64,000 nt of DNA, taken from the NCBI GenBank assembly GCA_902765395.1, contig CACWZP010000013.1:1-64000 (forward strand), written 5' to 3'. The position numbers and the translations under genes were made by a program. Positions within the stretch are counted from its first letter, which is position 1, and each line of letters opens with the position of its first letter. The DNA is from an uncultured Eubacteriales bacterium. GTDB taxonomy: Bacteria; Bacillota; Clostridia; Christensenellales; Aristaeellaceae. The notes below the pieces were generated by a model. It did not search any database and was not told the origin of the DNA. It was given only the letters and a program-made list of their open reading frames with translations. Shown one piece after another: positions 1 through 64,000 of the stretch.

Positions 1-462
<462 letters not shown>

Positions 463-672
463 TGCGTCCGGCCCTGAACACGGCGGTCCTTTGCCGTGCC
501 CTCGCGTCACCGTGCGTAACTCGGTGAACCGCCTTACGACAGGTCTCCACACTGTCGCACCGCGGGCCTTGCGGGATGGGTAAACCTCCTTTTCGTATGT
601 ATGCCCGTCTATTGCGTGGAGTAGGCGGACACCATTTATTTCAAGGGACACCGCGTCCCTCAGGTTCAGGGG
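463..672. other. Intergenic leader with an isolated Shine-Dalgarno-like sequence
   Basis: These 210 bases separate the DUF624 gene from the ATPase gene on the minus strand. A short hairpin (GGGAC 645-649 with GTCCC 655-659) sits just after the DUF624 stop and could be a weak terminator. On the minus strand a perfect AAGGAGG lies near 585-592, but no ATG, GTG or TTG follows at a usable distance. It is about 120 bases from the ATPase start. I recognise no RNA family here. Confidence 0.35.
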
Positions 673-1434
673 TTACAGTCCATATTTCATCATTTCCTGG
701 AGCGTCTTCTCGTCCACATCGTCGCCGCCGTCGTCCTCGCCCGTGACGATGTTCGGGTCGTCCTCCATGCCCGGCGGGATGATGTCGCCGCAGATGTCCA
801 CCTCCGGCAGGAAGGGTTCAAACTGCCTGAGCTGGATCCCGCTGGCGATATAGACGATCAGTCCGAAGCCCAGCATCAGCCACAGGAAGGCCCACAGGGG
901 CAGGTACTTGAAGAACCAGTAGGTGGCCGCCATGGGCACCACGTACAGCGCCAAGCAGGGCAGCATGCAGTGGGGCTTTGAAAACGCGAAGAACAGCGCG
1001 TTTTTCAGCAGTTCGCCGATGCCGCCGTTGAAGGCCGCGATCACCGGGAACAGATAGACGGCCAGGATCGTCTCCAGCGCCATCAGCCCGACCAGTGCAT
1101 ACTTGAACAGCGCCACCGGGCCGGTAAACTGCCGACACCAGCTGATCTCCAGGGCCTGGAACAGCATCAGCGCCGCGTAGGCCGCGAAGCAGGCCGTCGC
1201 CTTGACGAAATTCTCCTTGAAGCCCTTCCAGAACATCGCCGCCACCTTGAAGTGCCGGTCGCCGCGGCGAAACTTCAGCATCGTGAAGTTCAGCGCGGAA
1301 AGGCTGGCGCCGGCGGTGACCACCGGCAGGCTGAACAGCACGAACAGCAGGTTGGAGGTGACGATGACGAACAACTTGTTCAGGAAGCGGCCCACGGCGC
1401 TCTCCTCGCCGAACAGCTTGAGCAGCCACTGCAT
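673..1434 (-). CDS. YesL/DUF624-family membrane protein
   Basis: This 253-residue integral membrane protein looks like the DUF624 (YesL) family, which is found almost only beside sugar ABC transporter and glycosidase genes in Bacillota. Its biochemical role is not known. The N-terminus (MQWLLKLFGEESAVGRF) and the following hydrophobic helix LFVLFSLPVVTAGAS match the usual family opening. Five or so membrane segments follow, then an acidic tail (EDDPNIVTGEDDGGDDVDE). It is the seventh gene of the alpha-galactoside operon, six bases after its upstream neighbour. Confidence 0.8.
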   Translation of the reverse strand: MQWLLKLFGEESAVGRFLNKLFVIVTSNLLFVLFSLPVVTAGASLSALNFTMLKFRRGDRHFKVAAMFWKGFKENFVKATACFAAYAALMLFQALEISWCRQFTGPVALFKYALVGLMALETILAVYLFPVIAAFNGGIGELLKNALFFAFSKPHCMLPCLALYVVPMAATYWFFKYLPLWAFLWLMLGFGLIVYIASGIQLRQFEPFLPEVDICGDIIPPGMEDDPNIVTGEDDGGDDVDEKTLQEMMKYGL

Positions 1435-1440
1435 ACCGCC

Positions 1441-2127
1441 TCATCCCTCCTGTTCAAACAGATAATCCAGGAACACTTCCACCTGGTCCAGGCGCTTGGT
1501 GCCCGCGTTCACGCCAAGCACCGCGCCGTCGGGATAGGCGCTGTATTCCCCCACCAGCCCTGTGCCTTCAAGGTCAATGCCGATGGGCACCGGGTCCTCG
1601 CTGTAGCTCTTGTCCAGCGGCGTACAGTAGACAAAGCGGTCGGCGTACTTCTCCTTCAGGGGAGCCGCCTTCTCGCTGTTCAAATCCAGCAGCCGTCCGG
1701 CCTCGCCGATGGCGATCACGTCCTCCTCCGGGGCCACCCACACGTCGTCCACTCCGCCGTCCATCATCGAGATCAGCTTCTCATAGTAGGTGTTGCCGAT
1801 CACCCGGCCGGAGGGCTTGCAGTAGTTGGCGCAGTCGATCTCCACCACGCCCTTGGACAGGTCATAGCCCGCCGCCTCGACGAAGCCGTCGTAGAACGCC
1901 GTCCCCTGGCCCAGCTGGGCATAGGTGTTGGAGAAGATGCCGTAGAAGTGGATGTCCCCCGGGACGGTGAAGTAGTTCCAGGCGGCGTAGATGATAAAGC
2001 CGAGCACGGCGCCGATGCCGATGATCCACAGCCGGTAGTACTGCCAGATGTACATCAGGCGCTTCTGCCAGCTGTAATCCCTGAGCTTCTCCTTCTCGTC
2101 CCGATACCATTGCGGCAATGTTCGCAT
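1441..2127 (-). CDS. Membrane-anchored protein of unknown function in the sugar operon
   Basis: I do not recognise this 228-residue protein. The first 25 residues are charged (MRTLPQWYRDEKEKLRDYSW). One hydrophobic helix follows (LWIIGIGAVLGFIIYAAW), and the remaining roughly 180 residues would lie outside the cell. The external part mixes acidic and aromatic residues (DDVWVAPEEDVIAIGEAGRLLDL), faintly like a solute-binding fold. I chose the ATG at 2127 because AAGGAA precedes it and it follows the alpha-galactosidase stop by one base; an in-frame ATG ten codons earlier lies inside that gene. The genes are probably translationally coupled. Confidence 0.75.
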   Translation of the reverse strand: MRTLPQWYRDEKEKLRDYSWQKRLMYIWQYYRLWIIGIGAVLGFIIYAAWNYFTVPGDIHFYGIFSNTYAQLGQGTAFYDGFVEAAGYDLSKGVVEIDCANYCKPSGRVIGNTYYEKLISMMDGGVDDVWVAPEEDVIAIGEAGRLLDLNSEKAAPLKEKYADRFVYCTPLDKSYSEDPVPIGIDLEGTGLVGEYSAYPDGAVLGVNAGTKRLDQVEVFLDYLFEQEG

Positions 2128-2128
2128 A

Positions 2129-4393
2129 TCATTCTTCCTTCGCGTCCACGCGCTCAAACAGCAGCTGGACGCCGGGATAATCGCCCCGCATGGGCCGGAG
2201 CGTGAACCCTGCGGCCATCAGGCTTTGGCCGGTATACATGCGCTCCGCCACGTCCTCGCGGCTCAGATACGCCCCGTCCGGCTGGTCGCAGCCCTCCACC
2301 GCCATCTCCTTCAGGCGATAGCGCCCGTCGGGGTCCAGCCCCCGCAGGCGGACGTGGATGCCGTGGGTGTTGGCGTGGGTGCGCGTCACCACCAGGTTCA
2401 AAAGCGCCTGCCGGCCGCACCTGTCCACAAAGGCCCAGGCGACGTGGTCCCCGTCCTGGTCGACGCCGGTCAGGCGGTAGTACCGGCCGTTGTGGATCAG
2501 GTCGTAGAAGCGGTGATACCGCCCGGCCAGCGCGCGCATCCGGCGTTTTTCGTCCTCCGTCAGGTGGGCGGGGTCCAGCTCATAGCCGAACGTGCCGCTC
2601 AGGGCCACGATGGCCCGGGTGCCGAAGGGCACGGTTCGTCCGGTCTGCTGGTTGGGGCAGATGGACACGTGCGCCCCCATGGCGCCCACGGGATAGCCGA
2701 TGGCGGTGCCCGTCTGGATGGTCAGGCGCTCGATGGCGTCGGAGTCGTCGCTGCACCAGATCTGCGGCGTGTAGTAGAGCATGCCAGCATCGAAGCGGCC
2801 GCCGCCGCCCGCGCAGTTTTCGAACAGCACCTCGGGGAACTCGCCCGTCAGGCGGTCCATCAGCTCATAGACGCCCAGCATGTACCGGTGGCTCGCCTCG
2901 CCCTGGCGGTGGGGCGGCAGCGCGGCGCTGAAGGTGTCCGCGATGTTGCGGTTCATGTCCCACTTGATGTAGTCGATGCCGTTGTCCCGGATCAGCGCGG
3001 AGAACACGCCGTACAGGTGCTCCACCACGTCCCGGCGGCCCATGTCCAGCACCAGCTGGTTGCGGGCCATCACGGGCTTTCGCCCGGGCACGGCCAGCGC
3101 CCAATCCGGATGGGCGCGGTAGAGTTCGCTGTCCTCGTTGACCATCTCCGGCTCGATCCACAGTCCAAACTTCAGACCCATCGCGTGGATGGCATCTGAC
3201 AGGGGCCTCAGCCCCCCGGGCAGCTTGTCCTCATTGGCGAACCAGTCGCCCAGGCCGGCGTTGTCGTCGTTTCGCGCACCGAACCATCCGTCGTCCAGCA
3301 CCACCATCTCCACGCCCAGCTGCGCGGCGTCCCCGGCGAATTTCAGCACTTTTTCGGCGTCGAAGTCGCAGGTCATGGATTCCCAGCTGTTGATCAGCAG
3401 CGGACGCCTGCGGTTTTTCCAGGGGCTGCGGATGAGGTGGTCGTTCAGGAAATCGTGATACCGGTGGGTCAGGCTCTCCAGGCCATCGTCCGTGTGGCAG
3501 AGGATGACCTCGGGCGCGTGGAAGGCTTCGCCGGGCTCCAGCTGCCAGCTGAACAGATCCGGCGCGATGCCGCTGACCACGCGAACGGAGTCCGCCTGGT
3601 TCAGTTCGATGTCGGTGCGGTGGCTTCCGCTGTACACCGGCATGACGCCGATGCACTCCCCGTGTCTTTCCCCGGCGTCAGTGGCCATCAGCACAACGAA
3701 GGGGTTGTGGTGGTGGCTGGACGCGCCGCGGCGGCTGGAAACCGTCTGTATGCCGTGCATCAGCCTGACACGCTCGGGCTTTCGCTCCATGCAGTGCCGC
3801 CCGTGCAGATGCAGCAGCTCCCACTGGCCGAAGGGAATGTCCAGGCACAGGCTGGACGCGCGGTCCAGGCGGATGGCCTTGTCTCCCCCATTGCGGAACA
3901 CCGCGGCGCGGGTGATCACGTCCGCCGCCTCGAATACGCCGTAGAGCAGCTCCACCTCAAGGCCCGTGGCGGCGTCAGCGAGCACCATGGACAGCGTCTG
4001 TGCCTGGCCGTCGCCCTCGAAGGACGCGGGGAGCCCGGGCAGGGCGTACTTGCCGACTGTGACATCGTGGCGCACATAGCGCAGGTCCGCGCCGGTGACG
4101 CCCCCGTCGCTGACGCACTCCAGCGCGGGAACGCGGTAATCGCCGCAGCCCGCCGAGGAGTACTCCAGGGGCAGGATATCCGGGGACACCTCGCGATGGA
4201 GGCGGTCTTCATAGCTATTGGGCGAAAAGCCGCAGTCGGTGAGGATACAGGGGTAATCCAGGCACATGCCGTCGATCCGGCGGCCATAGTACAGGTGCAG
4301 CACGCGGCCGTTGGCGCCGATCTGCATCTGGTAGGTGGTTGTCCGCGTTTGAAGCGTTATGGTCCGATCCGTGGGGTCGAACTGAATGGCCAT
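2129..4393 (-). CDS. Alpha-galactosidase, glycoside hydrolase family 36
   Basis: This enzyme removes alpha-1,6-linked galactose from melibiose, raffinose or similar oligosaccharides by a retaining mechanism. At 754 residues it has the usual GH36 length: an N-terminal beta-sandwich, a (beta/alpha)8 barrel from about residue 330, and a C-terminal beta domain. LLINSWES and VVLDDGWFG mark the start of the barrel. YIKWDMNR carries the expected nucleophile (Asp 479), and WCSDDSD the acid/base (Asp 549). There is no signal peptide, so it should act in the cytoplasm on imported sugar. It lies six bases after the AraC regulator gene and downstream of the importer. Confidence 0.95.
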   Translation of the reverse strand: MAIQFDPTDRTITLQTRTTTYQMQIGANGRVLHLYYGRRIDGMCLDYPCILTDCGFSPNSYEDRLHREVSPDILPLEYSSAGCGDYRVPALECVSDGGVTGADLRYVRHDVTVGKYALPGLPASFEGDGQAQTLSMVLADAATGLEVELLYGVFEAADVITRAAVFRNGGDKAIRLDRASSLCLDIPFGQWELLHLHGRHCMERKPERVRLMHGIQTVSSRRGASSHHHNPFVVLMATDAGERHGECIGVMPVYSGSHRTDIELNQADSVRVVSGIAPDLFSWQLEPGEAFHAPEVILCHTDDGLESLTHRYHDFLNDHLIRSPWKNRRRPLLINSWESMTCDFDAEKVLKFAGDAAQLGVEMVVLDDGWFGARNDDNAGLGDWFANEDKLPGGLRPLSDAIHAMGLKFGLWIEPEMVNEDSELYRAHPDWALAVPGRKPVMARNQLVLDMGRRDVVEHLYGVFSALIRDNGIDYIKWDMNRNIADTFSAALPPHRQGEASHRYMLGVYELMDRLTGEFPEVLFENCAGGGGRFDAGMLYYTPQIWCSDDSDAIERLTIQTGTAIGYPVGAMGAHVSICPNQQTGRTVPFGTRAIVALSGTFGYELDPAHLTEDEKRRMRALAGRYHRFYDLIHNGRYYRLTGVDQDGDHVAWAFVDRCGRQALLNLVVTRTHANTHGIHVRLRGLDPDGRYRLKEMAVEGCDQPDGAYLSREDVAERMYTGQSLMAAGFTLRPMRGDYPGVQLLFERVDAKEE

Positions 4394-4399
4394 GGCTGT

Positions 4400-5311
4400 C
4401 TACTCCTGCCTGTCGTTCCTTCTGTTCTCGAGTATCGTATCAAAAATCGGCCTCTCCTCCGCCGGCATCTCGCGATAGTACTTGGGGCTCACGCCGAAAA
4501 AGCGCTTGAATGCCTTGGAGAAGGTCAGTGAATCCGAATAGCCGACATAATTCGCAATCGCTTGTACATCCATCGTCAGGCTCGCCAGCATCTGGCTCGA
4601 CTGGCGCATGCGCACCTGCAGCAGGTACTCGTTGGGCGAAATGCCCTGGCTTTGCTTGAATATCGAGGAAAAATAGTTGTAGTTGATGCCGAGATAATCC
4701 GACACGTCCGTCAGCGTGATGCTGGAATAGTTGTTCTTGATGTAGTTAATCGCGTATCGGATGTAGTCCTGTTTGTTGTGCAGCGGCCGGTGGGTCTTCT
4801 GCTTGCGGGTGCCGTGCTCCCACTCCTTCGACTCGATGGCCGTTGCGATGAATTCGAGCAGCAGGCCGTTGCGCTTGAGAGAGGCCGCGTGGGTCGGCTG
4901 GGACGCGTCCAGCGCCGAGCTGCACAGCCGGTAAAACATGGAAACGGGCACGTGGCTGTCCAGGACATAGACGCCCTTTTCAAAGCCCGCCTCCTCCATC
5001 AGCGACCGCGCGTCCTCGCCGCCGAAGGACATCCAACAGTAAGCCCATGGGTCTTGTGGGTCGGGATAGTAGGTGATCTTCTCCCCCGGCTTGATCAGGA
5101 AGATCTGCCCCTCGCGCAGCTGCGCGGTATACGAATCCGTCGCGAGCACGCCGCAGCCGGAGAGCACCACGTGGAGGTGGTAGACATCCCGCACCCGCGA
5201 TTCGCGCTCCTTGTCCGGCCGGCACTGTTCGATGCCGCAAAGGGTCAGGAACAGGTTTTCATACTGCCTCGGGCCTTGCTCCACGAGCACCCGGTAGACA
5301 GGGGGTTTCAT
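4400..5311 (-). CDS. AraC-family transcriptional regulator (MsmR/RafR-like)
   Basis: This 303-residue activator probably senses the sugar taken up by the neighbouring importer and controls the operon. The N-terminal half is a cupin-like sensor (VRDVYHLHVVLSGCGVLATDS, FLIKPGEKITYYPD). The C-terminal half holds two helix-turn-helix motifs (LTDVSDYLGINYNYFSSIF and VQAIANYVGYSDSLTFSKAF), closed by FFGVSPKYYR. I chose the ATG at 5311, which gives the conserved start MKPPVYRVLVEQG. The longer frame to 5464 would run into the permease gene and a hairpin. The ribosome binding site is weak. The gene sits between the permeases and the alpha-galactosidase it probably regulates. Confidence 0.9.
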   Translation of the reverse strand: MKPPVYRVLVEQGPRQYENLFLTLCGIEQCRPDKERESRVRDVYHLHVVLSGCGVLATDSYTAQLREGQIFLIKPGEKITYYPDPQDPWAYCWMSFGGEDARSLMEEAGFEKGVYVLDSHVPVSMFYRLCSSALDASQPTHAASLKRNGLLLEFIATAIESKEWEHGTRKQKTHRPLHNKQDYIRYAINYIKNNYSSITLTDVSDYLGINYNYFSSIFKQSQGISPNEYLLQVRMRQSSQMLASLTMDVQAIANYVGYSDSLTFSKAFKRFFGVSPKYYREMPAEERPIFDTILENRRNDRQE

Positions 5312-5382
5312 TGTAATTTCTTGAACCCATGGCCGCCTCCTCCGAAGCCGGCGGGTTCCGCCGGGCTTTCCTGCCTGATGGC

Positions 5383-5421
5383 CGGACAGGACGCGCTTTG
5401 AGCGAACCGGCGTCCTGTCCG
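5383..5421 (-). terminator. Intercistronic hairpin between permease and AraC gene
   Basis: CGGACAGGACGC (5383-5394) pairs perfectly with GCGTCCTGTCCG (5410-5421). A second GC-rich hairpin (about 5346-5366) follows on the minus-strand transcript. Neither has a clear U-run, so this may be a partial terminator or an mRNA-stabilising element. It separates the highly expressed importer genes from the regulator and enzyme genes. Confidence 0.5.
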
Positions 5422-5438
5422 AGCCGTCATCCATTGGA

Positions 5439-6278
5439 TTACAGCTTGCCGCCGGAGGTGGCAATGCCCTCGACGAACTGCTTCTGGAAGATCAGGTACA
5501 GCACGATCATGGGCAGGCAGGCCATGGTGGCCGCGGCCATCAGCTGCGGGAAGTTGCTGGAGAACTGGCCCTGCATCTTGGCAAGGCCCGCCGACAGCGT
5601 GGTGCTCTTGGCGTCAGAGCAGACGATCATCGGCCACATCAGGTCCTTGAACGCGAACACCGCCGTGAAGATGCCAAGGGACACCATCGAAGAGCGGGTC
5701 AGCGGCATCATGATGACCAGGAACTGCTGGCCGATGTTGCAGCCGTCGATGCTAGCCGCTTCCTCCAGGTCCTTTGGCAGGCCCTGGTAGCCCTGCTTGA
5801 GCAGGAAGGTGCCGAAGGCGGTCACCGCGCCGGGGAACACCAGGCCGGCGATGGTATTGATCCACTTCAGCTTGCTGACCATGATGTACTGCGGGATGAT
5901 GAAGATCTGGCCGGGCACCATCATCTGGATCAGCACCAGCGCGAACAGGAACTTCTTTCCCGGGAACTCCAGGCGTCCGAAGGCGTAGCCCGCCATGGTG
6001 GCGGTCAGCACCGCGCAGACGACGCGGAAGAAGATCATCAGCAGGGTGTTCTTGTACAGGAAGAGGAAGTTGTAGCTGTTCCAGACCGTCACGAAGTTGT
6101 CAAAGTGCCATGTGGACGGCAGGATGACAAAGGGATCGATGGCGGTGGATTCCGACTGGGTCTTGAACGCGGTGAGCACCATCCACAGGAAGGGCACCAG
6201 CATGGTGATGGTGAACACGATCAGGAACAGATGGATCAGTCCCTGGGTCAAAGCTTTTTTGGCCTTGTAGCTTTCCAT
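5439..6278 (-). CDS. Carbohydrate ABC transporter permease (MalG/MsmG type)
   Basis: This is the second membrane subunit of a type I sugar importer, 279 residues with six membrane helices. The ATPase-contact EAA loop is visible as EEAASIDGCNIGQQFLVIMM. The tail (LIFQKQFVEGIATSGGKL) is the usual end of MalG-type permeases. It is 16 bases downstream of its partner permease and shares its transcript. It should form the channel with the 6295-7191 product, receive sugar from the 7266-8552 binding protein, and be powered by an MsmX-like ATPase. Confidence 0.94.
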   Translation of the reverse strand: MESYKAKKALTQGLIHLFLIVFTITMLVPFLWMVLTAFKTQSESTAIDPFVILPSTWHFDNFVTVWNSYNFLFLYKNTLLMIFFRVVCAVLTATMAGYAFGRLEFPGKKFLFALVLIQMMVPGQIFIIPQYIMVSKLKWINTIAGLVFPGAVTAFGTFLLKQGYQGLPKDLEEAASIDGCNIGQQFLVIMMPLTRSSMVSLGIFTAVFAFKDLMWPMIVCSDAKSTTLSAGLAKMQGQFSSNFPQLMAAATMACLPMIVLYLIFQKQFVEGIATSGGKL

Positions 6279-6294
6279 TGTCGCCCCTCCTTTC

Positions 6295-7191
6295 TCAGTT
6301 GTAGAACACCCAGTACTTCTCCGTCTTCTGGAGAATCAGGGTGATCAGCATGATGAGCACCAGCATGCACAGCACGATGGCCGCGCCCAGACCGCGATTG
6401 TTGTACTGGAAGGCGTTGACGTAGAAGTAGTAGACCACTGTCTGCGTCTTGGGCAGCGCGGGGTTCGACCGGTCCATCATCATGAAGATCAGGTCGAACT
6501 GCTGCAGAGCGCCGATGATGCGGGTCTGGAGGATGAAGAAGATCGTGGGGCTGAGCAGCGGTATCGTGATGCGGAAGAACTGCTTGATACCGGTGGCGCC
6601 GTCGATCTCAGCGGCCTCGTAGTAGTCGTGGGGAATCTCCTGCAATCCGGCGATCAGAAGGATCATGTTGTAGCCCACGACACTCCACACGCCGATGACG
6701 CCCAGGGAGACCCAGGCGATATTCGGGTCGGAAATCCAGGCCGTGGTGCTGTGGAACACGTTGTTGATCAGGCCGAACTGCTGGTTGTACAGGAAGCGCC
6801 AAACCATGGCGATAGCCGCCGGGGCCGCCACCATGGGCAGAAAGAACACGGTGCGATAGCCGCCGCGGAAGGCGATCTTCCGGTTCAGGAACACCGCCAG
6901 CAGCAGGGCGAACGCCACCGAGAAGGGCACCTCGATCAAGGCGTACTTGAAGGTGTTCACCAGGCTGCTCCAGAATTCCTTGCCGCCCAGCACGGTGCCG
7001 TAGTTCTGAAGGCCAACGAAGATGTTGCCCATTCCGAAGTCGCCTGTCTTGAAGAAGGACTGGTAGACCGTGTTGAAGATCGGGTAGAAGTTCAGCACGA
7101 TCAGTCCGATCATGGTCGGGGCGACAAAGGCAAGCCCCCATTTGGCCTGGCTCTTTTGACTTGGCGTCATTCCTCGCTTGGCATTTGCCAT
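6295..7191 (-). CDS. Carbohydrate ABC transporter permease (MalF/MsmF type)
   Basis: This is the first membrane subunit of the sugar importer, 298 residues with six helices after a short cytoplasmic N-terminus (MANAKRGMTPSQKSQAKWG). The EAA loop reads YEAAEIDGATGIKQFFRI, and TVVYYFYVNAFQYNNRGLGAA is typical of UgpA/MsmF permeases. I chose the ATG at 7191 because AGGAGG lies nine bases upstream. An in-frame ATG at 7233 lies in the hairpin region after the binding-protein gene and has no such site. Confidence 0.94.
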   Translation of the reverse strand: MANAKRGMTPSQKSQAKWGLAFVAPTMIGLIVLNFYPIFNTVYQSFFKTGDFGMGNIFVGLQNYGTVLGGKEFWSSLVNTFKYALIEVPFSVAFALLLAVFLNRKIAFRGGYRTVFFLPMVAAPAAIAMVWRFLYNQQFGLINNVFHSTTAWISDPNIAWVSLGVIGVWSVVGYNMILLIAGLQEIPHDYYEAAEIDGATGIKQFFRITIPLLSPTIFFILQTRIIGALQQFDLIFMMMDRSNPALPKTQTVVYYFYVNAFQYNNRGLGAAIVLCMLVLIMLITLILQKTEKYWVFYN

Positions 7192-7224
7192 AGAACCAAA
7201 CCTCCTATCTCTACAGGATAATGA

Positions 7225-7254
7225 GATGCCCAAGGCCCAGGGGCCTTGGGCATC
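7225..7254 (-). promoter_or_regulatory. Intercistronic hairpin after the binding-protein gene
   Basis: GATGCCCAAGGCCC (7225-7238) pairs perfectly with GGGCCTTGGGCATC (7241-7254), a 14-bp stem with a two-base loop, 11 bases after the binding-protein stop. No U-run follows. This fits a hairpin that protects the upstream mRNA and lowers downstream transcription, so that binding protein outnumbers permease. The same layout is known in other ABC operons. Confidence 0.7.
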
Positions 7255-7265
7255 GGTTCAGGGGG

Positions 7266-8552
7266 TTATTCCTGAGCCAGCAGGGCGTTCATGTCGTCGG
7301 CCATGCGGTTCAGGGTGTCGGTCATGACGGAAGCGTCGTTCCACACGGCAACCAGGTCACTGGTGGCCTGATCCTCCCAGCGGGAGGTGTACTTGCTGTA
7401 GGGACGGAACACCAGGGTGCCCTCGGTCTCCATCTTCAGGAAGGCGGAGATGTCCATGCCGGGGAAGGCGTTCATGAAGGCATCGGAGCAGCCGATGTAG
7501 CCGGCCATGGTCACGCCCAGCTCGGACTGCTTCAGCTGCATCTCCTTGCTGGAGAACCACTCGATCAGATCCCAGGCAGCCTGCGGATCCGCCACGTCAG
7601 CGGAGGCGGCCCAGCCCAGGCCGTTGTAGATGGAGACGCGCTCGCCCTCGTCGCAGGCGCCGTTGCCGTTGACGTCCTCATAGGGCAGCATCGCCCAGGC
7701 GTAATCCTCGTGGTTGTCGTCGTTGTAGAACTGGCTGATCATCCAGCTGCCCTCGGTATCCATGGCGATCTTCTTGTTCAGGAACAGACGGTCCTTGCCG
7801 TTCTCGGCCAGCATCTGCTGGGGAGCCCAGGCGTTGTCGAACAGGGTGGCCATGAACTCGAAGGCCTTCAGGGTATTCTCGTTGTTCCAGCCGGAGGTCT
7901 TCTTGTCGTCGGAGATCACGTAGCCGCCGAAGTCATAGATGATGTTGTAGAAGGTATCCTGGTTGTTGCCGGTGTTGCAGGCGCCGCCATAGACTTCGCC
8001 GCCGGAAGCCGCGGTGATGGCCTCGGCCGCCGCCTTGTAGTCTTCCCAGGTCCAGTCGTCGGAGGGATACTCCACGTTGTACTGGTCGAAGATGGCCTTG
8101 TTGTACAGCAGGGCGATGGTGTCATGGTCCTTGGCCACGGCGTAGTTCCTGCCATCCTTGCTGTACAGGTCGGTGATGCCCTGGTAGTAGTTGTTCAGGT
8201 CCACCACTTCGCTGCCCGCGATGTAGTCGGTCAGGTCCAGCAGCTTGCCGGCGGACATGTACATTTCCGCATTGTTGGAGTGCATCCAGAAAACATCGGG
8301 CATGTCGCCGCCGGAAGCGCCGGCCTCCAGCAGGGTCCAGTAGTTGCCCCAGTCAACAACCTGGATGTTGACCTTGACGCCGCTCTGAGCAGTCCACTCG
8401 TCGGCGATTTCCTGCAGGCCGGCCAGCTGGTTGTTATCCCAAATCTTGACCTCCAGGGTGTCCACGGAGTAGCCCTCTGCCATGGCGGCGGTTGCGCACA
8501 GCAGCATCGCCAGCACCAGCAGGGCGGACAGCAGGACTTTCATGTTCTTCAT
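7266..8552 (-). CDS. Extracellular sugar-binding protein, family 1
   Basis: This 428-residue protein captures the sugar outside the membrane and delivers it to the two permeases encoded next. It begins with a signal peptide (MKNMKVLLSALLVLAMLLCATAAMA). The mature part shows EVKIWDNNQLAGLQEIADEW and PDVFWMHSNNAEMYMSAGKL, as in family 1 sugar-binding proteins. The signal peptide ends in AMA-EG and has no proper lipobox before its only Cys, so the protein looks secreted or held by other means; most Bacillota homologues are lipoproteins. AAGGAGG precedes the ATG. It is the first gene of the operon. Confidence 0.93.
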   Translation of the reverse strand: MKNMKVLLSALLVLAMLLCATAAMAEGYSVDTLEVKIWDNNQLAGLQEIADEWTAQSGVKVNIQVVDWGNYWTLLEAGASGGDMPDVFWMHSNNAEMYMSAGKLLDLTDYIAGSEVVDLNNYYQGITDLYSKDGRNYAVAKDHDTIALLYNKAIFDQYNVEYPSDDWTWEDYKAAAEAITAASGGEVYGGACNTGNNQDTFYNIIYDFGGYVISDDKKTSGWNNENTLKAFEFMATLFDNAWAPQQMLAENGKDRLFLNKKIAMDTEGSWMISQFYNDDNHEDYAWAMLPYEDVNGNGACDEGERVSIYNGLGWAASADVADPQAAWDLIEWFSSKEMQLKQSELGVTMAGYIGCSDAFMNAFPGMDISAFLKMETEGTLVFRPYSKYTSRWEDQATSDLVAVWNDASVMTDTLNRMADDMNALLAQE

Positions 8553-8580
8553 GGGTAAATCCTCCTTATTTATTTATCAT

Positions 8581-8599
8581 CCACATGTGCCTCATGTGG
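8581..8599. promoter_or_regulatory. Inverted repeat in the leader of the sugar operon
   Basis: CCACATG (8581-8587) and CATGTGG (8593-8599) form a perfect dyad with a five-base spacer, 28 bases before the binding-protein start codon. It could be an operator or a leader hairpin. It is too short and lacks a U-run for a terminator. A TACAAT box near 8664-8669 on the minus strand is a possible -10. Confidence 0.4.
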
Positions 8600-8845
8600 A
8601 AGAATTCTTAATTACATGATAAGAGAATTACCCATGTTTTCATATGGCGATTTTTAAGTATTGTATGGCAATTTTTCCGTCTTTATGAATTGTACGTGCG
8701 CTTTCTTAACGATTGGAATGAATTGAAATCCAATGTGCCCGCCGACGCCCATGACGAACGATTTCCGGCGAGGTCCTGCGGCCTCCGCCGGACCGCGCGA
8801 CCCCGCTTCGCGGCAGTCCGCTAATTGTGGACACCTATAAGAAGA
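8600..8845. other. Intergenic region upstream of the sugar operon
   Basis: The part nearest the operon (8600-8720) is AT-rich, unlike the surroundings, as expected of a promoter region. I could not choose one convincing -35/-10 pair. The rest (8730-8845) is GC-rich with no gene I can support. Confidence 0.35.
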
Positions 8846-8876
8846 ACGGATGATCCGGTTGTTCCGGATCACCCGT
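8846..8876 (-). terminator. Rho-independent terminator of the GH13 gene
   Basis: ACGG-a-TGATCCGG (8846-8858) pairs with CCGGATCA-c-CCGT (8864-8876) around a five-base loop. The minus-strand transcript continues with a U-rich stretch (TTCTTCTTATAGG). It lies ten bases after the GH13 stop codon. Confidence 0.8.
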
Positions 8877-8886
8877 CCAATGCGCT

Positions 8887-10941
8887 TCAGTCCTGCGGAG
8901 CGAGTATCGCGGCGCTGTGGGGCGGGGCCTCCAGGCGCAGGATGCCGCCCTCGACGATGCCCGCCGGCGCGCCTTTCCCCTCAAAGCCCTGTTTGGTCGT
9001 GATGAACCGGGTCAGCAGCGTTTTCCCGTCCAGGATGCCGATGTCCCGCAGGGGCAGGTCCAGCCGCATGGGCCGCTCGGTGTTGTTGCAGGCCACGATC
9101 ACGGCGCTGTCCGCGTCGAACCGTGCGTAGGCGATGAAGCCGTAGCCCGCGCACAGCGGCTTGACGCTGCCCTCCCGCAGCACCGGCAGCGACGCGCGCA
9201 GCCGCGTCAGCGCCCGGAAGAAATCCATCATCTCCGAGTCCTCATGCCCCCAGGGATAGGTGCGGCGGTTGTCCGGGTCCGTCCAGCCGGCGAGGCCCGC
9301 TTCGTCGCCGTAGTAGATCGTCGGCGCGCCAGGCCAGGTCATCTGGATCACCGTCGCCTCCCGGAACACCTCCGGCCGCACACCCTCGTCCGCCGCCGCG
9401 CCGCCCGCAGTTTCCAGCCGGCCCGTCCTGCCGTTGGTACGCGTCAGGAAGCGGCTGTGGTCGTGGTTGTCCAGTTCGTCCATGGCGCAGTAGACGGAGG
9501 GCGTGGGCATGCGGGACATGGCCTCGAACATCGTCTCGAAGAACCGCATGCCCCGCTGGTACAGGTCGTCCCGGCGGCTGTCCGAGTGCTTCTCCATGCC
9601 GGTGAGGAAGTAGGACAGCGGGTCCATGAATGCGTCGTAGTTCATCACGCTGTCCCACTCGTCGCCACCCAGCCATTCGGCAGGGCTGCCGTAATGCTCC
9701 GCGATGATCAGCGCGTCGGGGTTGGCCGCCTTCACCCGGCGGCGGAACTCCTTCCAGAACAGGTGGTTGAACCGGGGCGTCTGCCCCAGGTCGGCGGCCA
9801 CGTCCAGCCGCCAGCCGTCCACGCTGTAGGGCGGGGAGACCCACTTCTCCGCCACGCGGAAGATCTCCTCACACAACCGCTGGGCGTTCTCGTAGTTCAG
9901 CTTGGGCAGGGTCTCCACGTTCCACCAGCAGTCGTAATCATTCCCTTCCCGGAACCTGAAATAGCCCCGGTACGGGCTCTTGGGGTCCCGGAAGGCCCCC
10001 GTCGAATCGCCGTAGACGCCCTCGCGGTTCATCCATCGGCTGAAGGAGCCGCAGTGGTTGAACACGCCGTCCAGTATGATCCGCATGCCCCGCCGGTGCA
10101 CCTCCCCGCAGAAGTCGGCAAACCAGGCGTTGCTGGCCTCCAGGTTCGCGGCGTCGGCCGTACGGGCGCGGTAGCGGGTCGCGTGGGCGTTGTCGGTGTC
10201 ACCCTCCTCCAGCGCGTCGCCGCCGTCGAAGGGGATCACGGTCAGGTGCGGGTCGATGAAGTCGTAGTCCTGGGTATCGTACCCATGGGGCGACGGGGAG
10301 ATGAAAATGGGATTGAAGTAGATGGCCTCCACGCCCAGGGATTTCAGGTAGTCCAGCTTCTCCAGCACGCCCGGAAGGTCGCCGCCGCAGTGGCAGCGGT
10401 AGTCGTCCGGCAGCAGCGCGGCGTCCCAGGCGGGGGCATGGCGGATGTAATCCCCGGCGTAGAAGTACTCCCGGTCCGTGACGTCATTGTCCGGATTGCC
10501 GTTGCAAAAGCGGTCCGGAAGGATCTGGTACTGCACCGCTCCCCTGGCCCACTTGGGCACGTGGAACCCCGGGATCACCATAAACGCGCCATCCGGGTCT
10601 GCGGAGGGTACGGCGTCCACCCAGCGCGCGCCCCGGCGGTCGTAGTGGATGTAACGGTCCTCCCACTGGATCAGGAAGGAATAGAACACCGGCTTGTCGT
10701 GGCAGTAGATCTTGGCCTCGTACCAGTCGAAGGCGGCGTTGCTCGAATACTTCGACATGTGCGTCATCACCGCCGGGAAGTCCTTCAGCAGCGTGACGGC
10801 CACGTCCGCGCCGCGCTGGATCCGAAGCCGTATGGCCACGTAATCCCCGGGATCGGGCTCAGCGGGCTGCCGGAACAGGGCGGTGCCGTCGCTGAATATG
10901 GAGGACAGGAGCCTGTCCCGCTCGTTGTAGGGCTGATTCAT
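8887..10941 (-). CDS. Neopullulanase/cyclomaltodextrinase-like enzyme, GH13
   Basis: This 684-residue enzyme should hydrolyse alpha-1,4 (and perhaps alpha-1,6) links in maltodextrins, cyclodextrins or pullulan in the cytoplasm, since it has no signal peptide. An N-terminal beta domain of about 125 residues precedes the barrel, which begins VQYQILPDRFCNG; this is the GH13_20 layout. Conserved regions are ILDGVFNHCG, GWRLDVAADLG (nucleophile Asp 380), LIIAEHYG (acid/base Glu 415) and MDELDNHDHSRF (Asp 494). I chose the ATG at 10941 because GGAGG lies just upstream. It has its own promoter and terminator, apart from the alpha-galactoside operon. Confidence 0.92.
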   Translation of the reverse strand: MNQPYNERDRLLSSIFSDGTALFRQPAEPDPGDYVAIRLRIQRGADVAVTLLKDFPAVMTHMSKYSSNAAFDWYEAKIYCHDKPVFYSFLIQWEDRYIHYDRRGARWVDAVPSADPDGAFMVIPGFHVPKWARGAVQYQILPDRFCNGNPDNDVTDREYFYAGDYIRHAPAWDAALLPDDYRCHCGGDLPGVLEKLDYLKSLGVEAIYFNPIFISPSPHGYDTQDYDFIDPHLTVIPFDGGDALEEGDTDNAHATRYRARTADAANLEASNAWFADFCGEVHRRGMRIILDGVFNHCGSFSRWMNREGVYGDSTGAFRDPKSPYRGYFRFREGNDYDCWWNVETLPKLNYENAQRLCEEIFRVAEKWVSPPYSVDGWRLDVAADLGQTPRFNHLFWKEFRRRVKAANPDALIIAEHYGSPAEWLGGDEWDSVMNYDAFMDPLSYFLTGMEKHSDSRRDDLYQRGMRFFETMFEAMSRMPTPSVYCAMDELDNHDHSRFLTRTNGRTGRLETAGGAAADEGVRPEVFREATVIQMTWPGAPTIYYGDEAGLAGWTDPDNRRTYPWGHEDSEMMDFFRALTRLRASLPVLREGSVKPLCAGYGFIAYARFDADSAVIVACNNTERPMRLDLPLRDIGILDGKTLLTRFITTKQGFEGKGAPAGIVEGGILRLEAPPHSAAILAPQD

Positions 10942-10972
10942 GGAGACCTCCGTCGGAAGGGTGCGATTCATC

Positions 10973-11006
10973 CCGCCGCATGCCATTTTTGCGTGCCATG
11001 CGGCGG
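10973..11006 (-). other. 5' leader hairpin of the GH13 gene
   Basis: CCGCCGCATG (10973-10982) pairs with CATGCGGCGG (10997-11006) around a 14-base A/T-rich loop. It lies in the transcribed leader between the -10 box and the start codon. It could be an operator or a leader structure; there is no U-run. Confidence 0.4.
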
Positions 11007-11016
11007 CAACCGTGTT

Positions 11017-11045
11017 ATTATATCATCCCGGCGGGAAAAAGTCCA
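11017..11045 (-). promoter_or_regulatory. Candidate promoter of the GH13 gene
   Basis: On the minus strand TGGACT (11040-11045) and TATAAT (11017-11022) are 17 bases apart. The -10 box is perfect and the -35 is weak. The start codon is about 75 bases downstream. Confidence 0.55.
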
Positions 11046-11067
11046 TCCCTTTCGCGGGTCGGGACAG

Positions 11068-11107
11068 ACAAGCGGCCGGACGGCATGCACACCGTCCAGC
11101 CGTTTGT
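11068..11107 (-). terminator. Strong hairpin after the aldo/keto reductase gene
   Basis: A 15-bp stem with one mismatch is formed by ACAAGCGGC-c-GGACGG (11068-11083) and CCGTCC-a-GCCGTTTGT (11092-11107). It lies 17 bases beyond the reductase stop. The trailing sequence is only mildly U-rich, so its strength as a terminator is uncertain. Confidence 0.6.
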
Positions 11108-11124
11108 CGTAGGAACAGCCCGAA

Positions 11125-12315
11125 TCAACCCTGTCCCTTTTCCTTCAGCTTCCGCGCCGCCTCCTCGCGCTGGCGGCACATCTCCGCCCAGCTGGGCATG
11201 CCGGCCAGGGTCTCGGAGAGCTCCGCCAGGGCGCCGGGAATGTCGATGCCCTGCGGGCATATCGCCGCGCAGGAGCCGCAGGCCACGCAGGCGGAGGGCT
11301 GCTTGTTTTCCGGCAGCGCGTCCAACTGCATGGGCACCGTCATGGATTTGGCGAACTTCAGGTCGTTGTAGGCGTGGATCAGCATCGGGATGTCCAGCCC
11401 CATGGGGCAGCCGGGGCAGCAGTAGCGGCAGCGGGTGCAGGGCAGGGCGTCCTTCATGCCCTCGGCGATCCGATCCAGCAGCGCGGCCTCCTCCGCCGTC
11501 TGCGGTTCGCCGCCGGAGAACGTGTTCACATTGTCCGCCATCTGGTCAAGGGACGACATGCCGGACAGCACCATCTTCACGCCCGGCAGGTTTTGCAGCC
11601 AGCGGAAGCTCCAGGAAGCCACGCTCTCCCGCGGGCGCAGCGCCTTCAGGCACGCCTCGTTATCCCCGTCCAGCGCCGCCAGCCGGCCGCCCCGCAGCGG
11701 CTCCATCACCCACACGGGGATGCCCCGCGCGGTCAGCAGCTCATACTTGGCCTTCGCGTCCTGCAGCGTCCAGTCCAGGTAGTTCAGCTGGATCTGGCAG
11801 AACTCCATGCTGTCTCCGGCGTAGTCCAGAAACCTCTCCAGCGTGTCCGGGCGGGCGTGGCTGGAAAAGCCCAGGTGGCGGATGTGCCCCAGCCGCTTCT
11901 GCTCCAGGAAGTAGTTCAGGATGCCCCACTTCGCGTCGGTGTACACGCCGTAGGAGTTTTCGTAGACGTTGTGCAGCAGGTAGAAATCGAAATACTCCAG
12001 GCCGCACTTCTTCAGCTGCTCCTCGAAGATCTCGGCGGGGTTGTAGCTGGAGGCGATCTGGTGGCCCGGGTACTTGCTGGCCAGGAACCATCTGTCCCGG
12101 GGATGCTTCTTCAGCGCCTTGGCGACGGCGATCTCGCTCATGCCGCCGTGGTAGGGATACGCGGTGTCAAAGTAGTTCACGCCGTGTTCGATGGCATGGT
12201 CCACCATCCTCTGAAGCTCCACCTCGTCGATGGCCCCGCCCTCCCTGAGCGGCAGCCGCATGCAGCCGAACCCCAGCCGGGACAGCTTTTCGCCGCAGGC
12301 CTCGTTGTACAGCAT
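11125..12315 (-). CDS. Aldo/keto reductase with C-terminal 2x[4Fe-4S] ferredoxin-like domain
   Basis: This 396-residue protein joins an NAD(P)H-dependent aldo/keto reductase barrel (residues 1 to about 280) to an iron-sulfur tail. The barrel shows LGFGCMRLPL and NYFDTAYPYHGG with the catalytic Asp/Tyr pair. The tail has two cluster motifs, CTRCRYCCPGCPMGLDIP and CVACGSCAAICPQGIDIP. This fused form is common in anaerobes, and its physiological substrate is generally unknown. GGAGG precedes the ATG at 12315. It stands alone between the GH13 gene and the corrinoid transporter genes, and electrons may pass between the cluster domain and the barrel (inference). Confidence 0.92.
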   Translation of the reverse strand: MLYNEACGEKLSRLGFGCMRLPLREGGAIDEVELQRMVDHAIEHGVNYFDTAYPYHGGMSEIAVAKALKKHPRDRWFLASKYPGHQIASSYNPAEIFEEQLKKCGLEYFDFYLLHNVYENSYGVYTDAKWGILNYFLEQKRLGHIRHLGFSSHARPDTLERFLDYAGDSMEFCQIQLNYLDWTLQDAKAKYELLTARGIPVWVMEPLRGGRLAALDGDNEACLKALRPRESVASWSFRWLQNLPGVKMVLSGMSSLDQMADNVNTFSGGEPQTAEEAALLDRIAEGMKDALPCTRCRYCCPGCPMGLDIPMLIHAYNDLKFAKSMTVPMQLDALPENKQPSACVACGSCAAICPQGIDIPGALAELSETLAGMPSWAEMCRQREEAARKLKEKGQG

Positions 12316-12417
12316 GGGATCAACCTCCGTTCCTCATGGTGTCGTTCGTCGTCCTTGCCTGTACCTTTTCGACGGGAACCGTGGTTTTTCCTGCCTGGCG
12401 CCGCGAGTGTCGGAAAA

Positions 12418-13182
12418 CTATTCCCACTGGGACAGCAGTTCCCGCAGCCAGGCGGCCACGTCCATGCCGTACACGCCGTTCAGGTGCTCCGGAGTCATCA
12501 CGTCGCCGATCGCGCCGCTGGCCACGCACTGGCCCCGATCCAGCAGCAGCGCGTGGGTGCCATAGCGCCGGGCCAGGCTCAGGTCGTGCACCACGGACAG
12601 CACCGCCCGCCCGGGCTGCTTCAGCCAGTCCCGGATCAGCGAAAAGATCTGCTGCTGGTAATTCAGGTCCAGGTGGTTGGCGGGCTCGTCCAGGATCAAC
12701 ACCTGCGGGTCCTGGGCGAATACCTGGGCCAGGAAGGCCCGCTGCATCTCGCCGCCGGACAGGGTGAGCATGCTGGCGCGGCGCAGGCCGGTCAGGCCCG
12801 TCATCTCAAGGGCCTGCTCCACATGGTCCCGGTCCTCCCCCCGCCTTCCCGACAGGAAGCCGGAGCTGTAGGCATAGCGGCCCAGGCCCACGACCTCTTC
12901 CACCGTATAGGCGTAGCCCACGGCGTTCCGCTGGGACAGCACGCCTATCCTACGGGCCAGCTGATTGGGCTTCATGACGCGCAGGTCTTCCCCCTGCCAC
13001 CGGATGGTCCCCTCATAGGGCACGCCCTGGGCGATGGCCTCGATCAGCGTGGACTTCCCCGCGCCGTTGGGCCCGGCCAGCATCAGCCACTGGCCCTCCT
13101 CCAGGCGGAAGGAAATGTCGTTCACAACGGCCTGCCTGCCGTAGCGCACGGTGATGTGATCCCCTTGCAGCACGCTTCTCAC
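12418..13182 (-). CDS. btuD: Corrinoid/iron-siderophore type ABC transporter ATPase
   Basis: This 254-residue ATPase powers the transporter encoded just upstream. It shows Walker A GPNGAGKST, signature LSGGEMQRAFLAQVF, Walker B VLILDEPANHLD and the H-loop VVHDLSLARRYG. The best start is a GTG at 13182 that overlaps the permease stop (GTGA), giving VRSVLQGDHITVRYG. Longer readings into the permease gene are out-of-frame shadow. The family is shared by B12, haem and siderophore importers. The cobalamin riboswitch ahead of the operon makes a corrinoid the likely substrate. Confidence 0.9.
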   Translation of the reverse strand: MRSVLQGDHITVRYGRQAVVNDISFRLEEGQWLMLAGPNGAGKSTLIEAIAQGVPYEGTIRWQGEDLRVMKPNQLARRIGVLSQRNAVGYAYTVEEVVGLGRYAYSSGFLSGRRGEDRDHVEQALEMTGLTGLRRASMLTLSGGEMQRAFLAQVFAQDPQVLILDEPANHLDLNYQQQIFSLIRDWLKQPGRAVLSVVHDLSLARRYGTHALLLDRGQCVASGAIGDVMTPEHLNGVYGMDVAAWLRELLSQWE

Positions 13183-14222
13183 CTCGCCTTCCTCGTGCGG
13201 GAGAATATGATGACAAAGGCCACCGCGCCCACCAGCGACGTGACCACGCCGATGGAAAGCTCGATGGGGCTGAACAGCGTCCGCGCGGTCAGGTCCGCCA
13301 GCAGCAAAAAGATCGCCCCGGCGAACATCGACGCGGGCAGCAGCCGCCTGTGGTTGGGCCCCACCAGCATCCGGGCGATGTGAGGCATCACCAGGCCCAC
13401 GAAGCTGACCGTGCCCGATATGGACACGCACACGCCGATCAGCACGGAGATGGTGATGAGTGTAACCAGCTTCACCCGCTTCACGTTCACGCCCACGTGC
13501 CGGGCGTTGTCCTCCCCCACGGCAAAGGCGTTCAGCTCGCGGCTGTAGCGCAGCACCACGCCCCCGCAGGCGACCAGCGCCAGGGCCAGCAGCTTCACCT
13601 GGTGATAGTTCACGCCGGAGAACGAGCCCAGCGTCCAGAAGTTCAGGGAACGGGTGTGCTCGCTGGCGAAGGTGACCACCAGGGAGATGATGCTGGAGAT
13701 GAACATGGTGAAGATCACGCCGATGAGGATGATGCTGTTGGTGGCCAGCGACCTGTCCAGCGCGTAGGCCAGGGACAGGATCAGCACCAGTGCCCCGAAG
13801 GCAAAGGCCATGGCCGAGATCATCACCCCGCCATAGCTGGAGCCGGGCAGCGTGAAGCCCGCCGCCATGGCGATCACCGCGCCCAGCGCCGCGCCGGAGG
13901 ACACGCCGATGGTGGAGCCGTCCGCCAGCGGGTTGCGCAGCAGGCCCTGCATGGCCGCGCCGCACAGCGACAGCGAAGCCCCCGACAGCGCCACGCACAG
14001 CACCCGGGGCAGGCGCACGTTCAATATGATGTTTTTCGCGATGTTCTGCGGGATGGGAAGCCCCCACAGCGCCCTCCAGACGGCGGTCACCGTGTCCGAG
14101 AGGGAGATGGGCACGCTGCCAACGCAGACGCACAGGGCCATCGTGGCCAGCAGCGCTGCCGTCAGCAGCGCGTAGGTGACCGGAGCGAACCGCTCCTGCC
14201 GCAGGCTTCGGGTGTCGTTCAT
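13179..14222 (-). CDS. btuC: Corrinoid-type ABC transporter permease, FecCD/BtuC family
   Basis: This 347-residue, roughly ten-helix membrane protein forms the homodimeric channel of a type II importer. The family motif is visible as QGLLRNPLADGSTIGVSSG, with VGLVMPHIARMLVGPNHR near the end as the ATPase contact. It begins MNDTRSLRQERFAPVTYAL after a GAGG site and overlaps the ATPase gene by four bases. A hairpin separates it from the binding-protein gene. Sequence alone cannot separate B12 from haem or siderophore permeases; the riboswitch decides for B12 or a related corrinoid. Confidence 0.92.
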   Translation of the reverse strand: MNDTRSLRQERFAPVTYALLTAALLATMALCVCVGSVPISLSDTVTAVWRALWGLPIPQNIAKNIILNVRLPRVLCVALSGASLSLCGAAMQGLLRNPLADGSTIGVSSGAALGAVIAMAAGFTLPGSSYGGVMISAMAFAFGALVLILSLAYALDRSLATNSIILIGVIFTMFISSIISLVVTFASEHTRSLNFWTLGSFSGVNYHQVKLLALALVACGGVVLRYSRELNAFAVGEDNARHVGVNVKRVKLVTLITISVLIGVCVSISGTVSFVGLVMPHIARMLVGPNHRRLLPASMFAGAIFLLLADLTARTLFSPIELSIGVVTSLVGAVAFVIIFSRTRKAR

Positions 14223-14240
14223 GGAATCCTCTTATACAGA

Positions 14241-14267
14241 GGAGAGCCGAAGGATCTTCGGCTCTCC
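14241..14267 (-). promoter_or_regulatory. Intercistronic hairpin between btuF-like and btuC-like genes
   Basis: GGAGAGCCGAAG (14241-14252) pairs perfectly with CTTCGGCTCTCC (14256-14267). There is no U-run. The position and shape copy the hairpin after the sugar-binding protein gene at 7.2 kb. Confidence 0.65.
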
Positions 14268-14280
14268 GAATGTGGCCGCC

Positions 14281-15201
14281 TTACGCGGCGGGCTCGACCT
14301 CTTCCTCGGCGCCATAGATGAAGTTGTACAGCTCCACGGCGGCGTCCTTCAGCCGCGGACCGGGGCGGGACAGCGCGTTGGAGTCGGAGGCGTTGAACAC
14401 CTGCGCGTTCTTCACGGCCTTCATGTCCTGCCAGCCCTCGCGGCCCAGGATCTCGTCCACGGGCAGGGGACCTTCGCCGAAGTACATGGTGATGGTGACG
14501 ATGTAGTCGGGATCGCGGGCGATGACCTGCTCCTCGCTGACTTCCGCCCAGCCGTTCACGTCGTCAAAGGCGTTCTTCAGGCCGCAGATGGTGGCCAGCT
14601 CGTCCATGAAGGTGCCTTTGCCGGCGGTCCACAGGCCATACTGCAGCGGGGAGACCTCGAAATACACGGTCTTGCCCTCGTCGGTGACCTTCGACTGGAT
14701 GTCCGCGAAGGTGTCCTGCATGTCGGCGACCACCGACTCGGCCTCCTCGGACTTGTCCATCAGGGCGCCGATCATGCGGATGGCGTAGTAGACGCCCTCG
14801 ATGTCGGTGGCGCTGCTGACCACGACCTTCACGCCGTTCTCCTCCAGCTGCTTGACCTGCTCCTCGCTCTGGGTCATGTCGTTCATCAGAACCACCTGGG
14901 GCTGAAGGGCCAGGATCTCCTCCACGTTGGTCTCCGCGCCGGAATGCACCACGGGCAGGCTGGTGATGGAGGCGGGATAGTCGCAGTACTGGCCGATGCC
15001 CACCAGCGCGTCCTCGCAGCCGATGGCGCACAGAATCTCGCAGTCCGAGGGCTGCATGGCCACGATGCGGGTGGCGGGCTCGGTCAGGGTGATCTCCCGG
15101 CCGTGCATATCCGTCACGGTGATGGCCTCGTCGGCCAGGGCGGGCAGGCAGCCGATCAGCATCAGCGCCGCCAGGAACAGGGAAACGATTTTCTTGGACA
15201 T
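14281..15201 (-). CDS. btuF: Corrinoid-type ABC transporter substrate-binding protein
   Basis: This 306-residue binding protein has the BtuF/FepB fold: VTDMHGREITLTEPATRIVA at the start of the mature part, VEEILALQPQVVLMNDMTQS in the middle, and an alpha-helical backbone between the lobes. The signal peptide contains a plausible lipobox, LIGC (Cys 18), but also an ALA-DE cleavage site. It is the first gene after a cobalamin riboswitch, which argues for corrinoid uptake rather than iron. The mature C-terminus ends in a short acidic tail (EEEVEPAA). AGGAGG precedes the ATG. Confidence 0.9.
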   Translation of the reverse strand: MSKKIVSLFLAALMLIGCLPALADEAITVTDMHGREITLTEPATRIVAMQPSDCEILCAIGCEDALVGIGQYCDYPASITSLPVVHSGAETNVEEILALQPQVVLMNDMTQSEEQVKQLEENGVKVVVSSATDIEGVYYAIRMIGALMDKSEEAESVVADMQDTFADIQSKVTDEGKTVYFEVSPLQYGLWTAGKGTFMDELATICGLKNAFDDVNGWAEVSEEQVIARDPDYIVTITMYFGEGPLPVDEILGREGWQDMKAVKNAQVFNASDSNALSRPGPRLKDAAVELYNFIYGAEEEVEPAA

Positions 15202-15251
15202 GGTTGTGTCCCTCCTTGTTTTCGATCAAATGAATCAGCGAGAGCGGCGTT

Positions 15252-15289
15252 AAAAAAAAGCGTCCCTCCCTGAGGAACACTAAGGACGC
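15252..15289 (-). terminator. Riboswitch expression platform: terminator with alternative antiterminator
   Basis: On the minus-strand transcript GCGTCC (15284-15289) pairs with GGACGC (15260-15265), followed at once by eight U residues (15252-15259). An alternative pairing of GGAACAC with GTGTTCC (15273-15279 with 15295-15301) would enclose the 5' arm of the terminator and block it. This fits transcriptional control: corrinoid binding favours the terminator. Confidence 0.85.
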
Positions 15290-15329
15290 ACGCGGTGTTC
15301 CCGCGGCGCAATAGCTTCACCCACCCCCA

Positions 15330-15490
15330 GGGGATCGATCAATTCACGGTGTAAACAAGTCTCCCGGCTTGGCTTCATCCTACCGGCACGCCTTCCCGCT
15401 TGCGCAGTGGCAATATCGTGCTTTCGTCCGCTTCACGGTTACTGGGATAGCCCGGAAATTTCATCCGCGTTCCTATGGCACAACTCCATG
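15330..15490 (-). ncRNA. Cobalamin (adenosylcobalamin-type) riboswitch aptamer
   Basis: The minus-strand RNA carries the family landmarks in order. GCGGATGAAATTTCCGGG comes first, then the B12 box GCCACTG (15405-15411), GGGAAGGC (15390-15397), and GGATGAAGCC followed by AAGCCGGGAGAC (about 15359-15381). A promoter lies just upstream and a terminator just downstream, all feeding the btuFCD-like genes. The boundaries of the aptamer are approximate. Confidence 0.93.
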
Positions 15491-15542
15491 GTCATGCCGC
15501 GCGTCGCCGCGCAGATACACCGGCTATTCATTTGTCACTTGT

Positions 15543-15571
15543 ATTATATCCCTAAAACTGCTGTGCGTCAA
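15543..15571 (-). promoter_or_regulatory. Promoter of the riboswitch-btuFCD transcript
   Basis: TTGACG (15566-15571) and a perfect TATAAT (15543-15548) are 17 bases apart on the minus strand. Transcription would begin near 15536, about 50 bases before the aptamer. Confidence 0.85.
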
Positions 15572-15605
15572 TTCATATTTCCGAAACAGCAGATAAAAGA
15601 GGACA

Positions 15606-15756
15606 GGCGCAACCGCCTGTTCCTTTCAAAAAAGATCCTTCGACTGCGCTGCGCTCCGTTCAGGATGACGTGCGTCTTATCATCGCCATTCTGAGCAAAG
15701 GCGAAGCTGAAGTCGAAGAATCTTACTGACCAATTGTCGCTGGCGCAACCGCCTGT
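15606..15756. repeat. Palindromic intergenic element flanked by 15-bp direct repeats
   Basis: A long imperfect palindrome has outer arms AAAGATCCTTCGACT (15631-15645) and AGTCGAAGAATCTT (15710-15724), with further pairing of TCAGGATG and CATTCTGA towards the centre. The direct repeat GGCGCAACCGCCTGT occurs on both sides (15606-15620 and 15742-15756). The first copy forms a small hairpin with a T-rich flank and might also end the cyclase transcript. It resembles the REP/ERIC-like repeats common in gut Bacillota. Confidence 0.7.
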
Positions 15757-15775
15757 CCCCTGCTTTGCCGCCGGA

Positions 15776-16942
15776 TCAGCGCGAGCCCCGCCTGTCGTGT
15801 CCGCTCTTGCGATAATACTCGGCCTTCGCCGCGTACATGGCCTGATCCGCCTTCTTCACCAGCTCCTCGACGGTCAGCCCCGGGTGCTCATCCGCCAGCG
15901 CATAGCCGGCGGCCAGGCTGAGGCTTTGGACCCTGTCCCCGGCCCAGCTCCCGGTCTCCTGCTCCAGGCCCTGCAGCACCGCGTCCGCCTGCTCCTTGCC
16001 CATCTGGCCCAGCACCACGAACTCGTCGCCGCCGATCCTGAAGCAGCGGCCCGCGTCGCCGACCACCCGCTCGATGCACCGCGCGGCGCCGAAGATCAGC
16101 TCGTCGCCGGCGTCGTGGCCGATGGTGTCGTTGGTGGATTTCAGGCCGTTGATGTCGATGGTGAAGGCAGCGAAGTTGTCCGGGATCCATGGCATGGCCG
16201 CGTACTTCTCCATGGCCTTCATGTAGGCATGGCGGCTGTACACGTCGGACAGCGCGTCCTTCATCAGCTGGGTTTGCTGCCTGCGGATGTGGGCTTCGGC
16301 GGACATCTGGTAGAATTCAGAGTAGTGGATGAACATCAGCACCGCGCCCAGCGTCAGCGCGATATAGGCCGTGCGGTATTCCCCGCCCAGCAGCTCCTGG
16401 ATGGCGATGCCGACGATCACCAGCAGCAGCACGCTGTACAGCGAGGACCTGTTCCGCCGCCGATAGGCCGAGCCGTACACCATGAATTCCGCGCCGGTGA
16501 GGACGATGACCAGCAGGTAAGTGGCGATATAGACCATGTACAGCGGGCCGTGGGTATAGCGGTTGTTTGCGTCTATGACCACCATCCAGCCGTTGAAGGA
16601 GGCCACGATCTGGAACACCGCGTTGGCGGCCAGGACGATCATCAGCGCCTTGTTCCAACGGTCGCGCAGCTTCATCTGGGCGACAATGGCGCCGCCGGCC
16701 ATGGGCGTGAGCACGTAATCCGCGCACTTCACCGCCGCCATCACCCACCTGGGGATGCTCTCGTTGCCGCTGAACTGTATGCCCGTCCATTCCGCCAGGG
16801 CGGACAGGGCGATGATCCCATAGGTCAGGTAAAAAAGCCCCTTGTCCTCCCGGGGGATCCAGCTGTTCTCCCACACCAGGATGCAGAGCACGCCCAGCGC
16901 CATCCAGGAGAGCGCAATGAGCGCGGTATAGTAGCTCAACAT
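15776..16942 (-). CDS. Membrane diguanylate cyclase (GGDEF)
   Basis: This 388-residue protein should make cyclic-di-GMP from two GTP. About seven or eight membrane helices fill residues 1-205. A short linker and a GGDEF domain follow, with KDALSDVYSRHAYM at its start, the metal-binding Asp in FTIDINGLKSTNDTIGHDAGD, and an intact GGDEF at 304-308. I see no RxxD inhibitory site just before the motif. It stands alone, between the palindromic element and the divergent HTH-receiver/kinase pair, so its input signal is unknown. The nearby permease fusion at 23.6-27.5 kb has both synthesis and breakdown domains for the same messenger. Confidence 0.92.
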   Translation of the reverse strand: MLSYYTALIALSWMALGVLCILVWENSWIPREDKGLFYLTYGIIALSALAEWTGIQFSGNESIPRWVMAAVKCADYVLTPMAGGAIVAQMKLRDRWNKALMIVLAANAVFQIVASFNGWMVVIDANNRYTHGPLYMVYIATYLLVIVLTGAEFMVYGSAYRRRNRSSLYSVLLLVIVGIAIQELLGGEYRTAYIALTLGAVLMFIHYSEFYQMSAEAHIRRQQTQLMKDALSDVYSRHAYMKAMEKYAAMPWIPDNFAAFTIDINGLKSTNDTIGHDAGDELIFGAARCIERVVGDAGRCFRIGGDEFVVLGQMGKEQADAVLQGLEQETGSWAGDRVQSLSLAAGYALADEHPGLTVEELVKKADQAMYAAKAEYYRKSGHDRRGSR

Positions 16943-17061
16943 GACGGTCTCTCCTCCCCTCGCCGAATTGCGGTTCTATCCTTCCGCCTATTATTCTAAA
17001 CCAGCCGTGTGAGGCGCGCAAGGGAGTGTTCCATAACGTCACATTATTTTTTCACAATCCC

Positions 17062-17090
17062 TTGCTTTTGGCACAACACTGGATTAATAT
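17062..17090 (+). promoter_or_regulatory. Promoter of the HTH-receiver/kinase pair
   Basis: TTGCTT (17062-17067) and TAATAT (17085-17090) are 17 bases apart, 30 bases before the start codon at 17120. Confidence 0.6.
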
Positions 17091-17119
17091 ATAAGAAAAC
17101 CAAATTGGAGCAACAGCGC

Positions 17120-17719
17120 ATGAATATGCTTTTCGCGGAAACGCTGCGCCGGCTGAGAATGGAAAGAAAGCTTTCGCAGCAGGAGCTGGCCGACAAGATG
17201 TACGTCACCCGGTCCACCGTGGCACGCTGGGAAACCGGCAGCCGCCTGCCGGACGCGGCGATGATCTCCCGGCTGTCCCGGTGCCTGGGCGTGGATGTGA
17301 ACACGCTGCTCAACGCCGCCGCGGAGAGCGACGAAGCTCCGAACGTCATCATGGTGGACGACCGGCAGATCGTGCTCTCCGGCGGCCTGCCCATACTGGA
17401 AGAGGTGCTGCCCGGCGCCGCGATCACCGGCTTCACCCGGCCCTCCGAGGCCGTGGAATACGCCAGGAGCCACCGCGTCGCGCTGGCCTTCCTGGACATC
17501 GAGCTGGGCAAGACCAGCGGGCTGGACCTGTGCCGCACGCTGCTTGAGATCAACCCCCGCACGAACGTGGTGTTCCTGACCGCCTATGTGGAATACTCCT
17601 TCGGCGCCTGGGGCACCGGGGCCAGCGGCTTCATGCTCAAGCCCATCACGGCCCAGGGCGTGCGGGAGCAGCTGAAGAACCTGCGGTATCCGTTCTGGGC
17701 AGGAGGCGCCGGGGAATGA
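17120..17719 (+). CDS. Response regulator with N-terminal XRE-type HTH and C-terminal receiver
   Basis: This 199-residue protein reverses the usual order of a response regulator. Residues 5-60 are an XRE-type helix-turn-helix (LRMERKLSQQELADKMYV, TVARWETGSRLPD). Residues 75-195 are a receiver with VIMVDD, the phospho-acceptor Asp 126 in LAFLDIEL, and Lys 174 in GFMLKPI. There is no further output domain, so the HTH is presumably the output. I chose the ATG at 17120, preceded by GGAG. It overlaps the kinase gene by four bases, so the two are a natural pair. Confidence 0.88.
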   Translation: MNMLFAETLRRLRMERKLSQQELADKMYVTRSTVARWETGSRLPDAAMISRLSRCLGVDVNTLLNAAAESDEAPNVIMVDDRQIVLSGGLPILEEVLPGAAITGFTRPSEAVEYARSHRVALAFLDIELGKTSGLDLCRTLLEINPRTNVVFLTAYVEYSFGAWGTGASGFMLKPITAQGVREQLKNLRYPFWAGGAGE

Positions 17720-18975
17720 ACATTTCGGCCGTTCAGATTGATTTCTTTATCATGGGCTTCATGTTGGCGCTGACGCTGCTGGGGCTCGGCGTCGCGTCTG
17801 CCATCCCCGGCATGGACCGCTGGAGCAGGCGCTTTTTCGTCCTGCTCTTCGCCATACTCGCGGTGAGCGTCAGCGTGGCACTTGTGGATCTGATCATCTA
17901 TGGGCTCCCCGGCACGATCATGGTGGAGCAGTTCATCTGGGCATTCGAATCCCTGCTCGCCACGCTGTCGATGCCCATGTTCACGCTCTACCTGCTGCGC
18001 TGCTGCGGGGAAAGCACGGCAAGGAGCGCCCTGTTCCGCGCCGTGAGCGCCATGTGGGCCCTGTATTTCATCGAGGTGATCATTGCCCAGTTCACGCCCT
18101 GGTTCTACTACACCACGCCGGATTACCAGTTTGAGCGCGGCCCGGGATACTGGGTAGGGCTCCTGCCCCTGATATTCATCATGGTGCTGAACCTGGCGGG
18201 CGTCATCAGGCGGCGGGACAAGCTGTCCCGGAAGTACTACATCGTCTTCCTCATCCACCTGATCCCGCTGGGGATCGCCATAGTCATCCATTCGATCATC
18301 TATAACTTCCTGGTCCTGGATACCGGGCTGACCCTCTCCATGCTGGTGATGTTCGCCATCATCCTGCTGGACAACGTGGATCGGTACATGCGCCAGCAGC
18401 GGGAGATCGCCCATCAGCGCGCCAGCGTCATGGTGCTTCAAATGCGGCCCCACTTCATCCACAACACCATGACCAGCATCTACTACCTCTGCGGCCAGGA
18501 CCCCAAAAAGGCCCAGCAGGTCACGCTGGACTTCAACACCTACCTGCGCCGGAACTTCACCGCCATTGCCAGCGACCACACCATCCCCTTCTCCGAGGAG
18601 CTGGAGCACACCCGGGCCTACCTGGCCGTGGAGCAGGCCCAGTTTGAGGACCGCCTTTTCGTGGATTACGACACGCCCCACACCCTGTTCCGCCTGCCGC
18701 CGTTGACGCTGCAGCCCATCGTGGAAAACGCCGTCAAGCACGGCATGGACCCGGACGCCGAGCCGCTGCGCATCGCCATCCGCACCCGCAGTACGGACAA
18801 CGGCAGCGAGATCACCGTCTCCGACAACGGCCCGGGCTTTGAGCCCGCGGACGACAAGGAGCCGCACATCGCCCTGGCCAACATACAGCAGCGGCTGGAG
18901 ATGATGTGCGGCGGAAAGCTCGCGATACAGCCCCGCGCGGAGGGCGGGACCGTCGTTCGGGTGACGATTCCCTGA
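17716..18975 (+). CDS. LytS-type sensor histidine kinase with seven-helix membrane sensor
   Basis: This 419-residue kinase should phosphorylate the receiver of the overlapping upstream gene. About seven membrane helices span residues 8-222. The His_kinase domain follows, with LQMRPHFIHNTMTSIYYL (His 246 the likely phospho-site). The ATPase domain shows LQPIVENAVKHGMDPDAE, VSDNGPGF and ALANIQQRLEMMCGGK. This is the LytS/YehU class, not the EnvZ class. AGGAGG lies nine bases before the ATG. The signal may be a small molecule sensed in the membrane (inference). Confidence 0.9.
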   Translation: MNISAVQIDFFIMGFMLALTLLGLGVASAIPGMDRWSRRFFVLLFAILAVSVSVALVDLIIYGLPGTIMVEQFIWAFESLLATLSMPMFTLYLLRCCGESTARSALFRAVSAMWALYFIEVIIAQFTPWFYYTTPDYQFERGPGYWVGLLPLIFIMVLNLAGVIRRRDKLSRKYYIVFLIHLIPLGIAIVIHSIIYNFLVLDTGLTLSMLVMFAIILLDNVDRYMRQQREIAHQRASVMVLQMRPHFIHNTMTSIYYLCGQDPKKAQQVTLDFNTYLRRNFTAIASDHTIPFSEELEHTRAYLAVEQAQFEDRLFVDYDTPHTLFRLPPLTLQPIVENAVKHGMDPDAEPLRIAIRTRSTDNGSEITVSDNGPGFEPADDKEPHIALANIQQRLEMMCGGKLAIQPRAEGGTVVRVTIP

Positions 18976-18995
18976 CGGTCGGCGCGCATAAAGCG

Positions 18996-19029
18996 ACCGT
19001 GCCCGGAGCGTCAATGCCCCGGGCACGGT
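18996..19029. terminator. Bidirectional terminator between convergent genes
   Basis: ACCGTGCCCGG (18996-19006) pairs perfectly with CCGGGCACGGT (19019-19029), with a 12-base loop. It lies between the kinase gene (+) and the P-type ATPase gene (-) and can serve both. Confidence 0.75.
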
Positions 19030-19052
19030 ATTCATATTGATTCTCCCTGGCG

Positions 19053-21701
19053 TCACGCCTTTTCGGCGGGCGCCTTCTTTTTCGCGGCGGCGCGCTCGAT
19101 CAGCTTGAGCAACTCCACCACCGGCACGATGCACAGCGCGATGCCCATGGAGACGGCGTACTCGCGCAGGGTGATCTTCGCGAAGGAGAAGGCGTCGCGC
19201 AGGAAGGGCACGAACACCACCGCGGTGGTCATCAGCAGCGAGAACACCAGCGTCAGCCACAGCCAGCGGTTCTGCGTCTTCTCCGAGGCCAGCGAGCCCC
19301 GGCGGGAGCGCATGTTGAAGGCGTGGAAGATCTCCGTCATGCTCAGCGTGAGGAAGGCCATGGTCATGCCCTCCGGCGACTGGGCGATGGCCCAGCTCCC
19401 GGCGGTCAAGCGGTGGGCGGTGAAGTAGCTCACCAGCGTCAGCAGCGCGATCACGATCCCCTGCAGGCACATGTCGAAGGCCAGGCCCCCGGCGAATATC
19501 CCCTCCTCCGGGCGGCGGGGCGGCCGGCGCATGGTGTCCGGCTCGGCCTCCTCCATACCCAGGGCGATGGCCGGGAAGGTGTCGGTGATCAGGTTGATCC
19601 ACAGGATGTGCACGGGCTTGAAGATGGTGAAGCCCATCAGCGTGGCCGCGAACACCGCCAGCACCTCGGCCAGGTTCGCCGACAGCAGGTACTGGATGGC
19701 CTTGCGGATGTTGTCGTAGATGCGCCGGCCCTCGGCCACGGCGGAGACGATGGTGGCGAAGTTGTCGTCGGTCAGGATCATGTCCGCCACGGACTTGGTC
19801 ACGTCGGTACCGGTGATGCCCATGCCTACGCCGATGTCCGCCTGCTTGATGGAAGGCGCGTCGTTCACGCCGTCGCCGGTCATGGCGGTGACGCAGTCAA
19901 GCCCCTGCCAGGCCTTCACGATGCGCACCTTGTTCTCCGGCTGCACCCGTGCGTAGACGGAATAGCGCCGCACGTCCTGGGCGAAGGTCTCCTCGTCGAT
20001 GGCGTCCAGCTCCGCGCCGGTGATGGCCTGCTGGCCGGGGTCCAGTATGCCCAGCTCCCTGGCGATGGCCACGGCGGTATCCCTGTGGTCGCCGGTGATC
20101 ATGATGGGCCGAATGCCCGCCTGGCGGCAAAGGCCGATGGCGTCCTTCACCTCGGGACGGATGGGGTCGATCATGCCGGACATGCCGATCCAGGTCAGAT
20201 CCTGCTCCAGCTCCTCAGGCGCGTTCCCCGCGGGCCGCGCGTCATACACGCGCTGGGCCGCTGCCAGCACGCGCAGCGCCTCGTCGGCCATGGCCTTGTT
20301 GGCCGCGTTGATCTCCCGGCGCATCTCCTCGGTCATGGGCACCGCCTGGCCGTTCACCCAGGCCTTCGTGCAGCGGCGCAGCACCTCGTCCGGCGCGCCC
20401 TTGGTGAACTGGATGAAGCCCTCGCCCGCCCTGGCGCGGTGGAGCGTGGTCATCATCTTGCGGATGGAATCAAAGGGTGCCTCGTCCACCCGGGGCAGGT
20501 CGGCCTCCATCTCGTCCTTGATGAGGCCCGCCTTCGCGGCATCGTTCACCAGGGCGCACTCGGTGGCCTCGCCCACCGCCTCGCCGCCCTCCAGCTTCGC
20601 GTCGGAGGCCAGCGCCATGGCGGTCATCAGCAGCCGCTCGTCTTCGGTGACCCGGCGCATGACCGTCATTTTGTTCTGGGTCAGGGTGCCGGTCTTGTCG
20701 GAGCAGATGATCCGGGTACAGCCCAGGGTCTCCACCGCGGTCAGCTTGCGGATGATGGCATGGTTCTTCGACATCTTCGTCACGCCGATGGACAGCAGGA
20801 TCGTCACCACCGCGCTCAATCCCTCGGGGATGGCCGCCACGGCCAGCGACACGGCGATCATGAAAGTGTCCAGCACCGCCGCGCCGCCGTTTCGGATCAG
20901 GTTCACGACGAACACGAAGGCGCAGATGATCAGGATCATGACCGACAGCTTCCGGCTCAGCTCGGTGAGCCGCTTCTGCAGCGGCGTCTGCTCGTCCTCG
21001 GCGCTGTGCAGCGCGTCGGCAATGCTGCCCATCTGGGTCTGCATGCCGGTGTCGGCCACAACGGCGCGGCCGCGGCCATAGGTGACGGTGGAGCCCATGT
21101 AGACCATGTTGGTGCGGTCGCCCAAGGGCACGTCGCGGTTGTCCGCGGCGGTCAGCGCCTCCACCTGCTTGTCCACGTCCACGGACTCGCCGGTGAGCGC
21201 CGCCTCCTCCACCTTCATGGAGGCGGCCTCGATCAGCCGCGCGTCGGCGGGCACCGCGTCGCCGGCCTCCAGCACGATCACGTCGCCGGGCACCAGCTCC
21301 TCGGCCTTCACCGTCAGCTGGTGGCCGCCGCGCACCACCTTCGCCGTGGCAGCCGCGATCTGCTGCAGCGCCTCGATGGCCGCCTCGGCCTTGTTCTCCT
21401 GGTACACGCCCAGGCAGGCGTTGATCAGCACCACCGCCAGGATGATGATGGTGTCCGCCAGGCTCTCCCCGGCATAGACGGCCGTCACCGCGCTGACGAT
21501 GGCCGCGCCGATCAGCACCAGCGTCATCGGGTCCTTCAGCTGGCCCAGGAACCGCTTGAGCAGGCTGACCTTTTCGGCCTCCCGCAGCTTGTTGGGCCCG
21601 TATTTCGACAGCCGGCCCGCCGCCTCGTCGTTCGTCAGTCCCTCCGGGGATGACCCCAGCGCCTTCAGTGTCTCTTCCGTTGTTTCCAGATAGGGCTTCA
21701 C
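19053..21701 (-). CDS. Calcium-type P-type ATPase (P2A)
   Basis: This 882-residue pump should export a divalent cation, probably Ca2+, using ATP. All the landmarks are present: an N-terminal cation-ATPase domain, LTGES in the actuator, the membrane motif IPEGL (Glu 293), the phosphorylation site CSDKTGTLT (Asp 335), MITGDHRDTA and TGDGVNDAPSIKQADIG. The helix-6 segment WINLITDTFPAIALGME keeps the residues that complete the Ca2+ site in SERCA-like pumps. The length fits bacterial P2A pumps. The start is a GTG at 21701 with only a weak ribosome binding site. It is monocistronic. Confidence 0.93.
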   Translation of the reverse strand: MKPYLETTEETLKALGSSPEGLTNDEAAGRLSKYGPNKLREAEKVSLLKRFLGQLKDPMTLVLIGAAIVSAVTAVYAGESLADTIIILAVVLINACLGVYQENKAEAAIEALQQIAAATAKVVRGGHQLTVKAEELVPGDVIVLEAGDAVPADARLIEAASMKVEEAALTGESVDVDKQVEALTAADNRDVPLGDRTNMVYMGSTVTYGRGRAVVADTGMQTQMGSIADALHSAEDEQTPLQKRLTELSRKLSVMILIICAFVFVVNLIRNGGAAVLDTFMIAVSLAVAAIPEGLSAVVTILLSIGVTKMSKNHAIIRKLTAVETLGCTRIICSDKTGTLTQNKMTVMRRVTEDERLLMTAMALASDAKLEGGEAVGEATECALVNDAAKAGLIKDEMEADLPRVDEAPFDSIRKMMTTLHRARAGEGFIQFTKGAPDEVLRRCTKAWVNGQAVPMTEEMRREINAANKAMADEALRVLAAAQRVYDARPAGNAPEELEQDLTWIGMSGMIDPIRPEVKDAIGLCRQAGIRPIMITGDHRDTAVAIARELGILDPGQQAITGAELDAIDEETFAQDVRRYSVYARVQPENKVRIVKAWQGLDCVTAMTGDGVNDAPSIKQADIGVGMGITGTDVTKSVADMILTDDNFATIVSAVAEGRRIYDNIRKAIQYLLSANLAEVLAVFAATLMGFTIFKPVHILWINLITDTFPAIALGMEEAEPDTMRRPPRRPEEGIFAGGLAFDMCLQGIVIALLTLVSYFTAHRLTAGSWAIAQSPEGMTMAFLTLSMTEIFHAFNMRSRRGSLASEKTQNRWLWLTLVFSLLMTTAVVFVPFLRDAFSFAKITLREYAVSMGIALCIVPVVELLKLIERAAAKKKAPAEKA

Positions 21702-21767
21702 CTTGTACTCACGCTCGCTTTCTGATCCATGCCCAGGCGCACAGCCGCGCCGCTTTTAACCATTCAC

Positions 21768-21796
21768 ATGATAGCAGATTGCCGCCATTTTTTCAA
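21768..21796 (-). promoter_or_regulatory. Promoter of the P-type ATPase gene
   Basis: TTGAAA (21791-21796) and TATCAT (21768-21773) are 17 bases apart on the minus strand, about 67 bases before the GTG start. Confidence 0.65.
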
Positions 21797-21884
21797 CCCG
21801 TTTGACCGACTTGTCGATTCTTATTCCATGCTTTCAACAGCGCTGAGCCAGTCGGTCGGCTCTCGGGAAAACCGCCGCGTCCGG

Positions 21885-23279
21885 TCAGTCGGCCGGTTCG
21901 CTCTGCTCGCGGGTGATGGCCGCCTTCTTCCGCCAGGCGCCGCCGCGATAGCGCAAAAACCCTGCGGCGGCCACCAGCGTCCATGTGAAGGCCGTGCCCA
22001 GCCAGATGCCCCAGACGCCGATGGACGGGATCATCGTCAGCGGCTTGGGGAAGGCCACCCGGCCCACCATCTCGCAGGCGCCGGAGATCAGCGAAAACGC
22101 GCTGTCGCCTGAGCCGTTCAGCACGCCGCGGCACGCGTAGATCATGCCCAGCGGAGCCAGGAACCACGTGGTCAGCCGCAGGCCGTGGGCGCCGTAGCGA
22201 ATGACCTCCGCGCCCTGCTCGGCGTCCACGAACAGGCCCATCACCCAGGGGCTGAACAGCTGGAAGGCCAGCGTCATCGCCGCCGCGAACGCCAGGATCA
22301 GCAGCACCGCGTGGCGGAAGCCCTCCCCCACCCGTTCGCTCTTGTTCGCGCCGATGTTCTGCCCCGTGAAGGTGGACAGCGCCGCGAACATGGACATGAA
22401 GGGCTGCTGCACCAGCGCCTCCACGCGGCTGGTGGCCGTGAAGGCCGCGCCCACCACCGAGCCGAAGCTGTTCACCACCGATTGCAGGGCGATCAGCGAC
22501 AGCGCCACCATGGAGGACTGGGCCGCCAGGGGCACGCCGATGCGGAAGCACTGGCGGATCAGCGTCGCGTTCGGCTTCCACATGGACCGATCCAGTATAA
22601 ACATGGGGTTGTGGCGGGAGGCGTACATGAAGCAGCCCACGGCGGACAGCGCCTGGGCGATGATGGTTGCGCCCGCCGCGCCGCCCACGCCCCAGCCCAG
22701 GCTGCGGATGAAGAACAGGTCGAGGAACACGTTGAGGATGCTGGCGGCCACCAGGAAGAACAGCGGCGTGCGGGAATCGCCCACGCCCCGCAGTATCGAG
22801 GAGACACAGTTGTACATGGACACGGCGATCACGCCCGCGCAGCGCACCTGCATATAGATCACGGCCTGGTCCATGATGTTCTCCGGCGTGCCGATCAGCC
22901 CAAGCACCGTCCGCGCCAGGCCAAAGCCCAGTCCGCCCATCACCAGCGCGGCGGAGGCCATGATGTACACGGCGTTGGTGATCACCCGCTTGACCGTGTC
23001 GGGCCGCTCCGCGCCGAAGGCCTGGGCGATCAGTATGCCCACGCCGCTGGCCAGGCCGCTGCACAGCGAAAAGAACAGGAAGCTCAGCGAGTTCGTCGCG
23101 CCCACCGCCGCCAGGGCGTCCGGGCCGATGTACCGGCCGACGATCATCATGTCCACCATGCTGTAGACCTGCTGGAAGATGTTGCCCACCAGCAGCGGCA
23201 CCATGAACCGCAGCAGCAGCCCCGTGGGGTTGCCCTGGGTCATGTCCATCATGTGGTGCGTCCGTTTGCGCGTTTGCAT
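21885..23279 (-). CDS. MATE family efflux transporter
   Basis: This 464-residue, 12-helix protein belongs to the MATE exporters, which expel drugs or cationic metabolites in exchange for Na+ or H+. The N-terminus reads MDMTQGNPTGLLLRFMVPLL and VDMMIVGRYIGPDALAAVGA, typical of DinF/NorM-like members in Clostridia. The homologous second half begins around IRQCFRIGVPLAAQSSMV. I chose the ATG at 23279 (AGGGAAG upstream). A longer frame to 23504 adds an unlikely Arg/Pro-rich extension. It stands alone; two other MATE genes are in the window. Confidence 0.92.
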   Translation of the reverse strand: MQTRKRTHHMMDMTQGNPTGLLLRFMVPLLVGNIFQQVYSMVDMMIVGRYIGPDALAAVGATNSLSFLFFSLCSGLASGVGILIAQAFGAERPDTVKRVITNAVYIMASAALVMGGLGFGLARTVLGLIGTPENIMDQAVIYMQVRCAGVIAVSMYNCVSSILRGVGDSRTPLFFLVAASILNVFLDLFFIRSLGWGVGGAAGATIIAQALSAVGCFMYASRHNPMFILDRSMWKPNATLIRQCFRIGVPLAAQSSMVALSLIALQSVVNSFGSVVGAAFTATSRVEALVQQPFMSMFAALSTFTGQNIGANKSERVGEGFRHAVLLILAFAAAMTLAFQLFSPWVMGLFVDAEQGAEVIRYGAHGLRLTTWFLAPLGMIYACRGVLNGSGDSAFSLISGACEMVGRVAFPKPLTMIPSIGVWGIWLGTAFTWTLVAAAGFLRYRGGAWRKKAAITREQSEPAD

Positions 23280-23507
23280 GCTCTCTTCCCTCTTGAAGAC
23301 ATTTTGTCGCGTGCCGGCATAGGCGCAGATCCGCGCTCCGCAGGCGCCGGGGCCCTGCCGGGCCGGCCCGAAAGCCGGAGGAGGCACCCGTCCGCGCGTT
23401 ATTATACAATCGGAAACAGCCACGGTCAATAGCCTTGTATTGTAATATTCTGGTTCACTGTTGAAACGGCGGGACGCCTTTTTGCCGGGGCGCTGGCAAA
23501 ACAAACC

Positions 23508-23531
23508 GGCCCCCGCCAGGCGGCGGGGGCC
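23508..23531 (-). terminator. Rho-independent terminator of the permease-GGDEF-EAL gene
   Basis: GGCCCCCGCC (23508-23517) pairs with GGCGGGGGCC (23522-23531). On the minus strand the stem is followed by GGTTTGTTTTG. It lies about 60 bases after the stop codon at 23591. Confidence 0.8.
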
Positions 23532-23590
23532 GTTCCATACTCGGGCCGGGGTTCAGCGCGTTCTGCGGCCCCAATTCCGGGTCGGCGGCG

Positions 23591-26500
23591 TCAGCGCGCC
23601 TCCTGCCGGAGCATCTCCAGGATGAACCGGTCGAAGTCCTCCGGAGGCACCGGCTTGGAGAAGTAGTAGCCCTGCACCAGGTCGCAGCCCATCTCCTTCA
23701 GCGCCAGGTATTGCTCCTCGGTCTCCACGCCCTCGGCCACCACGGGCACCTTCAGGTAGTCCGCGATCTCGATGATCAGCTCGATCATGCGCAGATCCTG
23801 CTTCTCCTTGAAGGCATTGCGCACGAAGCTCATGTCCAGCTTCAGCACGTCGATGGGCAGGTGGGACAGCATGCCCAGCGAGGAGTAGCCCGTGCCGAAG
23901 TCGTCCATCTCGATCCTGAAGCCCATGCCCACGCCGCTGAGCTCCCTGGCCATCGCAATGACCTGCTCCGAATCCCCGGTATAGGCGGATTCGGTGATCT
24001 CCAGCATCATGTCGTCGAAGGTCAGGTCGTAGGTGCGCAGGATGTCGTTGAAGATGTCCTTCAGGTTCGTCGCCAGCATGTCGATCCTGGAAACGTTCAC
24101 CGAGACCGGCACGGAATAGCCGAAGCGATCCTTCCAATCCCGGATGCGCGCGCCCGTCTCCCGCCAGACATACTCGTCCAGCTCCAGGATCAGGCCGTTG
24201 TCCTCCAGCAGCGGGATGAACACGCCGGGGCTGATCATGCCCAGCTCGGGATGGTTCCAGCGCACCAGCGCCTCGGCGCTGGCCAGCACGGGCTCATCGC
24301 CGCGCACGTCAAACTTCGGCTGGAGATACACCTTGAAATGCCTGTCCTTCAGCGATGCCCGGAAATCCTCCAGCAGCCGCTCCTTGAACAGCTCCTCCTG
24401 GTGCATCTGCGTGTCGTAAATGCCGATGGGCCTGGTGTGCCCGGTCTTGACCTTGTTCGACGCGATCCTGGCGTATTCGAACCGGCGCTCGATTTCAAGC
24501 GACTTGTCCACCTGGGCATATACGCCCATGCGCAGCCGCACGCGGTTCGCCGAGCCCTCTTCGCTGGTCAGCCCATCCGAAACCCACTCCAGCAGATGGT
24601 CGTAATCGTCCCTGTGGGGGCTGTAAATCAGGAAGGTGTCCGCGCCGCGGCGGCAGCCGACGCCGCCGATGTCGCGGGCCAGGTGGCGGATGCGTTCGCC
24701 GATGCGGCACAGGACCGCGTCGCCGTACTGCTTGCCATAGCGCTCGTTGAGCATGTGGAAGCGGTTCACGTCCATGACGATGGCGTCCATCGGCATTTCC
24801 GTGTAATGCTGGTCGTACATCCTGACATAGCGCAGGAAGTAGTCCAGGTTGAACAGGTTGGTCAGGCCGTCGCGCTCCGTCGACTGGATGATGCTTCGCT
24901 TTTCAGAAAGCTCGATGCAGCGGTTGACGCGCGCCCGCACGATCTCCCAGGAGGGATAGGGCTTGGGGATGAAATCCATGGCGCCGAATTTCAGGCATTC
25001 CACCTCGGCGGACTGGTCCGCCGTGAGCACGATGACGGGGATGTCCTTGAACTCCGTGCCTTCCTTCATCACCTTCAGGACCTCCATGCCGCTCATACGG
25101 GGCATGTTCAGATCCAGCATCACCAGCGCCAGCTCGGACTTGTGGGCCTTGATCTGCTCCAGGGCCTCGATGCCGTCGGAGGCATACAGCAGATCGTAGC
25201 CGTCCTGCAGCATGTTCCCCAGCATCATCAGGTTGACCGCTTCGTCCTCCACGATCAGCACGTGCTTCTTGATGTGCAGGATCTTCGCGTCCTCCAGCAT
25301 GGGCATCAGCATCTTGGCAGGGTTGTCGCTGTCGTCGCGGGTGACCGCGCCCAGGCCCTTCAGCAGCTGCTTTTCCTCGTACATCAGGCCGTCCGCGCGC
25401 TCAAACACGCTGTGGAAGCTCTTGTCCTCGCCGGGCACGAAGTCGGACAGGCCGCCGGAGACCACCACGCCGCTGGTGCTGATGTGCTCCACCGAGCGGT
25501 CGTGCAGCGCCAGCAGCAGCTCCTTGCGGATCACGTGGTCGCGGCCGGTCAGTATGACGACATACTCGTCGCCGCCGATGCGATAGACCGGGCTGTGCTG
25601 GAATATGTCGCAGATCATCTCAAACGCCTTGCGGATGTATTCGTCGCCGGCCTTGTGGCCCAGGGTATCGTTGATCTTCTTCAGGCCGTTCACGTCGCAG
25701 ACCACTACGGCGAAATCCTTGGCCGTACCCGCCTCGATGGCCGCGTCGATCTCCTTTTCATGCATCAGGTAGGCGTGCTTGCTCTTGGCGCCGGTCAGGG
25801 GATCCTTGAACGCGGTTTCCCGCGCGGCGTCGCGCTCGGCCACCGCCTTGGTCTCCCACTTCTGCATGGACACGTGGTTGATGAGCATCGCGCCCAGTGC
25901 CATCACGAACAGGCCGGACACCAGCAGCGAATTCAGGGTGTCGGTTCGCTGGACATGGTCGATCTGCGCCTGGACGAACGCGTCCTCGTCCGCCGCGGCG
26001 CCCTCCCTGTAGTAGTCCTGGACGGCATGGATGGCGTCGTGGGTGGTCTTTTCATCCACACGCCCCGACCAGATCATGGCCATGAAAACCACCAGCGCCA
26101 GCAGGGCGATCCAGACGATGATCGCCTTGCCGAAGCGGCGGGCGTGATCCTTCCTGATGATGTGGCGGAAGTAGAACAGGCCGATCACCGTCCACACCAT
26201 GAACAGGATATACGTCTCCGTCTCCAGCATCGCGTCGCCGAACAGTAGGGGAAAGAGCAGATAGATGCCGAACACCACCATCACAATCGAGCCGATCAGG
26301 CCGGTGACGCCCACCCGCCTGTTCTTCAGCTTTCGGGCGGTCTTCAGCGCGGCCGCGGAGACGAACCCGTACAGCATGGTGGCGCCCAGGGTGGTCACGT
26401 CCACGATCCAGCCGATGGCGGTCCTGCCGACGAACACAATGGGCACGCTGGCCGCCGCCACGAGGAGCATCGCGTTGGCGGGGATGCGCTTGTCGTTCAG

Positions 26501-27538
26501 CTCGGCAAAGCAGCTTGGGAGAATGTCGTCCCGGGCGGCCGCGAAGAACAGCCGACTCAGCGCCCGGAGGTTGCCGATCAGGCTGGTGAGCACCAGGGCC
26601 AGCAGGGAGAGCATCAGAAGCGCCACGCCGAAGTCGCCCAGGTAGTGCCGGGCGGCATAGAAGGCCGGCAGGCCCTCGATGCCGGAATAGCTGCCCAGGT
26701 TGCGGATGTAGTCCAGCCAGCTCGCGCAGCCTTCGGGATAGGCCGTGATGCTCAGCAGCGTGACGAATATGTACAGCGCGGTGGAGGTCAGCACCGAGAG
26801 CACGAGCACCCGGTGAAGCCGATCCCGCTTGAACTTGAATTCCTCGGCCGAGTGGGTGATGCTCTCGAAGCCGATGAACGCCCACGGGGAGATGAGGGCG
26901 ATGCGAAACGTCTGCGACAGGGCCGTGCCGTCCGGCACAAACGCCGGGGCAAGGCTGCCCCGGTTGCCGACGATCGATACGCCGAAGCACAGCGTGATGC
27001 CGACGACGAACACCGCCACCAGGACCACCATGGCGTGGGCGGCGATGGCCTTGCTCCGGATGCACAAGCCCGTGATGGCGGCGATGGTCGCCAGGGTCAG
27101 CAGGGCCTCACCCAGGTAGACGTCATATCCAAACAGGGTAAACAGATGCCCGAATTTGAACGTGTCACCTATGAAATAGCGGCAGAACAGCGGCAGGCTG
27201 GTCGCGTTCGCCCAGAACATGGAGATATAGGTCAGGCTTAGGAACCAGAAGACCAGGAAGGCGCGGTCGTATCCGAACACCTCCTTGGTGTAGGCATAGA
27301 TGCCGCCGGCGCGCGGGTACCGGCTGGCCATATAGGAGAAGTTCCGGCAGATGACCAGCATGAGCACCATGCCGATCAGCAGGCCGAGGACGCTTCCCGC
27401 CGGGCCGGCCTGGGCCAGGTAGGTGTTGCTCGTGACGACCAGCGATCCCCAGCCCACGCTGGTGCCGACGGCCAGCGCCCACGCTGCCGCCTGGGAAAGA
27501 TAGGGCTGTAAGCCGGTCTGTGTCTTCTGTTCTGACAT
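23591..27538 (-). CDS. Amino-acid permease fused to GGDEF, receiver, degenerate GGDEF and EAL domains
   Basis: This single 1315-residue chain joins a transporter to a complete cyclic-di-GMP control unit. Residues 1-490 are an APC-family permease (GTSVGWGSLV, YPRAGGIYAYTKEVFGYD, WAFIGFES). An external loop (about 493-535) and one more helix (536-556) follow. GGDEF-1 (570-735) has GGDEY at 655-659. The receiver (758-875) has phospho-acceptor Asp 809 and Lys 859. GGDEF-2 (885-1045) has RGADT at 964-968, so it is probably inactive. The EAL domain (1055-1310) keeps EAL (1089-1091), DDFGTGYSS and AEGVETEEQ, so it looks active. It probably senses or moves an amino acid or amine and adjusts cyclic-di-GMP. 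GGAGG precedes the ATG. Confidence 0.93.
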   Translation of the reverse strand: MSEQKTQTGLQPYLSQAAAWALAVGTSVGWGSLVVTSNTYLAQAGPAGSVLGLLIGMVLMLVICRNFSYMASRYPRAGGIYAYTKEVFGYDRAFLVFWFLSLTYISMFWANATSLPLFCRYFIGDTFKFGHLFTLFGYDVYLGEALLTLATIAAITGLCIRSKAIAAHAMVVLVAVFVVGITLCFGVSIVGNRGSLAPAFVPDGTALSQTFRIALISPWAFIGFESITHSAEEFKFKRDRLHRVLVLSVLTSTALYIFVTLLSITAYPEGCASWLDYIRNLGSYSGIEGLPAFYAARHYLGDFGVALLMLSLLALVLTSLIGNLRALSRLFFAAARDDILPSCFAELNDKRIPANAMLLVAAASVPIVFVGRTAIGWIVDVTTLGATMLYGFVSAAALKTARKLKNRRVGVTGLIGSIVMVVFGIYLLFPLLFGDAMLETETYILFMVWTVIGLFYFRHIIRKDHARRFGKAIIVWIALLALVVFMAMIWSGRVDEKTTHDAIHAVQDYYREGAAADEDAFVQAQIDHVQRTDTLNSLLVSGLFVMALGAMLINHVSMQKWETKAVAERDAARETAFKDPLTGAKSKHAYLMHEKEIDAAIEAGTAKDFAVVVCDVNGLKKINDTLGHKAGDEYIRKAFEMICDIFQHSPVYRIGGDEYVVILTGRDHVIRKELLLALHDRSVEHISTSGVVVSGGLSDFVPGEDKSFHSVFERADGLMYEEKQLLKGLGAVTRDDSDNPAKMLMPMLEDAKILHIKKHVLIVEDEAVNLMMLGNMLQDGYDLLYASDGIEALEQIKAHKSELALVMLDLNMPRMSGMEVLKVMKEGTEFKDIPVIVLTADQSAEVECLKFGAMDFIPKPYPSWEIVRARVNRCIELSEKRSIIQSTERDGLTNLFNLDYFLRYVRMYDQHYTEMPMDAIVMDVNRFHMLNERYGKQYGDAVLCRIGERIRHLARDIGGVGCRRGADTFLIYSPHRDDYDHLLEWVSDGLTSEEGSANRVRLRMGVYAQVDKSLEIERRFEYARIASNKVKTGHTRPIGIYDTQMHQEELFKERLLEDFRASLKDRHFKVYLQPKFDVRGDEPVLASAEALVRWNHPELGMISPGVFIPLLEDNGLILELDEYVWRETGARIRDWKDRFGYSVPVSVNVSRIDMLATNLKDIFNDILRTYDLTFDDMMLEITESAYTGDSEQVIAMARELSGVGMGFRIEMDDFGTGYSSLGMLSHLPIDVLKLDMSFVRNAFKEKQDLRMIELIIEIADYLKVPVVAEGVETEEQYLALKEMGCDLVQGYYFSKPVPPEDFDRFILEMLRQEAR

Positions 27539-27585
27539 AGATACCCCTCCGCATCAAGCCGACGCTTTATGGTCTACTTATTTTA

Positions 27586-27615
27586 ATTATAACATAACTG
27601 CAGTACGTTTGTCCA
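27586..27615 (-). promoter_or_regulatory. Promoter of the permease-GGDEF-EAL gene
   Basis: A perfect TATAAT (27586-27591) lies 18 bases from TGGACA (27610-27615) on the minus strand, in an AT-rich stretch, 48 bases before the start codon. Confidence 0.65.
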
Positions 27616-27875
27616 TAATAACACGGCAATATGAAAGCCAACCACCGCGGGCGGGCCTCATGGCGGCCCCGGCAGCGATCGCAAGTCGGAGCGCCCGTCG
27701 TCCGACAGCGTTTGAATGGCCAGCGCCGCCTCGGGATCCATCTCGATTGGTGGGCCGTCCGGCGCCTTTCCCATATCGTTGCCCGCGCAAAGCGGCAACA
27801 AAAAAACCGAAAACGCTCTTCGCCGTTTCACGCAGATTGCCGTTTGCAATGCCAGTCTCTCCCCCGCCAACGGGC
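27616..27875. other. Intergenic region without recognised features
   Basis: About 260 bases lie between the promoter of the fusion gene and the terminator of the GLUG-repeat gene. A hairpin near 27779-27799 is followed by A residues on one strand and preceded by T residues on the other, so it fits a terminator in neither direction. I see no gene here. Confidence 0.3.
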
Positions 27876-27911
27876 AAAAAAACGGGAGCCTGCGGCTTCA
27901 CAGGCTCCCGT
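27876..27911 (-). terminator. Rho-independent terminator of the GLUG-repeat gene
   Basis: ACGGGAGCCTG (27882-27892) pairs perfectly with CAGGCTCCCGT (27901-27911). The minus-strand transcript then has a run of six or seven U residues (27876-27882). Confidence 0.9.
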
Positions 27912-27924
27912 CCCGCTGAAACGA

Positions 27925-29655
27925 TCAGGCGGCGGGCTGTTCGGCAGCCATGTCCGCCAGGTTCTCGTCGCAGAACAGGCCGATGACGTCCTCGGTCATT
28001 GCCTCGTCCGCGTCCACCGGGAAGCCCGCGGCCAGCCAGTAGGCGTAGGGGCCCTCGGCGTACTGGGTCAGGGCGTCCACGTCGCTGCCGTAGCGGAACT
28101 CCAGGTGATAGGTGGTCGCCGGGGTATCGGGCATCATGAAGAAGTACTTGAACTCGCCCGCGTCCTCGTCGGCGGTTTCGTACAGCCAGCCGTTCATCAT
28201 GCCGCCCAGGGACAGGGGGCTGACGTAGGCGTATTCATGGCTGAACACTTCCTCGCCCGCCAGCGTACCGCTGATGGTCGCGCCGTCGAAGGTGATCTGG
28301 TCCACGCCACCCACAAACAGGCAGTCGAACTGCGGGTTGACGGAGCCGTCGCCGAAGGCGTCGATCGCCTCCTGTCCGTAGATGGTGCCGTTGCAGGCAT
28401 CCTTCAGCAGCTGCGCCACGTCCGGGGCCATCTCGTCGCCCACCACGGCGGCGCAGTGGTCCAGCCAGATCTGGTCGTAAGCGGGATCGGTGATGATCGG
28501 GAACAGGGCCACATAGGTGCCCTTCACGTCCTCAAGCAGCTGCGCGGCCGCAGCAGCGTCGGCCTCGGCGGAAGCGTCTTCGGCGGGCGCATCAGCCTCA
28601 GCAGCAGCGTCGTCCGCCTCGGCGGCCTCCGCGCCGTCGTTCTCCGCCACGCAGTCCACCAGTTCAAACTGGGTCGGCTGGTCGAAGGGCGCGCCGTTGG
28701 CCTGGGCAACCGCTTCGTTGTAGAAGCCCGCGCCGACGATGTCGCCGATGCCCTCGGCATTCGCGCCGGCGTTGACGGTCACGCCCTTCGCCGCGCAGTT
28801 GGTGAACACGGTCACGGGCATGCCGAACTGCTCATCCGCATAGCCGCCGGCGTAGCCGGTGACGCCGCCGATCCAGAAGCAGTCGTCGCCCGCGGTGATG
28901 GTCACGTTTTCAGCGGTGCAGTCTGTGAACTGCTCCGCCGCGAAGCCACAGCCGGACACGCCGCCCAGGCCGTAGCAGTTGTTGCCCGCGGTGACGGTGC
29001 CTGTGGCGGTGCAGCCCACCACGCTGGTCATCTCCAGGCCGCCGCCCACGATGCCCGCATTGGCGGTGCCGTCGGGCAGCACGATGTCCGCCTGGGCGGT
29101 GCAGTTCTCGATCATGGAGCCCATGCCCGCGCCGACGATGCCGCCGTACATGCCCTCGGCGCTCATCTCGCCCGCATGGGCGGTGACCGTGCCGTTCACC
29201 AGCGTCACGCCGGAGACGGTGGAGCAGTAGGCGTAGCCTACCACGTCGGCGGACATCATCTGGGCGTCCACAGTGGCGTTTTCCAGGGTGAAGTTGCCCA
29301 CCTGGGCGTTGGCGATGCAGCCAAACAGGCCCTGCGCCCAGCCCTCGGGCTGGTTGATGACCAGGTTGGAGATGGTGTGGCCCTGGCCGTCAAAGGTGCC
29401 TGTGAAGGCGGTCTGGGCGGCGGGGATCTCCTGCTCCTCGGTGCTCTCGCCGGAGGGAGCGTAGGCGCCGATGGGCGTCCACTCCGCACCGGCCAGGTCG
29501 ATGTCGGCGGTCAGCACATAGCTGCCGGACAGGTTGTCGTTGATCGCGGCCAGCTCCTCCACGGTGCCGATCTCGATGACGTCGCCGGACTCCGCCAGCG
29601 CCATCGCGCCCAACATCATCACCAGCATCAGCAGCAAACAGGACAGTTTCTTCAT
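27925..29655 (-). CDS. Secreted GLUG-repeat protein with possible ZinT-like C-terminal domain
   Basis: This 576-residue secreted protein starts with a signal peptide (MKKLSCLLLMLVMMLGAMALA). Residues 25 to about 330 are a repetitive beta-helix of GLUG-like units (FTGTFDGQGHTISNLVI, GLFGCIANAQVGNFTLEN, GGIVGAGMGSMIENC). An Ala/Asp/Glu-rich linker follows. The last 200 residues contain KYFFMMPDTPATTYHLEF and a GPYAYWLAAGF segment that remind me of ZinT/YodA metal-binding domains; this is inference and weak. The gene has a strong promoter overlapped by a long palindrome, so it is probably repressible. No partner genes adjoin it. Confidence 0.75.
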   Translation of the reverse strand: MKKLSCLLLMLVMMLGAMALAESGDVIEIGTVEELAAINDNLSGSYVLTADIDLAGAEWTPIGAYAPSGESTEEQEIPAAQTAFTGTFDGQGHTISNLVINQPEGWAQGLFGCIANAQVGNFTLENATVDAQMMSADVVGYAYCSTVSGVTLVNGTVTAHAGEMSAEGMYGGIVGAGMGSMIENCTAQADIVLPDGTANAGIVGGGLEMTSVVGCTATGTVTAGNNCYGLGGVSGCGFAAEQFTDCTAENVTITAGDDCFWIGGVTGYAGGYADEQFGMPVTVFTNCAAKGVTVNAGANAEGIGDIVGAGFYNEAVAQANGAPFDQPTQFELVDCVAENDGAEAAEADDAAAEADAPAEDASAEADAAAAAQLLEDVKGTYVALFPIITDPAYDQIWLDHCAAVVGDEMAPDVAQLLKDACNGTIYGQEAIDAFGDGSVNPQFDCLFVGGVDQITFDGATISGTLAGEEVFSHEYAYVSPLSLGGMMNGWLYETADEDAGEFKYFFMMPDTPATTYHLEFRYGSDVDALTQYAEGPYAYWLAAGFPVDADEAMTEDVIGLFCDENLADMAAEQPAA

Positions 29656-29677
29656 GGTTTACATCCTCCTGAAACAG

Positions 29678-29715
29678 ATAACTACAAGATTAGTTTTTTC
29701 TAACCTTGTAGTTAT
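29678..29715. promoter_or_regulatory. 38-bp palindromic operator over the GLUG-repeat gene promoter
   Basis: ATAACTACAAGATTAG (29678-29693) and CTAACCTTGTAGTTAT (29700-29715) are inverted copies with one mismatch, around a loop of six T. The dyad runs from the -10 box into the early transcript, the usual place for a repressor site. It is also a stable 16-bp hairpin in the leader, but no U-run follows it on the coding transcript. Confidence 0.75.
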
Positions 29716-29742
29716 ATTACACTAACTTGTTCGCTCTGTCAA
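29714..29742 (-). promoter_or_regulatory. Promoter of the GLUG-repeat gene
   Basis: A perfect TTGACA (29737-29742) and TAATAT (29714-29719) are 17 bases apart on the minus strand. The -10 overlaps the edge of the 38-bp palindrome. Confidence 0.8.
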
Positions 29743-29767
29743 TGCGTGCCGGGCAATCTGGCCAATA

Positions 29768-30490
29768 TCAGACAATCTCCCGCTTCCTCGCCAGCTTCAT
29801 GGTCAGCAGCAGGCCGGCCATCATCCACATATTGCCGATGCTCAGCCATGCGGCGGTCAGGGCATTGCGCAGGGCCGTCTCCGGCGCCAGCTTCAGCAGC
29901 ATGGTCAGCCCCTGGCCCACGGGCATGCAGAACACCCAGCACCAGCGGGGATAGGGCGTCAGGCCCCTGGCAAACGCGGCGATCTGCGCGGCGGAGTGGA
30001 TGCCCCAGAAGATGAAGAACAGGATCATCGCGGGCAGCAGGAAGTACAGTCCGAAGCGCCAGGACAGCTCCAGGGCGTTCTCCGGGCTCACCCGGGCCAG
30101 GTGCTTGTACACGTATACGCAGGCCAGGCATGGCACGTGCACGCCGCAGGCGGCGAAGATCAGATAGCCGAAGATGCCGCTGCGGTAGATGTGCGCCAGG
30201 CGCCTGGAGCCCTGGACGATCAGGCGGTAGACGGCGAAAAAGCACAGCCCCTCCAGCGCTATGCCGATCATCCCCAGCATCGCCGACCAGAAGATGCGGC
30301 TGTCGGACAGGTTCACATAGGCGGAGAGGAAGCCCTCCAGCCCCGACTTGGAGGCGTCGTGCACGCCCCAGCCCAGCAGCATGTCCCCCGCCATCACCAT
30401 GGCGCCCGCCAGAAGGCCGATGATCATCAGCTTGCGGATACGCGGCCAGTCGAGGGCGCCGTCGATGCCGATGTCGTTGTAGCTGCTCAT
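29768..30490 (-). CDS. Multi-pass membrane protein, paralogue of its neighbour
   Basis: This 240-residue, six- to seven-helix membrane protein belongs to a family I cannot name with certainty (a DUF6796-like group is possible). GDMLLGWGVHDASKSGLEGF and TPYPRWCWVFCMPVG stand out. The second motif recurs as TPLPRWACVFNILPL in the next gene, and both have a helix-rich plan, so the two are probably diverged duplicates. I chose the ATG at 30490 with GAGGAGG ahead. It is 11 bases from its paralogue, in one operon. No function is proposed. Confidence 0.75.
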   Translation of the reverse strand: MSSYNDIGIDGALDWPRIRKLMIIGLLAGAMVMAGDMLLGWGVHDASKSGLEGFLSAYVNLSDSRIFWSAMLGMIGIALEGLCFFAVYRLIVQGSRRLAHIYRSGIFGYLIFAACGVHVPCLACVYVYKHLARVSPENALELSWRFGLYFLLPAMILFFIFWGIHSAAQIAAFARGLTPYPRWCWVFCMPVGQGLTMLLKLAPETALRNALTAAWLSIGNMWMMAGLLLTMKLARKREIV

Positions 30491-30501
30491 GGTATCCCTC
30501 C

Positions 30502-31122
30502 TCACAAGAGAAAAAACAGCCCCAGGAACATGGCCGCTCCCGCCCAGTTTCCAAAGCCGCCCACGCGAAGCGGCAGCATCGCCAGCATCAGGGGCAGTAT
30601 GTTGAACACGCAGGCCCAGCGGGGCAGCGGTGTCGCACCCGAGACCACCGCCGCGAAAAGGGCCGCGCCGAAGACCAGGAAGCCCAGATAGCACGCGATC
30701 ATGGTGACCGATGTCTTTTTGAAGAACTCGTTGATGATGTCCAGGGCCTCCTGGGTGCGGCCCAGCCGGACGTACAGCCATTCCGGCGCGCCGCAGAACA
30801 CGTGGTGGGCCATGCCGAAGGTGAACACCAGGGCGCAGCCCGCCCGCATCAGCGCGGCGCAGGCGGTCGAATACGGCCGCATCCAGTCGCACAGCGCCAT
30901 GTATCCGAAGAAGAACATGCACATGGCCAGGCAGCCCAGCAGCATGGCCATCAGCGGCCGGCGCAGCGACATGCCCTCAAAGGCCCCGGAGAGCTTTGAG
31001 TTGTCCTTCATGTCCTCAAAGCGGAAGCGGCCGTTGGGCAGGTAGGTCATCAGGCAGTCGGTGAACCCGCAGAGCAGGTGCCCGGCCACGGCGAGCAAAA
31101 GCAGCGCCTTCATTTCAGTCAT
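30502..31122 (-). CDS. Multi-pass membrane protein, first of a tandem pair
   Basis: This 206-residue membrane protein has about six helices. It starts MTEMKALLLLAVAGHLLCGF followed by TDCLMTYLPNGRF, and ends in a hydrophobic tail (GAAMFLGLFFLL). It shares its overall plan and the TPxPRWxxVF motif with the gene downstream but is shorter. His residues in FGMAHHVFCG are conspicuous in a membrane segment. The family is unknown to me, and the pairing suggests a heteromeric membrane complex (inference). Confidence 0.72.
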   Translation of the reverse strand: MTEMKALLLLAVAGHLLCGFTDCLMTYLPNGRFRFEDMKDNSKLSGAFEGMSLRRPLMAMLLGCLAMCMFFFGYMALCDWMRPYSTACAALMRAGCALVFTFGMAHHVFCGAPEWLYVRLGRTQEALDIINEFFKKTSVTMIACYLGFLVFGAALFAAVVSGATPLPRWACVFNILPLMLAMLPLRVGGFGNWAGAAMFLGLFFLL

Positions 31123-31163
31123 TCAACTCACGCCCCCTTCACAGTGTCGCGCATCATCTGTTT

Positions 31164-31787
31164 TCATTTCCGGGCAAGTACCGCAATCCAGGGTTTTGCC
31201 GGGTGATGTTCGACCGTCACTTCGGAGAAGCCCGCCGCCCTCAGCGCCGCTTCGATGCGGTCAGCGGTGTGGGTCTTCATGCCGTCGATGATCTTCTCGA
31301 ATTTCAGGCCCGCGGCGTCCGTGCCGTCGGATTCGTTGCAGATCAGGAACCAGCCGCCGGGCTTGAGCACCTTCGCCACCTGTCCGAAGCACCTCTCCAG
31401 GCCCGGCCAGAAGTAGATGGTCTCAAAGGCCGTGGCCAGGTCGAAGGGCGCCTCGGGCAGGCGCAGGTCGGACACATCCCCCTGCCGCACGTCGCAGCGC
31501 CCGTCGGCGATCCCGTCCCGGTTGTATTCCCGCGCCTTTTCAACGGAAAGGGCGGAATAGTCGATGGCGGTCACGTGCGCCTTCGGATACCTTTTCAGCA
31601 GCTCGCCCGCGTTCCGGCCGCCGCCGCAGCCCAGGTCAACCGCCCGCGCCGGTTCGATTTCCGGCAAATGCGCAAGCCCCCAGTCCGCCATCCTGGCGTG
31701 CCCTGAATTCATGCCGTTCAACATCAGCTTCCCCAGGAAGCCCTCCGGCTTTCGCGTCTGGCTCACATAGTCCCTGAACAGTCCCAT
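31164..31787 (-). CDS. Class I SAM-dependent methyltransferase
   Basis: This 207-residue protein has the SAM-binding motif AVDLGCGGGRNAGELL, then VTAIDYSALSVEKAREY and CDVRQGDVSDLRL. Together these place it in the class I methyltransferases of the UbiE/small-molecule type. The substrate cannot be read from sequence. The start (MGLFRDYVSQTRKPEGFLG) follows AAGGAGG. It is separated from its neighbours, so context adds nothing on substrate. Confidence 0.88.
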   Translation of the reverse strand: MGLFRDYVSQTRKPEGFLGKLMLNGMNSGHARMADWGLAHLPEIEPARAVDLGCGGGRNAGELLKRYPKAHVTAIDYSALSVEKAREYNRDGIADGRCDVRQGDVSDLRLPEAPFDLATAFETIYFWPGLERCFGQVAKVLKPGGWFLICNESDGTDAAGLKFEKIIDGMKTHTADRIEAALRAAGFSEVTVEHHPAKPWIAVLARK

Positions 31788-31912
31788 AAAACCGCCTCCT
31801 TTGGATCAATGCGTTCTAATAATATGTTTTGAATAATCTACTTGTATTATCTCCGTCATCCGCGGGATCGCATGGCCCGTCTGTGAAGCCCGGTCATCCT
31901 GCGGCCATTTGC

Positions 31913-32839
31913 TCAGTTCGCCCGCCATTGCGCGAGCGCCTCTTTCAGCCGCCTGTCGATGTCGATCCGGGTCTGGCGGCATTCCTTCGGATGCTCCCTG
32001 CCGGACCGGAACATCATGGACACCAGCAGGCCGGAGCCCACCGGCAGCATCATCTTCAGCAGGGACTCCGGGAAGGCGAAGTGGGTGCCGCGCTCGTAGA
32101 GCCAGCTCTCGTGGGTGCACGCGTGGGGCAGGCTGTCCAGCCGCGCCTGCATCCTGCGGATGTAGCGGCAGGTGTCCCATAGCACGTCGTCCTCCGCGCC
32201 GATGAAGACCAGCTTCCCGCGGATGTTCTCCACCCGGATGCGTTCCTCCTCGCGGATGGGGTGCCTGCGCTCGGATTCGTCGAACAGCTTTCGGGACGCG
32301 ACCCGGTCGCCGCCCGCCCTGGCCTCCTCCTGGATCTTTTGCCAGTACTCCGGGTGGCGATAGGCATAGGGCAGGTACGGCAGCGGCTTTCCCTGCCAGG
32401 TCACCGTGGATTCGCCGTCGCCGGGGCGCTCCGTCGCGCCGTCCTTGCCGTCGCGGTAGAAGGCCTCCATCACGAAGTCAGACGGCGATATGGCCACAGT
32501 CAGCGTAAACTCCGGATAGTGCGCGGCGGCCAGCAGCGCCAGCATGCCCGTGGTGGACGCGCCGACGACGCCGAACGCACGGCAGCCCCGGGCCTTCATG
32601 AAGGCAATCGCCCTGCCGAAGCGCTCCAGCGGATAGCTGTGGTGCCCGTAGTCCTTCTTTTCCGGCGACATGGCCATCACGTGGATGCCCTGGCGGTTCA
32701 GCCACTTCGCTCCGCAGGAGGCCATGCGGTCCTCCGAGCTGTCGCCCAGCATGAGGATCATGCCCCTGTCGCCGCCGGCAGCCGGGTACCACGCGCCGTT
32801 GAAGCCGTCGGAATCCACCCGAAACACCTGTCTTTTCAT
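31913..32839 (-). CDS. Alpha/beta hydrolase, BAAT/acyl-thioester hydrolase type
   Basis: This 308-residue serine hydrolase looks like the C-terminal catalytic domain of the bile acid-CoA acyltransferase/acyl-CoA thioesterase family. GVVGASTTGMLALLAA carries the nucleophile elbow (Ser), FIGAEDDVLWDT the acid, and YERGTHFAFP the His. Its tail (REHPKECRQTRIDIDRRL) resembles that of the 61.5-62.4 kb gene, so the two are paralogues. I chose the ATG at 32839, preceded by GGAGGG. The promoter carries the 16-bp dyad shared with the 52-63 kb cluster. Confidence 0.82.
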   Translation of the reverse strand: MKRQVFRVDSDGFNGAWYPAAGGDRGMILMLGDSSEDRMASCGAKWLNRQGIHVMAMSPEKKDYGHHSYPLERFGRAIAFMKARGCRAFGVVGASTTGMLALLAAAHYPEFTLTVAISPSDFVMEAFYRDGKDGATERPGDGESTVTWQGKPLPYLPYAYRHPEYWQKIQEEARAGGDRVASRKLFDESERRHPIREEERIRVENIRGKLVFIGAEDDVLWDTCRYIRRMQARLDSLPHACTHESWLYERGTHFAFPESLLKMMLPVGSGLLVSMMFRSGREHPKECRQTRIDIDRRLKEALAQWRAN

Positions 32840-32906
32840 CGCTCTTCCCTCCATGTCACCCGTCGACGCCGTGTATCCGCGGAATGCGCCGGACGCCTCA
32901 GCCTGT

Positions 32907-32952
32907 GTTAGTTTACACTTACTATCATACACTTCACCTTGTTTACTTTCAA
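32907..32952 (-). promoter_or_regulatory. Promoter and GTTAG-type operator of the BAAT-like hydrolase gene
   Basis: TTGAAA (32947-32952) and TATGAT (32924-32929) are 17 bases apart on the minus strand. The 16-bp dyad GTTAGTTTACACTTAC (32907-32922) begins one base after the -10, exactly as at the 56.8 kb promoter. Confidence 0.75.
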
Positions 32953-33057
32953 CGTTATATATATTAAATTGGTGGGACAAGGCGGGGCCCTCGGCCATGG
33001 GCCCATCGCGGAGTGCTCGGGATTTCCCCCGCGATTCAGGGAAAGCGCGGGGCGCAA

Positions 33058-33091
33058 AAAAACACGGCAGTCCATGCGACTGTCGTGTTTT
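33058..33091 (-). terminator. Rho-independent terminator of the M20 peptidase gene
   Basis: AAAACACGGCAGTC and GACTGTCGTGTTTT form a 14-bp stem with one G-T pair and a five-base loop. Seven U residues end the minus-strand stem region. It may also work on the plus strand. Confidence 0.85.
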
Positions 33092-33116
33092 CGCACATCC
33101 GCGGCCCGGAGCCGGA

Positions 33117-34250
33117 TCACGTCCCGGCCAGGCGCTTCAATTCCCGCTCCGCCATGGCGGCGAAGAATCGGGCCGCAGGCATCAGCGCCGCGGGATCCGC
33201 CGTAAAGCGGGGATGGTGGTTGTCCCATCCGCCGCCGGTGCCCACGCGGAAGAACGCGCCGGGGGCGATCTTCAGGTACGCGCTGAAGTCCTCGGAGCCC
33301 ATCGAGGGCTGACATTCCCGCACGGTCATGCCCAGCTCCCGGGCCACTTCGGCGGCGCGAAGGCAGATTTCGGCGTCGTTGATCACCGGATCCGGCTGGC
33401 GCTCATACTCAAACGCCGCCTCGCAGCCAAAGGCCCTGGCCGTGTCCGACACGATGGCCTCCAGCCGCCGCTGGATGTCGTCCCGGGTCTTTGCGGTCAT
33501 GGCGCGCACGGTGCCCTCCAGCTCCGCCGTCTGCGGCGTGACGTTCCAGGTGTTCCCCGCCGCCACGCGGGTGACGGATACCACCGCGCTGTCAAAGGGG
33601 TTCACCCGCCGGCTGACGACGGTCTGTGCCGCGGTGACGATGGCGGCCAGCGCGGGGATGGGGTCGACGCCCAGCTCCGGGTGCCCCGCGTGGCAGCCCA
33701 CGCCGGTGATCCGGGCGAAAAAGCGATCGGCGGAGGCCATCACCGGCCCCGGCCGCACGCCCAGCGTGCCCGCCCCGTACCAGGGATAGGTGTGCCCGGC
33801 CAGGAACAGCTTCACGTCGTCCAGCAGCCCTGTGGCCACCATCATCCCGGCGCCACGGTTCACCTCTTCGGCAGGCTGGAAGATCACCTTCACCCGGCCG
33901 GGGATCTCCCCCTCCCGCGCCTTCAGCAGCAGCGCAGCGCCCAGCATGGCCGTCGCGTGGAAATCGTGGCCGCAGGCGTGCATGACGCCGGGATTCTCCG
34001 AGGCGTAATCCAGCCCCGTCTGCTCGCAGACAGGCAGCGCGTCGATGTCCGCGCGCAGGGCGACGACCGGCCCCTCGTCGGCGCCGATCTCGGCGATCAG
34101 CCCCGTCTCCAGCCCGGTGTCCAGCAGGCGAATTCCGCTTTCGACCAGTATGCTTCGAATATACGCCGTGGTCTTGTGCTCCGCGAGGGCCAGCTCCGGG
34201 TGTCGGTGGAGCCACCGGAATGTCTCGATCAGCCGCTCTTCCATGCTCAT
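33117..34250 (-). CDS. M20-family amidohydrolase (hippurate/IAA-amino-acid hydrolase type)
   Basis: This 377-residue metal-dependent hydrolase should cleave N-acyl amino acids in the cytoplasm. It opens with ETFRWLHRHPELALAEHKT. The metal ligands lie in VMHACGHDFHATAMLG and QPAEEVNRGAG, with GVGCHAGHPELGVDP and QPSMGSEDFSAYL further on. All are standard for the M20D subfamily, which includes hippurate hydrolase and amidohydrolases of indole-acetyl amino acids. It has its own promoter and terminator, with unrelated neighbours. The exact substrate is unknown. Confidence 0.92.
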   Translation of the reverse strand: MSMEERLIETFRWLHRHPELALAEHKTTAYIRSILVESGIRLLDTGLETGLIAEIGADEGPVVALRADIDALPVCEQTGLDYASENPGVMHACGHDFHATAMLGAALLLKAREGEIPGRVKVIFQPAEEVNRGAGMMVATGLLDDVKLFLAGHTYPWYGAGTLGVRPGPVMASADRFFARITGVGCHAGHPELGVDPIPALAAIVTAAQTVVSRRVNPFDSAVVSVTRVAAGNTWNVTPQTAELEGTVRAMTAKTRDDIQRRLEAIVSDTARAFGCEAAFEYERQPDPVINDAEICLRAAEVARELGMTVRECQPSMGSEDFSAYLKIAPGAFFRVGTGGGWDNHHPRFTADPAALMPAARFFAAMAERELKRLAGT

Positions 34251-34358
34251 CTTCTCCTTCCAATGTGCCTTCGACAGGTCGTGATGGCCGGGTTGGCGGC
34301 CAGGGTTCGGCGCAGCGGGCCATCTTCACCCGCCGCCGCAGCGCAGTGTTCCGCTGAA

Positions 34359-34387
34359 ATTATAGCACAAAACCGCCGCCCTGTCAG
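34359..34387 (-). promoter_or_regulatory. Promoter of the M20 peptidase gene
   Basis: CTGACA (34382-34387) and a perfect TATAAT (34359-34364) are 17 bases apart on the minus strand. The start codon is about 110 bases downstream. Confidence 0.65.
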
Positions 34388-34420
34388 CCCGGTCCGGGCC
34401 GGTTGTCGCCATGGCGCTGC

Positions 34421-34463
34421 AAAGCCCCCGCCGCCGGATCGTGCGCCTGGCGACGGGGGCTTT
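34421..34463. terminator. Terminator hairpin after the 34.5 kb gene
   Basis: AAAGCCCCCG (34421-34430) pairs with CGGGGGCTTT (34454-34463), extended inwards by a GCC/GGC pair. It is 13 bases after the stop at 34477. The T-run is short. Confidence 0.7.
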
Positions 34464-34476
34464 ATCGGGATGTGTG

Positions 34477-35109
34477 TTACGCTCCGAAGAGGGTCTGCCT
34501 GAACAGCGCGGCGGTGAATTCCTCGCCCATGGCGGCCTTCACCGGGTCGGTGGCGGGGCCGCCGTTCCTGAGCAGCCCTTTGCTGTAGGCTGCCGCCTTC
34601 TCCCGCTTGGCTTCCCTGTCGCAGGGCTCTGCTGCCTGCGCCGCGTCCAGATAGGCCGCGACAAAGTCGGCGGCGAGGCCGTCGAAGCGCTCCGCGTCGT
34701 CGGCGCTGCCCCTTTGGTTCAGCCACGGGTGAACGATCAGCGGCGCGAACCAGGCCTCCTGCCCCTTGTCGGGGAAAAGCGCCGCCCCGCCAAGCGCCTT
34801 CGCCATGCCGTCGGTGCGGAACGAATCGCCCAGCAGGGAATCGTACATCTCCACCATCAGGATCTCCTGCCCCATCCCGTGGATCCGGTCACAGGACAGG
34901 ATGGGCGCGTCCAGCTCGAAGGGGTTGATGATTAGCGTCTCCATCCGCATCGGGCCGCCGGCGGTCATCACGCCCACGTGCCCCAGTCCCTTCGCGGCAT
35001 AGGCCTTCGCCTCAAAGGACATGCCCATGGACTGGAATTCGCGCGTCGTGCCTTCTTCTTCGGTCAGAGAGAACCGCGTCATGATGTCGTCCAACAGCTT
35101 CTCAAGCAT
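34477..35109 (-). CDS. Conserved hypothetical protein
   Basis: I do not recognise this 210-residue soluble protein. It opens MLEKLLDDIMTRFSLTEEEG and has a central part with AILSCDRI-like character (FELDAPILSCDRIHGMGQE, VEMYDSLLG). The spacing of these segments is vaguely like the ferredoxin-dependent bilin reductase fold, but I would not claim that function. There is no signal peptide or membrane helix. GAGGAGGGCAGG precedes the ATG. It follows the fused gene relic by 12 bases and was probably once in the same operon, under the palindrome at 35336. Confidence 0.65.
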   Translation of the reverse strand: MLEKLLDDIMTRFSLTEEEGTTREFQSMGMSFEAKAYAAKGLGHVGVMTAGGPMRMETLIINPFELDAPILSCDRIHGMGQEILMVEMYDSLLGDSFRTDGMAKALGGAALFPDKGQEAWFAPLIVHPWLNQRGSADDAERFDGLAADFVAAYLDAAQAAEPCDREAKREKAAAYSKGLLRNGGPATDPVKAAMGEEFTAALFRQTLFGA

Positions 35110-35121
35110 GGCCTGCCCTCC

Positions 35122-35321
35122 TCACGCCACCAGGAACTTGTACTTCTTCACGCTGTACAGGGGGATGAACGGGATAACGATCGGCACGGTGCGCACGTAC
35201 TTCTGGTACTCCGGATCCGCGCCATAGTTCTTGTCCTGGCGCAGCTCCAGCCGTCGCGCAGCAGCCGGGCCTTGGCGGCCTCCAGGAACCGCTGCTTGAG
35301 TTCGGGTATCAGCTTGGGCAT
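35122..35321 (-). pseudogene. Relic: 5' end of a TetR gene joined to 3' end of a DUF1295-like gene
   Basis: A good ribosome binding site and ATG at 35321 start MPKLIPELKQRFLEAAKARLL, which is typical of a TetR regulator. After about 25 codons the frame is lost. In another frame the sequence reads KNYGADPEYQKYVRTVPIVI and then PFIPLYSVKKY before a stop at 35122. That tail resembles the end of DUF1295/steroid-reductase-like membrane proteins. The simplest reading is a deletion that removed the rest of both genes and left a frameshifted join. A TetR-like operator remains upstream. Confidence 0.6.
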
Positions 35322-35335
35322 ACTTCCTCCTTTTG

Positions 35336-35347
35336 TGAACGCGTTCA
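35336..35347. promoter_or_regulatory. Palindrome TGAACGCGTTCA upstream of the TetR relic
   Basis: A perfect 12-bp palindrome lies 15 bases before the relic's start codon, between it and the histidine kinase terminator. This is the usual place and style of a TetR autoregulatory site. The cognate regulator appears to be lost. Confidence 0.55.
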
Positions 35348-35436
35348 TTTATACATCGCCGGGCCCCGCTTGTCATGCTTCCCGACCGGTCAAATCCGCC
35401 CGGAAGCGCCTGCGACCGTTGAAATACAAAAACGCC

Positions 35437-35463
35437 AAACCCTGCCGCAATGCGGCAGGGTTT
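35437..35463 (-). terminator. Rho-independent terminator of the two-component operon
   Basis: AAACCCTGCCGCA (35437-35449) pairs perfectly with TGCGGCAGGGTTT (35451-35463). On the minus strand GGCGTTTTTG follows. It is 36 bases after the kinase stop. Confidence 0.85.
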
Positions 35464-35499
35464 CGTTGTGGCCCGCATGCCGCCGAGCCGTTCCCCTCT

Positions 35500-36741
35500 T
35501 TAGCGGAGGGGATGGCCGCCCAGCGGCAGCACCGCTGTGAACCGCAGGCGGTCGTCCTTCGTCATCTTCGCCTGGATGTCGCCGCCGTGCTTCTCGGCGA
35601 TGGCCCGCGCCACGGACAGACCGATGCCATAGCCGCCGCTCTCCTTGCTGCGGGAGGCGTCGGCGCGGTAAAAGCGATCGAACAGGTGCTTCAGCGTCTC
35701 CCCGTCCATGGGCGCGGTCACGCCGTTCTCCACCGTCAGCACGGCGCGCCTGCCCTCCTGGCGCAGCGTCAGGCGGATGGCGTCGCCCTGCGGCGCGTAT
35801 TTCACGGCGTTGTCGCACAGCACGGACACCAGCCGCCGGATGGCGCTGGCATCCCCCTGCATGCACACGCCGTCTTCCACGGACAGCTCCAGGGTCTTTC
35901 CATTGAACTCCGCCATGCCCTCGAAGGGCTCCGCCGTCTCCTGGACGGCCCCGGACAGGTCGAAGGCGGTCCACTGCAGCCGCGCGTCCTCCTCGTCCAG
36001 CCGGGACAGGTAGATCAGCTCGCCCACCAGTCCCCTCATATTGGCCACCTGCTTCTGGGTGCTCCTGACCCACTCGTTCTCCCCCGTCTCCAGGGACAGC
36101 ACGTCCATATTGGCGGAGATCACCGTCAGCGGCGTCTTCAGCTCGTGGCCCGCGTCGGTGATGAAGCGCTTCTGGCGCTCGGCGTTCTCGATCAACGGCT
36201 GTATGGCCCGGTTGCTGAACAGCGCCACCAGCAGCCATGCCAGCAGGATCGCGGCCACGCAGGCGGCGCACGAGATCAGCGCCAGCCGGCGCACGCCTTC
36301 CAGCCGGGTCTCACAGTTCAGAAACACGGCCACCCGCGCGCCGCTGGACTGTTCGCTGACGGTGTACAGGTAATCCCCGGCAAAGCCGCCGGAGCGCCCG
36401 CTGGCCAGCGCCGCCCGCGCGACGGCGGCGAGCTCCTCCTCGTTGAAGCCCGTGATGCGCGAGGTATCCAGCAGGGTGTAATCCCCGTTCGACCGGGCGA
36501 CGACGATGAAGTACCGCGATTCATCCAGCCGGTTTTGCAGGCCCCTGGAGCGCTTGCCGCGCGCGCCAAAGCCCCGGCTGAACGCGCCGCCGTTCTCCGC
36601 CAGGGTGGTCAGCGTCTCGGTCAGCTCGCCGCGCACGTTGATCCAGTTGGCGCCGTTGATGACCGCCGCCACCAGCACCATCGCCAGCGCCAGCACCGCC
36701 AGCGCGATGAGGATAAACCGCCTCCTGATCCTGCGAATCAT
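35500..36741 (-). CDS. Membrane sensor histidine kinase (EnvZ/PhoR class)
   Basis: This 413-residue kinase has two membrane helices (about 10-32 and 152-177) around an external sensor of some 120 residues. It then has a HisKA domain with RFITDAGHELKTPLTVISAN (His 199) and an ATPase domain ending GGYGIGLSVARAIAEKHGGD. It should sense an envelope signal and phosphorylate the overlapping response regulator, which it follows by a four-base overlap. The external region has no named domain that I recognise. The nearby secreted Gly/Arg-rich protein is a likely target or sensor partner. Confidence 0.92.
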   Translation of the reverse strand: MIRRIRRRFILIALAVLALAMVLVAAVINGANWINVRGELTETLTTLAENGGAFSRGFGARGKRSRGLQNRLDESRYFIVVARSNGDYTLLDTSRITGFNEEELAAVARAALASGRSGGFAGDYLYTVSEQSSGARVAVFLNCETRLEGVRRLALISCAACVAAILLAWLLVALFSNRAIQPLIENAERQKRFITDAGHELKTPLTVISANMDVLSLETGENEWVRSTQKQVANMRGLVGELIYLSRLDEEDARLQWTAFDLSGAVQETAEPFEGMAEFNGKTLELSVEDGVCMQGDASAIRRLVSVLCDNAVKYAPQGDAIRLTLRQEGRRAVLTVENGVTAPMDGETLKHLFDRFYRADASRSKESGGYGIGLSVARAIAEKHGGDIQAKMTKDDRLRFTAVLPLGGHPLR

Positions 36742-37430
36742 GCCCCTGCGCCTCCCGAACGGCCCGCTTCCAGCGAATAGCCCACGCCCCGCGCCGCCTT
36801 GATCTCCACCGTGGAGCCCAGCTCATTCAGCCGCTTGCGCAGCTGGGAGATGTGCACCCAGACCACGCTGCTCTCGGATTCGCTGTCCCAGCCCCAGATG
36901 CGCTCCATGATCTGGTCCACGCTGTGGACGGTCCCGGGGCGCTCCATCAGCAGCTCCATCAGCTGGAACGCCTTGTTCGCCAGCTTGACGGACTTTCCGC
37001 CCCGGCGCAGCTCCATGTCCGAGCGATCCAGCTCGATGTCCCCGCAGCGCAGGATGTCCGGCGCGAACGCCTCCCGGCGCCGCAGCATGGCGCGCACCCG
37101 GGCCAGCAGCTCGCTGGTGGCGAAGGGCTTGGGCAGGTAGTCGTCCGCCCCGGCGTCCAGGCCAGTCACGCGATCCTCCACCGCGTCCCGGGCCGTCAGC
37201 ATCAGGCAGGGCGTGCCCACGCCCCGCTCGCGCAGCTTCTTCAACACCTGCACACCGTCCAGGCCCGGCATCATCCAATCCAGTATGATCCCGTCGTAAT
37301 CGCCTCCGGCCGCGTATTCCAGCGCGTCGGTGCCGCTGCCCACCGCGTCCACGGTGTAGCCCGCGTGCTTCAAAAGCGCCTCCACCGCCCGGCAGAGGTC
37401 CCGATCGTCCTCGGCAAAGAGTATCTTCAC
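36738..37430 (-). CDS. OmpR/PhoB-family response regulator
   Basis: This 230-residue DNA-binding regulator has a receiver (residues 1-115) with FAEDDRDLC, phospho-acceptor Asp 51 in IILDWMMPGLDGV, and the Lys of DDYLPKPFATSELL. A winged-helix output domain follows, with LTxxAFQLMELLMERPG-like spacing and VWVHISQLRKRLNELG. The last residues (KAARGVGYSLEAG) are typical of the family. It is co-transcribed with the kinase gene. Direct CTAAA-type repeats upstream of the 38.1 kb gene could be its binding site (inference). Confidence 0.93.
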   Translation of the reverse strand: MKILFAEDDRDLCRAVEALLKHAGYTVDAVGSGTDALEYAAGGDYDGIILDWMMPGLDGVQVLKKLRERGVGTPCLMLTARDAVEDRVTGLDAGADDYLPKPFATSELLARVRAMLRRREAFAPDILRCGDIELDRSDMELRRGGKSVKLANKAFQLMELLMERPGTVHSVDQIMERIWGWDSESESSVVWVHISQLRKRLNELGSTVEIKAARGVGYSLEAGRSGGAGA

Positions 37431-37469
37431 AGCACATCACCCATTCCATTTTATCACAACACGCGCCAA

Positions 37470-37501
37470 AGCGCCACCCATGCGGGTGACGCCGTGGCGC
37501 T
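37470..37501 (-). terminator. Hairpin after the Gly/Arg-rich secreted protein gene
   Basis: AGCGCCAC (37470-37477) pairs with GTGGCGCT (37494-37501), with an inner CACCC/GGGTG pair. It has no long U-run, so it may only reduce read-through into the response regulator gene. Confidence 0.5.
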
Positions 37502-37507
37502 GGTTCA

Positions 37508-38077
37508 TCAGATCCCCTCGACCTGGGATGCGTCGGGCATGACCTGCCAGGCGTCGTCGAAGGTGAAGGCGTTGGTCTCGGCGCCGTCCTGCGCGTCGCC
37601 GGGCAGCTGGTTCATGCCGGACATGCCGCGCATGCCGCCCCGGCCGCCCCGGCCGCCCCTGCCGCCGTGACCGCCCCGGCCGAAGCCGCCGTTGGTCTGG
37701 AACTGGTAGCCGCAGTTGGGGCAGGTGCCGTTGCGCAGGGATTCCTGCTCCCTGTAGTAGTTCAGGATCAGGTCCGCCTGATCCTGGGTCAGCTTGCCGC
37801 TGTCCACATAGCCCTTCAGCTCGGCCTCCAGGCTCTCCACCTGGCTGGACTGGCGCGCGGCGTCATAGGCCTTCAGCGCGTCCTGCAGCGCGGTGGAATC
37901 GGTGGCGGCGTCAGCTGCGGGCGCTTCTGCCGCAGGGGCGTCGGCAGCCGGGGCCTCCTCGGCCGCCGGGGGCAGGGACACCTCGGGCTCGGCGCTCTCG
38001 GCCAGGGCGACCACGCCCATCACGACGGCCAGCATCAACGCCAGCATCACCAGCATTCCGGAATAAAAGTGCTTCAT
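37508..38077 (-). CDS. Secreted Ala/Glu- and Gly/Arg-rich protein with a CPNCG motif
   Basis: This 189-residue exported protein has a signal peptide (MKHFYSGMLVMLALMLAVVM then GVVALA-ES), an Ala/Pro/Glu/Asp-rich stretch, and a helical segment (LKGYVDSGKLTQDQADLILN) like DUF2680. NGTCPNCGYQFQ follows, half of a zinc ribbon, then a Gly/His/Arg/Met tract with GRGGRGGRGGMRGMSGMN. Such tracts often bind metals or nucleic acids. It sits directly upstream of the two-component pair, on the same strand. It may be a CpxP-like accessory or a target (inference). Function unknown. Confidence 0.75.
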   Translation of the reverse strand: MKHFYSGMLVMLALMLAVVMGVVALAESAEPEVSLPPAAEEAPAADAPAAEAPAADAATDSTALQDALKAYDAARQSSQVESLEAELKGYVDSGKLTQDQADLILNYYREQESLRNGTCPNCGYQFQTNGGFGRGGHGGRGGRGGRGGMRGMSGMNQLPGDAQDGAETNAFTFDDAWQVMPDASQVEGI

Positions 38078-38101
38078 GTTTCACATCTCCTTTTTGATGG
38101 T

Positions 38102-38157
38102 ATTGTCCTCTCTTGGACAATCGCATTATCCCACGCCAACCTAAAACTGGGCTAAAG
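38102..38157 (-). promoter_or_regulatory. Promoter region with OmpR-type direct repeats and a leader hairpin
   Basis: On the minus strand a GATAAT -10 (38125-38130) has no good -35. Where the -35 should be there are two repeats, CTTTAG and TTTTAG, 11 bases apart (within 38141-38157), as in promoters activated by OmpR/PhoB regulators. In the leader, ATTGTCC (38102-38108) and GGACAAT (38115-38121) form a perfect dyad. Confidence 0.55.
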
Positions 38158-38224
38158 CAAATGAGAACGGTTTGTGAACGAATGCCGCCCGGGCATCATT
38201 CCTCCCGCTGGGCGTGGCATCGTG

Positions 38225-38253
38225 TTGCGGGGCCGTCGCTTTCATGCTATAAT
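38225..38253 (+). promoter_or_regulatory. Promoter of sbcDC
   Basis: TTGCGG (38225-38230) and a perfect TATAAT (38248-38253) are 17 bases apart. The sbcD start codon is about 105 bases downstream. Confidence 0.7.
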
Positions 38254-38293
38254 ATTGCCATAACATATTGAATCTCAACTCAACGGGGGGCGG

Positions 38294-38340
38294 GGGTTCC
38301 CGGCGCCGCGCCAATCAACGCGGACGCGGCGTCGGAACCC
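38294..38340 (+). other. Strong hairpin in the sbcDC leader
   Basis: GGGTTCC-c-GGCGCCGCG (38294-38310) pairs with CGCGGCG-t-CGGAACCC (38325-38340) with one bulge and one G-T pair, around a 14-base loop. No U-run follows. It ends 19 bases before the start codon, close enough to affect translation. Confidence 0.6.
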
Positions 38341-38359
38341 GCGCCGGGGAGGGCTGTCC

Positions 38360-39481
38360 ATGCGTTTTCTTCACATCGCGGATCTTCACCTGGGCAAGCA
38401 GATGAACGACCTGTCCCTGCTGCCGGATCAGGAGTATATCCTCGAACAGATCGTCTCCATCGCCCAAGGCGAGCAGGCGGACGCCGTGCTGATCGCCGGG
38501 GACGTGTACCAGCGCTCCTCCCCCCAGGCGGAGGCCATGGCGCTGTTCGATTCCTTCGTGTCGCGGCTGGCCGGGCTGGGAAAAAAGGTGTTCATCATCA
38601 GCGGCAACCACGATTCCGCGCTGCGCATATCCTATTTCTCATCGCTGGTCAAGTCCTCCGGCGTGTACATATCAGAGGCCTTTGACGGCGCCCTGCAGAG
38701 CGTGACGCTGTCGGACGGGGACGGGGAGATCGTGGTGTGGATGCTGCCGTTCCTCCGGCCCTTCCAGGTCAAGCGCAAGCTGCCGGAAGAGAGAATCGTC
38801 ACCTATCAGGACGCCGTCGGGGCCGTGCTGCGCCAGGCGCCCATCGATACAAAGAAGCGCAACATCCTCATGTGCCACCAGTTCATCACCGGCTGCGAGA
38901 CCAGCGAATCCGAGGAGCGGATGGTGGGCGGTCTGGACAACGTGGACGCCGCCCTTTTCGACGCCTTCGACTACGTCGCCCTGGGCCACATCCACAAGCC
39001 CCAGAGGGTGCTTCGCGACACGCTGCGCTATGCGGGTTCGCCGCTGAAGTATTCCTTCTCCGAGGCCAACCACAAAAAGAGCGTCGCCATCGTGGACGTG
39101 TTTGATAAGGGGGACGTCCGGGTGCGGACGGCGCCCCTGTATCCGCTGCACGACGTGCGGCTGGTGGAGGGAACCATGGACGGGCTGATGGCCATGCCCT
39201 ATTCGGAGGACTATCTCTGGGTGACGGTGCACGACGAGCTGCCCCCGCCGGACGCGCGGGTGACGCTGGGCGTCAACTTCCCCAACATGATGAAGTTCTC
39301 CATCGTCAATTCCAGGACGAAGGAGGACATCGACGTGCTCGCGACCCAGAGCATGGAAAACAAGACCATATCCGAGCTGTTCAGCGATTTCTACCGGCTG
39401 CAGAACAACGACCAGGCCCCTGGCGAGGCGCACCGGAAGGTGCTTGAGAAAGTGCTGAAGGAATTGGAGGAGAGAGCATGA
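38360..39481 (+). CDS. sbcD: Exonuclease subunit SbcD
   Basis: SbcD is the Mre11-like nuclease of the SbcCD complex, which opens DNA hairpins and processes double-strand ends. At 373 residues it has the bacterial length. All metal-binding motifs are present: IADLHLGK, IAGDVYQRSSP, IISGNHDSALR, LMCHQF and ALGHIHKPQ. GGAGGG lies before the ATG. The gene overlaps sbcC by four bases, the usual arrangement. Co-expression with SbcC is expected because the nuclease works inside the ATPase dimer. Confidence 0.97.
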   Translation: MRFLHIADLHLGKQMNDLSLLPDQEYILEQIVSIAQGEQADAVLIAGDVYQRSSPQAEAMALFDSFVSRLAGLGKKVFIISGNHDSALRISYFSSLVKSSGVYISEAFDGALQSVTLSDGDGEIVVWMLPFLRPFQVKRKLPEERIVTYQDAVGAVLRQAPIDTKKRNILMCHQFITGCETSESEERMVGGLDNVDAALFDAFDYVALGHIHKPQRVLRDTLRYAGSPLKYSFSEANHKKSVAIVDVFDKGDVRVRTAPLYPLHDVRLVEGTMDGLMAMPYSEDYLWVTVHDELPPPDARVTLGVNFPNMMKFSIVNSRTKEDIDVLATQSMENKTISELFSDFYRLQNNDQAPGEAHRKVLEKVLKELEERA

Positions 39482-42108
39482 AACCGCTGCATCTGGTTCT
39501 CAGCGCATTTGGCCCGTACGCCGAGGAGACCCCTGTGGATTTCACCCGGTTCGGCGAGGATGGCATTTTCCTGATCTCCGGCGACACCGGCGCGGGCAAG
39601 ACCACGATCTTTGACGCCATCAGCTTCGCCCTCTACGGCGAAGCCTCCGGCGGCAAGGAGCGCCGCAGGAGCAAGTCCTTTCGATCCGACTACGCCTCCC
39701 TCCGCACGGAGACCTTCGTGGAGCTGACCTTCCGGCACAGGGGCGAGACCTGGCGCGTCCGCCGCAATCCGGAATACGACCGTCCCATGAAAAACCGCAC
39801 AGGCACCACCACCGAAAAGGCCAACGCGCACCTCACCAACCTGGACACCGGGGCGGAGTTCGACGGCCTGACGGACGTGAACGCCAAGGTGCTGGAGCTG
39901 CTGGGGCTGACCCAGGACCAGTTCACCCAGACGGTGATGATCGCCCAGGGGGATTTCCTCAAGATCCTCAACGCCTCCTCCGACGATCGCAGGGCGCTGT
40001 TCCAGAAGCTGTTCAACACGTCCGTCTACGAAGGCCTGCAGCGCCGGCTGCAGGACATGAACCGCGACTGCAGCCAGGAAAAGCAGGCGCTGGACCACCG
40101 CATCACCATCGCGGCGGGTAAGATCGACCCGGAGGGCGATTTCCCGGAGCGGGAGAGCATCGATCTCTACCGCACGGAGCCGCGGTATGCCGATCTCCTG
40201 GGGGACTGCCTGGATCATCTGATCGCCAGCGAGCGGGACAGGCGCGACCGGGCCGCCGCGGATAAAAGTGCCGCCGCCGGGAAGGCGGACGCCCTCATCG
40301 CCGCCATCGTGCAGGCGAAGGATGTCAACGCGGACTTTGACGCGCTGGAGAAGGCGAAGGCCGACCTGGCTTCGCTGACGGACCGCCAGGGCGAAATGGA
40401 CGACCTGGCCGTCGCGCTGGGCATGGCCCGCAAGGCGCAGGCCCTGGCCGCGGACGAGGCGCTGGTGCGCAGCAAGGCCGAAGAGATCCTCAACCAGCAG
40501 AGGGAGCTGGACGGGGCGGCGGAATCGCTGGCGTCCGCCGAAAAGGCGCTGCCGGAGGCTGAAGCGCGGCTGAAGGGCGCGGAAGGCCACGCCAATGAAG
40601 CCGACGCGCTGCTGGCAACCGCCCAGCAGCTGTCAAAGTGCCTGCCGGTGCTGAAGGATCTGGAGCGGCAAAAAAAGGATCTGGAGCGGCAGAGCGATAA
40701 GATGGTGGGCCTGCTGGAGGAAAGCCGGCGGGCGGACCTGGCCTACGTGTCCGCTAAGGAGGGCTATTACCGCAGCCAGGCCGGCCTGCTGGCGGCGGAG
40801 CTGGAGGAGGGCGTGCCCTGCCCGGTGTGCGGCGCGCTGGAGCATCCGCGGCCCGCGCGGCTGACCGATGAAGCCGTGACCCGCGCGGAGCTGGAGGCGG
40901 CGGATCAGCGCCACCGCCGGGCCGACAGGGCGCTGCACGACGCCGACATGGAGCTGACTTCGCTCAGGAAGGAAGTGGAAGTGAGCACGGCGCGCCTGCG
41001 GGAAATGAACCTGGCCGGGGACGAGACGGAGCACGGCCTGAAGCAGCGGATCAGCGACATGGAGGCCCGGGCCAAGCAGTACCGGGACGCGATCGAAGAG
41101 AGCCGCAAGGCGCGGGAGGCGCTGTTGATCCGCATGGAGAAGAGCCGTGCCGCCGTCCAGTCCGGCCAGGAGCGCCTTGCCTCCCTGAAGGAGGCCGCCG
41201 AACGGCTGAATGCCCAATTCCGCGAACGGCTCAGCGCCGCGGGCTTTGAGGACGAGCGGGCGTACCAGCTGGCCAGGCGGCCGGAGAGGGACATCGACGA
41301 GATCGACGCGCGGCTGAAGGCGTACGGCGAGAGGAAGAAGTCCCTGCTGGACCAGACCGCCGGCCTGCGGGATAAGCTGGCCGGGAAGGAGCGGGTCGAC
41401 CTGGCCGGCCTGGAGCTGGAGCAGCAGGCGTGGAATGAAAAGAAGGACGCGGCGGAGGCTTCGGAAGCCGCACTGGTAAAGAAGCTGGCGCTGCACGAGG
41501 ACGCCCTGCAGGAGATCCGCCAGGCGCGCAGGCAGCAGAAGCGCAGGGAAGAGCACTGGGCGGTGGTCCGGGATCTGTACAACTGCTGCGCGGGCATCGC
41601 CGGCGGCAACCGGCGGGCCAAGCTGACCTTCGAGGCCTATGTGCAGCAATACTACTTCAAGCAGGTGGTCGCCGCCGCCAACAAGCGGCTGACGGTGCTG
41701 ACCGACGGGCTGTTCGTGCTGCGCTGCAAGGAGGAAGCCCGGGACCGGGTGCGCCAGAGCGGCCTGGATCTGGACGTGCTGGACAGGGGCACGGGCCAGT
41801 GGAGGGACGTGAGCACGCTGTCCGGCGGCGAATCCTTCCTGGCCAGCCTGGCACTGGCGCTGGGGCTGTCGGACGTGGTGCAGGCCCAGAGCGGCGCCAT
41901 CCGCATGGAGGCCATGTTCATCGACGAGGGCTTCGGCACACTGGACGACAACGCCCTGCGCAACTCCCTGCAGGTGCTGGCGGAGCTGGCCGACGGCAAG
42001 CGCCTCATCGGCATCATATCCCATGTGCGCGATCTCGAGGAGCGCATCGAAAAGCAGATCGTCGTCACCAAGACGATCAAGGGGTCGACCGTCGACATCC
42101 TCGCGTGA
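39478..42108 (+). CDS. sbcC: Exonuclease subunit SbcC (Rad50-like ATPase)
   Basis: SbcC is the Rad50-like partner of SbcD. It has an N-terminal Walker A (GDTGAGKTTIFDAISFALYG), long coiled coils, a zinc hook in the middle (GVPCPVCGALEHPRPA) and a C-terminal half with LSGGESFLASLALALGL and the Walker B AMFIDEGFGTLDD. The ATPase gates the nuclease. At 876 residues it is shorter than the roughly 1000-1050 of many homologues, mainly in the coiled coils. A strong terminator follows, so sbcDC is a two-gene operon. Confidence 0.96.
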   Translation: MKPLHLVLSAFGPYAEETPVDFTRFGEDGIFLISGDTGAGKTTIFDAISFALYGEASGGKERRRSKSFRSDYASLRTETFVELTFRHRGETWRVRRNPEYDRPMKNRTGTTTEKANAHLTNLDTGAEFDGLTDVNAKVLELLGLTQDQFTQTVMIAQGDFLKILNASSDDRRALFQKLFNTSVYEGLQRRLQDMNRDCSQEKQALDHRITIAAGKIDPEGDFPERESIDLYRTEPRYADLLGDCLDHLIASERDRRDRAAADKSAAAGKADALIAAIVQAKDVNADFDALEKAKADLASLTDRQGEMDDLAVALGMARKAQALAADEALVRSKAEEILNQQRELDGAAESLASAEKALPEAEARLKGAEGHANEADALLATAQQLSKCLPVLKDLERQKKDLERQSDKMVGLLEESRRADLAYVSAKEGYYRSQAGLLAAELEEGVPCPVCGALEHPRPARLTDEAVTRAELEAADQRHRRADRALHDADMELTSLRKEVEVSTARLREMNLAGDETEHGLKQRISDMEARAKQYRDAIEESRKAREALLIRMEKSRAAVQSGQERLASLKEAAERLNAQFRERLSAAGFEDERAYQLARRPERDIDEIDARLKAYGERKKSLLDQTAGLRDKLAGKERVDLAGLELEQQAWNEKKDAAEASEAALVKKLALHEDALQEIRQARRQQKRREEHWAVVRDLYNCCAGIAGGNRRAKLTFEAYVQQYYFKQVVAAANKRLTVLTDGLFVLRCKEEARDRVRQSGLDLDVLDRGTGQWRDVSTLSGGESFLASLALALGLSDVVQAQSGAIRMEAMFIDEGFGTLDDNALRNSLQVLAELADGKRLIGIISHVRDLEERIEKQIVVTKTIKGSTVDILA

Positions 42109-42126
42109 AGGCCGATCCCACAGTGA

Positions 42127-42183
42127 AAGACGCCCTTTCTCCCCCGGCGCTTGGCCGGAAGAAAGAGGGCGTCTTGTTTTTTT
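42127..42183 (+). terminator. Rho-independent terminator of sbcDC
   Basis: A long stem of AAGACGCCCTTTCT and the matching AGAAAGaGGGCGTCTT, with an inner CCGG/CCGG pair, ends in a run of seven U residues (42177-42183). It is 18 bases after the sbcC stop. Confidence 0.92.
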
Positions 42184-42285
42184 CGTGACGCGCATGCGTC
42201 ATGGATGTCAGGCGTGATCCACAGTCCCCGCCGGAGTGCCTGTCGGGCTTCATGGGCGGGCTTGCCGTCGAAACGGGATTATCGT

Positions 42286-43899
42286 CTATGCCTCCGGCCC
42301 GAGGCGATTGGCCTGAAGCCACTCGGCCACGTCCTCGGACAGCGTGGAGCCGCCGGAGTAGTGGACGGACAGTCCCTCGCCCATGTTGGCCTCCGGGGCC
42401 AGCTTGGCAATTGCCGTCAGGCTCTGGCCGAAGCGCCCGCCGCCGTGGGAGCAGAAGGGCACGATGCGCTTGCCCGCGAAGTCGTACTGCTCCAGGAAGG
42501 ACGCGATGGGCATGGGGATGGACGCCCACCAGTTGGGATAGCCCAGCAGCACGGTGTCATAGGCCGCCATGTCGTCCACATGGCCCGCGATCTCCGGCCG
42601 GGCCTCCAGCACGGAATCGTCGAAGTAGTTCTCCTCGATCTCGTAGAGATAGTAGCCGTAGAAGTTGGCGTCGTCCGCGTCCAGCGAGCGCTCCAGGTTG
42701 AAGGGCGTGGCCGTGCCCGCGCGGCAGGCGTACTCCCACTCCGCCTCCGTGGGCAGGCGGTAGCCGTCTGCGGCGCGATCCCATGTGACGGATTCGCCGT
42801 CGATGGCATACACCGGCGTCAGGCCCGCCGCCTCGCTCCGCGCGTTGGCGTATCGGACCGCATCCAGCCAGGAGATGTTCTCCACGGGCAGGTTTTCACC
42901 GGTGAAGGTGCTGGGGTTTGAGCCCATCACAGCCTCCCATTCGGCCTGGGTGGTCTCGTAAGGGGCAATGTAGAAGGAGGCCAGCGTCACCTCGTGCGGC
43001 GTCTCGTCGTCGATGCGCCAGTTCTCGTCCTCCGGGCTGCCTATCCGGAAGGCGCCGCCCTCGACGAGGACGAAGCCGTCGTCCAAAGGCGCAGCTTCCG
43101 GGTTCGCCTCCGGCCCGGCGGCCTGCCACGGGGGTTCCGCCGCGCTGCCCCAGCCGGAATCAAAGCCGGAATCGTTCCGGTTCGGCCATATCATGTTCAG
43201 GATCCCTCCCATCGCAACCGCCGCCAGCACCAGCGCCACCGGCGCGAGCGGATTGCCGCCCTTTCTGCCGCGCAATGCCAGCGCGATCTGCCAGCCCGCA
43301 TAGGCCCAGAACAGCAGCATGGCCACGTTCTTCAGCAGCACCAGCACCCCGGCCTTTTCATAGTCCAGGAAGGCGAAGGGCACCCGGAAGAACAGGTAGT
43401 TCGGCATGCCGTTTTTGAGGAACAGCCACAGGCCCACGCCCGCCACCGCCGCCCCGGCGACGGACAGCGCGCGCCGCGCCCGATCCTTCAGCCCTGCCAG
43501 CATCATCGGCACGTGCAGGCCCAGGTGCAATCCCATCAGCACGAACGACCAGTGGGACATGGAAAGGTGCGTCACCCGCACGAAGGACACCCGCGCAATG
43601 CCGTACAGGAAGGGCACGGCGTAGTTGCTCATGGCCATGCCGCAGAAGGCCGTCAGCGCGAAGGAGACGAGCAGCAGCGCGTTCACGCAAGTGGAGACGG
43701 CGCGCCAAGCGCTGTACTTTCCCTTGAACGCCGCGCCGTACCAGCGCCGGTTGAGGATCTGGTGGACGATGACCAGCGCGGTCATGCCCATGCCCAGCCA
43801 TTCGTGGGCGGCCTCGCCCATCACCTGATAGGCCATCTGCAAAAGCAGGAGGATGGTCATGCCAATGTCGATCGCCCTCCGCCGGTCTTTCTGTTTCAT
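42286..43899 (-). CDS. Chimeric membrane protein: multi-helix domain, partial SUMF1 domain, partial flavodoxin
   Basis: This 537-residue last gene of the redox operon is a patchwork. Residues 1-235 form about seven membrane helices with conserved His in HEWLGMGMTALVIVHQILN and LGLHLGLH-like segments, as in DUF4405/cytochrome-b-like proteins. Residues 275-425 match the formylglycine-generating (SUMF1) fold (VEGGAFRIGSPEDENW, ETTQAEWEAVMGSNPSTF, YRLPTEAEWEYACRAGTATP) but stop at YEIEENYF, before the catalytic part. Residues 427-537 are the C-terminal half of a flavodoxin (RPEIAGHVDDMAAYDTVLL), without its FMN phosphate loop. It overlaps the flavodoxin gene by four bases. Confidence 0.8.
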   Translation of the reverse strand: MKQKDRRRAIDIGMTILLLLQMAYQVMGEAAHEWLGMGMTALVIVHQILNRRWYGAAFKGKYSAWRAVSTCVNALLLVSFALTAFCGMAMSNYAVPFLYGIARVSFVRVTHLSMSHWSFVLMGLHLGLHVPMMLAGLKDRARRALSVAGAAVAGVGLWLFLKNGMPNYLFFRVPFAFLDYEKAGVLVLLKNVAMLLFWAYAGWQIALALRGRKGGNPLAPVALVLAAVAMGGILNMIWPNRNDSGFDSGWGSAAEPPWQAAGPEANPEAAPLDDGFVLVEGGAFRIGSPEDENWRIDDETPHEVTLASFYIAPYETTQAEWEAVMGSNPSTFTGENLPVENISWLDAVRYANARSEAAGLTPVYAIDGESVTWDRAADGYRLPTEAEWEYACRAGTATPFNLERSLDADDANFYGYYLYEIEENYFDDSVLEARPEIAGHVDDMAAYDTVLLGYPNWWASIPMPIASFLEQYDFAGKRIVPFCSHGGGRFGQSLTAIAKLAPEANMGEGLSVHYSGGSTLSEDVAEWLQANRLGPEA

Positions 43900-44450
43900 T
43901 GCTTCAGCCCGTTCACCCAGTCGGTCAGCTCATCCTCGGAGGCGCCGCTGTTGAGCCGCGCGCCGTCCAGCCATGTGCCCGTGCCGGCCAGCTCGGCAAG
44001 GTCCCTGCCGCTGCGACCGATGCCGCTGCCGCCGGAGGTGCAGAAGGGGATCATGGTCATGTCGGTAAAGTCGTGGCTCTCCACGAAGGTGCACATGATG
44101 CGCGGCTCCTCGCCCCACCAGATGGGATAGCCGATGTAGACGGTGGTGTAGCCGGTCAGGTCGACGTTCTCGCCGGCGATTTCCGGCCGGGTCTCGGGAT
44201 TGTCCTGCTCCCAGGTGGCGCGGGTGGAGCGGTCGTTGTAGTTCAGGTCCTCTTCGGTATAGGGCTCCGCGGGGACGATCTCGTAGAGGTCCGCGCCAGT
44301 GACGCTGGCCAGCGTCTCTGCCACGCCCTTCGTGGTGCCCGTCGCGGAGAAATAGATCACCAGTGTGTCGCTGCGGGCCGCTTCCTCGGCCAGCGCGCCC
44401 ACGCCCAGCAGCATGCAAAAAATCATCAGCATTGCGATCAGCTTTTTCAT
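43896..44450 (-). CDS. Secreted flavodoxin-family protein
   Basis: This 184-residue flavodoxin has an N-terminal signal peptide (MKKLIAMLMIFCMLLGVGALA-EE). The FMN phosphate loop is VIYFSATGTTKGVAETLASV, and the isoalloxazine side shows IGYPIWWGEEPRIM and IPFCTSGGSGIGRS. It should carry electrons or reduce quinone-like compounds outside the membrane, which is unusual for flavodoxins. It is co-transcribed with the chimeric protein, whose tail is a partial copy of the same fold. The lack of Cys near the cleavage site argues against a lipid anchor. Confidence 0.9.
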   Translation of the reverse strand: MKKLIAMLMIFCMLLGVGALAEEAARSDTLVIYFSATGTTKGVAETLASVTGADLYEIVPAEPYTEEDLNYNDRSTRATWEQDNPETRPEIAGENVDLTGYTTVYIGYPIWWGEEPRIMCTFVESHDFTDMTMIPFCTSGGSGIGRSGRDLAELAGTGTWLDGARLNSGASEDELTDWVNGLKQ

Positions 44451-44465
44451 ATTGCAGCCCTCCTG

Positions 44466-45221
44466 TTATTGCAGTTTTCCATAGTCCTCATCCGACACGG
44501 CTTCCAGCCACTCGTTGCTCGTCTCATCGCCGGCCACCTCGATGGCCAGGTGGGAGAACCAGGAATCGGGCGCCGCGCCGTGCCAGTGCTTCACTTCAGC
44601 CGGGATGTTGACCACCTTGCCCGGCGTCATCTCCACGGCTTCCCTGCCCCATTCCTGATAATAGCCCCGGCCCCCGACGCAGATCAGCATCTGGCCGCCG
44701 CCCTGCTTCGCGTGATGGACATGCCAGTTGTTGCGGCAGCCGGGCTCAAAGGTCACGTTGAACACCGGCACCTGCTCGGTGGACACCGGCGCGAGATAGC
44801 TCTGCCCGACAAAGAACTGCCCGTAGGGGTTCGACTCGCCGATGGGGAAGAAGATTTCGTTCTGATACCTGTCCTTTTCCGTCTGCGCGGGGACCTCCTC
44901 GCTCCAAACCTCCTTCGCCAGCCGGAACACCGCCCAGCCCTTGGGCCAGCCCACGTACATGGTGGCGTGGGTGATGATGGCGGCGATCTCCTCCTTCGTC
45001 ACGCCGTGGGCCTTGGCGTTCTGCAGATGATAGCTCAGGGAGCTGTCCGTGATGCCCGAGGCCATCAGGGAAACCACCGTGACGATGCACTTGGTCTTTG
45101 TATCGATGGCCTCCTCGTTCCACACCTCGCCGAACAGCACGTCGTCGTTCAGGTGCGCGAACATCGGCGCGAACGCGCCGAGCTGCTGCCGGCCGGCGGT
45201 CTGTGTGATCTTTCCCTTCAT
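44466..45221 (-). CDS. Carboxymuconolactone decarboxylase (AhpD-like) fused to a cupin
   Basis: This 251-residue protein has two domains. Residues 1-110 are AhpD/carboxymuconolactone decarboxylase-like (VVSLMASGITDSSLSYHLQN, KEEIAAIITHATMYVGWPKG), though the redox CxxC of AhpD is absent. Residues 140-245 are a metal-binding cupin (CRNNWHVHHAKQGGGQMLIC, VVNIPAEVKHWHGA), with His ligands intact. Similar fusions are found beside aldo/keto reductases and flavodoxins in Clostridia. I chose the ATG at 45221 (AGGAGG upstream). A longer frame through the permease gene is a shadow. Confidence 0.88.
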   Translation of the reverse strand: MKGKITQTAGRQQLGAFAPMFAHLNDDVLFGEVWNEEAIDTKTKCIVTVVSLMASGITDSSLSYHLQNAKAHGVTKEEIAAIITHATMYVGWPKGWAVFRLAKEVWSEEVPAQTEKDRYQNEIFFPIGESNPYGQFFVGQSYLAPVSTEQVPVFNVTFEPGCRNNWHVHHAKQGGGQMLICVGGRGYYQEWGREAVEMTPGKVVNIPAEVKHWHGAAPDSWFSHLAIEVAGDETSNEWLEAVSDEDYGKLQ

Positions 45222-45235
45222 ATCGCTCTCCTCCT

Positions 45236-46144
45236 TCATGTGAACAGGTTGACGATCATGCCCGTTCCCCAGGCAAAGGCCAGGGTGAACAGGATATAGA
45301 TGATGAATCGCCGCCATCCCAGCACGATCTTCATCGCGCCGAGGTTGGTGATTTTGGTCGCGGGCCCGGTGACCATGAACGCCGCGGCGCTGCCCATGCT
45401 CATGCCGTCTGCCAGCCATTGCTGCAACAGCGGTATCGTCCCGCCGCCGCACATGTACAGCGGCACGCCGATGGTGGCCGCCATCAGTACGCCGAAACCC
45501 TCGTTCTTTCCGAACAGGCCGCTGACAAAAGCGCTCGGGATGTGAATCTGATACAGCGCCGTCAGCAGTATGCCCAATGCAAACATGGGGCCGGTGGCCT
45601 TGATGTTGCGCCACACGTTCTTGAGAAAGCGTATCAGCAGATTGGGGTCGGTGTCCTGGCTCGCACCCTCGTGAAAGCCGGTGAAGTCGAAGAAGAACTT
45701 GCCCCTGCCGCTGTAGAACAGGCGGATCAGCCACCCGGCCACGCAGCCGCAGAGGGTGCAGCTGGCGCAGCGGATGGCCACCGCCGTCCGCCCCAGCGCG
45801 CCGCTGTAGAAGACCAACTGGGGGTTCAAGAGGATGCTGGACATCATGAACGCCGCCAGGTAATCGTCCTTCACGCCCTGCTCGGAAAACGACGCCGCAA
45901 TGGGGATCGTGCCGTACATGCACAGCGGCGAGGCCACGCCCAGCAGGCTCGCGGGAATGACGCCCAGCCATCCCATTTTGCGCCGGCCCATTTTGGCGAA
46001 CGCGCCGTGGATATACCGCTTGCCGAACACGGAGACCGCCGAGCCCAACAGGATGCCCAGCGCCCAGTACGGCGCGATCTGGCGCACCTGGATGTCCAGA
46101 TAGTACCAGAGGTAAATCGCCTCCCGGCGAATCCAATCAATCAT
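45236..46144 (-). CDS. Predicted permease, YraQ/ArsP-like family
   Basis: This 302-residue protein of eight or so helices belongs to the predicted permease family that includes YraQ and ArsP. The two halves show repeated signatures: GVASPLCMYGTIPIAASF and GVPLYMCGGGTIPLLQQWL. Conserved segments FMMSSILLNPQL and MVTGPATKITNLGAMK are also seen. ArsP moves organoarsenicals, but the family is broad, so I do not assign the substrate. The Cys in each repeat may contact thiophilic compounds. It overlaps the DUF362 gene by eight bases. Confidence 0.88.
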   Translation of the reverse strand: MIDWIRREAIYLWYYLDIQVRQIAPYWALGILLGSAVSVFGKRYIHGAFAKMGRRKMGWLGVIPASLLGVASPLCMYGTIPIAASFSEQGVKDDYLAAFMMSSILLNPQLVFYSGALGRTAVAIRCASCTLCGCVAGWLIRLFYSGRGKFFFDFTGFHEGASQDTDPNLLIRFLKNVWRNIKATGPMFALGILLTALYQIHIPSAFVSGLFGKNEGFGVLMAATIGVPLYMCGGGTIPLLQQWLADGMSMGSAAAFMVTGPATKITNLGAMKIVLGWRRFIIYILFTLAFAWGTGMIVNLFT

Positions 46145-47129
46145 CCAGGTTCACCAGACTATAGGCGCGGCTTCCAAGGCCAATCGCCTCGGCGGCGTCC
46201 AGCGTGTGCAGGCCGTTGCGGCTCTCGATGCGGGCCACGAGGCTTTCGCTGTCCGGCATGGCGTACACCAGGTCAATGGCCGCCTGGTCGATGGCCAGCG
46301 GGTCGGTGGAGGCCAGTATGCCGATGTCGTGCATATCCGGCTCGTCGGGGTTGCCGTCGCAGTCGCAGTCCACAGACAGGCGGTTCAGCACGCTGATGTA
46401 GACGATGTTGTCGCCCATCGCGGTGTCCACCGCCTTCGCGGCGTCGGCCATGGACTCCAGGAACGGGTCCTGGTCGCCCCAGATGCTGCCGCTGGTGCGG
46501 GTGCCGCCGGAGTGGATCCAAACCTTGCCCATGGACGAACCGAAGCCGATGGAGATGTTCTTGATGGCCCCGCCAAAGCCCGCCATGGCGTGCCCCTTGA
46601 AGTGGGAAAGCACCAGGAAGGAATCGTAATTGGCAAAATGGCTGCCCACATAGTCCACCGAGAGGACGTTGCCGCCCTCCACGGGCAGCTCCATGCTGTC
46701 CTCGGCGTCCAGGATGTCCACCTCAGCGATGTCGGTGAAGCCGTGGTCCTTCGCCAGTTGCATGTGCATGGCGGTGGAGGCGCGGCTGCCGCCATAAGCG
46801 GTGTTGCACTCCACGATGGTGCCGTCCAGCATCTTGACCAGGTCGCCGATCAGCGCCGGGCGCAGGTAGTTGCTGTTCTCGGATTCGCCGGTGGACAGCT
46901 TCACGCCCACCTTGCCGGGCAATTCAACGTTCAGCGCCTGATAGGCTTTGACCAGGCTTTTCGGGGTGATGTCACTGATAAAGTACACCGCAGCCGGGGC
47001 GGCCTCGTCCTGATGGGGCAGCGCAGACAGGTCGATTGCCACGCCGCCATTGGTGGTCAGGTCCGCCGCCAGCGCATAACTGCAGCAGAGGCAGAGCGCC
47101 AGAAATGCGGTCAACAGCTTTTTGATCAT
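46137..47129 (-). CDS. Secreted DUF362-domain protein
   Basis: This 330-residue exported protein (signal peptide MIKKLLTAFLALCLCCSYALA) has the DUF362 fold: VGVKLSTGESENSNYLRPAL, VLSVDYVGSHFANYDSFLVL, SHFKGHAMAGFGGAIKNISI and ILASTDPLAIDQAAIDLVYA. Many DUF362 proteins carry ferredoxin domains and work in redox or metal reactions; this one has none. It lies between the flavin reductase and the permease in the operon, overlapping each by a few bases. The biochemical role is unknown. Confidence 0.86.
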   Translation of the reverse strand: MIKKLLTAFLALCLCCSYALAADLTTNGGVAIDLSALPHQDEAAPAAVYFISDITPKSLVKAYQALNVELPGKVGVKLSTGESENSNYLRPALIGDLVKMLDGTIVECNTAYGGSRASTAMHMQLAKDHGFTDIAEVDILDAEDSMELPVEGGNVLSVDYVGSHFANYDSFLVLSHFKGHAMAGFGGAIKNISIGFGSSMGKVWIHSGGTRTSGSIWGDQDPFLESMADAAKAVDTAMGDNIVYISVLNRLSVDCDCDGNPDEPDMHDIGILASTDPLAIDQAAIDLVYAMPDSESLVARIESRNGLHTLDAAEAIGLGSRAYSLVNLDD

Positions 47130-47668
47130 GCGTTCATCCTCCCGCAGTCGCCCACCTTTTCGCCAGTCACGAAATACTCGTAGGTCGGGAACTCGAACAG
47201 CACCGGCTTGAAGGTGTGATGGTCGATCTTGCCCTTTTCGTTCAGCACGCTCTCGTCGGCGTAGGTCGCCAGAATCCTGCAGATGAAGTGGTCAAAGTGC
47301 TCCAGCTCGTAGTTTCCGTCCACCTCGCACTCGATGGACACCTTCGCATCGTCGATCAGCGGCGCGCCGTTCTCGCCCATCGTCCAGGCGAACGCTTCCG
47401 ACTTGTCCGCCTTGTTCCCGCTGATCGTGCCCATGCGGTCAGCCGCCTTCAGCCAGGAGGCGTCCACTACGTTCACGGACAGCTTGCCCGTCTCCCGGAT
47501 GCCCTTGTTGATGTAGTGCGCCTGCACCAGCGACACCATCAAGTGGCTGTGGGCCATGGTGCCCGCGTGGGCCACCAGCGTCCAGGTGGGCTTGCCGTCC
47601 ACCATCGCGCCCACCACGATCAGCGGGCTGGGATACAGTGCCAGCGTCGCGCCAATGTTCTTCTTCAT
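47126..47668 (-). CDS. Flavin reductase-like protein (FMN-binding split barrel)
   Basis: This 180-residue cytoplasmic protein matches the flavin reductase/flavoredoxin split barrel: LYPSPLIVVGAMVDGKPTWT, SLVQAHYINKGIRETGKLSV, and FDHFICRILATYADESVL. It would bind FMN and pass electrons to it or to a partner such as the neighbouring flavodoxin. It begins right at the stop of the aldo/keto reductase gene with GGAGATGAAGTG ahead, and overlaps DUF362 by four bases. Confidence 0.9.
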   Translation of the reverse strand: MKKNIGATLALYPSPLIVVGAMVDGKPTWTLVAHAGTMAHSHLMVSLVQAHYINKGIRETGKLSVNVVDASWLKAADRMGTISGNKADKSEAFAWTMGENGAPLIDDAKVSIECEVDGNYELEHFDHFICRILATYADESVLNEKGKIDHHTFKPVLFEFPTYEYFVTGEKVGDCGRMNA

Positions 47669-47669
47669 G

Positions 47670-48602
47670 TCACTTCATCTCCTTTTCCCAGAAGCGGACG
47701 ACGTTGAGGTTCAGGCTGTCGGCCAGCGCTTCAAGGCCCTTTGTCTCCTCGTCGGTCAGGGTGACGCCGGCCGCCTTCACCGCGTCCTCCACGTGGCTGA
47801 CCTTCGTCACGCCGATGATCGGCAGCGTGCCCTTGGCGATGGCCCAGGCCACTGGGATCTGGGCAGCGCCCACACCGTACTTGTCCGCCAGGCGCTTCAG
47901 CTCCCCGTTCAGCACCTCCAGCTTGTCCAGCACCGGGTTGTAAGTCTCGGCGCGGGCGGAGCCCTCGGGCATGGGGTGCCGGGTGTCATACTTGCCGGAC
48001 AGCGCGCCCTGCTCCAGCACCATGTAGGCGAAGAAGGTTATGCCGTTCTCCCGGCAGTAATCCAGTATGCCGGATTCCTCGGAGGAGCGGTTGATGAGGC
48101 TCAGGTGGTTCTGCACCGCGGACAGCTTCAGGCCGTGGGCCTTCAGGATGTCGTTGGCCTGCTTGATTTCGGCCAGGTTGTGGTTCGACACGCCCAGCAG
48201 CGGCACGTCGTCCCGGCCCTCGTAGTACCTCGCCAGCTCCTCCGTCCAGTGGGGCGCGTCCCAGACGTTGTGGATCCAGTAGATGTCGAAGCGATCGAGG
48301 TTCATCAGCTTCAGCTGCATGCCGATCATGTCCGCCATCGCGGTGGGTTTGCCATTGGCGCACTGGGGCGTGAACTTGTCGGAGATCAGGCAGGATTCCC
48401 GAGGCAGGTCCTTAATGAACCCCGCCAGCACCTTCTCGGAGGTGCCCATGCCGTAGGCGTAGGCAGTGTCCCACAGGTTCAGGCCGCTGGCCATCGCCGC
48501 GTCGAAGATGGGTCTCAGCGCCTCGGCAGTGAAGTCGTTTCCAAAGGTTCCATCATTGCCCCAGGCCCACGCGCCGAGGGCGATTTTCGGCAGCTTGCTC
48601 AT
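47670..48602 (-). CDS. Aldo/keto reductase
   Basis: This 310-residue NADPH-dependent reductase starts MSKLPKIALGAWAWGNDGTF. The catalytic Tyr region reads GLNLWDTAYAYGMGTSEKVL, followed by DIYWIHNVWDAPHWTEELAR. Its C-terminal part (IPIIGVTKVSHVEDAVKAAG-like spacing) is typical of the group. I chose the ATG at 48602 because GAGGAGG lies upstream; the longer frame overlaps the preceding gene. It is the second of two different reductases in the operon, which suggests several carbonyl substrates. Confidence 0.92.
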   Translation of the reverse strand: MSKLPKIALGAWAWGNDGTFGNDFTAEALRPIFDAAMASGLNLWDTAYAYGMGTSEKVLAGFIKDLPRESCLISDKFTPQCANGKPTAMADMIGMQLKLMNLDRFDIYWIHNVWDAPHWTEELARYYEGRDDVPLLGVSNHNLAEIKQANDILKAHGLKLSAVQNHLSLINRSSEESGILDYCRENGITFFAYMVLEQGALSGKYDTRHPMPEGSARAETYNPVLDKLEVLNGELKRLADKYGVGAAQIPVAWAIAKGTLPIIGVTKVSHVEDAVKAAGVTLTDEETKGLEALADSLNLNVVRFWEKEMK

Positions 48603-48615
48603 GGTTCTTTCCTCC

Positions 48616-49653
48616 TCATATCTTCTGGTTTCCGGTCGTCCACACATGCTTTTCCTTTGCGTTCGCGGGTTTGTTTTGCGCCATGACGCCCGCCAGCGGA
48701 TGCGGCACATAGGGCGCTTCGAGATACGATATTTCCTCGTCCGTCAATTCAAGCTCCACGGCCTTCGCCGCGCCCTCGATGTGATGCAGCTTCGTCGCGC
48801 CGACTACGGGTGATGTTACCTTGGTCAGCAGCCACGCCAGGGACACCTCCGTCATGCTCACGCCGCGCCTGTCGGCGATCTCCGAAACGCGGCGGATGAT
48901 GACTTCATCCTGCGCCTTCATGGCGTCGTACTTGAACTTCGCGTAGGCGTCCTTTTCCAACCGGTTAGAGGTCTCGCCGGGCTTGCGGGCCAGCCTGCCC
49001 GAGGCCAGGGCGCTGTAGGGCGTGAGGGCGATGTTTTCCGAATCGCAGCAGGGCGCCATCTCCCGCTCCTCCTCCCGGAAGATCAGGTTGTAGTGCCCCT
49101 GCACGGACACGAACTTCGCCCAACCCTCCCGCTCGGCGATGGCGTTGGCCTTGGCCAGCTGCCAGGCGAAGCAGTTGGAGATGCCGATATACCGCGCCTT
49201 GCCCGCCACCACCTGGCGGTTCAGGCCGTCCAGGATGTCCTCGATGGGCGTCTGCCAGTCCCACATGTGGTAGATATACAGGTCCACGTAGTCCATGCCC
49301 AGGTTCTCAAGGCTCTTGTTGAGCATCATCTCGATGTGCTGCTGGCCGGTGACGCCCGCCTCGATCTCATCCTGCGTCCTCGGCAGGAACTTGGTGGCCA
49401 CCACCACGTCGTCGCGGCGTGCGAAATCCCGCAGCGCGCGGCCCACGTACTGCTCGCTGGTGCCGGACTGGTAGGCGATGGCGGTGTCGTAGAAGTTGAC
49501 GCCCAGCTCCAAGCCCCGCTTGATGATCTGGCGGGAGTGTTCCTCGTCCAGCGTCCAGGCGTGCTGGCCCTGGCCGGGATCGCCAAAGCCCATGCAGCCC
49601 ATGCAGATGCGGGAGACGTTCAAGTCGCTGCCGCCAAGTTTCGCGTATTTCAT
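48616..49653 (-). CDS. Aldo/keto reductase
   Basis: This 345-residue reductase opens the operon. It shows the YajO/Tas-like opening LGGSDLNVSRICMGCMGFGD, the catalytic region NFYDTAIAYQSGTSEQYVGR, and DYVDLYIYHMWDWQTPIEDI. It probably reduces reactive aldehydes or ketones with NADPH. I chose the ATG at 49653, after a G-rich site; a longer start lies upstream of the promoter's likely transcription start. Two TetR-type operators flank the promoter 40-85 bases before it. Confidence 0.92.
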   Translation of the reverse strand: MKYAKLGGSDLNVSRICMGCMGFGDPGQGQHAWTLDEEHSRQIIKRGLELGVNFYDTAIAYQSGTSEQYVGRALRDFARRDDVVVATKFLPRTQDEIEAGVTGQQHIEMMLNKSLENLGMDYVDLYIYHMWDWQTPIEDILDGLNRQVVAGKARYIGISNCFAWQLAKANAIAEREGWAKFVSVQGHYNLIFREEEREMAPCCDSENIALTPYSALASGRLARKPGETSNRLEKDAYAKFKYDAMKAQDEVIIRRVSEIADRRGVSMTEVSLAWLLTKVTSPVVGATKLHHIEGAAKAVELELTDEEISYLEAPYVPHPLAGVMAQNKPANAKEKHVWTTGNQKI

Positions 49654-49690
49654 ATTCCGTTCGCCCCCCTGTTCCTTGCACGAAATAAAC

Positions 49691-49738
49691 TGACATCGTG
49701 TCATTTCATAGTATACACTATCTCTGACGCGATGTCAA
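49691..49738 (-). promoter_or_regulatory. Promoter of the eight-gene redox operon with two TGAC-N5-GTCA operators
   Basis: On the minus strand a perfect TTGACA (49733-49738) and TATACT (49710-49715) are 17 bases apart. One dyad (TGACGCGATGTCA, 49725-49737) covers the -35. Another (TGACATCGTGTCA, 49691-49703) covers the early transcript. Binding to both would block the promoter. Confidence 0.88.
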
Positions 49739-49760
49739 TACTTTATTTACCGTTTTACTG

Positions 49761-50381
49761 CTATTTCAGCAGCGCTCGGATGCAGTTGAAGGCGATGTCG
49801 TAGACGCTCATGTACACGAAATCCAGCCCCGCCTCCGCCATGGCCTTGCGCTGTTTCCCGGAGACCGTGGTGTAGGGATAGATGCCATACAGGAACGGCA
49901 GGAAGGCATACAGGAAATCCTGCCGGGCCTTCGCGTCCATGTCGGGAAAGAATTTGGTGAGGCAGCGATGCAGCGCCTCGATGGACGCGCCGTAAGCCTG
50001 CTTGAAATCCACCAGGCACTCCGCCCGGCTGTTTTCCTCCATATCGAAGTGGTTCATGCTCAACAGCTTCAACAGCATGCCTCGCTTTTCCAGGGAGTGG
50101 GCCAGGGTGCTTGAAAACGCCTCGGCGCTCATGGTCGTATAGTCGTCCGCCACGGCGTTCAGCTCCTCCACCCAGCGCTCATACTCCTTCTGCATCAGCG
50201 CAAGGAAGATCTCCTCCTTGGTCTGGAAATAATTGTAGATGGAGGTGCGCGTGAAGCTGGTGGCCCCGGCGATGTCCTTTAAGGTGATCTCCTTGAAGCT
50301 TTTTGTCTGATAGAGCTTTTCGCAGGCGGAGATGATCTCCTCCCGGCGCGCGTTCGTCAATTCCACGGAACCCTTGGGCAT
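49761..50381 (-). CDS. TetR-family transcriptional regulator
   Basis: This 206-residue repressor has a standard N-terminal DNA-binding domain (NARREEIISACEKLYQTKSF, ITLKDIAGATSFTRTSIYNY, FQTKEEIF). Its C-terminal half is the ligand-binding part. It is transcribed towards the redox operon from a promoter that carries the TGAC-N5-GTCA dyad. The divergent MATE promoter and the redox operon promoter carry the same dyad. It therefore most likely represses itself and both neighbours until a toxic compound binds it (inference). Confidence 0.93.
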   Translation of the reverse strand: MPKGSVELTNARREEIISACEKLYQTKSFKEITLKDIAGATSFTRTSIYNYFQTKEEIFLALMQKEYERWVEELNAVADDYTTMSAEAFSSTLAHSLEKRGMLLKLLSMNHFDMEENSRAECLVDFKQAYGASIEALHRCLTKFFPDMDAKARQDFLYAFLPFLYGIYPYTTVSGKQRKAMAEAGLDFVYMSVYDIAFNCIRALLK

Positions 50382-50411
50382 GATGACACTTCCTTTCTCA
50401 AATCCCCCTCG

Positions 50412-50486
50412 ATTATACCATCATTATGACGCTGTGTCAATATGTGATTCCATCATATTGACGCAGCGTCATAATTGTGGTACACT
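50412..50486. promoter_or_regulatory. Divergent TetR and MATE promoters, each with a TGAC-N5-GTCA operator
   Basis: On the minus strand, TTGACA (50435-50440) and TATAAT (50412-50417) are 17 bases apart and drive the TetR gene. On the plus strand, TTGACG (50458-50463) and TACACT (50481-50486) are 17 bases apart and drive the MATE gene. The dyads TGACGCTGTGTCA (50427-50439) and TGACGCAGCGTCA (50459-50471) each overlap a -35 box. The two halves are nearly mirror images. Confidence 0.9.
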
Positions 50487-50520
50487 GTATGCATCTGATG
50501 GAAGACAGAGGGATCGAAGC

Positions 50521-51894
50521 ATGGATCGCATTCTCAACCCAAGGCCCGCCCTGCCCGAAGCCCGCCGGCTCTTTTCCGACAGGGCGCTGATGGCCATGAT
50601 CGTGCCGCTGCTGATCGAACAGCTGCTGCAGCTGGTGGTGGGCATCGCGGACACCATGATGGTCAGCTACGCGGGCGAGGCGACGGTATCCGGCGTGTCG
50701 CTGGACGCGATGATCTACACCATATTCATCTACCTGTTCACAGCCATCGGCACCGGCTCGGCGGTCATCGTGTCCCAATACATCGGCCGGGGCGACAGGG
50801 GCAGCGCCAACCTGGCGGCATCCCAGGGCTTTTTCATCGCCGGGACGGCATCGCTGATCTGCCTGGCGCTGACGCTGGCATTCGGCAACGCCATGCTGGC
50901 CATGCTCTACGCCAAGGTGGACGGCGCGGTGATGTCCGCCTGTCAAATCTACCTGCGCATCGTGGTCCTGTCCTTCCCCGCCAACGCCATCTACAACGCC
51001 GGCGCGGCGCTCTACCGCTCCATGGGCAGGACGCGCACCACCATGTATGTGTCCGCCGCCATGAACCTGCTGAACGTCGTCGGCAACGCCATCGGCGTGT
51101 TCGTGCTGAAGGCGGGCGCGGCGGGCGTGGCCTGGCCGACGACGATCTCCTGGTATTTCGCCGCCATCGTGATGACCGCCCTGTGCTTCAACCGGAAAAA
51201 CGACGTGTTCGTGCGGTTCAGGGATATGCTCGCGCTGAAACGGGATATGTCCGGGCGCATCCTGCGCGTCGCCGTGCCCAACGCCGCCGAGCAGACGCTG
51301 TTCCAGCTGGCCAAGGTGGTGCTGGGCAGCCTGGTGTCCACCTTCGGCACGTCCCAGATCGCCGCCAACGGCATCGGGCAGACGCTGTGGTCGCTGGCCG
51401 CCTGCATGTGCACGTCCATGAGCCCGGTGTTCATCACCGTGGTGGGCCAGTGTGTGGGTGCGGGCGACGCCGACGCCGCGGCCTGGTACATGCGCAAGCT
51501 GACGCGGCTGTCGCTGATACTGTCCACGCTGTGGAACGCGCTGGTTCTGCTGCTGGTTCCGGCGGTGCTGCCGCTGTATGCCGTGACGGAGGAGACCCGG
51601 CATTACATCTGGGTGATCGTCATCATCCACAACATCTTCGCCGCCCTGGTGCAGCCCCTCACCATGCCCATGTCCTCCGGGCTGCGGGCCGCGGGTGACG
51701 TGCGGTACAGCCTGTGGTCGTCGATCCTGTGCACGATGGTGTTCCGCACCGCGCTGTCCTTCGCCCTGGGCCTGTGGCTGAACATGGGCATCGTGGGCAT
51801 CACCTGGGCCATGGTGCTGTCCTGGTGCCTGAAGGCCCTGCTGGACATGAGGCGATTCCGGAGCGATCGCTGGCGGAACCGGCAGGTGATTTAG
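50521..51894 (+). CDS. MATE family efflux transporter
   Basis: This 457-residue, 12-helix exporter starts MDRILNPRPALPEARRLFSD. It shows ADTMMVSYAGEATVSGVSLD in the first half and RVAVPNAAEQTLFQLAKVVL in the second, as in MATE proteins. I chose the ATG at 50521; the longer frame would start before the promoter. It is divergent from the TetR gene, and both share matching operators. The likely role is export of the compound that the TetR protein senses. A terminator follows after a gene relic. Confidence 0.92.
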   Translation: MDRILNPRPALPEARRLFSDRALMAMIVPLLIEQLLQLVVGIADTMMVSYAGEATVSGVSLDAMIYTIFIYLFTAIGTGSAVIVSQYIGRGDRGSANLAASQGFFIAGTASLICLALTLAFGNAMLAMLYAKVDGAVMSACQIYLRIVVLSFPANAIYNAGAALYRSMGRTRTTMYVSAAMNLLNVVGNAIGVFVLKAGAAGVAWPTTISWYFAAIVMTALCFNRKNDVFVRFRDMLALKRDMSGRILRVAVPNAAEQTLFQLAKVVLGSLVSTFGTSQIAANGIGQTLWSLAACMCTSMSPVFITVVGQCVGAGDADAAAWYMRKLTRLSLILSTLWNALVLLLVPAVLPLYAVTEETRHYIWVIVIIHNIFAALVQPLTMPMSSGLRAAGDVRYSLWSSILCTMVFRTALSFALGLWLNMGIVGITWAMVLSWCLKALLDMRRFRSDRWRNRQVI

Positions 51895-51952
51895 CCGGCA
51901 ATCTCTGCCCTGTTCCGGCTGGGGATACATTGATTTTCATTATCGCATTTGC

Positions 51953-52135
51953 ATGACCGACCGGAACGTGATCGGCTGCTTAAACATCATCAACCAGCCC
52001 ATTTTGAAGTATTCAAACGAGATCCGCAGCGCCATGTTGGTGCTGCACGGCGCTGCGGCCCATGCCTGCTGCTTCGGCAAGGGCGCCATCCCCTTTGACA
52101 GGCTCCAGGCGTTCTTTGAAAAGCGCTTTGCCTGA
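51953..52135 (+). pseudogene. Probable 3' remnant of an alpha/beta hydrolase gene
   Basis: A 60-residue frame reads NQPILKYSNEIRSAMLVLHG and then AAAHACCFGKGAIPF. This resembles the late part of esterase/dienelactone-hydrolase-like proteins, where an LxxHGxxAHxxYF-type segment precedes the catalytic His. The rest of such a gene is missing. No ribosome binding site precedes it. A short peptide gene is possible but less likely. Confidence 0.4.
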
Positions 52136-52146
52136 CCGATAAACAG

Positions 52147-52194
52147 GGCGGCACCCCTTCCCCTCTACAGAGGTTGAAGGGGTGTCGCCTTTTT
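52147..52194 (+). terminator. Rho-independent terminator downstream of the MATE gene
   Basis: GGCGGCACCCCTTC (52147-52160) pairs with GAAGGGGTGTCGCC (52176-52189), one G-T pair, with an inner CCTCT/AGAGG. Five U residues follow. Confidence 0.9.
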
Positions 52195-52232
52195 ATGCGC
52201 ACGTTGAGCGCTCCGCCCTGTCGTTTGATTCC

Positions 52233-52724
52233 TCAAAGAAGCGTGAATATCCACGCGGTGACGGCGCTGCCGAGGACGATCATCGCGCACTGCCGTGCCT
52301 GCTGCCTGCTGTTGTAGCCAAAGTCCTGCCAGCCCGCGCAGCCCTCGGTCTCTGGGAAGTAGTGCTGGAAGAAGCGGGTCTTCGTCAGCAAAAACCAGTC
52401 CAGGGCGATGATGTCAAAGGCCTTGATGACCGCGCCGATGGTAAAAAATCGCAGGAAGAACTGCCAGAAGGTGAAGCCGCGCTTCGCGCCGTCGACCCCT
52501 CCGACGATGAACAGCGCAAGATACCCGGCGACAAACAGTGCGAGTATGACCCAGCCCAGCGCCCGCTTCGGCGACATGGGCAGGCTCTCGAGCCTCGGCT
52601 TCAGCTTTTCCTGCACGTCCTCCGGGAAGTTTTTCGCCAGCCGCGCGGTGGGCAGCGTGACGGTCACGCCCCAGATGCCCAGGAACAGCAGGGCGCAGCC
52701 CGCAAGGGACAGTATCGCGGTCAT
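52233..52724 (-). CDS. Small membrane protein of unknown function
   Basis: This 163-residue protein has about four membrane helices (residues 2-24, 60-85, 100-120, 145-163). Between helices 1 and 2 there is a charged segment (NFPEDVQEKLKPRLESLP), and it has DWFLLTKTRFFQHYFPETEG near the end. I do not recognise the family. I chose the ATG at 52724, preceded by GGGAGGGG. Similar small membrane proteins often accompany the methyltransferase cluster in this region, but it lacks the shared operator, so no link is claimed. Confidence 0.65.
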   Translation of the reverse strand: MTAILSLAGCALLFLGIWGVTVTLPTARLAKNFPEDVQEKLKPRLESLPMSPKRALGWVILALFVAGYLALFIVGGVDGAKRGFTFWQFFLRFFTIGAVIKAFDIIALDWFLLTKTRFFQHYFPETEGCAGWQDFGYNSRQQARQCAMIVLGSAVTAWIFTLL

Positions 52725-52807
52725 AATGGTTCCCCTCCCTGCATCAGGCCGCAAGGCCAGTTGTCTTTAATTCAATTATAGCCCCCTGCCGCAGGGAATC
52801 AAGCTAT

Positions 52808-52870
52808 GTTTGTTAAAACTAACGCAGATGTATTGAAGTGAGTCGGCCAAAGCAGTAAAATATAACTAAC
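52808..52870 (+). promoter_or_regulatory. Promoter and GTTAG-type operators of the hydrolase-panE-like genes
   Basis: TTGAAG (52833-52838) and TAAAAT (52856-52861) are 17 bases apart. A GTTTGTTAAAACTAAC dyad (52808-52823) lies nine bases upstream of the -35. A GTAAAATATAACTAAC dyad (52855-52870) covers the -10. Both fit the 16-bp consensus with one to three mismatches. Confidence 0.65.
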
Positions 52871-52890
52871 CAAGGAAAGGTCGATGAAAG

Positions 52891-53808
52891 ATGAGTCTGA
52901 AATATGAGGTTTTGAAAGGGCTGGTGAAGGCGATCGGCCTCAAGAACATGTGGGTGGGCCGGAGCACCGAAGACCTTCTGGAGAACCGGCGCAGGCAGAA
53001 CGCCCGGAACAAGATCCCGGTTTTACACGACGACGACTTTGAGATCAGCCAGATCGAGGTCATGGGCTGCCCGGTGCTGCGGCTGATCCACCGGCGGCCC
53101 GCCAAGCGCGCCAACCTGTTCATCATCGGCGGCGGCATGATCAGCGCGCCGCGGCCTGGCGCGGTCAAAAAGGCGCTGCGCTTTGCCCGGGAGACCGGGC
53201 TGGACGTGTTCGTCCCCTACTATCCCCTCTGCACGGACTACCCGCTGACCAGGGCCTACGCAATGATCCACGCCACCTATCGCCAGATGCTGAAGGACTA
53301 TCCCCCGGAGCGCATATCCGTGCTGGGCACGTCCTCCGGCGGCAACCTGGCGCTGGGCATGGTGCCCTACATCAACGACGGCCACGGCGACACCCCGATG
53401 CCCGGCCACATCATGGCCATCTCCCCCGGCACCTGCGTGGACACGGAGGAGGAGTGGCAGCGGATGCTGGCGCTGGACAGGCTGGACGTGGCCATCCCGG
53501 CGCAGTACATGAAGACCGCCGAGGACATCATGCGCCACGGCGACGACAGCGTGCCGGATTACATGATCTGGCTGCAAAAGGGCAACTTCACGAACTGTCC
53601 GAAGGTGACCTTCATCTACGGCAGCCACGAGACGCTCTACGCCTGCGCGCCGTCCTTCGAGGCGGCCATGAAGCGCTGCGGCGTGGATTACGAGATGATC
53701 GTCGGCGAGGGCATGTTCCACTGCTACCCGGTTTTCCCGGTATGCAGGGAGGCCAAAGAGGGCTGGGACATGATGGTGCGCAAGATGAAAGAATGGCAGG
53801 GTGAATGA
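52891..53808 (+). CDS. Alpha/beta hydrolase, hormone-sensitive lipase-like
   Basis: This 305-residue esterase-like enzyme shows an oxyanion-type GGG (LFIIGGGMISAPRPG), the nucleophile elbow VLGTSSGGNLALGMV, the acid in IYGSHETLYAC-like context, and the His in GEGMFHCYPVF. This is the HSL/acetyl-esterase pattern. There is no signal peptide. It begins the plus-strand pair with the PanE-like gene, whose start overlaps its end. The promoter carries the shared GTTAG dyads. The substrate is unknown. Confidence 0.85.
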   Translation: MSLKYEVLKGLVKAIGLKNMWVGRSTEDLLENRRRQNARNKIPVLHDDDFEISQIEVMGCPVLRLIHRRPAKRANLFIIGGGMISAPRPGAVKKALRFARETGLDVFVPYYPLCTDYPLTRAYAMIHATYRQMLKDYPPERISVLGTSSGGNLALGMVPYINDGHGDTPMPGHIMAISPGTCVDTEEEWQRMLALDRLDVAIPAQYMKTAEDIMRHGDDSVPDYMIWLQKGNFTNCPKVTFIYGSHETLYACAPSFEAAMKRCGVDYEMIVGEGMFHCYPVFPVCREAKEGWDMMVRKMKEWQGE

Positions 53809-53809
53809 T

Positions 53810-54808
53810 ATGAAGGTATTGGTTTACGGCTCGGGCGTCATCGGAAGCTATCTCGCCCACGTGCTCATGAGTGCCGGAAACGACGTGACCGTGCTGGCCC
53901 GGGGCCGGTGGAAGGAACAGCTCGAGGCCCACGGATTGAAGATCCGCCACCACTTGCAGCACAGGGAGACGCTGGACCGTCCGAAGGTCATCGGGGACAT
54001 CTCCGAGGGCGACAGCTATGACGCGGTGTTCGCCGTGATGCCCTACAACAAAATCGGCGCGATTCTGGAGCCGCTGGCCGCGGTGCGCGCACCTCTGGTG
54101 GTGCTGGTGGGCAACAACATGAATCCCGCCGCGATGGAGAAGGCCATCCTCGGCGGGACTGTCTGCGAAAAGCAGGTGTTGTTCGGCTTCCAGGTGACTG
54201 CGGGAAAGCGCGACACGGAGAAGGGGCTGCTGGTCTGTGAACGCCTTGGCGCGGGCAACATGGACCTCGGCGGCCTGCACCGACTGCCGGACGAGGCGAC
54301 CCGCGCAAAGCTGAACACAGCCTTCGCCGGCACCGGCTACAGGCTCAACTGGCAGCCGGACATGGAGGCCTACCTGATCTGCCACCTGGCGGCAATCCTG
54401 CCCATCGGCTACCTTGCCTATGCCTGCAATGGGGACATGCGCGCCTCCACCGGCGCCCAGCGCAGGCTGATGCGGCTGGCCTCCCGCGAGGCCTACGCCA
54501 TGCTCAAGGCCCAGGGCGTTCCCATACTGCCCGCGGGCGACGACCGCTACTACGCCCCCGGCCCGCGCGGAAGGCTGATGCAGTTCCTCTATTTCGTCAT
54601 GGCGAAGAACAAGACCATCAGCGACCTGGTGGCCTGTGAGCACTGCCGCAACGCCTACGAGGAGATGAAGATGCTGGACGCGGCCTTCATGGAGGTCGCC
54701 GCCCGGGCGCCCGGCGCGCCCATGCCCCACTGGCACGAACTGCGGGCGCAGATGCCCGGCTGGGACGAGGTGCGCCGGCGCTACGGGCGCGTCACTTCTT
54801 CACGCTGA
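53810..54808 (+). CDS. Ketopantoate reductase-like (PanE/ApbA) oxidoreductase
   Basis: This 332-residue NADPH-dependent enzyme has an N-terminal Rossmann fold (MKVLVYGSGVIGSYLAHVLM) and an all-helical C-terminal domain, the PanE/ApbA plan. The catalytic segment NNMNPAAMEKAIL and the large insertion make it diverged from true PanE, so its substrate may not be ketopantoate. I chose the ATG at 53810, one base after the hydrolase stop. Its 3' end overlaps by 17 bases the 3' end of the converging ATC-hydrolase-like gene. Confidence 0.82.
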   Translation: MKVLVYGSGVIGSYLAHVLMSAGNDVTVLARGRWKEQLEAHGLKIRHHLQHRETLDRPKVIGDISEGDSYDAVFAVMPYNKIGAILEPLAAVRAPLVVLVGNNMNPAAMEKAILGGTVCEKQVLFGFQVTAGKRDTEKGLLVCERLGAGNMDLGGLHRLPDEATRAKLNTAFAGTGYRLNWQPDMEAYLICHLAAILPIGYLAYACNGDMRASTGAQRRLMRLASREAYAMLKAQGVPILPAGDDRYYAPGPRGRLMQFLYFVMAKNKTISDLVACEHCRNAYEEMKMLDAAFMEVAARAPGAPMPHWHELRAQMPGWDEVRRRYGRVTSSR

Positions 54809-55505
54809 CCCACAGGCCGTTGTCCAGCGTGGCGAGCTCGTATTGTGCGGCAATGGGGTTCCGGTCGCCCACGATGCAGTAGTCGCAGCGCTCCGAGGTG
54901 CAGCAGGTGCCCTCCCGGATCAGCGTCGCGTGCAGCTTTTGCATGGCCATGTGGTCGCAGTTGCACATCACGGGCAGCACGTCCTCCATGTGGTGGCGCT
55001 TGGCGAACTCCGCGTTCGGGCACTGGGTGAAGCAGTAGCGGACGGCGCAGTTTGCCCTGTCATAGGTGTATCCCTGCATCCGAAAGGACGCCGGGAACGG
55101 CCCGATCTCCTTCACGCGCTGGTCGGCGGCCTTCTTGAACGCCAGGTTCGCGATGCGGTTGTCCAGGCCGCGGTTCAGGTTGAACAGCTTTCCCAGCGCC
55201 TCAAACCCGCCCATGAAGCAGTTGAATACATCCTGCTGCACGTCCGCAAGCGGCGGCTTGTCCGGGATCACGGCGTACCAGGCGAAGATCAGTATGGGGT
55301 CATAGATGCTGGCCGTCATCTTCACGCCGCCCAGGGCCGGCTCGCCCTCCAGAAACGCGCAGTATTGCAGCTGTATCTTCTCCCACAACTTCTGAGCCGT
55401 GGGCTCGTCGTAATACCGGCGCAGCAGCGTTTGCACACACTTCTTCGCCTTCTTCGTGTAGATCGCGTGCTTGGAGCGATCGAAGGGCAGATCCTTTTCT
55501 CTCAT
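54792..55505 (-). CDS. L-2-amino-thiazoline-4-carboxylic acid hydrolase-family protein
   Basis: This 237-residue protein shows the Cys-rich C-terminal pattern of the ATC-hydrolase family: VRYCFTQCPNAEFAKRHHME, VMCNCDHMAMQKLHATLIRE and GTCCTSERCDYCIVGD. The founding member cleaves a thiazoline ring in cysteine biosynthesis, but the family is broader. It starts MREKDLPFDRSKHAIYTK from an ATG with a modest upstream site. It is the last gene of the methyltransferase operon and has a paralogue at 63.2 kb; both are under GTTAG-type promoters. Confidence 0.78.
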   Translation of the reverse strand: MREKDLPFDRSKHAIYTKKAKKCVQTLLRRYYDEPTAQKLWEKIQLQYCAFLEGEPALGGVKMTASIYDPILIFAWYAVIPDKPPLADVQQDVFNCFMGGFEALGKLFNLNRGLDNRIANLAFKKAADQRVKEIGPFPASFRMQGYTYDRANCAVRYCFTQCPNAEFAKRHHMEDVLPVMCNCDHMAMQKLHATLIREGTCCTSERCDYCIVGDRNPIAAQYELATLDNGLWVSVKK

Positions 55506-55525
55506 TTCAGTTCCAACTTCCCCTT

Positions 55526-55984
55526 TCAGATGAGCGTCACGATCCCGGCCACCACGGTGGCGCCGACGATCCAGACGGCCGTGAGGATCCCCCGCTTTTT
55601 CAGCATCTGCGGCCAGGTCTGCACGAAGGGAATGTCCTCCGTGCCCGGGATGACCCAGAAGGCGCTGTGGCCCACCCACAGCCGGTCGATCACGATGCCG
55701 TCGTACCAGTTCATCAGTTCCAGGAACAGCAGAGCCTGCCAGTACGCAGGCAGGAAGGCGCGGATGATCGCCACGAGCGCCGCCGCCATCACCGCGAAGA
55801 AGGCGGTCATGAAGCGCTTGCGCCGGCGGCTGACGGCCTGGCGATCCTTCAATCCCAGCGCGTATACCCTCTCCTGCACGGGCTTTGGATAGAAGAGCAG
55901 GCCGTTCAGCGCGCTGCCGCCCACGCCCAGCTTCACCATCAGCGTGAACAGGGCGCAGTACAATATCAGTTGGACGAAGATCAT
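55526..55984 (-). CDS. Small membrane protein between methyltransferase and ATC-hydrolase-like genes
   Basis: This 152-residue protein has about four helices (FVQLILYCALFTLMVKLGV; FFAVMAAALVAIIRAFL; WQALLFLELMNW; ILTAVWIVGATVVAGIVTL). The polar middle (MNWYDGIVIDRLWVGHSAFW) is unusual. I do not recognise the family. The ATG at 55984 overlaps the methyltransferase stop (ATGA), so translation is coupled. Its place between two soluble enzymes suggests a membrane step or lipid substrate (inference). Confidence 0.7.
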   Translation of the reverse strand: MIFVQLILYCALFTLMVKLGVGGSALNGLLFYPKPVQERVYALGLKDRQAVSRRRKRFMTAFFAVMAAALVAIIRAFLPAYWQALLFLELMNWYDGIVIDRLWVGHSAFWVIPGTEDIPFVQTWPQMLKKRGILTAVWIVGATVVAGIVTLI

Positions 55985-56673
55985 AGCGCCGCCTTCCTGC
56001 ATCGGAAGCAGGCGATGCCTTCATATCGGGTCACTTCCGCTTCGTCATACATCTTCTCAAGCCGCGCCTTCAGGCTCGCCTCGGTCTCGTAGGGCGGCGT
56101 GAAGTAGCCCTTGGGCTGGTAGAGGTGCTTGATGAACCAATCCGTGCGGGCGCAGCCGCCTTTGATATAAAAGCAGCCGCAGAAGGTGCCGCCGGGCCTG
56201 AGCACCCGGAAGGTCTCGCGCCATGCCGCCTCCTTGTCCGGGAAGGCGTGAAAGCCGTTCAGGGACAGCACCGCGTCGAAACTGGCGTCGTCGAAGGGCA
56301 GCGCGCCCACGTCCCCCTGCACAAAACGCACGTTTTTAATCCCCATGCGCTCCGCCCGCGCCCTGGCCGCCGACATCATGTCCGGCGAATAGTCCAGGCA
56401 GGTGATGTCCGCGCCGGGCAGATTCCGATACACCGGCATGGTCAGCACCCCCGTGCCCACTGGCACCTCCAGCAGCTTTCCCGCGAAGCCCTCCGGCACG
56501 CCGGACAGGGCCTGCTCCAGATAGTTATAATTCATCTCGCCATCCATGTTCCACACGATCCGGCAAATCGCCTTCCCGAGGAACGTGGAATAGGTCATCA
56601 TGCCGTCGTAAAAGCTGGCATGGCCCCCGGTCTGCCTGTAGGCGCTTCTGATCTCTTCGCGTCTGTCGGCCAT
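55981..56673 (-). CDS. Class I SAM-dependent methyltransferase
   Basis: This 230-residue methyltransferase has LLEVPVGTGVLTMPVYRN as SAM-binding motif I, ITCLDYSPDMMSAARARAER and VRFVQGDVGALPFDDASFDA, in the UbiE/BioC style. The substrate is unknown. GGAGGGG precedes the ATG. It is the first gene of a three-gene operon with a membrane protein and an ATC-hydrolase-like protein. Three copies of the GTTAG-type dyad surround its promoter. Confidence 0.88.
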   Translation of the reverse strand: MADRREEIRSAYRQTGGHASFYDGMMTYSTFLGKAICRIVWNMDGEMNYNYLEQALSGVPEGFAGKLLEVPVGTGVLTMPVYRNLPGADITCLDYSPDMMSAARARAERMGIKNVRFVQGDVGALPFDDASFDAVLSLNGFHAFPDKEAAWRETFRVLRPGGTFCGCFYIKGGCARTDWFIKHLYQPKGYFTPPYETEASLKARLEKMYDEAEVTRYEGIACFRCRKAAL

Positions 56674-56732
56674 GGTCTCTCCCCTCCTGCAGCGTCATCC
56701 TGTCAAATCGAGGCACAGTGCCCCGATCCGTC

Positions 56733-56886
56733 GTTAGAATATGCTAACCCATTCCCATGACAAAGCCCATCCAGCAGCCGTCCTTCGCCGGTTTCGGTGC
56801 AGGATGGGCGATAAGCATGTTAGCCTTCGCTTACTATTATAGCTCATGAGAGCCAGGTTGGCAAGATGTAGTTAGCAATTGTTAAC
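56733..56886 (-). promoter_or_regulatory. Promoter of the methyltransferase operon with three GTTAG-type operators
   Basis: TTGCCA (56859-56864) and a perfect TATAAT (56836-56841) are 17 bases apart on the minus strand. The 16-bp dyads are GTTAGCAATTGTTAAC (56871-56886, just upstream of the -35), GTTAGCCTTCGCTTAC (56819-56834, one base after the -10) and GTTAGAATATGCTAAC (56733-56748, in the leader). This is the clearest set of the regulon. Confidence 0.88.
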
Positions 56887-56947
56887 ACACGAACCCAATG
56901 GTGATCCCCGATTGAATCTCCCCTGAATCTAAGGCAGCCCGGATCCC

Positions 56948-57916
56948 TCACCTTCTCAGGAAAGTTACGATCCCTTCCAGGATCTCGGGGCTGTTGAAAC
57001 CCTCAAATCCCTCGTCCAGGTGCGTGATGGCATAGGCAAAGTTCGTCGCCATCAGCTCCTCCGGATCCTCCACGTAATTCGTGTTCCGGCCGACGGCCTC
57101 CCAGAAGTCGTCCACCTCGTCCACCCGATAGATGCGCGAGCCGTCCAGCGGAACGACGCCGGAATACATGCCGTCGAAGAAGCTGTCCCCGGCCTTCTCG
57201 AACACGCTGTCCGTCAGGAACACGAGATAGCAGTCCCTCTTTTCTCCATCGATGGTGAAAGTCGCATAGCTGTTGTGGTGCTCCACGTCCGGGTTGGCGA
57301 TGATCTGCTCCCTAATCTCCTCCGGCACGTCGATGTCCTGTTCCAGCACCGTGAAGTGGATCAGGTCATACAGCGCCGCGCGATACTCGGGAAACAGCCG
57401 GGACAGGCAGTGGGAAACCTCGTGCATGACGAATTCCCGGAACCCGTCCTCCGGATAGGTTTGGGCCGAGTAGACGAACTCTGGCAGAAATATGATCCCC
57501 TCGCTGGTGTAGCCCGCGCCGAGGGCATCCTGGCCGGTGGTCTTCACGAAGGTGATCGGCCCCGGGTCGGGCAGACGCAGTCCGTGCCTTTCCAGCAGAT
57601 CCTTCAGCCACGCCATCGCGTCGTTCACCCGCTGCTCTTCCTCGGGGGTTAAGGCCAGCACCTGTTCCGCGGAATAGTCGATGTATTCCTCCAGGGTGCC
57701 ACCCTTCTTCTGCAGGAAGAATTCCAGCGCTTTTTCATTGATCTGGTCGTGGAACAGGGTGCGATCGCGCATCAGCTGCCGTCCCTCTTCCACCGAGGCG
57801 AACCGCGCGGTCAGGCCCGTGGTCCAGGCGGTCTCCGTGCGGACCTCCTCCCCGTGGGCGGCGGCAAGGGCAAGCAGCAGCGTGAGTGCCGCTATCAGGG
57901 CCAACATACGTTTCAT
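56948..57916 (-). CDS. Secreted zinc metallopeptidase-like protein
   Basis: This 322-residue exported protein has a signal peptide (MKRMLALIAALTLLLALAAA) and the zinc motif HEVSH within FREFVMHEVSHCLSRLF. A possible third ligand is in NYVEDPEELMATNFAYA, as in gluzincins. The rest is mostly helical. I cannot name the family, and it may hydrolyse peptides outside the cell or be an inactive relative. The ATG at 57916 follows AAGGAGG. It lies downstream of the 6-helix membrane protein gene, 62 bases away. Confidence 0.72.
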   Translation of the reverse strand: MKRMLALIAALTLLLALAAAHGEEVRTETAWTTGLTARFASVEEGRQLMRDRTLFHDQINEKALEFFLQKKGGTLEEYIDYSAEQVLALTPEEEQRVNDAMAWLKDLLERHGLRLPDPGPITFVKTTGQDALGAGYTSEGIIFLPEFVYSAQTYPEDGFREFVMHEVSHCLSRLFPEYRAALYDLIHFTVLEQDIDVPEEIREQIIANPDVEHHNSYATFTIDGEKRDCYLVFLTDSVFEKAGDSFFDGMYSGVVPLDGSRIYRVDEVDDFWEAVGRNTNYVEDPEELMATNFAYAITHLDEGFEGFNSPEILEGIVTFLRR

Positions 57917-57978
57917 GTTTCTTCCTCCTTTGTCTCTGTGCATCCCGGGGGCTTGTCGTCACCGCGGTCATGGCATCT

Positions 57979-58566
57979 TCACGCGATCCACAGCAGCACG
58001 CACACGATCAGCGTCCCGCCGAGCATGGCCGCAAGGGCCAGCGGCCACTTGCCGCCCTTGTTGAAGCCATAGAAGTCCTCCCAGCGCCTGTCCTCAGGCG
58101 CATACACGACCCTGTAGAGGTACATGCCCCCGTAGAGCGCCACCGGTATGAGCCCCGTCAGCGCCGTCGGGAAGGCCATCTCCCGCTTCTCCAGGAAGGC
58201 ATAGGACAGGATCGCCAGCACCGGCCCGATCAGGTGCATATAGAGGTTGTCGCCCTTGAGCAAATCCCTGTATCCGCCCATGGTGGGGCCGAGGAACAGG
58301 AACACCGTCGCAAGCGTCACCGTGACGGACACCGTCGCCAGGTATTTCATCAGCAGGACGGGCCGGGGCACGGCGCCGCCGATCTGGCTGACCGCCATTG
58401 CCAGCGCCGCGATGGCGCAGAATGCGTTGGAGAGCACCGTAAAGAAGCGAAACGCCTTCCGCCCCTTGTCGACCTGCCAGCGCCCATCCTGGCGAAAATA
58501 CAGTATCAGGATGGTGAGCGTGGTCAGGAATATCGCGATATTGATGATTATGGATGCCGTTTTCAT
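57979..58566 (-). CDS. Six-helix membrane protein, Pr6Pr-like
   Basis: This 195-residue protein has six membrane helices and the segments FRFFTVLSNAFCAIAALAMA, LYMHLIGPVLAILSYAFLE and LIPVALYGGMYLYRVVY. These match the Pr6Pr/FAR-17a-like group of membrane proteins. Some eukaryotic relatives are lipid hydrolases, but the bacterial role is not established. It lies 12 bases after the MATE-ATPase fusion stop, on the same strand, so it is probably co-transcribed. Confidence 0.72.
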   Translation of the reverse strand: MKTASIIINIAIFLTTLTILILYFRQDGRWQVDKGRKAFRFFTVLSNAFCAIAALAMAVSQIGGAVPRPVLLMKYLATVSVTVTLATVFLFLGPTMGGYRDLLKGDNLYMHLIGPVLAILSYAFLEKREMAFPTALTGLIPVALYGGMYLYRVVYAPEDRRWEDFYGFNKGGKWPLALAAMLGGTLIVCVLLWIA

Positions 58567-58578
58567 TCCACCGCTTCC

Positions 58579-60363
58579 TCAGATTCGAATGATCAGGTTG
58601 TTGGTGCTCATCGTGCTCAGATATTGGATGCTGCTGCTCATGCCAAACACCACGCGAATCCCCAGGTTCCGGCTGATGTCCTCCTCATCGTGAAGCACCC
58701 TGTACTGCTCCACCAGGTTGAACGGCCTGCAATCGTCCCGGATCCGCAGGATCAGGTCCCCGTCCCGGACGAGGATTCGCATGTCGATGGCGTGCGGCGC
58801 GCCGTCTGTAAAGCCGTGCTCGACCACATTGACGCCCAGCTCCTCGATGCAGAGCGCGAGATGGTTGGCCTTGCGCCGGTCGATCCCGTTTTCGAGGCAG
58901 AACTCCCCGGCCCGGCGCGACATATCCATGACCTCCGCCAGCGTCGTTGCGGTGATGTTCAGCTCTTTCCCCGGCGCCGCGCTGAATTCAGGGCCCAGCA
59001 GCAGCCGCTTTTCGGAGAACGTGTCGCCCCGCTTCCAGTTGTGAATATACGCCAGCGCCCCGACGAGCATGGCCGAGAGCATCACCGGCGAAGCCAGCCA
59101 CACGCCCCGCCCGCCGAACAGCGCGACCATCAGCCACACCCCCGGAACCACCGCGCCGAGCTCCAGCAGGAAATTGAACAGATTGGCGGCCCGGAGCTTG
59201 CCGGTGCCCATCAGGTAGTAGACGAAGATATAGATCATCAGGCAGAGCGGCACGGTCAGGCCCAGCACCCGCGTGGCCTCCGCCGCGAGGGCCAGGGTTT
59301 CGGAATCGCCCGTCCCAAAGAATATGCCGGCGATGAAGCGGGGAAAGGCCGTCAGCAGGATCGTCGGGATGGCCGCCGTCGCGGCCCCCACGCGCACGGC
59401 CGTCTTCTGCAGCGTGTCCAGCGCCTTGCGATCCTCCTCGCCGTAGTAGATGCTGGACAGCGTCCAAACGGTATCCGCCGCGCCGAGATAGAATACCCAT
59501 ACCAGGGAGCTTATGGAGCGCCGCACGCCAAAGGCGGCGATATAGGCGCTGGCCACGGTCGCGGAGAGGATGTGGTTGATGGCGATTCCCGCGATGACGC
59601 TCGACAGCAGGTCGACCCCGTAGGGCGCGCCGTTGACGAGGATCGCCCCGGCCCTGCTCAACGCCCCGGCCCGCCCGCGCAGGCTGAAGCGGAGCATCCT
59701 GTTTGGGCGGAGGAAATGGGTCGAGAGCACGGCAAAATACACGGTCTGTCCCAGTGCCGTCGCCGCGCCGAGAGCAAACATACTGCCGGGGAAGAACGTG
59801 ATCGCCGCCAGGTCGCCGAGGATATCCGCCGCGGTCATGGCCGCCGTCGCGACAAGGGTGCGCCGGTGATCCGAGTCAATTCCCATGTACTCGGAGAACA
59901 CCTTCGCGGTGTTTTCAAACGGCAGGCCGAGGGTCATTCCCGCCAGATACTGACAGACCAGCGGGCGCAGGTGTTCGTTCGCGCCCCGCGCGCCGAGGAC
60001 GACGGCAATCGGCGAAAGGCCCAGGAGCATCGCGATCCCCACCGCGACGGACAGCTCTGCGGACAGCAGCACCGCGAGGGTGAACACCTGGTTCGCCCCG
60101 TCGATATCGCCCTGGCCCGCCATCCGGGTGTACAGATTGCGGGAGCCGCCCGCGATCACGCCGCCGATCAGATAGCTCGAGACCGCCAGGGGCCAGACCA
60201 GGCTGAAAGCCGCCAGCGCGTCCACGCCGAGCGCCTTTCCGATGACGACGCCGTCCACCAGCGCGCCCACCGCCTGTGTGAAGTTCTTGCCCATATAGGC
60301 AGCCTGCGATCGCACAAACACCTTTTCTATGATCGAACGCTTCTGCCGCCTGAATGTGAACAT
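58579..60363 (-). CDS. MATE-like transporter fused to an anti-sigma/serine-kinase ATPase domain
   Basis: This 594-residue chain has two parts. Residues 1 to about 445 are a 12-helix MATE-type exporter (VGALVDGVVIGKALGVDALA, IAGGSRNLYTRMAGQGDIDG). Residues 460-594 are a RsbW-like HATPase: EFCLENGIDRRKANHLALCI then EELGVNVVEHGF with the N-box Glu/Asn, and LRIRDDCRPFNL with the G1-box Asp. Such ATPases normally bind and phosphorylate anti-sigma partners. I chose the ATG at 60363, since the promoter excludes the longer frame. The ribosome binding site is weak. Confidence 0.9.
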   Translation of the reverse strand: MFTFRRQKRSIIEKVFVRSQAAYMGKNFTQAVGALVDGVVIGKALGVDALAAFSLVWPLAVSSYLIGGVIAGGSRNLYTRMAGQGDIDGANQVFTLAVLLSAELSVAVGIAMLLGLSPIAVVLGARGANEHLRPLVCQYLAGMTLGLPFENTAKVFSEYMGIDSDHRRTLVATAAMTAADILGDLAAITFFPGSMFALGAATALGQTVYFAVLSTHFLRPNRMLRFSLRGRAGALSRAGAILVNGAPYGVDLLSSVIAGIAINHILSATVASAYIAAFGVRRSISSLVWVFYLGAADTVWTLSSIYYGEEDRKALDTLQKTAVRVGAATAAIPTILLTAFPRFIAGIFFGTGDSETLALAAEATRVLGLTVPLCLMIYIFVYYLMGTGKLRAANLFNFLLELGAVVPGVWLMVALFGGRGVWLASPVMLSAMLVGALAYIHNWKRGDTFSEKRLLLGPEFSAAPGKELNITATTLAEVMDMSRRAGEFCLENGIDRRKANHLALCIEELGVNVVEHGFTDGAPHAIDMRILVRDGDLILRIRDDCRPFNLVEQYRVLHDEEDISRNLGIRVVFGMSSSIQYLSTMSTNNLIIRI

Positions 60364-60405
60364 AATGACGCTGAACCACCTTGTCAGTTGTGATTGGATG
60401 CTTTC

Positions 60406-60434
60406 ATTATAATGGATTTTCGGAAGAAACACAA
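60406..60434 (-). promoter_or_regulatory. Promoter of the MATE-ATPase fusion gene
   Basis: TTGTGT (60429-60434) and a perfect TATAAT (60406-60411) are 17 bases apart on the minus strand. The fold-back element begins 11 bases upstream of the -35. Confidence 0.7.
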
Positions 60435-60444
60435 CGGGAATCCC

Positions 60445-60610
60445 ATAGAGTGTGTTTCTAAAGTCGAGGATATGCAGTTTCGAGGGTGTCAGGCTGCATT
60501 TCAAGGCGATTTTTCGAAGGCTTACTGGTTGCAAGCCGAGGAAAAGCAACACAGAAATGCAGCCTGAGACACCGAAAATGCGCGTTCGGGGTTTTAGAAA
60601 CACACTATAG
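60445..60610. mobile_element. 166-bp fold-back (MITE-like) element
   Basis: The ends are inverted copies: ATAGAGTGTGTTTCTAAA (60445-60462) and TTTTAGAAACACACTATAG (60592-60610). The arms stay similar inwards to GGTGTCaGGCTGCATTTC and GAAATGCAGCCTGAGACACC, so the whole forms a hairpin with arms of about 70 bases. It has no coding capacity. This is the shape of a non-autonomous MITE or a palindromic repeat spread by another element. Confidence 0.75.
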
Positions 60611-60712
60611 TTTTCACGCGTCGCGACGCCCCGTCAAAAGCGGTGCGGAACCGCGCCGCGCCCGCCGGTTGGCCCCGGCCTGCGCCCGTAGGGTGGCGCG
60701 GGCATAGAAGAA

Positions 60713-60736
60713 GAGCACCCCGCCTTAGAGGTGCTC
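60713..60736 (-). terminator. Terminator of the SRPBCC-hydrolase operon
   Basis: GAGCACC (60713-60719) pairs with GGTGCTC (60730-60736). On the minus strand TTCTTCTATG follows. It is ten bases after the hydrolase stop. Confidence 0.65.
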
Positions 60737-60745
60737 ATAACCATC

Positions 60746-61531
60746 TCATCCGCGCGCTTCTGCGTTCAAAAACGCAAGCGCCCTCTCCGCAAACGCCGCC
60801 GGGTGCATCATCACGAATTCGCCGTGCATCATGTGCGGGATCCTGACGATCTCCATCTGCGGAAGGTAGCGCGCCGCCCACTTCAGGTCCCGGAACCGGG
60901 AGCCCCATTCATCCGTGCCGACCCAGAACTGGATGCGCGTGTCCAGCTTCGGGGCCGGGTCGGGCACGGCGTAGTTGTTGGCCGACCAGAAGATGTTCCA
61001 GATCGTCCTGTCGCTGAAGCCCTTCAGGTACCGGCGAATCTGCTCGTACTCCTGGCGGGCGTTTTCCGGGTCCCGGGCAAAGCGATCCGGCGGGAACGCC
61101 ATCTCCATGAGCCGCACCGAGGAGCGCGCGATCTTCAGCATCAGGAAGTCCCGCACGCCGATCAGCCTGCAGACCCACTTCGGATAGGTGTACGGGGCCG
61201 TGCCCGCGTCGATGATCGCCCGGCCCACCGGGATATCCTGCGTAACCAGGAAGCGCACCGCCATTCCGCCGCCGAAGCTCAGGCCGTACAGGGCGTCCAG
61301 GCGGCGGATGCCGCGGTCTTTCAACCACTTCGCCGCGTCGTCCACCGTCTTTTCCACGGATATAAAGTCGTTGTGCTCCTCCGGGTCGTGTCCGTCCGGC
61401 GTCACGAGCATGACGTGAAACGCGACGGCCAGCGCCTCCGCCGCCGGGCGGAATTCCTGCCAGGGCTCGCAGCTTCCCTGGAAAAACACGAGTTTGCGCG
61501 GGTGCTCCGTCCCGAATTCCCGTATGACCAT
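60746..61531 (-). CDS. Alpha/beta hydrolase
   Basis: This 261-residue hydrolase shows MVIREFGTEHPRKLVFFQGS at the start, the nucleophile elbow ALYGLSFGGGMAVRFL, the acid in FWVGTDEWGSRF and the His in RIPHMMHGEFVM. It is soluble, with no signal peptide. I chose the ATG at 61531, after GGAGG, rather than a longer frame into the upstream gene. It is the last gene of the operon with the SRPBCC protein and the BAAT-like hydrolase. The substrate is unknown. Confidence 0.85.
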   Translation of the reverse strand: MVIREFGTEHPRKLVFFQGSCEPWQEFRPAAEALAVAFHVMLVTPDGHDPEEHNDFISVEKTVDDAAKWLKDRGIRRLDALYGLSFGGGMAVRFLVTQDIPVGRAIIDAGTAPYTYPKWVCRLIGVRDFLMLKIARSSVRLMEMAFPPDRFARDPENARQEYEQIRRYLKGFSDRTIWNIFWSANNYAVPDPAPKLDTRIQFWVGTDEWGSRFRDLKWAARYLPQMEIVRIPHMMHGEFVMMHPAAFAERALAFLNAEARG

Positions 61532-61542
61532 TCCGATCCTCC

Positions 61543-62409
61543 TCACCAGGTGTGGTTCACCCAGTCCAGCAGCGCCTTCCGCAGCGCCTCCCTGTCCCCC
61601 GCGCATTCCCGAGGGTGGCGGCGTTCGGACTTGAACGCCATCCTGTAGATCCACGGCAGCTTCGTCAGCGCGGCGTGGCTCATGTGCTCGAAGGCCACGT
61701 GCCTGTGCGGCCAGGCGAAGCCGATGTCCGTCAGCTTCCCGTCCATCAGCGTCGCGCTCTCAAAGGACGGCCAGACCTCGTCGTGCTTTGAGGACAGCAT
61801 CAGTATCGGCGCCTGGATGCGCTCGATGGGGATGACCGTCTCCGGCGTCACGTCCTTGTTCCGGTTGAAGGTGATGATATGCATCTCCTTTTCCCGCATG
61901 AACATCTTGACGATATCGAACGTCCGGCTGCGATAGGACGCGAAGGGCAGCTCCACGCCGCGCCAGCTCCAGCAGGACGTGCCCGACGGCGACTTGTTCT
62001 TCCCGCCGCCGGACAGCCCTTCGCTGACGAAATGGGAGGGCACCCGGGCGATCACGCAGGACAGCTCCAGGAACATGGACGCGGCCAGCAGCGCCATCTC
62101 GCTGCCCTTGGAGGTGCCGTCGATGCCGATCCGCCCATAGCCCTGCCGCTTCAGCCAGCCGATGGCCCTCTCCACATACTCTACCGGCACCCGGGACAGT
62201 GCCTTCGGCGTCTGCTTTGTCCTGAACAGCGCCAGCGCCAGGGCAGGGATGCCGTTCTGATGGTAGAATTCCGCCTCCTGCCTCGTGAGCGCCATGCCGC
62301 CGTTGGACCCGGACATGACGATCAGCACCTTGTCCCTGCGACCATCCCCGGGATACAGTATCGCCTCAAAGCCCTCCGCCTGCACGGAAGTGGTCACAAT
62401 CCTGTTCAT
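61543..62409 (-). CDS. BAAT/acyl-thioester hydrolase-like alpha/beta hydrolase
   Basis: This 288-residue enzyme matches the C-terminal catalytic domain of BAAT/acyl-CoA thioesterases. The nucleophile region is RIGIDGTSKGSEMALLAASM, with WSWRGVELPFASYRSR and ILMLSSKHDEVWPSFESATL further on. It resembles the 31.9 kb gene in its closing segment (RRHPRECAGDREALRKALL). It overlaps the SRPBCC gene by four bases. The two paralogues sit in different operons with the same operator. Confidence 0.85.
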   Translation of the reverse strand: MNRIVTTSVQAEGFEAILYPGDGRRDKVLIVMSGSNGGMALTRQEAEFYHQNGIPALALALFRTKQTPKALSRVPVEYVERAIGWLKRQGYGRIGIDGTSKGSEMALLAASMFLELSCVIARVPSHFVSEGLSGGGKNKSPSGTSCWSWRGVELPFASYRSRTFDIVKMFMREKEMHIITFNRNKDVTPETVIPIERIQAPILMLSSKHDEVWPSFESATLMDGKLTDIGFAWPHRHVAFEHMSHAALTKLPWIYRMAFKSERRHPRECAGDREALRKALLDWVNHTW

Positions 62410-62867
62410 TCAGCGCGTCCCCCTGCGTTACCATGGTTTTTCCCCAACAGCCTTATCCACTTTCTCTGGCGATGGGCATAGAACGCCTCGGCCCACAGCC
62501 AGACAAAGGCCGTCTTCCACCCGGCGTGGATCTCCACCCGATCGGTGTACTCCGTGCGACCGTCATCCAGCGGCCTCAGCCGGATGTCGTGGTTCCACGC
62601 GGGGACGTGCTCGTTCCCCTCCCGGCTGCTGACGCCGTCCGGGTCGAACCGGACGATGTGGATCGTGTGCGTGCCGAACGGTATGCAGCCAAACAGCCGC
62701 AAGCGAAAGGCGGACGTGCCGCCGACCTCCCACGTGCATGCACCATCCCCCACCGGCTCGAAGCTGGCGAAAGGTGCGGCGATGGCTTGAAGCGTGCTCA
62801 GCTGCCTGAGCTTCTGGAAGACCGCGTCCCTGTCCGCCGGGAAAACGGAGGTCCTTTGAACGATCAT
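62406..62867 (-). CDS. SRPBCC-family protein
   Basis: This 153-residue protein has the START-like SRPBCC plan: an N-terminal RTSVFPADRDAVFQKLRQLS, the beta-sheet core, and a C-terminal amphipathic helix (FYAHRQRKWIRLLGKNHG). These folds form a deep hydrophobic pocket for lipids, polyketides or aromatic compounds. It is the first full-length gene of the hydrolase operon. A leader-sized coding frame ends one base before its ATG, so translation may be coupled. Confidence 0.82.
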   Translation of the reverse strand: MIVQRTSVFPADRDAVFQKLRQLSTLQAIAAPFASFEPVGDGACTWEVGGTSAFRLRLFGCIPFGTHTIHIVRFDPDGVSSREGNEHVPAWNHDIRLRPLDDGRTEYTDRVEIHAGWKTAFVWLWAEAFYAHRQRKWIRLLGKNHGNAGGRAE

Positions 62868-62868
62868 A

Positions 62869-62937
62869 TCACAGCTTCACCTTCCGGCCGCCACCCATGC
62901 GATGGGCGACGGGGTCCTCTTCTTCGATGCTTCCATA
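62869..62937 (-). CDS. Candidate 22-codon peptide gene ahead of the SRPBCC gene
   Basis: AAGGAGG lies seven bases before an ATG at 62937 that opens MEASKKRTPSPIAWVAAGRV, two more residues and TGA, one base before the SRPBCC start codon. This site is better than the one of the SRPBCC gene itself. It may be a leader that couples translation, or a real small protein. It is too short for homology judgement. Confidence 0.45.
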   Translation of the reverse strand, partial: YGSIEEEDPVAHRMGGGRKVKL

Positions 62938-63018
62938 TGCAATCCTCCTTCAGGCGCGTCGACCGTCGACGCCTCCGGGCTCAGTGAATCCCCGAAAGGC
63001 CGTCTCTGCGCGGCAAAG

Positions 63019-63079
63019 GTTAGATAACATTAATAATCTAATCCCCTCCGTGCGATCTGTCAAGTTAATTTAATATAAC
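63019..63079 (-). promoter_or_regulatory. Promoter of the SRPBCC-hydrolase operon with two GTTAG-type operators
   Basis: A perfect TTGACA (63058-63063) and TAGATT (63035-63040) are 17 bases apart on the minus strand. A GTTAATTTAATATAAC dyad (63064-63079) adjoins the -35. A GTTAGATAACATTAAT dyad (63019-63034) adjoins the -10. The geometry matches the 56.8 kb promoter. Confidence 0.75.
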
Positions 63080-63107
63080 TCGCATGCTTCTGTTTACATA
63101 TCCCTCC

Positions 63108-63154
63108 TTGTAGTCCCGGCAGCATGAGGTATAATTGAATTAGTTATAGCTAAG
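63108..63154 (+). promoter_or_regulatory. Promoter and GTTAG-type operator of the 63.2 kb gene
   Basis: TTGTAG (63108-63113) and a perfect TATAAT (63130-63135) are 16 bases apart. The dyad ATTAGTTATAGCTAAG (63139-63154) begins three bases after the -10. The gene starts at 63177 after GGGAGG. Confidence 0.75.
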
Positions 63155-63176
63155 CGTCATTTGTGGGAGGTTCGCC

Positions 63177-63893
63177 ATGCACGGATATTACGCGTCGAAC
63201 AGGGAAAAGTTCAAAAAGGGAATGCGCAAGCTCCTCGATCCGGTGGTGCCTGAACTGGAGGCGGCCAGCGGGAAGAAGTACGCCGAGGTATCGGAGGAGA
63301 TATGGGATTACTACGATAAAAACCTTCTGGAGCGCTTTCCCTATATCGGCGGCGACAGCGTCAGCGGCACAAAGAACTTGACCGGCGCCTATGTCTTCGT
63401 GGCCATGGGCGAGATACTGAAGCGATACGGCGCGAAGATGGAGGAGATCGGCCGCATCATGATCCTGTCCTACGAGCGCACGACGCTGAAGATGCCCGGC
63501 ATCGCCCGCGCGTTGATGGGCAAGGTCTACAGGAGCCCGAAGCTGTTGAACAAAATGCTTGTGAAAAAGGACGCGAAAAACGCCGCAAACGCGGCGGCAA
63601 ATCCCGGCAGCTTTGAGACGCAGACGCAGATCCCGCCCGAGGCGGGCTACGATTTCAGCTATCACAACCTGGTCTGCCCGCTTTCAGACTTCGCCAGGAA
63701 ATACGGCTACGAAGCATACATGCCCTGGCTGTGCAACCTGGATTACGTGATGTTCGGCACGCTCGGCGCGCCGCTCTTTCGCGAGCACACCTGCTTCGAG
63801 GACGGCGACTACTGCGATTTCAAGCTGAAGCTGGACGCCCAGCCGCTTGCGTACTGGCCGCCCGTGTTCAGGCAGGACAACCCCTATAAATGA
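63177..63893 (+). CDS. L-2-amino-thiazoline-4-carboxylic acid hydrolase-family protein
   Basis: This 238-residue protein resembles the ATC-hydrolase family in its C-terminal half: YHNLVCPLSDFARKYGYEAY, MPWLCNLDYVMFGTLGAPLF and REHTCFEDGDYCDFKL. The N-terminal part (KFKKGMRKLLDPVVPELEAA) is helical. It has fewer Cys than its paralogue at 54.8-55.5 kb. It is divergent from the SRPBCC operon with back-to-back operator-bearing promoters, so the two are probably co-regulated. The substrate is unknown. Confidence 0.82.
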   Translation: MHGYYASNREKFKKGMRKLLDPVVPELEAASGKKYAEVSEEIWDYYDKNLLERFPYIGGDSVSGTKNLTGAYVFVAMGEILKRYGAKMEEIGRIMILSYERTTLKMPGIARALMGKVYRSPKLLNKMLVKKDAKNAANAAANPGSFETQTQIPPEAGYDFSYHNLVCPLSDFARKYGYEAYMPWLCNLDYVMFGTLGAPLFREHTCFEDGDYCDFKLKLDAQPLAYWPPVFRQDNPYK

Positions 63894-63960
63894 GGCGTGC
63901 CCGGATCGAGACCATCGCCTGCGTCTTCGTCGCGCGATGATTTGAGAGGATGTGTGAGAA

Positions 63961-64000
63961 ATGACTGACAGCGCGAAGCAGAAATCGAAATCGTATTTTG
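63961..64000 (+). CDS. Start of a gene cut by the window edge, possibly a TetR-type regulator
   Basis: Thirteen codons (MTDSAKQKSKSYF) follow an AGAGGATG site. A polar, Lys/Ser-rich start leading into an aromatic residue is common in TetR-family proteins, and a regulator would fit beside the GTTAG-type promoters. This is inference from very little sequence. Confidence 0.4.
   Translation, partial: MTDSAKQKSKSYF

Follow-up and report, generated by a model that had tools for sequence, protein, structure and literature searches.

Can an amino-acid permease and the enzymes that make and break cyclic-di-GMP (c-di-GMP) be parts of a single protein, and what would the permease do there? The question is raised by a gene on the minus strand of the window, by which we mean the whole stretch of 64,000 nucleotides analysed, from an uncultured Eubacteriales bacterium. 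As the preliminary description had claimed, its 1315 residues are encoded in a single unbroken frame. According to Pfam and motifs, the domain order is APC permease, GGDEF, receiver, degenerate GGDEF and EAL.

Organization of the gene

The following elements can be distinguished, all on the minus strand:

27586..27615, minus: promoter-like TGGACA-18-TATAAT, 5' of the gene
27546..27550, minus: Shine-Dalgarno-like GGAGG, 7 nt 5' of the ATG
23591..27538, minus: whole gene, 1315 residues, ATG at 27538, stop at 23591
26150..27538, minus: APC permease core, residues 1-463, read as 12 transmembrane helices (Pfam, model, Foldseek)
26054..26125, minus: TM13, about residues 472-495 (model and hydropathy)
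25934..26053, minus: external helical loop of 40 residues, 496-535 (model)
25808..25933, minus: TM14 and its cytoplasmic continuation as one helix, residues 536-577 (model)
25367..25807, minus: first GGDEF, intact (GGDEY), residues 578-724 (profile and motif)
25262..25366, minus: fusion junction or linker, residues 725-759
24938..25261, minus: receiver, residues 760-867, phospho-acceptor D809 (Pfam and motif)
24443..24874, minus: second GGDEF, degenerate (RGADT at residues 964-968)
23651..24370, minus: EAL, residues 1057-1296, catalytic motifs intact (Pfam and motifs)
23507..23532, minus: terminator-like hairpin of 11 pairs, 3' of the gene

A promoter and a terminator had been described as bracketing the whole. 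Elements resembling both are present, but the promoter-like matches are not significant by count (2 observed against 1.0 +- 1.0 in shuffles); terminator-like matches number 7, against 3.1 +- 1.9.

Reality and origin of the fusion

Other genomes carry the same architecture: among 300 family genomes, 34 have, at 36 places counted by eye, a frame of at least 1300 residues whose alignment extends beyond residue 730. In 32 distinct fronts the sequence continues as far as the EAL domain, and at the DNA level the gene aligns over nearly its full length with other MAGs. These three observations refute an assembly join. The suspicion that assembly or annotation had united separate genes could be nourished by the position of the gene in the window genome, which differs from that in the relatives, and by three relatives (L044, L045 and L074) in which the halves are separate, adjacent genes; against the evidence for continuity, such an artefact is exceedingly improbable. 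Separate genes in related genomes, which the preliminary description had held to speak against a fusion, do therefore occur, but the fusion stands. Because the C-terminal halves of the fused genes group in the tree as a single clade with strong support (41 rows, 100/100), the split form is likely the ancestral one, with no sign of a bad join, and the fused chain would most simply have arisen once, from adjacent genes.

The bearers are gut Clostridia by their relatives' labels, and most are uncultured. Carriage by plasmids was considered and rejected: when 72,556 plasmid records were searched by tblastn with residues 1-735, four records matched, each solely in the GGDEF and its preceding helix. 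In phages, one permease-like match (28.5%) was found, in an unannotated Staphylococcus phage record. No fusion of an APC permease with GGDEF/EAL appears among the literature matches listed, which is weak evidence from a search with subscription papers mostly outside its scope, and protein databases may well already list such architectures.

The permease front and the membrane hairpin

Residues 14-429 match AA_permease_2 with 118.9 bits, over the gathering cut-off of 27; AA_permease is also matched, and Foldseek aligns the core with y+LAT1, AdiC and GkApcT. Its count of 12 transmembrane helices is our reading of the model and the family. Beyond the core, the structure model predicts helices at 440-463, 472-512 and 518-577, with hydropathy peaks at 472-490 and 535-553. 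The external loop of the preliminary description is thus retained, whereas its one extra helix has to be replaced by two, TM13 and TM14. The loop (496-536) has a net charge of -6 and the segment before TM13 (458-472) one of +5. TM14 seems to occupy the membrane from about residue 536 to 557, and in the model helix 518-577 runs unbroken from the membrane into the first GGDEF (mean pLDDT 85). By eye, the fused fronts repeatedly show two hydrophobic stretches flanking a loop in the segment that joins core to output.

The glycine-rich substrate path of the unwound TM1 and TM6, characteristic of an APC permease, is present. All 96 fused rows have G29, W30, G31, W219 and E225, and G223 is found in 78 of 78. 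Ligand-lining and gating positions, taken from the available text on GkApcT (PMC5803215), are more conserved than random columns, as only 5 of 20000 random column sets scored as low. The lack of substrate-path residues, which had been named as an argument against an APC domain, is therefore not observed. In GkApcT, changing the TM5 lysine K191 to alanine or arginine abolishes transport while binding is kept (PMC5803215, available part). Its counterpart here is A175, at a variable, non-lysine position, and that of the proton-linked TM3 acid E115 is T103. A loss of transport was not accepted as a reading of these replacements, since neither the lysine nor the acid is among the common residues of the 17 free-standing relatives.

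One front, several outputs

The same APC front carries HisKA-HATPase-REC(-REC), GGDEF alone, PAS-GGDEF, or GGDEF-receiver-degenerate GGDEF-EAL. Among 96 fused rows, 35 have the last of these outputs, 29 a histidine kinase, 10 a histidine kinase after a long linker and 20 a GGDEF; the remaining 2 have a long PAS-bearing linker and a GGDEF. Together with 3 interrupted rows and 5 that are output-less, cut or degenerate, they form one branch (SH-aLRT 100), which in a quick tree stands apart from 17 free-standing permeases, at a division that the tree program flagged for long branches. The GGDEF-receiver-GGDEF-EAL output needs 7 changes on the APC tree, 6 of them forced by starred branches, so that the front and back halves do not have one simple shared history. 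The fused gene is not unique: its output is one of several that this shared APC front carries. As sister genes put the front on sensor kinases, its probable role is that of a nutrient receptor.

Signalling domains and companion genes

The domain search proposed earlier returned AA_permease_2, GGDEF, Response_reg and EAL in one chain, and it confirmed, with the motifs, an intact first GGDEF, a receiver with its phospho-acceptor, a degenerate GGDEF and an intact EAL. Pfam finds GGDEF in two stretches (116.6 bits). The first has the motifs of a diguanylate cyclase, GGDEY at 655-659 and DVNGLKKIND with the metal-site Asp; no RxxD inhibitory site stands at its usual place, where the sequence reads FQHS. 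After a linker with pLDDT under 50 at residues 733-756, the receiver (73.5 bits) has its acidic EDE at 764-766, D809, T839 and K859. The profile match of the second GGDEF (60.5 bits) is genuine, although the motif is missing. In the EAL domain (195.2 bits, EAL motif at E1089), none of the catalytic positions (EAL, N, E, DD, K, E, Q) is missing, and relatives whose sequence extends to them keep them too, the last two being covered in 14 of 35. Of 35 members, some of them read only partially, all have the first GGDEF motif and the receiver Asp intact, and none the second GGDEF motif; EAL is intact in all 32 whose sequence reaches it. The conservation of both c-di-GMP activities, as predicted by motif, is supported.

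Directly upstream of the fused gene, six relatives' loci carry a cluster of REC-GGDEF-EAL (a receiver-phosphodiesterase), HPt and APC-HK-REC-REC, also described as hybrid kinase, receiver-phosphodiesterase, HPt and APC-kinase. The unknown kinase formerly suggested to adjust the receiver thus has candidates, the kinases and HPt of this cluster being putative phosphate donors. In the window's own genome, however, the HPt is confirmed by Pfam but the fused gene is not adjacent to the cluster, and a neighbour scan of 11 distinct loci found no kinase or HPt neighbour for L041 and L075, the latter with little DNA downstream. A search of the genome for a PilZ effector gave nothing at E <= 0.001, with 3 candidates scored.

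Proposed working

We lean towards regarding the fused protein as a transceptor that receives two inputs and gives two opposed outputs. From outside, the APC core would bind an amino acid or a similar small amine, and, to judge from the anatomy, the conformational change would pass through the TM13-loop-TM14 hairpin and helix 518-577 to the first GGDEF, altering its dimerization and hence c-di-GMP synthesis. Behind the flexible linker, receiver, degenerate GGDEF and EAL would form a second module, in which breakdown is governed by phosphorylation of D809, the phosphate most likely coming from the companion phosphorelay (hybrid kinase, HPt, APC-kinase), as gene order in relatives suggests. Pocket occupancy would then set the cyclase and phosphorylation the phosphodiesterase. 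The recurrence of the front on kinases, GGDEF, PAS-GGDEF and cyclase-receiver-phosphodiesterase, the conserved pocket, the retention of cyclase, receiver and EAL motifs while the second GGDEF has lost its own, the single clade of fused C-terminal halves, the upstream cluster of six loci and the unbroken modelled helix all argue for the transceptor. Against it stand the distance from the cluster in the own genome, the two loci without such neighbours, the seven output changes, the long-branch warning and the missing PilZ effector. Moreover, in CbrA, the best-studied analogue, the kinase did not respond to histidine although the protein transports it (PMC7096432, available part), so that the signal does not have to enter through the permease of such a fusion.

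A receptor that binds only, having lost transport like Ks-Amt5 (PMC5764959, available part), is a sub-case of the transceptor with overlapping probability, and we hold it possible at somewhat less than even chances; the replacements at A175 and T103 fit it, but the lysine and the acid are not common in free-standing relatives either, so that their absence is no mark of the fused form. That the protein is a working transporter whose uptake is controlled by c-di-GMP turnover or phosphorylation, and not the reverse, is unlikely. The pocket is kept and CbrA both transports and signals (PMC7096432, available part); nevertheless, kinases and single cyclases on the same front are outputs, and two conserved sets of enzymatic motifs exceed the need of a passive regulator. 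It is also improbable that the APC domain is a mere anchor or locator and the receiver alone controls, as might be imagined from the intact receiver and from the CbrA kinase, which functions without its SLC5 domain (PMC7096432, available part): the pocket columns are conserved beyond random, and the hydrophobic stretches and loop recur.

More tentatively, one APC receptor may have been multiplied within genomes, on kinases, cyclases and cyclase-receiver-phosphodiesterases, as a lineage-wide amino-acid transceptor system with an encoded phosphorelay. If so, one nutrient receptor would set the c-di-GMP-degrading arm of another, and occupancy and phosphorylation would be weighed in a single chain.

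Comparison with known systems

The closest structures of the C-terminal half are the tandem GGDEF-EAL proteins PA0575 (RmcA), MorA and DosP, which have other sensors, while in the fused protein the GGDEF-EAL pair is preceded by a receiver and by another GGDEF, separate and intact. The response regulator RocR likewise has a receiver beside an EAL, but no cyclase and no transporter. GkApcT and AdiC share the fold and substrate-path motifs of the APC core; they are free-standing, and the TM3 acid and TM5 lysine of GkApcT are absent here.

The kind of protein is already known from CbrA, Ks-Amt5 and the 5TMR receptors, of which this is a variant with an APC fold. CbrA of Pseudomonas (SLC5-STAC-PAS-histidine kinase) transports histidine (PMC13022988, PMC7096432, available parts). 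Like the fused protein, it is a single chain in which a LeuT-type transporter domain precedes the signalling domains; SLC5, STAC linker and kinase take the places of APC, TM13-14 hairpin and cyclase/phosphodiesterase. Neither SLC5 (SSF) nor STAC is among the five Pfam families matched here at E <= 0.01, and the protein is not of the CbrA type. Ks-Amt5 also uses a transporter fold as receptor on a signalling enzyme, but the fold is a trimeric Amt, the ligand ammonium and the output a kinase, and transport is lost (PMC5764959, available part). In 5TMR receptors, a transporter-related membrane domain is fused modularly to GGDEF and EAL or to kinases; it is, however, a five-helix fold like the S-component of ECF transporters and not an APC permease, and the available part of PMC11109136 names no make-and-break chain of the same order. 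The permease-type fusions in these sources thus carry histidine kinases, and c-di-GMP domains are known on the 5TMR fold, whereas here a full amino-acid-permease fold bears predicted c-di-GMP synthesis and breakdown domains in one chain. With its swapped outputs and separate precursor genes, this family makes the idea of a portable permease-pocket receptor testable.

Domain organization

The gene is a single uninterrupted reading frame of 1315 residues (27538 to 23591, minus strand), as the preliminary description had it; Pfam recovers AA_permease_2, two GGDEF stretches, a receiver and an EAL domain, and the motifs named earlier are correct on re-reading. The single extra helix proposed after the APC core has to be replaced by two membrane helices, according to the structure model (mean pLDDT 85, 25 sequences in the alignment) and to hydropathy and charge. 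A cytoplasmic turn of charge +5 precedes this pair, and the external loop between its helices carries a net charge of -6. With the N-terminus inside and the GGDEF domain in the cytoplasm, an even number of helices would indeed be required. In the model, helix 518-577 runs unbroken through the membrane into the first GGDEF; such a continuous helix is the usual route by which a sensor sets cyclase dimers. Among the best 25 of 129 NCBIfam matches only the general GGDEF domain model exceeds its curated cut-off, so no named family fits the protein among the matches listed.

Judged by motif, both cyclase and phosphodiesterase are retained in the fused chain. All 35 aligned members have an intact first GGDEF motif (GGDEF in 34, GGDEY only in the window protein) and keep the phospho-acceptor; the EAL motif is kept in the 32 that reach that point, and the second GGDEF is degenerate throughout (35 of 35). 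At what we take to be the usual position of the inhibitory site, RxxD occurs in none of the 35, which all have HSPV. The window's own genome contains 24 GGDEF and 9 EAL stretches; a search of it for a PilZ effector gave no match.

Occurrence among relatives

The same architecture occurs in at least 36 places, in at least 34 of 300 genomes of the bacterial family (the window's counted) and at least five genera, as counted by eye from a table of alignments reaching residue 730 or beyond in frames of at least 1300 residues, frame length being a proxy for the remainder of the chain. With full-size frames in at least 34 genomes, an assembly join across the parts, against which the preliminary description had cautioned, is ruled out. 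Internal stops are present in two of the 36 places (genomes G013 and G005). Domains were read in 35 distinct fronts with this output, 32 of them through to the EAL and three ended by the locus edge. Residues 1-735 are matched at E <= 1e-100 in at least 66 of the 300 genomes and at least 11 of 50 genera, the family counts being lower bounds as at most three candidates were scored per genome; residues 1-570 have a match in 31 of 60 relatives. A search of genome contigs added 21 loci, mostly MAGs labelled Clostridiales, Ruminococcaceae, Lachnospiraceae and similar, at least four of which (L034-L037) duplicate contigs of genomes already included. Labels of Coriobacteriales/Coriobacteriaceae (loci L041, L043) and Erysipelotrichaceae (L045) may be wrong.

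Outside the bacterial family, the APC-front family grows sparse. At E <= 1e-60, it was matched in 9 of 396 genomes at the order level and in 11 of 398 at the phylum level, the window's counted in each, and several phylum-level matches are free-standing permeases of about 480 residues. Two outside loci that were read, L095 and L094, have kinase-like parts, the phospho-acceptor box of L094 being atypical. A permease-like match (28.5%) also lies in an unannotated Staphylococcus phage record (OR844998.1, 77894-79243), perhaps host DNA.

Modular outputs

Outputs behind 121 distinct complete APC fronts, drawn from 155 loci
GGDEF-REC-GGDEF*-EAL (asterisk, degenerate): 35
Kinase: 29
Kinase behind a linker of >300 residues: 10
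GGDEF alone: 20
GGDEF behind a linker of >300 residues: 2
No recognised output: 25

Pfam on 15 chosen representatives identified HisKA, HATPase_c, one or two receivers, and GGDEF; PAS_4 was found within the long linkers of loci L079 and L025 and not in those of L082 or L081. In a quick maximum-likelihood APC tree, 96 fused fronts lie within one branch of 104 rows (the others being three interrupted and five other rows), apart from 17 free-standing permeases with an SH-aLRT of 100; the program's long-branch warning fell on exactly this split, and the row of L095 is itself long. The seven output labels ('other' and 'broken' included) require 15 changes on the tree versus 71.5 in shuffles.

Some members depart from these plans. 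The APC-kinase frame of L081 (3580-9399) is open for about 540 residues ahead of the APC domain. L091 (3100-4809; from contig C17 of the window's own genome), L060 and L067 are APC fronts with extra hydrophobic stretches and no recognised output domain; a divergent GGDEF-EAL gene adjoins that of L091. Members of about 1450 residues carry an extra C-terminal piece of about 130 residues after the EAL, absent from the window protein and conserved by eye (SDFESIFYVD...IRPGGTDFF); in L032, the sole such member scanned, Pfam matched nothing in it.

Members with the C-terminal piece
L032, residues about 1313-1456
L033, 5995-10335
L058, 4500-8924
Others

Origin by fusion

Separate genes in relatives, which the preliminary description regarded as evidence against the fusion, do exist at three of the 20 GGDEF-only loci (L044, L045, L074), a count limited by the little flanking DNA at many of the others. 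Here, the APC-GGDEF frame closes shortly beyond the first GGDEF, for instance at ...MGAITRD followed by a stop codon; next on the same strand comes a REC-GGDEF-EAL gene of its own, Pfam-confirmed in L045. They do not point to a bad join, however. When 60 C-terminal halves, some entered twice from two loci, were placed in a careful tree, 39 fused rows and two with an interrupted APC half formed one clade (100/100), and the three split partners and a separate gene of L062 fell just outside it on weaker branches. Most simply, a single fusion event would account for this clade, a receptor-cyclase and a receiver-phosphodiesterase that were once neighbours having been joined into one chain. The junction, residues 733-756, has the lowest confidence of the second structure model. 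A less simple history is indicated by the APC tree, on which the GGDEF-REC-GGDEF*-EAL output costs seven changes, six of them forced by starred branches, because GGDEF-only fronts nest among the fused ones; the back half may have been lost again in these, or fronts may have been exchanged.

History of the window's gene

In G018, the nearest genome compared, the window's neighbours, encoding a MatE (95%) and a GLUG protein (96%), stand together; between them is a gene whose sequence reads as AraC-type, and no APC gene. Conversely, contig C22 of the window's own genome is collinear with the G018 cluster and 93-94% identical to it, yet skips the 4.1-kb gene.

Reciprocal empty sites and neighbour
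Window 23261-27925
L156, 3005-4192
L162 (own genome, C22), 1952-1980
Window 27925-29655, GLUG-motif protein, 576 residues predicted, signal-like start by eye, 85-96% identical in four relatives

The neighbouring DNA is 93-96% identical at both sites, whereas the gene itself is 79% identical to the G018 copy; its best match among the loci compared is 80.6%. By these comparisons, the window gene is evidently not the vertical equivalent of the G018 copy. The empty sites and the 79% identity indicate that it was either acquired by transfer or goes back to an old duplication followed by reciprocal loss; a strain-mixed assembly is a less likely source of its position.

Candidate kinases

The kinase for the receiver, left unnamed in the preliminary description, now has candidates among the neighbours in relatives, though not everywhere. 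The neighbour scan covered 23 chosen loci, 11 distinct ones having a gene with this output. In six of the 11 (L033; L034/L087; L035/L089; L037/L088; L038; L040; L033 and L038 being nearly identical), REC-GGDEF-EAL, HPt and APC-HK-REC-REC genes lie immediately upstream of this gene, preceded by a hybrid kinase in L087 and L089, the loci with enough flank. L042, L058 and L061 have different kinase or HPt neighbours, while no kinase or HPt was found among the neighbours scanned at L041 and L075. In the window's own genome the cluster is present, split over two contig ends: C21 holds the kinase, receiver-phosphodiesterase, HPt (Pfam-confirmed) and the front half of the APC-kinase, and C22 a kinase half, 94% identical to its L035 counterpart. 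From the order in G018 we infer that C21 and C22 adjoin.

The permease pocket

Pocket columns were defined by alignment to the free-standing transporter GkApcT and by contacts named in PMC5803215, giving eleven ligand and gate positions, the TM5 lysine excluded. The substrate-path residues, on which the preliminary description had made its reading depend, are retained and more conserved than random columns: over 96 fused rows their mean entropy is 0.69 versus 1.56, a value so low in 5 of 20000 random column sets, with the same outcome against membrane columns only. Fused and free-standing forms differ at residues 225 (E in 96/96 versus D in 16/17), 323 (N in 70/96 versus F in 17/17) and 27 (S in 56/96, A in 32, versus I in 12/17). 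This suggests a different ligand, the differences not being independent evidence because they are shared by descent. Neither group commonly has GkApcT's TM5 lysine or its TM3 acid, so these two positions give no information on transport by the fused form; a loss of transport inferred from their absence was dropped, as free-standing relatives commonly lack both too.

Relation to known systems

The APC-fronted chain more probably than not works as a receptor, and it may also transport. Transporter-receptor fusions as a kind are already known. In the full-text literature, most subscription papers being outside coverage, no APC permease with a make-and-break c-di-GMP output was found, and its joining to both synthesis and breakdown is apparently new; the newness is narrowed by the S-component-like 5TMR receptors, to which GGDEF and EAL domains are already attached (PMC11109136). 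For the receptor reading, the precedents cut both ways: Ks-Amt5 is reported to couple binding to its own kinase and to have lost transport (PMC5764959), while CbrA is reported to transport histidine but to have a kinase unaffected by histidine (PMC7096432).
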